This document shows, in pieces, positions 1-22,102 of a stretch of DNA of 22,102 nt. This DNA is from Bacteroidota bacterium (GTDB taxonomy: Bacteria; Bacteroidota; Bacteroidia; Bacteroidales; Bacteroidaceae). A program made the position numbers and the translations under genes. Below the pieces are notes generated by a model, which searched no databases, was not told the origin of the DNA, and saw only the letters and a list, made by a program, of their open reading frames with translations. The stretch lies in contig JAEXAJ010000102.1 of the NCBI GenBank assembly GCA_023458215.1, positions 1 through 22,102 on the forward strand, written 5' to 3'. Position 1 is the first letter of the stretch. Every line of letters begins with the position of its first letter.

Positions 1-500
1 GCCATACCCATTTGAGCTGTCAGATAGGGGTCTTCACCGTAGGTTTCTTGTCCGCGTCCCCATCGTGGATCACGGAAGATGTTGATATTAGGTGTCCACA
101 TTGTCAGACCTTGATAGCGCTGCAACTCTCCATTTTTACTGAACTGGGTGGACTTAGCACGAGCTTCATCGGAAACAGCGGTAAAGACTTGAAGCAACAG
201 CTCATTGTTGAAAGAAGCCCCCATGCCAATGGATTGGGGAAAAACAGTAGCCAATCCGGCACGTCCCACACCATGCAGAGCCTCGTTCCACCAGTCATAG
301 GCTTTTATTCCCAAGCGTGGAATGGCGGGGGAAGTGTTCTGCATTAACAGGACTTTTTCATCCAACGTCAGACGACTGAGTAGATCATTAGCACGCTTCT
401 CCGGTGATAAGTCCGGATTTTGGTAAGGAAATTGAGCGAATACGGGAAGGCAAAGACAAAAGCTACCGATCCCAAAGAGCAAACGAAGTTTTCTGTTCAT
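1..500 (-). CDS. GH3 glycoside hydrolase, N-terminal part (beta-xylosidase/beta-glucosidase type)
   Basis: Only the first 166 codons are in the window; the gene continues past position 1. The start is the ATG at 498-500, followed by a typical Sec signal peptide (MNRK, a hydrophobic core, then VFAQ with likely cleavage before Q). The mature part begins with [19 protein letters not shown] and TLDEKVLLM, then [26 protein letters not shown] and [20 protein letters not shown], which are hallmarks of the GH3 N-terminal TIM-barrel. The WWNEALHGV form is typical of the xylan 1,4-beta-xylosidase/beta-glucosidase branch. The catalytic Asp lies outside the window. The protein is probably periplasmic and removes terminal sugars from oligosaccharides. 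It is separated from the genes upstream by a terminator and a 333-bp gap, so it probably has its own transcript. Family is clear; exact sugar specificity is not. Confidence 0.9.
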
Positions 501-760
501 GTTAGTATAATATTAAATATGTTTTGATTGAAATGCCGATATCTGTCTTGTCAGGAATAGGAATATCAGTGGGTACAAAAATAATGGATTAGAAGGATTA
601 TAGCGAAAGAAAAACTTTCAAATACTTAATGCTATGTTACCTATTTCATCGGGAGTGTTACATTTTATTCTCTCATGGTTACGTCCGGCTGTTTTGCATG
701 TATTTTCGGCTAAATTTAACCTGGCGAACAAGCTGATTGCAATTCGAATAAGAAGTATAT
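501..760. other. AT-rich non-coding region upstream of the GH3 gene
   Basis: No credible gene lies between the GH3 start at 500 and the terminator at 761-806. The stretch is AT-rich and probably holds the promoter of the GH3 gene. One match to the Bacteroides -7 box TAnnTTTG reads as TATTTTTG on the minus strand at 576-583, but the expected TTTG or TTG about 20 bp further upstream is not clear, so the promoter assignment is weak. A short minus-strand frame that could start near 861 runs antisense to nothing convincing and has no family features. No tRNA-like or other RNA fold was recognised here. Confidence 0.4.
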
Positions 761-806
761 AAAAACAGGCACCCGAGCCCAAGTATTACCTCAGATCGGA
801 TGCCTG
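761..806 (-). terminator. Intrinsic terminator of the YbjQ-family gene
   Basis: Read on the minus strand, 806-796 (CAGGCATCCGA) pairs along its whole length with 776-766 (TCGGGTGCCTG), giving an 11-bp stem with one G-U pair and a 19-nt loop. It is followed directly by TTTTTAT (765-759). The hairpin starts 28 nt after the stop of the gene at 834-1154. The G-U pair works only on the minus strand (it is a C-A mismatch on the plus strand), which supports this orientation. Confidence 0.8.
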
Positions 807-833
807 CCTTATGAAATGTCAATGTAAAAAAGC

Positions 834-1154
834 TTATTCTACCGTCACCGCAGTGCCGCAAGCAGTCACCATCAGCATACTTCCGCTACTTCCTACTGTT
901 TCATAATCAAGGTCAACACCTATCACGGCATTGGCACCTAATCGACGTGCTTGTTCTTGCATTTCTTGTAAGGCAATATCTTTTGCTTCACGCAAAACTT
1001 CTTCGTAAGAACCGCTTCGCCCACCTACTACATCGCGGATGCTGGCAAAGAAATCACGGAATACATTGGCACCGATAATCGTCTCGCCGGATACGATACC
1101 GTAATAGCGGGTGATACGTGCCCCCTCAATAGCTGGAGTTGTTGTTACTAACAT
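834..1154 (-). CDS. YbjQ/UPF0145 family protein
   Basis: This small 106-residue protein matches the YbjQ/UPF0145 (putative heavy-metal-binding domain) family in length and pattern. It has an N-terminal [11 protein letters not shown] strand, [19 protein letters not shown], a basic-acidic helix ([19 protein letters not shown]), then [17 protein letters not shown] and a C-terminal [11 protein letters not shown] strand. Members form ring-like oligomers in structural work, but the cellular role is poorly known and the metal-binding name is a family label rather than shown here. There is no signal peptide or membrane segment, so it should be cytoplasmic. It lies 85 bp after sufS and ends in its own terminator, so it may be the last gene of the suf transcript or a separate unit. 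Confidence 0.88.
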
Positions 1155-1202
1155 GTCTTTACTTCTTTAAGTTATTTGCATTTATTGGACGCACACAGAT
1201 AC

Positions 1203-1232
1203 GGGAAAGTTGCAGCTTCGTGCACTTTTCCC
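1203..1232 (-). terminator. Possible weak terminator or hairpin after sufS
   Basis: Minus-strand GGGAAA (1232-1227) pairs with TTTCCC (1208-1203), and TGCA (1224-1221) pairs with TGCA (1214-1211), with a two-base internal mismatch between the two helices. It lies 7 nt after the sufS stop. There is no T-run after it (GTATCTGTG follows), so it may be a processing or stabilising hairpin rather than a true terminator. Confidence 0.35.
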
Positions 1233-1239
1233 ATATTCA

Positions 1240-2454
1240 TTAAAACATCTTGCTGACACGTTCGATACCTGCCACTAGTTTATCTACTTCTTCTTTTGTA
1301 TTATAAAGTCCGAAAGAAGCACGTACGGTTCCTTCAATGCCAAGACGTTGCATCAATGGCTGGGCGCAATGATGACCTGTGCGGACGGCAATGCCGAGAC
1401 GGTCGAGCAGCGTACCCATATCGAAATGATGGATATCGCCTACCAAGAAAGAGATAACGCTTCCCTTCTCTGCCGCTTCGCCAAAGATACGCATACCCGG
1501 TATTTCTTTGAGACGACGCATGGCATATTGAGTCAATTCGTGCTCGTGAGCGGCAATCTGATCCATACCGAGCGCAGATACATAGTCCAAAGCTTTTGCA
1601 AATCCGGTTGTGCCGATATAATCGGGCGTACCGGCTTCAAATTTGAAAGGAAGTTCGTTGAAGGTGGTACGTTCAAAGGAGACATGCTGTATCATTTCGC
1701 CACCACCTTGATAGGGAGGCATCTTGTCCAGCCACTCCGCCTTTCCATAAAGCACACCGACACCCGTAGGGCCATAGACTTTATGTCCGGAGAAGACATA
1801 GAAGTCAGCGTCAAGGTCTTGTACATCCACAGCCATGTGGGGAATGGATTGTGCACCGTCCACAAGGATAGGAACTCCCTGAGCATGGGCAATAGCAGCC
1901 ATTTCTTTAACAGGATTGACTGTACCCAGCACATTGGAAACATGCGTTACACTAACGATCTTTGTACGTTCGGAAAACAATTTCTTATACTCATCCTGCA
2001 AAAGTTCGCCTTTGTCATTCATCGGAATGACTTTAATCGCAATGCCTCTCTTGGCTGCCAACAACTGCCAGGGAACAATGTTGCTATGATGCTCCATCAC
2101 AGAAAGAATCACCTCATCTCCCTCCTTCATAAACTCTTCGCCGAAGCTGGAAACAAGCAGGTTGATGCTCTCCGTTGTGCCACGGGTAAAGATGATTTCA
2201 TTCGTGCTGCGGGCATGGATGAACCGTCGAACCGTCTCACGCGAAGCCTCATGCAATTCCGTTGCCTGTTGCGATAGGAAATGCACACCACGGTGCACAT
2301 TGGCGTTAACAGAATAATACTCATCCGTAATGGCATCAATTACTTGGCGAGGCTTCTGCGTCGTTGCCCCATTATCGAAATACACCAATGGCTTGCCATA
2401 GATTTCGCGGGAAAGGATGGGGAAATCGGTTCTTATCTTTTGAATGTCGTACAT
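1240..2454 (-). CDS. sufS: Cysteine desulfurase SufS
   Basis: SufS is a PLP enzyme that takes sulfur from L-cysteine, giving alanine and an enzyme persulfide that feeds Fe-S cluster assembly on SufBCD. The 404-residue length is normal. Visible signatures are FDNGATTQKP near residue 27, NVHRGVHFLS near 52, the EHHSN motif with the PLP-stacking His at 122-123, LVDGAQSIPH near 197, and FSGHK with the Schiff-base Lys at 225. The RTGHHCAQPLM segment carries the persulfide Cys at 363, matching the E. coli SufS-type active site. It follows sufD by 18 bp, so the two are very likely co-transcribed. No sufE or sufU sulfur-transfer partner is in the window; it may be encoded elsewhere. Confidence 0.97.
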   Translation of the reverse strand: MYDIQKIRTDFPILSREIYGKPLVYFDNGATTQKPRQVIDAITDEYYSVNANVHRGVHFLSQQATELHEASRETVRRFIHARSTNEIIFTRGTTESINLLVSSFGEEFMKEGDEVILSVMEHHSNIVPWQLLAAKRGIAIKVIPMNDKGELLQDEYKKLFSERTKIVSVTHVSNVLGTVNPVKEMAAIAHAQGVPILVDGAQSIPHMAVDVQDLDADFYVFSGHKVYGPTGVGVLYGKAEWLDKMPPYQGGGEMIQHVSFERTTFNELPFKFEAGTPDYIGTTGFAKALDYVSALGMDQIAAHEHELTQYAMRRLKEIPGMRIFGEAAEKGSVISFLVGDIHHFDMGTLLDRLGIAVRTGHHCAQPLMQRLGIEGTVRASFGLYNTKEEVDKLVAGIERVSKMF

Positions 2455-2472
2455 AGAATATCCCTTATTAAG

Positions 2473-3816
2473 TTATTTACAGATGGCGCATCCTTCGCAC
2501 TTATTCAGTTCGCCACGGAAGCGTTTCTCTACCAACAGATGCAAGCGGTCCTTCAAAGCATCGAGACGGATGGTGTCGATGACTTCGTTGACGAAAGCAA
2601 ACATCAACAATAGACGTGCCTCACGGGCAGAGATGCCACGTTGCTGCATGTAGAATAAGGCACTCTCATTGAGTTGTCCTACGGTAGCACCATGACTACA
2701 TTTCACATCGTCGGCATAGATTTCCAACTGCGGTTGGGTGTACATGTGGGCTTCGCGGGTGGCACAAAGATTACGGTTGGTTTGCTGGGAACTGGTATGC
2801 TGGGCACCGGGACGCACCAAAACCAATCCGGCAAAAGCACCGGTGGCCTGATCATCGAGCACATACTTGAAGAGTTCATTGCTGGTACAATTGGCAACAG
2901 CATGGTCGATGGTGGTATTATTATCAACATGCTGGTTCTTGTCGGCAATAGCCATGCCGCAGAAGTTGAGATTGGCTCCTTCACCGGCAAGCACTACGTG
3001 GGTTGTATTACGGGTAGTGCCGTTGTGCAGGGTCATCCCGTTCAGCAGGACATTGCTGTTGGCTTCCTGCTTCACATACATATTGCTGATGCGTACCGTG
3101 CTGGTATGCGTTTCTTCCAGTTCATAGAAATCGAGGTTTGCATTCTCACCTACAAATGCTTCGACTACTTGGGTTGCCAGGAAATTAACATTGTCCATGG
3201 CATGATCGCAGGCCAGCAAGCGCACTTGTGCTCCTTCTTCGAGGATAATCAGCACACGGCGATTCACCATGAAGTTCACATCACCACGCAAGATATTAAC
3301 CAATTGGATGGGTTTGTCCACTACAACATTCTTCGGCACATACAGTAAAACACCATCTTGCGCGAAGGCGGTATTAAAGGCGGTCACTCCGTCTTCGGAA
3401 GTATCGGCCAACTTACCGTAGTATTTCTTCACCAATTCCGGGTGTTGTTCCGCCACCTCTCTCAAACTGCTGAAGAGTACGCCTTCAGGCAGGTGAAACT
3501 TAGGCAAGGACTTGTTATAGAAGGCATCGTTCACCACGAAGTACAGGGCGGTACTCATATTGGGCACGTCGCACTTGAATACGTCGTAAGGGTTTACGGG
3601 AATATCCAGCCGGTTAAGATTCAAACCATAATCGGGCTCAAAGAACTTGCTGATATCCGTATATTTGTATTTCTCCTGTTTGCGGGTAGGGAATCCCAGC
3701 CGCTCAAAGTCGGCAAACGCAGCAGCACGGGGAGCATTCAGCACCTCGGTACTATGCCTGCATATCATAGCCTCGGTTTGGGAGAAAAGATCTATGTATT
3801 GTTGTTCTACACTCAT
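2473..3816 (-). CDS. sufD: Fe-S cluster assembly scaffold protein SufD
   Basis: SufD forms the SufBC2D scaffold complex with SufB and the ATPase SufC. The 447-residue protein has the expected order: an N-terminal helical part with LGFPTRKQEKYKYTDI near residue 40, a central right-handed beta-helix (about 160-380), and the C-terminal helical SufC-binding segment FYMQQRGISAREARLLLMFAF (388-408). The conserved VKCSHGATVGQLNE motif at 371-384 contains His375, equivalent to the functionally important SufD histidine of E. coli. Its placement after sufC and the absence of the SufB-type CGAHTFP motif separate it from SufB. Oddly, the C-terminus ends in CEGCAIC, three cysteines at 440, 443 and 446. 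A repeat element lies between it and sufC. Confidence 0.96.
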   Translation of the reverse strand: MSVEQQYIDLFSQTEAMICRHSTEVLNAPRAAAFADFERLGFPTRKQEKYKYTDISKFFEPDYGLNLNRLDIPVNPYDVFKCDVPNMSTALYFVVNDAFYNKSLPKFHLPEGVLFSSLREVAEQHPELVKKYYGKLADTSEDGVTAFNTAFAQDGVLLYVPKNVVVDKPIQLVNILRGDVNFMVNRRVLIILEEGAQVRLLACDHAMDNVNFLATQVVEAFVGENANLDFYELEETHTSTVRISNMYVKQEANSNVLLNGMTLHNGTTRNTTHVVLAGEGANLNFCGMAIADKNQHVDNNTTIDHAVANCTSNELFKYVLDDQATGAFAGLVLVRPGAQHTSSQQTNRNLCATREAHMYTQPQLEIYADDVKCSHGATVGQLNESALFYMQQRGISAREARLLLMFAFVNEVIDTIRLDALKDRLHLLVEKRFRGELNKCEGCAICK

Positions 3817-3822
3817 TTCTAT

Positions 3823-3924
3823 ATTTATGATTTATGATTTATGATTTATTACGCCTATGATTTATGAATTCATAACCGCACATGAGGCGGCATATTCATA
3901 AATCATAAATTATAAATCATAAAT
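3823..3924. repeat. Heptamer-based inverted repeat between sufC and sufD
   Basis: The arms are 3823-3849 and 3898-3924, complementary at 26 of 27 positions. Each arm is a tandem run of the 7-mer ATTTATG (almost four copies). The 48-nt middle adds ACGCCT (3851-3856) facing AGGCGG (3885-3890) and a perfect 14-bp palindrome, TTATGAATTCATAA, at 3862-3875. The right arm overlaps the end of sufC: its final Asp-Leu codons and TGA stop (3925-3917) are made largely of repeat sequence. No T-run follows on the minus strand, so a simple intrinsic terminator is unlikely, and sufD starts only 7 nt beyond the element. Confidence 0.85.
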
Positions 3925-4672
3925 CTCCCGTTTCTTTCTTGATCCAGTCGAAACCACGCGCTTCAATCTCCTGAGCCAGTTCGGGACCACCGGATTTCAC
4001 GATACGTCCTCCCATCAATACGTGTACATGGTCAGGTTTCAGATAATCCAGCAAACGTTGATAGTGGGTGATTACCATAGCACTGGTCTGCGGGGTCTTT
4101 AGTTTGTTGAAGCCGTCGGCTACGATGCGCAAGGCATCTACGTCAAGACCGGAGTCGGTCTCATCGAGGATAGCGAAGCTAGGTTCCAACATAGCCATTT
4201 GGAAAATCTCGTTACGCTTCTTCTCACCACCACTGAATCCTTCGTTTACACTACGATTCGCCAGTTTGTTGTCCAGCTCCACAATGGCACGTTTTTCGCG
4301 CATCAGCTTCAAGAATTCACTTGCCGACAAAGCAGGCAAGTGGCGGTACTTGCGTTGCTCGTTCACGGCGGCACGCATAAAGTTCACCATGGAAACTCCG
4401 GGAATTTCGACCGGAGCCTGGAAAGACAAGAAAATACCTTCATGCGCACGGTCTTCAGGACTCATGGCAAGCAGATCTTTGCCATTGAAAGTAACCGAAC
4501 CACGGGTTACTTCGTATGCAGGATGCCCTACCAAGACATTGCTCAACGTACTCTTTCCGGCACCATTCTGTCCCATCAGCGCATGTACCTCACCGTCACG
4601 AATAGTCAGGTTGATACCTTTCAATATTTCTTTGCCATTGATACTGGCATATAGGTCTTTTATTTCTAACAT
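3917..4672 (-). CDS. sufC: Fe-S cluster assembly ATPase SufC
   Basis: SufC is the ABC-type ATPase subunit that drives conformational change of the SufB-SufD scaffold. With the start at 4672 (MLEIKDLYASI) the protein has 251 residues, the usual size. It shows Walker A GQNGAGKST at 34-42, Q-loop LSFQAPVEIPGVS at 82-94, the signature NEGFSGGEKKRNE at 143-155, Walker B FAILDETDSGLD at 166-177, and the switch His at 203 in VITHYQRLL. An in-frame ATG exists 57 nt upstream, but those extra residues come from the intergenic repeat and are not family-like, so the shorter start was chosen. The last residues (GDL) and the stop codon sit in the repeat downstream, hinting that the natural end of the gene was altered when the repeat arose. 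Confidence 0.96.
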   Translation of the reverse strand: MLEIKDLYASINGKEILKGINLTIRDGEVHALMGQNGAGKSTLSNVLVGHPAYEVTRGSVTFNGKDLLAMSPEDRAHEGIFLSFQAPVEIPGVSMVNFMRAAVNEQRKYRHLPALSASEFLKLMREKRAIVELDNKLANRSVNEGFSGGEKKRNEIFQMAMLEPSFAILDETDSGLDVDALRIVADGFNKLKTPQTSAMVITHYQRLLDYLKPDHVHVLMGGRIVKSGGPELAQEIEARGFDWIKKETGDL

Positions 4673-4681
4673 AATCTTTAA

Positions 4682-4786
4682 AATTAAGAATGAAGAATTA
4701 AGAATGAAGAATTTCTTTTGCATCTTCATTCCTAACTCTTCATTGTTCTATTTTAATTTTTCATTCTTCATTCTTAACTCTTCATT
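4682..4786. repeat. Heptamer-based inverted repeat between sufB and sufC
   Basis: The left side is a run of 7-mers alternating AATTAAG and AATGAAG (4682-4709). Its segment 4689-4712 is complementary at 23 of 24 positions to 4763-4786. The right arm starts exactly at the sufB stop codon (TAA at 4788-4786), and the element fills nearly the whole gap up to the sufC start at 4672. The 50-nt centre contains further TTCATT-like words. No T-run follows on the minus strand, so transcription presumably continues into sufC. Confidence 0.83.
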
Positions 4787-6240
4787 TATCCCACGCTTCC
4801 TTCCAGCGAGATTGCCAGCAGTTTCTGCGCTTCTACGGCAAATTCCATAGGTAGCTTGTTGAGCACTTCCTTGGCGTAACCGTTTACGATCAAGCCGACG
4901 GCATCTTCTGTGGATATACCTCGTTGGTTGCAATAAAATATCTGGTCTTCACTAATCTTGCTGGTAGTTGCTTCATGCTCTACAATAGCCGTTTCATTGT
5001 GAATATCCATATAGGGGAAAGTGTGTGCACCGCATTTATCGCCAAGCAGCAATGAGTCACACTGGCTATAGTTACGAGCATTATCCGCTTTCGCAGCCAC
5101 ACGTACCAAGCCACGGTAAGAGTTTTCACTCTTTCCGGCGGAAATACCTTTGCTGACAATCGTACTACGGGTATTCTTTCCGAGATGTATCATCTTGGTA
5201 CCCGTATCTGCTTGTTGATAGTGATTAGTAACGGCTACACTATAGAATTCAGCCGTAGAATTATCGCCTGTCAGAATACAGGAGGGATACTTCCAGGTAA
5301 TGGCAGAGCCCGTTTCAACCTGCGTCCAGGATAACTTGCTGTCCACACCTTTGCAGTGACCACGCTTTGTTACGAAGTTATACACTCCACCCCGTCCCTC
5401 GGCATCACCCGGATACCAGTTCTGAACAGTGCTGTACTTCACTTCGGCACGATCGTGTACGACAATCTCCACGATGGCGGCATGCAACTGGTTTTCGTCA
5501 CGCATCGGTGCCGTACAACCTTCCAGATAGGAAACGTATGAATCATCATCCGCCACAATCAATGTTCTTTCAAACTGCCCTGTATTACGGGCATTGATGC
5601 GGAAGTAGGTAGACAATTCCATGGGACAACGTACGCCTTTCGGAATATACACAAACGAACCGTCGGAGAATACCGCCGAGTTCAGTGCGGCAAAGAAATT
5701 ATCACGGTAGGGCACTACCGATCCCATGTATTTCTGTACCAAATCCGGATGTTCACGCACGGCTTCACTGAAGGAGCAAAAGATAATGCCTTTCTCCATC
5801 AATGTTTCTTTGAAGGTTGTTTTCACAGATACCGAGTCCATCACAGCATCCACCGCCATACCACTCAATGCCATTTGCTCCTCCAAAGGAATGCCTAACT
5901 TATTGAAAGTCTTTACCAGTTCAGGATCCACTTCATCCATGCTTTTCGGTCCTTCCTTCTTTTTCGTCGGATCGGCATAGTAAGAAATAGCCTGATAATC
6001 TATCTCGGGAATACGGAGATGTGCCCAGGTAGGCATCTCCAGCGTCAGCCAATGGCGATACGCTTTCAAACGAAACTCCAACAGCCATTCCGGTTCATTC
6101 TTCTTCGCCGAAATTAGCCTCACCACATCTTCATTAAGCCCACGCTCAATGATGTCCGTGTGTACATCGGTCGTAAAACCGTACTTGTACTTCTCCTGTG
6201 TGAGTTCCTTTACATATTTATTGGGTTCTTCCTGTTGCAT
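4786..6240 (-). CDS. sufB: Fe-S cluster assembly scaffold protein SufB
   Basis: SufB is the main scaffold subunit on which Fe-S clusters are built within SufBC2D. The 484-residue length fits. Recognisable parts include YKYGFTTDV near residue 18, [16 protein letters not shown] at 49-64, [20 protein letters not shown] at 197-216, LEGCTAP near 239, and the core [10 protein letters not shown] at 402-411 with Cys403, which corresponds to the essential cluster-assembly cysteine of E. coli SufB. The C-terminal [20 protein letters not shown] at 421-440 is also diagnostic. Its ATG overlaps the stop of the upstream CvpA-family gene in a TAATG arrangement, suggesting translational coupling. It leads the sufB-C-D-S order seen here. 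Confidence 0.98.
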
Positions 6241-6746
6241 TATTTATTCAATATATATTGTTCAGTAACCTGTTTTGCTACGGGAAAGAATATCCCGGCA
6301 AATGATTTCATAGGATAATATAACACCGATTCGTTCTTATTTGTTTCACTAATCAACTTATTGTCGGCATCCAAAAACTCTATCACGGCAATCAGCAGAC
6401 TAGTCAGCAGCAGAAACTTCAACGCCCCTAAACCGGAACCCAGCCAATGATTCAGCCAGCCTAGCGACACAGCCTCCATCGCCCTCGTCAGCAAAGACGC
6501 CACCAACGAAAACAGCAACGGAACCGCCAGCCAGATAATGACAAAAGCCAATACCTGTGCCACCGTCATGGAGTCTGTCAACGTAGGGCAGAGTTTTTCC
6601 GCCAGCGAAGCATACAGCATCTTCGCCGCTATAAGCCCGATAATCAGCCCCAGAATAGATGCCAACTGCTTCACAAATCCCTTCATGAAACCGATAATCG
6701 CACCTAGCCCCACAGCCACTATAATGATAATATCTATCGTTGTCAT
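6240..6746 (-). CDS. CvpA family membrane protein
   Basis: This is a 168-residue integral membrane protein of the CvpA (colicin V production) family. Starting at 6746 ([17 protein letters not shown]) it has four hydrophobic segments at roughly 4-20, 27-46, 62-86 and 105-124. The family pattern [20 protein letters not shown] occurs in the first loop and second helix, and [17 protein letters not shown] in the fourth helix. A possible ATG nine codons upstream falls beside the T-run of the upstream terminator and was rejected. The stop codon overlaps the sufB start by one base. CvpA proteins affect envelope stress tolerance and exported factors in enterobacteria; the role here is unknown. The tight link to sufB may simply reflect operon structure. 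Confidence 0.9.
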
Positions 6747-6760
6747 ACTCTCTATATATA

Positions 6761-6840
6761 CAAAAAAAGGCACGGATTACACGGACAAGCACGGTTCTTC
6801 TTAATTAACCAATCCGTGAAATCCGTGTAATCCGTGCCTA
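6761..6840 (-). terminator. Inverted repeat and intrinsic terminator after infB
   Basis: Arms 6768-6785 and 6822-6839 are a perfect 18-bp inverted repeat (AGGCACGGATTACACGGA and its complement). The right arm together with 6811-6821 contains three copies of a 9-mer CACGGATTN on the minus strand, so this is also a tandem-unit repeat. On the minus strand the hairpin is followed immediately by TTTTTTTG (6767-6760), which makes it a convincing intrinsic terminator for infB, whose stop is 15 nt upstream. Since no obvious new promoter lies between it and the CvpA-family gene 22 nt further on, partial read-through into cvpA-suf is likely. Confidence 0.8.
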
Positions 6841-6854
6841 AAAGTTTATTTCGC

Positions 6855-9800
6855 TTACAAAGTTTGTTTTACTTCTACTTCTTCGTAAGATTCAATGATA
6901 TCGCCTACCTTGATGTCGTTGCAATTCGTCAGGCTGATACCGCATTCGAAGTTGGTACCCACTTCTTTCACATCGTCCTTGAAGCGCTTCAAAGCGTTGA
7001 TGGAACCGGTGAAGATAACAATGCCGTCGCGAATCAAACGAGCCTTGTCGCTGCGTTTCACCTTTCCGCTCTTGACCATAGCACCAGCTACGAGACCAAC
7101 CTTGGTGATATTGAATACCTCGCGAACTTCGATATTGGCAGTAACCTGTTCTTTCACAGTCGGTGCCAACATACCTTCCATGGCAGCCTTCACCTCCTCG
7201 ATAGCATCGTAGATAACAGAATACTTGCGGATATCCACACCTTCGTTTTCTGCCAGCTTAGCAGCAGAACCGGAAGGACGTACCTGGAAGCCTACGATAA
7301 TTGCATTCGAAGCCGCAGCCAGCGAAACGTCCGATTCGGAGATTGCACCGACTCCCTTGTGAATTACATTTACCTGTACCTGCTCTGTAGACAACTTAAT
7401 CAAAGAGTCGCTCAGCGCTTCTACCGATCCGTCCACGTCACCCTTCACAATAACGTTCAACTCGTGGAAGTCACCCAATGCCAGACGGCGGCCCACTTCA
7501 TCAAGGGTCAACATCTTCTGAGTACGCAAGCCTTGTTCACGTTGTAACTGCTCACGTTTGTTGGCAATTTCACGAGCTTCCTGTTCAGTCTCGATCACGT
7601 GGAATGTATCACCTGCTGCAGGTGCACCATTCAAGCCCAAGATCAAAGCCGGAGCAGAAGGGCCGGCCTCTTTCATACGAGCATTACGTTCGTTGAACAT
7701 TGCCTTTACCTTACCATAGCTGGTACCTGCCAACACGATGTCACCTACTTTCAGCGTACCGTTAGAAACCAATATCGTAGCTACATAACCACGACCTTTG
7801 TCCAACGAAGATTCAATGATAGAACCGGTAGCGTTACGATTCGGATTTGCTTTCAAATCGAGCATTTCAGCTTCCAGCAATACTTTCTCCATCAATTCGG
7901 GTACACCTATACCCTTCTTAGCGGAGATATCTTGTGACTGATACTTACCTCCCCATTCTTCAACCAGGAAGTTCATAGCTGCCAATTCTTCTTTTATCTT
8001 GTCGGGATTGGCAGTCGGTTTATCAATCTTATTAATAGCAAATACGATAGGAACACCCGCAGCCATAGCATGGTTGATGGCTTCCTTCGTCTGCGGCATC
8101 ACGTTGTCGTCGGCCGCAACAATGATGATAGCAATATCCGTTGCCTTGGCACCACGGGCACGCATGGCGGTAAACGCTTCATGACCCGGAGTATCGAGGA
8201 AAGTAATCTTACGTCCGTCGTCCAACTTCACGTGGTAAGCACCGATATGTTGCGTGATACCACCGGCCTCACCGGCAATTACATTCGCTTTACGAATATA
8301 GTCGAGCAATGAAGTCTTACCGTGGTCAACGTGTCCCATCACGGTTACAATCGGCGCACGATATTCGAGATCTTCCTCTGCATCTTCTTCTTCGACGATA
8401 GCTTGAGCTACTTCCGCACTAACGTATTCGGTCTTAAATCCGAATTCTTCAGCTACCAAGTTGATCGTTTCCGCATCCAGACGTTGGTTGATGGAAACCA
8501 TCATACCAATACTCATACAAGTAGAAATAACCTGCATCACAGATACATCCATCATGTTTGCCAACTCGTTGGCAGTCACAAATTCCGTCAGTTTCAGAAC
8601 CTTGCTATCTGCCATTTCGCGGTCTTCCATTTCCTGCATACGGCTCGAAGCCAGGTCACGTTTATCTTTACGATACTTGGCGCCTTTGTTCTTGCCTTTG
8701 GAGGTAAGACGGGCAAGAGTTTCTTTTACTTGCTTTGCTACGTCCTCTTCGTTTACTTCCTGCTTGATAAGCGGTTTCTTGAAGCGGTCTTTGTTCCTGT
8801 TATTATTGTTGTTGTTATTATTATTTCTTCCACCTTGCTGGTTGTTACCACCGCCACCTTGTTGGTTATTACCTCTTTGGCGATCGTTACCATTGTTGTT
8901 TTGGAAATTCTGAGCGTTGTTGATATCAACTTTCTCCTTATTTATACGCAGACGCTTCTTCTTAGCATTCGGATCATTCTCCTTGGCATTCGGGTCTTTG
9001 GTATCCTTTTGCTTGTTATCGTCGCGACGAATTTCTTTGATAATCGCCTCCTTCATCTGCTTACGCTGATCCTGACGTTGCTTTTCCTTCTCTTCGCGTT
9101 CTTTACGTTTTTCCTCTTTCGATTTCTTTTTAGGACGTGTAGACTGATTCAAAGCAGCTAAGTCAATTTGTCCGATGACATTGATCTTCGATACAAATTC
9201 AGGTTGATGTATCTTGAAGATCTCATCATCTCCACTTACTACCGCTTCTTTCTCCTCTTTTTCAACCACAGTCTCTTTCTTAATGGGTTCCGGAGTAGGT
9301 TCTTGTTTCATTTCTTCCTTTTTAGGTTCTACCTTAACCTCAACAACAGGAGCCGGTTCTTCTTTAGCAACCGGTGCAGGCTGAGGTGCCGGTTTGGGTT
9401 CCGGCTTGGGTTGTACTTTTGGCTCTGGCTGTGGCACTGGTGCAGGCTGGGGTGCAGGCTGAGGTGCGGGAGTCGGTTGCGGCTGAGTTTTTTCTACCAT
9501 CACCGGCGCAGCTTCTTCCACTTTTTTCTCTACAACTACCACTTTTTCCACCTCTTTCTCCTTCTCCTGAACAGGTCTACGGTTCAGTTTATCCAAATCT
9601 ATTTTGCCGACAGGCTTAACTTTCGGACGTGCATCCTCGGGGATAACCGTCTTTATTTCTTCCGGTTTCGCTTTTTCCTGCGTTTCCTTATAGCCGTCAA
9701 TAGACACAGAGGACTTTAAACGGTCCTTGCTCTGACGCTCCTGACTGAAACGCTCCGACTTTATTTTAAGGTCCTTATCTGTACTAAATTCCTTCTTGAG

Positions 9801-9935
9801 CATATCAAACTGCTCATCAGTAATTTTCGTATTAGGGTTTGCCTCAACGGTATACCCTTTCTTTTGCAGGAATTCGACAGCCGTCGTAATTCCTACGTTC
9901 AAATCTCTTGTTACTTTGTTTAACCTTATCGTCAT
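6855..9935 (-). CDS. infB: Translation initiation factor IF-2
   Basis: IF-2 is the GTPase that brings initiator fMet-tRNA to the 30S subunit and promotes subunit joining. The 1026-residue protein starts with the IF2_N-like fold [20 protein letters not shown]. It is followed by a long linker: P/Q/K-rich at 150-215, charged basic-acidic at 265-310, and N/Q/G-rich at 339-383 with a run of nine Asn. A second IF2_N-like segment ([14 protein letters not shown]) lies near 449. The G domain follows with [12 protein letters not shown] at 534-545, [16 protein letters not shown], and NKIDK; the C-terminal beta-barrel and fMet-tRNA-binding domains complete the protein. The linker is longer than in many bacteria, as is usual in Bacteroidetes. 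It lies downstream of nusA with a repeat between them. Confidence 0.98.
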
Positions 9936-9975
9936 ACTTAAAATTTAATGAATAATGGAGAAAGAAGCGGTATTC

Positions 9976-10048
9976 AGTTATAAGTTATTAGTTATAAGTT
10001 ATTTGTTATGAACATGAGCAAATAACTTATAACTAATAACTCACAACT
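9976..10048. repeat. Heptamer-based inverted repeat between nusA and infB
   Basis: Arms 9976-10004 and 10020-10048 are complementary at 27 of 29 positions around a 15-nt loop. The left arm is a run of 7-mers alternating AGTTATA and AGTTATT. The right arm overlaps the nusA stop codon (TAG at 10049-10047). On the minus strand the hairpin is followed by GAATACCGC rather than a T-run, so it does not look like an ordinary intrinsic terminator. InfB starts about 40 nt further on. As RNA it would form a long AU-rich stem right after nusA. Confidence 0.85.
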
Positions 10049-11315
10049 AGTTTTCTCCTTCTTCTTCGAACTCCGATTTCAAAATGCGTAATACTTCGTC
10101 CACCGTTTTTTCTTCGAGATCCGTCTTTTCAACCAACAACTCACGGGGAGCATTCAACACTGCTTTTGCAGTATCAATACCGATAGCCTTGATGGCGTCG
10201 ATTACCCAACCGTCTATTTCATCACGGAATTCATCCAAGTAGATATCTTCATCCTCTACTGTCTGATCCAACTCACGGAACACGTCGATAGTGTACTCAG
10301 TCAACATACTGGCCAGCTTGATATTCAAACCGCCTTTGCCGATAGCCAGCGACACTTCCTCCGGTTTCAGGAACACTTCTGCCTTATGTTCTTCCTCATT
10401 CAAGCGAATAGAAGAGATCTTAGCAGGGCTGAGGGCACGCTGTATAAACAACTGTATATTCGATGTATAATTGATGACATCGATATTCTCGTTGCGAAGC
10501 TCGCGGACGATACCATGAATACGGCTACCCTTCACACCTACACAGGCGCCTACCGGGTCGATACGGTCGTCATAGCTTTCAACGGCTATCTTGGCACGTT
10601 CGCCGGGGATGCGGGCAATCTTCTTAATGGTGATCAATCCGTCATTGATTTCGGGTACTTCCATCTCGAACAGACGTTGCAGGAATACCGGTGATGTACG
10701 GCTCAAGATAATCTTGGGATTATTGTTCCTGTTGTCTACACGGGCTACAACCGCGCGGGCAGTCTCGCCTTTGCGGTAAAAGTCGCTCGGTATCTGTTCG
10801 GTCTTGGGCAACAACAATTCGTTGCCTTCGTCATCAATCAGAAGCATTTCCTTCTTCCAGATCTGATAAACTTCAGCGTTGATAATGTTACCTACCTTAT
10901 CAATGTATTTATTATAGATACTGTCTTTTTCCAGTTCCAAAATCTTAGAGGCCAAAGTCTGGCGCAGGTTCAGGATGGCACGGCGACCAAAGTTAGCAAA
11001 AATCACTTCATCGGTCACTTCTTCACCCACTTCGTAGGAGGCGTCAATCTTCTGTGCTTCACTCAAAGTGATTTGCAGATTGGGATTCTCGATGTCTTCA
11101 TCTGCCACAACTTCACGGTTACGCCATATCTCGAAGTCCCCCTTGTCCGGGTTCACGATCACGTCGTAATTCTCATCGGTGCCAAACATTTTCGCAATCA
11201 CACTACGGAATGACTCTTCGAGCACACTTACCATAGTGGTTCTATCGATATTTTTCAGTTCCTTGAATTCCGAAAATGTATCTATCAAGCTGATAGTTTC
11301 TTCTTTTTTGGCCAT
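10047..11315 (-). CDS. nusA: Transcription termination/antitermination factor NusA
   Basis: NusA binds RNA polymerase and nascent RNA and modulates pausing, termination and antitermination. The 422-residue protein has the N-terminal RNAP-binding domain (IDTFSEFKELKNIDRTTMVSVLEESF, residues 11-36), an S1 domain at about 133-200, and two KH domains. The first carries ACVGVKGSRIHGIVREL at 257-273 and the second carries AIGKGGLNIKLAS at 324-336. A helix-hairpin-helix-like tail (about 370-415) follows. The E. coli-type long C-terminal repeat domains are absent, as is common outside Proteobacteria. It lies 4 nt after rimP, the conserved rimP-nusA-infB order. Confidence 0.98.
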   Translation of the reverse strand: MAKKEETISLIDTFSEFKELKNIDRTTMVSVLEESFRSVIAKMFGTDENYDVIVNPDKGDFEIWRNREVVADEDIENPNLQITLSEAQKIDASYEVGEEVTDEVIFANFGRRAILNLRQTLASKILELEKDSIYNKYIDKVGNIINAEVYQIWKKEMLLIDDEGNELLLPKTEQIPSDFYRKGETARAVVARVDNRNNNPKIILSRTSPVFLQRLFEMEVPEINDGLITIKKIARIPGERAKIAVESYDDRIDPVGACVGVKGSRIHGIVRELRNENIDVINYTSNIQLFIQRALSPAKISSIRLNEEEHKAEVFLKPEEVSLAIGKGGLNIKLASMLTEYTIDVFRELDQTVEDEDIYLDEFRDEIDGWVIDAIKAIGIDTAKAVLNAPRELLVEKTDLEEKTVDEVLRILKSEFEEEGEN

Positions 11316-11319
11316 AGTC

Positions 11320-11787
11320 TTATTTAAAACTGATTAAGTATTTAGTGTATTTTATCTCATCATACTTTAGGGTCAGGTCCTCGTCCACCAGTTTGGGGCG
11401 TTTGGCACCTTCTTCTTTCACTTTTTTCTGAACGACAACAACGAATTGTTGATCATTCGCTTCCTTTAATACGCCGCAAAGTTTGCGGCCGTCTTTTGAC
11501 AGTACTTCCACTTCTTTGCCGATGTGGTTGACGTACTGTTGCAATACCTTGAAAGGTTGTCCGATGCCGGCAGAGCCTACTTCCAGTTCATAATCTTCCT
11601 CTTCACGGTTCAGTTTAGACTCGATGTAGCGGCTCAGCTCTACACAGTCCTCAATCCAAACACCTTCTTTGTGGTCTATCTCCACCAAAATCTTGTCATC
11701 CGGGCTGATCGTTACTTCTACCAGGAAATACTCTTTTCCTACCAGCCACTCGTCAACAATCTGACAAACAGTTTTCTTTTCTATCAT
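11320..11787 (-). CDS. rimP: Ribosome maturation factor RimP
   Basis: RimP assists maturation of the 30S ribosomal subunit. The 155-residue protein has the family layout: an N-terminal alpha/beta domain with FLVEVTISPDDKILVEID (residues 21-38) and the conserved WIEDCVELSRYIESKLNRE segment near 44-62, then YELEVGSAGIGQPFKVLQQY near 65-85, where most families show the E-V-S-S-P-G-L form. The C-terminal SH3-like part (GKEVEVLSKDGRKLCGVL) follows. It is the first gene of the operon, preceded by a good promoter and a short hairpin-containing leader. Identification is strengthened by the gene order with nusA only 4 nt downstream. Confidence 0.95.
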   Translation of the reverse strand: MIEKKTVCQIVDEWLVGKEYFLVEVTISPDDKILVEIDHKEGVWIEDCVELSRYIESKLNREEEDYELEVGSAGIGQPFKVLQQYVNHIGKEVEVLSKDGRKLCGVLKEANDQQFVVVVQKKVKEEGAKRPKLVDEDLTLKYDEIKYTKYLISFK

Positions 11788-11807
11788 AGATTAATCCTAT
11801 AAGAACG

Positions 11808-11832
11808 AAAAAGAGGAGCTTTATCGCCCCTC
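11808..11832 (-). promoter_or_regulatory. Terminator-like hairpin in the rimP-nusA-infB leader
   Basis: On the minus strand GAGGGG (11832-11827) pairs with CTCCTC (11818-11813) around an 8-nt loop, with one G-U pair, and TTTTT (11812-11808) follows at once. It lies between the predicted promoter at 11855-11885 and the rimP start at 11787. It could therefore act as an attenuator within the approximately 60-nt leader. The stem is short (6 bp), so function is uncertain. Leader-level control involving NusA is known for the E. coli rimP-nusA-infB operon. Confidence 0.5.
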
Positions 11833-11854
11833 CACCTTCATCCGTTTCCGGTTG

Positions 11855-11885
11855 CAAAGATATAAATAATCTGTTCGACTACAAA
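11855..11885 (-). promoter_or_regulatory. Bacteroides-type promoter of the rimP operon
   Basis: Read on the minus strand there is a -33 TTTG (11885-11882), a 19-bp spacer, and a perfect TAnnTTTG -7 box, TATCTTTG (11862-11855). This matches the sigma-ABfr consensus. Transcription would begin near 11848, giving a leader of about 60 nt before the rimP ATG. The AT-rich tract just upstream (11885-11935) could help as an UP-like element. Confidence 0.75.
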
Positions 11886-12048
11886 ATATTAGAAGAAAAA
11901 AAGAATATTTAGCAGATGACCGCAGTTTTTTTATTCACGGAATGCTGATTTAATTCATAACCCTATAGAAACAGACTCTTTGTTGTCAAGAGCAGATTTA
12001 CGTAAGATTAACGGACGGAAAGCTGAAACCTCTTGTTTGTGCGACCGG

Positions 12049-12129
12049 AACGCATGATGTATTTCACCCGAACAGATAATCTGTTTACCCCAAACGCATC
12101 ATCTGTTTGCCCTGAACGGATGATCCGTT
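12049..12129. repeat. Array of four 15-bp palindromes at exact 22-bp spacing
   Basis: Four related 15-bp dyads start at 12049, 12071, 12093 and 12115, exactly 22 bp apart. The second (AACAGATAATCTGTT) and fourth (AACGGATGATCCGTT) are perfect palindromes around a single centre base. The first (AACGCATGATGTATT) and third (AACGCATCATCTGTT) are imperfect. The consensus is AACNGATNATCNGTT. The 7-bp linkers are pyrimidine-rich (for example TCACCCG and TGCCCTG). Fainter units in the same phase may flank it at 12027 and 12137. There are no unique spacers, so it is not a CRISPR array. The even spacing, about two helical turns, resembles tandem protein-binding sites. Confidence 0.8.
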
Positions 12130-12232
12130 TTGCCACACCTCATCGTCCCGTCCGAAACAGCCGGACTTTTTGCCAAAAGCACAGGGGTTTGCAAAGCAAA
12201 TGCCAGCCATTTCACCTGCTTAAACCTGACGT

Positions 12233-12273
12233 TTAGGGAGCTAAAGTGTAGGATTAGGGGAGCAAACATGAGG
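12233..12273. repeat. Degenerate 21-bp direct repeat
   Basis: TTAGGGAGCTAAAGTGTAGG (12233-12252) and TTAGGGGAGCAAACATGAGG (12254-12273) align over 20 bp with several mismatches and one shifted base, 21 bp apart. A third, weaker AAA-plus-TGA word occurs 21 bp upstream at 12222. The similarity is moderate and could be partly chance, but the spacing is close to that of the palindrome array nearby. Confidence 0.4.
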
Positions 12274-12299
12274 CATTTGAAAAGAGAAGACGGGAGGGT

Positions 12300-12334
12300 A
12301 AAAAAGAAACGGAGAAGCAAATGCCCCTCCGTTT
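12300..12334 (-). terminator. Intrinsic terminator downstream of the GH3 gene
   Basis: On the minus strand AAACGGAG (12334-12327) pairs perfectly with CTCCGTTT (12314-12307) around a 12-nt loop. One C then precedes TTTTTT (12305-12300). It is the first good terminator after the polysaccharide locus, 142 nt past the GH3 stop at 12476, and would end both that transcript and any RNA from the orphan promoter. Confidence 0.85.
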
Positions 12335-12368
12335 ATCGTAATTTAAAATAGAAGTATCTATAAATTCA
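12300..12368 (-). ncRNA. Candidate small RNA between orphan promoter and terminator
   Basis: A predicted promoter at 12374-12404 would start a transcript near 12368, and a strong intrinsic terminator ends at about 12300. No open reading frame of useful length fits between, leaving an RNA of about 65-70 nt made of an AU-rich 5' half and the terminator hairpin. Alternatively, the terminator only serves the GH3 gene upstream and the promoter match is accidental. No known RNA family was recognised. Confidence 0.4.
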
Positions 12369-12373
12369 CTTTA

Positions 12374-12404
12374 CAAATATACTACATTGCGAAGGCGATG
12401 TCAA
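12374..12404 (-). promoter_or_regulatory. Orphan Bacteroides-type promoter
   Basis: Read on the minus strand there is a TTG at 12404-12402 (in CTTGA), a 20-bp spacer, and a perfect TAnnTTTG -7 box, TATATTTG (12381-12374). It lies 72 nt after the GH3 stop and 40 nt before an intrinsic terminator, with no coding gene to serve. Confidence 0.5.
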
Positions 12405-12475
12405 GTGTTTCGCCAATTCTTTTAGGGTGAATTCAAAATACTTAAAGACTATTGTAAGAATTCGTCCGATACACG

Positions 12476-14965
12476 TTACTTATTCGGTGTCTCCCACTTC
12501 TTCGTATCCGTGCAAACCACGTTCATCACTTGGTTGCCCGCTTGAATACGGAAATCACCTTTTTCCAAAATCCATTTGCCGTCGTAACCAACGAAGGCCA
12601 AGTCGGAACCTTTCAGCTTCAGCGTAACGGTTTTGGTTTCGCCGGGTTGCAATTCTACTTTCTCGAAAGCACGAAGACGACGGTTATCAGGAGTAAGCGA
12701 AGCTACGAGGTCACTGCTGAACAACAGAACACTCTCCTTGCCTACACGGTTGCCGGTATTCTTCACGTCTACGGTAAAGGTCAGTTCATCGTTGGCATTG
12801 AAGTTGGATTTATCTACTTTGAGGTTGCTGTACTCGAAAGTGGTATAGCTCAAGCCATAGCCGAACGCCCATTGTACAGAAACCTGAGCATCATAATTAT
12901 AGGCACCTTCCATCTGCTTACCGATATGTTCGCAAGGTTTGTAGTCGTAAGTAATCAGAGAATTGATTTCTTTGGGATAAGTGAAAGGCATTTTGCCGCT
13001 GAAGTTAGCATCGCCGGCTACAAGGTTTGCCAATGCATCGCCACCGTAGTTACCCGGAAGCATGATGTCTACTACGGCTTTTGCCAGCGGTTCGATATCA
13101 GCTATCAGACGGGGACGACCTTCGTTCAATATCAAGATAACGGGTTTTCCGGTCTTCGCAAGAGCTTTAACCAGGTTGAGTTGATTGTCGGAAAGGACAA
13201 GATTAGTCAAGTTACCCGGAGTTTCGCAATAAGAGTTCTCGCCGATACAAGCTACGATGTAGTCGGCATTAGCGGCAGCGGCTACGGCTTTCTCTATTTC
13301 GGGGGCGTTTTCATCTTGCCAGTTACCCTTTTCATTGTAAGTTACACCGGCTTCGTAGATGATATTATCGGCCCCAAACTTGTTAGTAAACGCTTCGAGA
13401 ATGGTATTATAAGCCTCTGCTAATGATTCGATATTGCTACCTTGCCATGTATAAGACCAACCGCCGTTCAAGCTACGCATAGAGTTGGCATTAGGGCCGG
13501 TGAGTAAAATCTTCTTGCCTTTAGCTAACGGGAGAATACCGTCAGTGTTCTTCAACAGTACCAAAGACTCTTCGGCTGCTTTCAATGCAGCGGCGGCATG
13601 TTCCTGACTGCCGAACAAAGGATAGTCTTTCAGGTCATTGTAGGGCTTTTCAAACAAACCGAGACGATATTTCATGCGCAATACACGGGCAACAGCATCG
13701 TCGATGCGGCTCATAGGCACTTCACCTTCCTGTACCAGTTCTTTCAGCAGCGTACAGAACTTCCAGTCATACGGATCCATTGACATGTCGATACCGGCGT
13801 TGATGGCCAGTTTGATAGCTTCTTTCTTATCTTTGGCAATGTGGTCGCGGCTGTAGAGGTTGTTGATATCCGCCCAGTCGGTAACGATCATACCGTCCCA
13901 GTTGAGGTCTTCTTTCAGCCATTGGGTCAAGAGTTCGTAGTTGGCATGGAATGGCAGACCGTTGTTCATAGCAGAGTTTATCATCACAGAGAGTGCACCG
14001 GCTTTCACCATCTCAAGATAAGGAGCGAAATGTTTCTCGCGCATGTCTTGTACCGTGATCGAAGAAGGAGTACGGTCTTTGCCCGAAACAGGCACACCAT
14101 AGCCCATGTAATGCTTCATACAAGCGGCCACACTATTATTGCCAATGCGGTTGGGATCTTCACCCTGGAAACCGAGGATAGCTTCCCGTCCCATTTCAGC
14201 ATTCACATAAGCGTCTTCACCATAATTCTCCCACATACGAGGCCAGCGAGGATCGCGTCCCAAGTCGGTAACAGGGGCATACGTCCAGGGAATACTGCCT
14301 GCTTTGGTTTCATAAGCAGAGATACGCGCACCTTCGCGGGTCAGCGCACGATTGAATGTAGCGGCCATGTTGACGCCTTGGGGGAAGAAGGTACCGCCCA
14401 GTGTGTAAGTCGTTCCGTGTATCTGATCCACGCCATAGATACAAGGTATGCCGATCTCTTTCATGGACTTCTCCTGAATGCGTTTAATAATCTCCTGCCA
14501 CTTCTCTACACTCTGCGCTACACCATTGGGTACATTCAGTATAGAGCCTACTTTATACTTGCCGATAATGGTATCCAGCATAGCCTCATCCATCTGATAG
14601 CCCTTCTTTCCTTCAATGCCTTGGATGCGCATATAGATTTGCATCAGCACTTTTTGGTCGGGCATGCCTTTGGAAAGGTCGTATTCCTTCTCCAACTTAT
14701 AGTTTTTGAGAATCTTCTTGAGATCTTCTACTTTGAAGTTCTGCGGATCAATACCTGCAAAAGGGTTAGTACGTTTTTGCAACAGGTCGATGGTAAGTTC
14801 GCACATCTGCCCCACCTTCTCGTCGAGGGTCATCTTCTTCAGCAGCGTTTCAATCTGTTGCTCTATCTTCTCATCCCTAGGGATAGCGGGAGCAACTTTT
14901 GTTTGTGCCGTAGCGGTCAATAACGCCCCGAAGAGGGCAAAAGATAAGATTAACTTTTTATTCAT
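12476..14965 (-). CDS. GH3 beta-glucosidase-type glycoside hydrolase (BglX-like)
   Basis: This 829-residue secreted enzyme has a Sec signal peptide ([21 protein letters not shown], cleavage after A20). Its GH3 N-terminal barrel contains [10 protein letters not shown] at 45-54, [20 protein letters not shown] at 177-196, [20 protein letters not shown] at 230-249 and KHYMGYG at 284-290. The nucleophile Asp363 sits in MIVTDWADI. The GH3 C-terminal domain and a fibronectin-III-like domain ([17 protein letters not shown] onward) follow. It should release terminal glucose or xylose from oligosaccharides in the periplasm. Compared with standard BglX there is an extra segment of about 70 residues at roughly 58-130. 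It is the last gene of the polysaccharide locus; a possible internal promoter lies just upstream. Substrate specificity cannot be read from the sequence. Confidence 0.93.
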
Positions 14966-14991
14966 GATTCTGATATTAGTGTTACGTTTGC

Positions 14992-14999
14992 AAATATAG
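14992..14999 (-). promoter_or_regulatory. Possible internal promoter (-7 box) before the last GH3 gene
   Basis: TATATTTG on the minus strand (14999-14992) is a perfect TAnnTTTG -7 box 26 nt before the GH3 start at 14965. No convincing TTTG or TTG is found about 19-21 bp upstream; that position falls in the hairpin at 15003-15034. It may allow separate expression of the last gene. Confidence 0.35.
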
Positions 15000-15002
15000 C
15001 GA

Positions 15003-15034
15003 CATCCTGCTACACTCAGGGGTATAGCAGGATG
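15003..15034. other. Perfect hairpin between the two GH3 genes
   Basis: CATCCTGCTA (15003-15012) and TAGCAGGATG (15025-15034) form a perfect 10-bp stem with a 12-nt loop. A T-run follows only on the plus strand (15036-15040), where no gene ends. On the minus strand, the sense of both GH3 genes, the run is A-rich before the hairpin and no T-run follows. It may be an RNA stability or processing hairpin, or a terminator for antisense transcription. Confidence 0.6.
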
Positions 15035-15076
15035 CTTTTTAGGGGTTGTTTTGTAATCTTTTCAGGTTACAATCCA

Positions 15077-17404
15077 TTATCTCTTCAAGAGATTGATGGG
15101 TTCTTTTAACTTCAATAATTCGTTTGTCTTTGTAGTAGCAGCGGCCACATCTGCGTCCAAGGCTGCTTTGATATCGCGTGAAGAAGCTCCTACGAGGAAT
15201 TTGTAGCTTCCTGCATCTACCACCCACGATGAAGTAGCTTCATCGAAAGAAGCCAGATCGGCAGCTTTCACGGTCAAAGTAACGGTAGCAGTTTCTCCCG
15301 GTTTCAGTACCTTGGTCTTGGCAAAGGCTTTCAGTTCCTTTTCGGGCTTGTTCATCTTGCCGCTATTCGGAGCGGCAACATAAAGCTGAACCACTTCCTT
15401 ACCGGCAATCTTACCCATATTCTTCACATCAACTGTCACGGTATATACATCCTTATCAGCCTTCACAGCAGGGTTACCATATTCAAAAGTCGTGTAAGAA
15501 AGTCCGTAACCGAACGGATAAGATACTTCCTTGCCGAAGCTGTCAAAGTAACGATAGCCTACATATACATCTTCTTCGTAATTGGTGTAGTCTACATTCT
15601 TCACATCGTTTTTCTTCTCGCCTTTATTCACGATGTCGATGTTCGCCGTCATGTCAATGGGGAAATTGTCTGATGAAGCAGCATCTCCAAACTTCACGGG
15701 GAAGGTCATCGTCAGTTTGCCTGAAGGAGAAGCCTTGCCACTCAATACATCGGCTACACTGTTGCCACCTTCCTGACCTGCCTGCCATGCACAAAGAATG
15801 GCATCGGGCAAGTTCTTCCAGGAAGCAGTCTCAATGACGCCACCGATGTTCAAAACAACCACCACCTTCTTACCTGCGGCATGGAATGCTTTGCACACAG
15901 CCTGCAACATCTGCTGTTCTTCCTTACTAAGATTGAAGTCAGCCGCCTGGCGATCCAAGAATTCACCGGAAGTACGACCTAAAGTAATCAGCGCAACATC
16001 TGCTTGGGCAGCTCCTTCTTGTATCATTTGCGGAGTGAGAGTCATTTCTGCCGGACGAACAACGGGCATAAACCATTCTTTCTTCTTGGCAGCTTCGCGT
16101 TCTTTTTCGGCAGTCAGATATTGCTCATAGGCATTCTTCAACTCATCACCTACTACATAACCGGCATTTTTCAAACCATCCAGCAGAGAGACGGTATAAG
16201 CACGGTTCACATTACCCGATCCTGTTCCGCCCGCAATGAAGTCATAAGAAGTACAGCCAAAGAGAGCTACCTTCTTAACGGCAGCATTCAGGGGCAATGC
16301 CTCATTGTCATTCTTCAGCAGCACCATGCCTTCGGTAGCCGACTGACGGGTAACGGCTGCATGCGCTTTCAAATCGGGTTTGTTAGAATACTTATAACCC
16401 TTGAAGTGAGGAGTCTGGAGAATCATTTCGAGAATGCGTTTTACATTCTTGTCGAGAATGGCCTCATCCAATTTACCGTCTTGTACGCCTTTTACGATAG
16501 CCTCGTATTGCTTCTCCATACCCGGCTGCAACATATCGTTACCGGCTATCATCTGAGCTACAGCATCTTTTCCGCCAAACCAGTCGGTCATTACCATACC
16601 TTTGAAGCCCCACTCATCACGCAATAAAGTGGTTTGCATCTCTTTGCTTTCGGAGGTATAAGTACCGTTGACATAATTATAAGACGACATTACAGTCCAG
16701 GGGGCAGATTCTTTCACCGCAATCTCAAAACCTTTCAGATAGATTTCACGCAAGGCGCGTGGAGAGACACAAGCATCATTCGCCATTCGGTTCGTCTCCT
16801 GATTATTCACTGCAAAGTGCTTGATGGAAGTTCCCACACCATTGCTTTGCACGCCACGAACGTAGGCAGCGGCAATCTTTCCGGAAACTACCGGATCTTC
16901 CGAATAATACTCGAAGTTTCGTCCGCAAAGCGGATTGCGATGGATATTCAAGGCAGGAGCCAATAATACATCGGCACCATACTCCAACACTTCATTACCG
17001 ATGGCTTTTCCTACATTTTCAACCAGTTCCTGATCCCAAGTGGAAGCCAGCAAGGTGCCTATCGGGAAGTGAGTACAGTAATAAGTAGCCGAATCACCGT
17101 CGCGTGTCGGATTGATGCGAAGTCCGGCAGGCCCGTCAGCCAATACTACAGCCGGGATGCCAAGGCGTTCAATAGGATAGGTAGTTCCTGCGGCACCGGG
17201 CACCAACTTTCTGGTTTCACCGATAACGGCACTATCACCGGAAAAGCCCGCCATACCGGTACCTACTACGAAGTGTGCTTTTTCTTCCAGCGTCATGGCA
17301 GCTATTACATCATCCAAAGACGCTTTTCCTAACTGAGGCACACTGGGGCCACATGCTAAAAAGGTAGTAGCCGCAAGTGCCATCGTAAATAATTGTTTCT
17401 TCAT
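15077..17404 (-). CDS. GH3 glycoside hydrolase, probable lipoprotein beta-glucosidase
   Basis: This 775-residue GH3 enzyme begins with a lipoprotein-type signal (MKKQLFTMALAATTFLACG, likely lipidated Cys18), so it is probably membrane-anchored. Key sites visible are substrate-binding VVLADGPAGLR (Asp90), GRNFEYYSEDP at 161-171, KHFAVNNQETNR at 195-206, nucleophile Asp274 in MVMTDWFGG, and the candidate acid/base Glu481 in GRTSGEFLDR. GTGSGNV near 393 marks the second domain, and [16 protein letters not shown] starts the fibronectin-III-like C-terminal domain. The architecture matches beta-glucosidase/beta-xylosidase types that trim oligosaccharides. It follows the CBM48-CE1 esterase by 20 bp, which suggests co-transcription. 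Which sugar it removes is not determined. Confidence 0.93.
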   Translation of the reverse strand: MKKQLFTMALAATTFLACGPSVPQLGKASLDDVIAAMTLEEKAHFVVGTGMAGFSGDSAVIGETRKLVPGAAGTTYPIERLGIPAVVLADGPAGLRINPTRDGDSATYYCTHFPIGTLLASTWDQELVENVGKAIGNEVLEYGADVLLAPALNIHRNPLCGRNFEYYSEDPVVSGKIAAAYVRGVQSNGVGTSIKHFAVNNQETNRMANDACVSPRALREIYLKGFEIAVKESAPWTVMSSYNYVNGTYTSESKEMQTTLLRDEWGFKGMVMTDWFGGKDAVAQMIAGNDMLQPGMEKQYEAIVKGVQDGKLDEAILDKNVKRILEMILQTPHFKGYKYSNKPDLKAHAAVTRQSATEGMVLLKNDNEALPLNAAVKKVALFGCTSYDFIAGGTGSGNVNRAYTVSLLDGLKNAGYVVGDELKNAYEQYLTAEKEREAAKKKEWFMPVVRPAEMTLTPQMIQEGAAQADVALITLGRTSGEFLDRQAADFNLSKEEQQMLQAVCKAFHAAGKKVVVVLNIGGVIETASWKNLPDAILCAWQAGQEGGNSVADVLSGKASPSGKLTMTFPVKFGDAASSDNFPIDMTANIDIVNKGEKKNDVKNVDYTNYEEDVYVGYRYFDSFGKEVSYPFGYGLSYTTFEYGNPAVKADKDVYTVTVDVKNMGKIAGKEVVQLYVAAPNSGKMNKPEKELKAFAKTKVLKPGETATVTLTVKAADLASFDEATSSWVVDAGSYKFLVGASSRDIKAALDADVAAATTKTNELLKLKEPINLLKR

Positions 17405-17424
17405 GGTATATACTATAGATTTTG

Positions 17425-18618
17425 TTATTTAAACAGCAACGGAGCAAACTCTGTCAGATAGATACGCCAGTTCTTCCAGATATGGCCTTCACCTGTTTCA
17501 TAATAAGTATACTTATAACCTTTCTCGTCGAGCATCTTGCGATATTCTTCGTTTGCTTTATACAGGAAATCCGTATTACCGATACCGATCCAGTAAAGAG
17601 CAGGCTTCTTAGCGAACTGAGTCTTCAACTTACCTTCCAAATCATCATAGATAGGCGACTTTACATTCTTGTCGGGCATGATAGCTGCGGAAAACAGACC
17701 TACATAATTGAACATATCCGGATATTGCTTGGAAATGTGCATAGAGTGGTAACCACCCATAGACAATCCGGCAATGGCACGTCCTTGTTTGCTCTTGATA
17801 GTGCGGTAGTTCTTGTCAATGAACTTCACTACATCGGGGAATGCTGTTTCAAAAGAGCCTTCCATCGTCTTGGGCAGTTGCATACTTGGTGCTGCAAATC
17901 CTAAAGAAGATTCGCCGGGAGCAGCTTCTTGTGCAGCGTTGCCGTTGGTCATGACTACGATCATCGGTTTGGCTTTGCCTTGAGCAATGAGGTTATCCAG
18001 AATTTGTGAGGTGCGTCCAAGGGCAATCCATGCTTCTTCATCGCCACCCATACCGTGAAGCAGGTAAAATACCGGATAACTCTTGCCGCTGGTTTCGTAT
18101 CCGGCAGGTGTATAGACGGTCAGGCGGCGATCCATCCCTAATGTCGGGCTATTGTACCATACGCGTGAAACGGTTCCGTGAGGCACTTTATTTACTTTGT
18201 ACAAATCGGCACGGTCACCGCCAATGATAAATACATTCGTCACGGAAGCCACATCGCGAATCATATAGACATTGCTCGGGTCCATCATCTTCAAATCATC
18301 TACAATAAACGAGTAACTGTAAAGTTCCGGCTTCAAAGGTTCGGGGGTAGTAAACTCCCATACACCTTCTTTACCTTCTTTCAGATCGACAACGCCCGGA
18401 CCATCAAACTCACCGAACGGAGTCTTTATCTTTTGTGTCGGCAGGAAGTCGCCGGTTATTTGTACTTTCACCGCCTTCGGCGCTTTCAGTCGGAAAGTAA
18501 CCGTGTTATTGTCATGGATTTCAGGAGAAACGACCGGAGCGCCTCCCCAAAGGGCTTGCTGTGCAAAAGTCATTACACATATCAGCAACAAGGCTGACAG
18601 AAGAGAAATTCTTTTCAT
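17425..18618 (-). CDS. CBM48-CE1 carbohydrate esterase (feruloyl-esterase-like), copy 1
   Basis: This 397-residue secreted esterase has a signal peptide ending near TFAQ (cleavage about residue 19-20). An N-terminal immunoglobulin-like CBM48/esterase-N domain (about 25-140; NNTVTFRLKAPKAVKVQITG) is followed by a CE1/esterase-D alpha-beta hydrolase domain. The catalytic triad is Ser286 in GLSMGG, Asp350 in GNTDFLY and His379 in GEGHIWKNWR; YPVFYLLHGMGGDEEAW at 181-197 holds the oxyanion region. Known CBM48-CE1 enzymes of gut bacteria are feruloyl or acetyl esterases on xylan, so removal of ferulate from arabinoxylan is a reasonable inference. It is a close paralogue of the next gene upstream and lies 20 bp before a GH3 gene. 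Confidence 0.93.
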   Translation of the reverse strand: MKRISLLSALLLICVMTFAQQALWGGAPVVSPEIHDNNTVTFRLKAPKAVKVQITGDFLPTQKIKTPFGEFDGPGVVDLKEGKEGVWEFTTPEPLKPELYSYSFIVDDLKMMDPSNVYMIRDVASVTNVFIIGGDRADLYKVNKVPHGTVSRVWYNSPTLGMDRRLTVYTPAGYETSGKSYPVFYLLHGMGGDEEAWIALGRTSQILDNLIAQGKAKPMIVVMTNGNAAQEAAPGESSLGFAAPSMQLPKTMEGSFETAFPDVVKFIDKNYRTIKSKQGRAIAGLSMGGYHSMHISKQYPDMFNYVGLFSAAIMPDKNVKSPIYDDLEGKLKTQFAKKPALYWIGIGNTDFLYKANEEYRKMLDEKGYKYTYYETGEGHIWKNWRIYLTEFAPLLFK

Positions 18619-18652
18619 TTTGTCTTTTTACTATTAAAATTATACTTATTGA

Positions 18653-19858
18653 TTACTTGAATAATTTGGGAGCAAACTCCGTAAGATAGATACGCCAGTT
18701 CTTCCAGATATGGCCTTCGCCCGTTTCAAGATACTCGTACTTACAACCATTCTTGTCAAGCAGATTGCGGAAATCAGTCACGCCCTTATAAACAAAGTCT
18801 CTGTCACCGCAAGCAATGAAATAAAGTGCCGGCTTCTTACTGAACTGCGTCTTCAGTTTGCCTTCAAAGTCTGTATAGACGGGACAAGTAGATTTGTCGT
18901 TTCCGGTGCTTGCACCGGAGAAAAGACCTACATAGTCGAACATGTCCGGATAATATTTGGAGATGTTACAAGAGTGGAAACTACCCATTGAAAGTCCGGC
19001 AATAGCACGATTCTTTTTATTGGCAACAGTACGGAAGTTCTTCTCCACGAATTTCACAATTTCGGGAAAGGATAGTTCGAAAGCACCTTCCGCTACCTTC
19101 GTTCCTTCGGCAGGACGCATGGAAGGTGACACAAAACCTCTGGGCGATTCACCCGCAGCAGCGTCTTGCCAAGCGTTTCCGTTGGTCATGACTACAATCA
19201 TCGGTTGGGCCTTGCCTTGTGCAATCAGGTTATCCAATATCTGAGAAGTACGTCCCAAAGCAATCCAAGCTTCCTCATCGCCACCTGCCCCATGAAGCAG
19301 ATAGAACACCGGATAACGTTTGCCGCTGGTTTCATAACCGGCCGGAGTGTAAATCGTCAGACGACGGTCCATATTCAACGACGGACTGTTATACCACATA
19401 CGCCTTACCGTTCCGTGAGGCACTTTATTCACTTTATACAAATCGGCACGGTCACCGCCAATAATGAATACATTGGTCACGGTAGCCACGTCACGAATCA
19501 TATAGACATTGCTCGGATCCATCATCTTCAGTCCGTCCACAATGAAGGAGTAACCATAGAGTTCCGGCTTCAGAGGTTCGGGAGTCGTAAATTCCCATAC
19601 ACCGTCCTTTCCTTCTTTCAGGTCGGTAATGCCCGGTGCATCATACTCGCCACGAGGAGTCTCGATGGTTTGCGTAGGCAGGAAATCACCGGTAATCTGT
19701 ACCCTCACAGCTTTGGGCGCTTTCAGGCGGAAAGTGACCGTGTTGTCGTCGTGAATGTCAGGAGATACTACAGGAGCACCTCCCCAAAGAGCCTGCTGTG
19801 CAAAAATGGTAGCACAACATGCCAGCAGCATAACTGCCAAACTTACTAATCTTTTCAT
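18653..19858 (-). CDS. CBM48-CE1 carbohydrate esterase (feruloyl-esterase-like), copy 2
   Basis: This is a 401-residue paralogue of the downstream esterase with the same layout: signal peptide (cleavage probably after IFA, residue 20), CBM48-like domain at about 26-141, then the CE1 domain. Catalytic residues are Ser290 in GLSMGS, Asp354 in CGDRDFVY and His383 in GEGHIWKNWR. The start at 19858 (MKRLVSLAVML) was chosen because upstream in-frame residues are not signal-peptide-like. By eye the first about 245 residues are close to 87% identical to copy 1, while the central catalytic part is only about 60% identical. LLACC in the signal region could alternatively act as a lipobox. Likely role: removal of acyl groups from plant glycan, possibly on different esters from copy 1. 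Confidence 0.92.
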   Translation of the reverse strand: MKRLVSLAVMLLACCATIFAQQALWGGAPVVSPDIHDDNTVTFRLKAPKAVRVQITGDFLPTQTIETPRGEYDAPGITDLKEGKDGVWEFTTPEPLKPELYGYSFIVDGLKMMDPSNVYMIRDVATVTNVFIIGGDRADLYKVNKVPHGTVRRMWYNSPSLNMDRRLTIYTPAGYETSGKRYPVFYLLHGAGGDEEAWIALGRTSQILDNLIAQGKAQPMIVVMTNGNAWQDAAAGESPRGFVSPSMRPAEGTKVAEGAFELSFPEIVKFVEKNFRTVANKKNRAIAGLSMGSFHSCNISKYYPDMFDYVGLFSGASTGNDKSTCPVYTDFEGKLKTQFSKKPALYFIACGDRDFVYKGVTDFRNLLDKNGCKYEYLETGEGHIWKNWRIYLTEFAPKLFK

Positions 19859-19889
19859 AATTTCTTGAATATTTATTCTGTTTCCTACA

Positions 19890-20774
19890 TTATTTAGCAA
19901 AGCAACGGCTTACAAAAGGCAGGCAGGTATAAAGGGCCGAGTGCCAATATTCGCTGGTATGACCGCCATCCCGTACCCTGAATTGGCAAGGAATACCGGC
20001 ATTCCGCATTGCCTGAAAAAACTCTATATTACGGTCGAGCAAAAAATCATCATCTCCACAATCCACAAACCACTGTACGGTACGAAGTTGTTCCTTACGT
20101 GCATCATCAGCCTCTACCACATACTTGATGCAGCTATGTTCCTGCACAGAGCGAGTCAAAACAGCCATCTTGTTTGTGGGATCGGGATCTTTTCCTGCTT
20201 CCTCACCACTGGCCGGAATGTTCATCAAGGCACTCATGGCGTATGCAGCACAGTACAAATCCGGATAGCGCTGCGCATAACTGGCAGTACCGCCACCTCC
20301 CATCGAAAGTCCGGCAACAGCGCGGTGCTGCTTATCGGCCTGTACACGATAGGTCTTCTCTATATAGGGCATGAATTCTTTATAGTAGAAGTCTTCGTAA
20401 GCCCACCCCGGCATATTAAAGTAGCCATTCCAGCAGGTAGCAGGATTACCACCGGCATTAGGGCTGACAATAATCATCTCACAAGCCTCACCCGAAGCAA
20501 CCAACTGGTCCATCACATCCTTTGCACGCTGGTCGGTAAACCAACTGGTATTGACACCCGACATACCATGCAATAGGTAAAGGATAGGATATTTTCGACT
20601 GGTGTCTGCGTCGTAACTTTTAGGAAGATAGATGGTATAAGCACGTTGAGCTTTCAAAACCTGGCTATAGATGCTGTCAGTCACCACCTTGCTTTGCGGT
20701 CCCCAACCAGGATTTTGTGCATTGACCGCCCACAAGGAGCAGACGGTCAAAAAGGTAAGTATGAATCTTTTCAT
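19890..20774 (-). CDS. Single-domain CE1-type esterase
   Basis: This 294-residue secreted esterase has a signal peptide (MKRFILTFLTVCSLWAVNAQ) and one alpha-beta hydrolase domain of the CE1/esterase-D family, without the CBM48 domain of its two neighbours. Visible motifs are YPILYLLHGMSGVNTSW at 62-78, the nucleophile Ser157 in AGLSMGGGG, a probable Asp243 in CGDDDFLL, and His272 in DGGHTSEYW. The start at 20774 places the signal peptide correctly; an in-frame ATG 81 nt upstream adds a non-signal-like extension and was rejected. It lies 31 bp before copy 2 of the CBM48-CE1 genes and 128 bp after the lipoprotein gene. Acetyl-xylan or feruloyl esterase activity is plausible, not shown. Confidence 0.9.
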   Translation of the reverse strand: MKRFILTFLTVCSLWAVNAQNPGWGPQSKVVTDSIYSQVLKAQRAYTIYLPKSYDADTSRKYPILYLLHGMSGVNTSWFTDQRAKDVMDQLVASGEACEMIIVSPNAGGNPATCWNGYFNMPGWAYEDFYYKEFMPYIEKTYRVQADKQHRAVAGLSMGGGGTASYAQRYPDLYCAAYAMSALMNIPASGEEAGKDPDPTNKMAVLTRSVQEHSCIKYVVEADDARKEQLRTVQWFVDCGDDDFLLDRNIEFFQAMRNAGIPCQFRVRDGGHTSEYWHSALYTCLPFVSRCFAK

Positions 20775-20902
20775 GGTATCGTTTAATAAAAGGTGTTGCA
20801 AAATAAGCTTTTTAAAAGATAAAACGGAATGATTTATATCAGTTTTTTCATTCATAATGGTTATAGAAAGTCATTAAAATCTTTTCATATTTCAAGACTA
20901 AC
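20775..20902. other. 128-bp gap within the polysaccharide operon
   Basis: This is the longest intergenic gap inside the locus. It is AT-rich with no clear hairpin. A partial -7-like word (TTATTTTG, read on the minus strand near 20797) lacks correct spacing and a -33 box. It may simply be a long untranslated spacer. Confidence 0.3.
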
Positions 20903-21877
20903 TTATTTAACACCACTTTGTGATACTGTGACAAAACGAATATCCAATTCAGTAGCAGTGCCGGGAGTCTGTGCACCTGTAGTATCCATACCCAATGTAG
21001 TATTCAAATTCTGCCCTGAAAAGGTTAGAAGTGTTTCACCCTCCATACCAGTAGCTACAGATATAACCAGAGTACCTCCTGCAATAAATTGTTTGACGCT
21101 TTTGTCAATAAAATAACTGCCCCAAGAAGCTCCGCCCCAGTCTGCAGGAAGAGCATTACCTGCATCCATTGAACCAGGTTCGCTGGTACCAGTTACGGTG
21201 TAACTTCCGCCTAGGGCTGCCAAAGCAAGATTTTCACTGTTGATAATGTCAAACTGTGCCGCAGACTTACCGTCGGGTGCACTGACTGCAAACGAATATT
21301 TCGTCACACCGGGAACCACTCCAGTCACCTGCCCACTGCCATCGGTCAAGTAAACAGGTTGTGTGGAAAGGATGGCAGTATAGCCACTAGCTTCAGGGTC
21401 ATCTTCGCCAATAACGAAAGAGATAGCACCTTTATAATCGCAAGAATATCGCCTTCCATCAGTAGTTTGGAACAAGCCATCAATATAATAAGTGTCACCA
21501 AACAATGTTACTTCCAAAGTACCATCAGCTATATAAGCATGTGTTTCATTATCATTAGTAATTGCACTACTAACACTAGCTAAAAAGGTTCCCGGAACAG
21601 TAGCTTCAAAACTTTCTCCTAATTGATAAATACCTCCTTGAAGTACCCAATCCTGACTGTAAACAATAAGATTCCATTCACTACCAGTTTCATCCTCAAA
21701 TAAGATGGTGAGTCGTTTTACTCCTTTACCCACTTTATCCGTAGTCTGTTCCTTCACTTCAGTATAGACTCTTCTCTCTATATCATACTTTCCGGATAAG
21801 CCGTCTAACGCATCCCCACTACATGCCCCAAAAAGACAAAGCATCAGTAGGGCGGTTAATTGAAATATATTTTTCAT
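20903..21877 (-). CDS. Putative surface glycan-binding lipoprotein (SusE/SusF position), unrecognised family
   Basis: This 324-residue lipoprotein starts with MKNIFQLTALLMLCLFGACSG, with likely lipidated Cys19. The start at 21877 was preferred over an ATG six codons upstream because it begins the signal peptide. The rest is beta-rich without a recognised catalytic motif. It seems to hold two divergent halves (about 28-163 and 190-320), each with an early segment ending in GG-Y, then a GTL-(E/V)-(V/I) strand followed by an aromatic- or glycine-rich end (ADGTLEVTLFGDTYYIDG; AGGTLVISVATGMEGETLL). Position immediately after susD is typical for outer-membrane surface glycan-binding proteins, so glycan binding at the cell surface is inferred from context only. 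Confidence 0.75.
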   Translation of the reverse strand: MKNIFQLTALLMLCLFGACSGDALDGLSGKYDIERRVYTEVKEQTTDKVGKGVKRLTILFEDETGSEWNLIVYSQDWVLQGGIYQLGESFEATVPGTFLASVSSAITNDNETHAYIADGTLEVTLFGDTYYIDGLFQTTDGRRYSCDYKGAISFVIGEDDPEASGYTAILSTQPVYLTDGSGQVTGVVPGVTKYSFAVSAPDGKSAAQFDIINSENLALAALGGSYTVTGTSEPGSMDAGNALPADWGGASWGSYFIDKSVKQFIAGGTLVISVATGMEGETLLTFSGQNLNTTLGMDTTGAQTPGTATELDIRFVTVSQSGVK

Positions 21878-21911
21878 TGTATGTTTCTTTATCAATTATA
21901 TATTTAAGAAT

Positions 21912-22102
21912 TTACCAACCCTCATTGGGTTTCATATTGGGATTAAGTTCCAACTCTTTACGTGGAATAGGCAACAAATTATGCTTAGCCTTGAAGCCAT
22001 AAGAAGAGTTGTTGTACAAAAATTCCGCTCCGTTCACATTAAATGCCGGAATTTCTTTACCTTGATCACCCATTGCAGCCTCAGCATCACCCCAACGCAC
22101 AA
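21912..22102 (-). CDS. SusD/RagB family outer-membrane lipoprotein, C-terminal end
   Basis: Only the last 62 residues are present; the gene continues beyond 22102. The ending, KHNLLPIPRKELELNPNM followed by KPNEGW, is the classic C-terminus of SusD-like glycan-binding proteins. VRWGDAEA at the left edge corresponds to the conserved LRYADVLLMYAEA region, here shortened or divergent. SusD proteins cap the SusC TonB-dependent transporter, so a susC gene is expected upstream outside the window. The lipoprotein gene starts 34 bp after the stop. Confidence 0.9.
   Translation of the reverse strand, partial: VRWGDAEAAMGDQGKEIPAFNVNGAEFLYNNSSYGFKAKHNLLPIPRKELELNPNMKPNEGW

Follow-up and report, generated by a model that had tools for sequence, protein, structure and literature searches.

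REP/REPIN and BIME elements are dispersed palindromes at the 3′ ends of genes that are able to form hairpins in mRNA, traits also found for the elements described below; they differ in having a fixed palindrome sequence and a RAYT partner. They are among the closest known systems (PMC3116915, PMC3733652). Heptamers have been described for Xanthomonas (GGGAATC) and Nostoc (GGGGA(C/T)T), and in Xanthomonas they form inverted pairs in 70 cases in Xcc and in 75 cases in Xac (Rehm et al. 2015, PMC4692102). Another heptamer, TAACTGA, occurs as direct repeats and was also reported for five Bacteroidetes and for cyanobacteria (MacGregor 2015, PMC4679880). An excess of heptamers among prokaryotic simple sequence repeats was found by Mrazek 2007, as cited in both papers (PMC4679880, PMC4692102). 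The candidate structured RNAs of the human microbiome include 250 palindromic ones, some of them mainly from Bacteroidetes and a few of them not predicted to be terminators (PMC8040213). Among the literature matches listed, covering titles and the starts of abstracts and excluding preprints and most subscription papers, no description of tandem-unit hairpins in Bacteroidales was found.

We analysed a stretch of 22,102 nt from a gut bacterium (the window), in which inverted repeats with arms of 7-nt periodicity occupy three operon junctions, starting within or at the stop codon of the gene upstream. An earlier note on this DNA had claimed this architecture, as well as a 9-nt period for a fourth element at infB/cvpA, and both claims were confirmed. 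The features are:

3898..3925, minus strand: sufC/sufD stop-side arm, 7-nt units ATTTATG/ATTTATA (transcript orientation), overlaps the sufC stop
3823..3849, minus strand: sufC/sufD start-side arm, CATAAAT units, stops a few nt short of the sufD ATG at 3816
3850..3897, minus strand: sufC/sufD loop and inner hairpin (computed fold)
3917..3919, minus strand: sufC stop codon TGA, within the outer repeat unit
4723..4786, minus strand: sufB/sufC stop-side array, about nine units, AATGAAG/AGTTAAG
4682..4713, minus strand: sufB/sufC start-side arm, CTTCATT/CTTAATT units
4786..4788, minus strand: sufB stop codon TAA, its last base being the array start
10019..10048, minus strand: nusA/infB stop-side arm, AGTTATT/AGTTATA, overlaps the nusA TAG (10047-10049)
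9976..10005, minus strand: nusA/infB start-side arm, opposite arm of the inverted repeat
6811..6839, minus strand: infB/cvpA stop-side arm, 9-nt units CACGGATTA/CACGGATTT
6768..6785, minus strand: infB/cvpA start-side arm, followed by seven T in transcript orientation (terminator-like)

The inverted repeats comprise positions 3823-3849/3898-3924 at sufC/sufD (arms of 27 nt, complementarity 96%), 4689-4712/4763-4786 at sufB/sufC (24 nt, 96%), and 9976-10005/10019-10048 at nusA/infB (30 nt, 93%). The sufB/sufC units are AATTAAG/AATGAAG, and the stop-side array at this junction is longer and less regular (69% matches). When periods of 5-11 were scanned, the best value was 7 for these three elements and 9 for infB/cvpA, and the observed periodic runs of the four window elements were reached by 0, 1, 0, and 0 of 2000 two-base-block shuffles, respectively. 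Inverted pairing is present in all four. The folds of the three 7-nt elements in transcript orientation have energies of −37.3, −32.0, and −36.6 kcal/mol (z-scores of −6.7, −6.8, and −9.0), and none of 200 shuffles folded as stably. A comparison of the window with Rfam at the gathering score yielded no matches. GGG is absent from the window units ATTTATG, AATGAAG, and AGTTATA, i.e. they do not contain the G-tracts of quadruplex-type repeats. SufC ends with GDL in the window, and elsewhere with GE (17 of 19 entries, some genomes being counted twice), VDE (1 of 19), or ADL (1 of 19).

The earlier note had the impression that similar words recur in Bacteroidales, and had named a comparison with shuffled intergenic sequence beforehand as a refuting test. 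In 2.9 Mb of DNA, mostly from Bacteroidales, 81 intergenic 7-nt arrays were found versus 0.6 in shuffles, so that the impression was correct. Coding DNA scaled to equal length contained only 1.8 such arrays, and a coding origin was therefore rejected; chance in AT-rich DNA was rejected by the shuffle counts, the fold z-scores, and the block shuffles. Longer periods are represented by 25 (8 nt), 25 (9 nt), and 12 (10 nt) intergenic arrays, with shuffle values of at most 0.6 each. In G029, a deeply sampled relative, 63 of 252 inverted repeats were periodic at z>2, and 56 of these 63 had periods of 7-10. Periods of 8, 9, and 10 nt belong to the same class as 7 nt; the proposed common unit length of 7 nt applies to the three window elements, but it is not exclusive. 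An inverted match of at least 10 was found in only 39 of 131 intergenic elements (null 10%), and many arrays have no inverted partner; in Segatella copri, 18 of 24 elements do not reach this match value. The 9-nt word CACRGATTACACRGATT occurs sporadically, in 7 of the 148 genomes from the phylum.

The postulated bias towards stop codons was also observed. In same-strand gaps of G029, a stop codon is at most 20 nt away for 71% of 41 periodic inverted repeats versus 26% of 115 others, and the numbers of periodic inverted repeats per 10 kb are 0.96 in divergent, 4.89 in same-strand, and 6.28 in convergent gaps. In the looser set of 131 intergenic elements the bias was weaker, i.e. 46% lay no more than 5 nt from a stop codon, while random placement would give 33%. 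The arrays have a polarity: on the coding strand, those after stop codons are G-rich in 75, C-rich in 18, and tied in 13 cases, whereas those before start codons are G-rich in 17, C-rich in 33, and tied in 10 cases (Fisher P 5e-8 for the difference).

Orthologous junctions of related genomes were found to vary in the presence of the element, the number of units, and the word family. The infB/cvpA hairpin is kept in all 35 genomes, which are related to each other, across 16 sequence classes labelled by eye; on a tree built from sufB only, these 16 states require 19 changes for 35 tips. The fold is below −25 kcal/mol in 34 of the 35 genomes, and the remaining gap, clipped by a misassigned start, folds at −45.7 when short flanks are included. 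For comparison, same-strand gaps of 60-150 nt are below −25 kcal/mol in 50 of 152, 9 of 44, and 11 of 44 cases in three genomes. At sufB/sufC, 10 states and 14 changes were obtained for 37 tips, i.e. 37 of 42 genomes with labels also assigned by eye; L003, L004, L006, G056, and G020 were dropped due to long or unclassified gaps, and G040, with a short remnant, was given the label of its relatives. Folds below −12 kcal/mol are present in 17 of 42 genomes at sufB/sufC and in 3 of 42 at sufC/sufD. Sister species of about 94% identity have unrelated heptad hairpins at one junction, or the hairpin is missing in one of them. As relatives share the build and often have different words at the same spot, the hairpin build appears to persist at a junction while its wording is quickly replaced. 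The claim that the elements form a single class, marked by their architecture and not by their sequence, is supported.

One explanation is that the elements are functional intercistronic RNA hairpins, i.e. that at each junction a stem-loop is selected that protects the upstream 3′ end or limits read-through, the sequence being free. The retention at infB/cvpA despite 19 inferred class changes, the stop-proximal placement together with the scarcity in divergent gaps, and the very stable folds speak for this explanation. However, most of the 42 compared genomes lack the sufB/sufC and sufC/sufD hairpins, and elements are nearly absent from G023, which had the fewest among four sampled genomes. 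In addition, the periodic stems of G029 have 41 G.U versus 49 A.C mismatches, i.e. no signal of selection for pairing at the RNA level; the other stems are equally free of a signal (94 versus 88), so that this test is low in power and not decisive. The earlier proposal of RNA hairpins that tune each cistron is partly supported: a hairpin is kept at infB/cvpA but is optional at the two suf junctions. As an account of the elements we regard selected hairpins as possible, though rather unlikely.

A second explanation is purely local slippage, by which an array would grow in place from the surroundings of the stop codon and the arms would arise via template switching, with no dispersal. In its favour, about half of the stop-side arrays (52 of 106) either touch the stop codon or extend into it, and four related genomes have a short, hairpin-free sufB/sufC junction (TAAATGAAGAACTAAGAATTTAA...) that resembles the window unit. 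Copying of units, as suggested earlier, is indicated by a 17-nt unit at sufB/sufC that is present in two versus five copies in two related genomes. The register is interchangeable: the arms of the 7-nt elements pair about equally well when shifted by one unit, and in-register pairing is better in only 12 of 21 junction elements, so that precise mirror copying of the arms is unsupported. The higher value for G029 (50 of 56) is biased, because the register was picked by the best score. In contrast, an identical unit with an identical loop is found at several to many unlinked sites within one genome, and sister species have unrelated words at one junction. Units are shared by 46% of within-genome pairs versus 14% of between-genome pairs (0 of 1000 permutations), i.e. 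genomes own distinct word families ("dialects"), which also argues against local growth. Taken together, we consider an exclusively local origin unlikely.

The loose pattern ANTTAWN, which the earlier note had found to fit most units, is one such dialect and no general consensus; as a class-wide signature it was rejected, since in G003, G005, G007, and G009 the reversed pattern, used as a control, occurred more often than the pattern itself. One cap, CCRTCCGGATGGA, occurs with differing arm units. The pattern TTTATGATTTATN{6,36}ATAAATCATAAA had no match in 61 genomes, presumably because its phase misfits the arms seen in G022. The genome-specific dispersed families, the shared loop motifs, the 8-10-nt relatives, and the stop/start polarity had not been foreseen.

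The explanation that we favour, and regard as probable, is a class of dispersed short-unit palindromes that turn over fast and settle at the 3′ ends of genes, which are mostly tolerated, while a few sites are kept as interchangeable mRNA hairpins. In this view, the elements are short dispersed palindromes, each arm of which consists of a tandemly repeated unit of 7-10 nt, and a unit family would spread inside one genome. A copy would settle at or over a stop codon in such an orientation that the unit's G-rich strand is the coding one, and the complementary strand would be placed before the next start or at an opposing stop; this polarity is proposed to generate the inverted repeat. Unit copies would be gained and lost, the probable mechanisms being slippage during replication and template switching, both between the arms and around GC-rich caps, and the word family of a junction gives way to another or disappears while sister species diverge by about 6%. 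Long AT-rich hairpins could form in the mRNA just past the upstream cistron. Most elements are probably tolerated and not needed; at a few junctions, infB/cvpA being the clearest, a hairpin of any sequence is retained, presumably as a 3′-end stabiliser or terminator. The data show the architecture and its enrichment, the bias towards stop codons, the polarity, the dialects and shared loops, the turnover, and the hairpin at infB/cvpA in all genomes compared; slippage with template switching, neutrality, the role in mRNA, and selection at infB/cvpA are inferred. It counts against this explanation that no mobilising enzyme was identified for the elements, that no insertion with a clean target duplication could be read, that many arrays have no inverted partner, that the stop bias is weaker in the looser set, that the arms of the 7-nt elements also pair out of register, and that the infB/cvpA genomes are related and their classes were assigned by eye. 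The Xanthomonas heptamers, which are reported to lie in genome regions where stability is increased (PMC4692102), differ from the turnover found here, and this also counts against it.

Alternatively, arrays of the current 7-10-nt word of a genome might be written by a dedicated copying process that uses stop codons and a palindromic, GC-rich cap as priming sites. If this were true, architecture, polarity, and cap would be inherited, and the arm sequence would not; we regard this as quite speculative. It is very doubtful that the elements are REP elements mobilised by the Y1 transposase RAYT, or MITEs that belong to an insertion sequence. They are dispersed, palindromic, and located at 3′ ends, but, with the caveat that genes can be missing from draft assemblies, PF01797 was found in 6 of the 61 genomes of the Phocaeicola group and is absent from 8 of 10 genomes with at least five AATGAAG-hairpin matches, so that its distribution does not support RAYT mobility. 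Furthermore, no clear target duplication could be made out by eye in the filled/empty pairs G022/G050, G034/G065, and G057/G027, whose flanks are AT-rich and partly rewritten. Ordinary intrinsic terminators are highly improbable and a general terminator role was rejected, because, although the infB/cvpA hairpin ends in seven T, no T-run follows the stems of the three 7-nt window elements, only 1 of 41 same-strand periodic hairpins of G029 has one (5 of 115 other hairpins), and the elements sit within a co-directional gene run.

The favoured class of tolerated palindromes has several traits in common with the Xanthomonas and Nostoc heptamers, i.e. 7-nt units, intergenic location, inverted pairs, under-representation between divergent genes, and a G-rich strand that is coding after stops and non-coding before starts (PMC4692102). 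A further likeness is that the heptamers of two Xanthomonas species are mostly found at the same gene pairs, with varying length and sequence. In contrast to the single G-rich, quadruplex-forming unit type per lineage described there, the elements studied here are AT-rich, comprise many unit families per genome with lengths of 7-10 nt and shared cap motifs, and have word families that give way to others at one and the same junction when close species are compared. The TAACTGA repeats are likewise intergenic heptamer arrays, but they are described as a single word in direct repeats with only one "indirect" repeat, and in the Beggiatoaceae genome they are mostly located immediately upstream of start codons (PMC4679880). 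Unlike REP/REPIN and BIME elements, the elements here have tandem-unit arms, and no link to RAYT was seen. The human-microbiome RNAs are also palindromic, and they are not known to be described with tandem-unit arms (PMC8040213). The 7-nt peak is shared with Mrazek 2007, which, as cited, is a count of direct repeats without inversion, polarity, or turnover.

The Xanthomonas/Nostoc and TAACTGA reports, both unexplained, appear to describe facets of a single, broader phenomenon. The published polarity relative to stops and starts in Xanthomonas and Nostoc also applies to a third phylum, where array sequences are diverse and change fast. In the Phocaeicola junction series, close species differ at known genes in whether a junction is empty, filled, or replaced, so that it can be tested directly how the 7-nt period arose, by which route the elements spread, and whether they have a role in mRNA. 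An intergenic hairpin may keep its position without keeping its sequence, and RNA searches based on covariation would miss such hairpins.

The window, which comes from a Bacteroidaceae-like genome, carries on its minus strand, in this order, rimP, nusA, infB, a cvpA-like gene (identified from a weak match, below the cut-off), sufB, sufC, sufD and sufS. Relatives were found mostly in Phocaeicola, with at most 94-95% identity in the SufB protein; at the DNA level the top sufB identity to the other 42 members of the tree is 81%. The earlier note had described inverted repeats of 7-nt units beginning at the stop codon at three junctions, and a fourth element with a 9-nt period at infB/cvpA; both descriptions hold. 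At sufC/sufD, sufB/sufC and nusA/infB the arms are 24-30 nt long, 93-96% complementary and built of 7-nt arrays, with period and fold stability both above shuffles, and the start of each element falls within the stop codon or next to it. At infB/cvpA the units are 9 nt long and a T-run is present. The sufC stop codon itself lies within the outer unit of the element, and the window SufC ends in GDL, compared with GE (17), VDE (1) and ADL (1) in 19 other rows, which include some genomes twice.

The window elements are a class, not three accidents. We surveyed 154 loci (2.9 Mb, mostly Bacteroidales), in which a home-made gene caller delimited 1715 intergenic stretches; its coding fractions were 0.82-0.91 in four samples, so that some gaps contain missed genes. 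Arrays with scores of at least 12 numbered 81 for period 7, 25 each for periods 8 and 9, and 12 for period 10, with harmonics at 14-16, versus at most 0.6 expected for periods 7-10 (mean of five dinucleotide shuffles), and the 7-nt enrichment over shuffled intergenic sequence that the earlier note had anticipated is present. In a Bacteroidota MAG (L040, 19381-19648), GTGAGGTGTGAGGAG-type units make up a 268-nt array with period 7 in GC-rich letters. In G029, a Phocaeicola-group genome of which 1.2 Mb were sampled, 252 inverted repeats had arms of at least 16 nt. Periodic arms (z >2) were found in 63, and 56 of these had periods of 7-10 (8 nt, 28; 10 nt, 13; 7 nt, 11; 9 nt, 4); for four repeats, including one with a period of 7-10, the arms are 16 nt long and the shuffle null is void. 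In a looser whole set, only 39 of 131 array elements have an inverted partner (null 10%); by this criterion many arrays, notably those of Segatella copri (G009; 18 of 24), do not form hairpins.

The proposed stop-codon bias was borne out. Among the same-strand periodic repeats of G029 (n = 41), 71% are no farther than 20 nt from the upstream stop, versus 26% of other repeats (n = 115), and 34% also reach to within 20 nt of the next start; the bias is weaker in the looser set, where 46% are no more than 5 nt from a stop, against 33% expected for random placement. Densities per 10 kb of gap were 6.28 (convergent), 4.89 (same-strand) and 0.96 (divergent), and T-runs occurred in 1/41 versus 5/115. 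Polarity was counted in 194 loci (3.7 Mb), within 20 nt after stops and, with stop-side arrays excluded, within 30 nt before starts. On the coding strand, 75 arrays after stops are G-rich, 18 C-rich and 13 tied; before starts, 33 are C-rich, 17 G-rich and 10 tied (Fisher P = 5e-8 for the contrast). This polarity by itself gives an inverted repeat in a stop-start or stop-stop gap. Stop triplets in all three frames were found in 58 of the 106 stop-side arrays, versus 34 for their reverse complements, and 52 overlap or abut the stop.

Units are shared more often within genomes than between them. Pairs of 7-nt elements differing by at most one base make up 46% within and 14% between genomes, and 8-nt sharing is 17% versus 0.3%; none of 1000 label shuffles reached either degree of sharing. 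AATGAAG hairpins occur in 24 of the 61 genomes of the genus (1 to 52 matches each, overlapping ones included), and the reversed control has no match in these 61. The loop CCATGCGGGCGAAGC is common to at least six AATGAAG sites in the relative G068 and, among the matches listed, at least two in G029; other listed sites have different loops. A 13-nt palindromic cap, CCRTCCGGATGGA, matches in 31/61 genomes (reversed control, three matches in total). Word families and cap contexts were assigned by eye: of 30 cap loci, 12 have tandem-unit arms (on one side only in L304) and 18 look like coding or other DNA, and GTTGAC-type arms are seen in all 42 contexts listed for regions of G065, G057 and G067, of which some represent both strands of a single palindrome. 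GTTGAC, AATGAAG, ATTTATG and CACAGATTA arms flank the cap, and an AGTTATG array adjoins it on one side only. The G029 sample (e.g. L226, L242, L158) also holds 8-nt ACACAGAG and 10-nt AACGCAGATT families, which frequently start with GAACACAGAG or GAAACGCAG and finish with the complement, in the manner of conserved outer ends. Three intercistronic gaps of S. copri G009 have the core CGGCTTTACTRATCATAAAG in common, with TTCAAAG heptads between it and the start codon, and their stop-side heptads are not alike:

L201, ~6909-6990, CGGCTTTACTRATCATAAAG gap
L201, ~11067-11145, minus strand, CGGCTTTACTRATCATAAAG gap
L204, ~4574-4640, CGGCTTTACTRATCATAAAG gap

Many of the relatives' genomes are drafts, and since the genomes are related, counts across them are not independent. 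An infB/cvpA hairpin is present in 35/35 genomes compared; 34 fold below −25 kcal/mol, a value reached by 50/152, 9/44 and 11/44 same-strand gaps of 60-150 nt in three genomes, and the 35th, G029, had been truncated by a misassigned start (fold −45.7). Sorted by eye, these hairpins form 16 sequence classes, and the sufB tree implies 19 changes among them. At sufB/sufC, 17/42 genomes have folds below −12, and 13 of these 17 carry 7- or 8-nt arrays; 14 changes between 10 states are needed over the 37 labelled tips. Such folds are found in only 3/42 at sufC/sufD. G069 and G041 (94% identical DNA) are alike to one base at infB/cvpA and have unrelated heptad hairpins at sufB/sufC, where G050, G065 and G027 are hairpin-free in contrast to their filled partners G022, G034 and G057 (93-96% identity). 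A 17-nt unit has five copies in G067 and two in G030. Between G029 (L113) and G068 (L117), a sufB/sufC tract of ~400 nt is 92-99% identical, with most flanks at ~70-88%, which looks like a recombination tract moving a hairpin between species. Nine Phocaeicola-group genomes (e.g. L081, L085) have another infB/cvpA hairpin family, with TGTCATYCTGAGCG-like ends and without short-unit arms, found at sufB/sufC too in L083. L002 has GATTTAC heptad hairpins at nusA/infB and at infB/cvpA, the latter with a second palindrome (ends TGAACCAACGGTCGACGAAGTCAA) nested within the arms.

Dispersal is needed for a shared word and loop at many sites, for genome-specific word families and for family replacement, and changes in unit number, like the interchangeable register, are most simply explained by slippage. 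Mismatch types (41 G.U versus 49 A.C) do not support selection for RNA pairing, and the control stems show no such signal either. Mobility by RAYT transposases (Y1, PF01797) found no support: they are present in 6/61 genomes, and of the 10 genomes in which AATGAAG hairpins match five times or more, 8 lack them. The best reading is that these palindromic repeats, which turn over fast, are probably tolerated at gene 3′ ends, and that a few slots would retain a predicted hairpin of any sequence. For the heptamers of Xanthomonas and Nostoc, PMC4692102 already describes a stop/start polarity rule, and the G-rich/C-rich rule is common to those heptamers and the present arrays.
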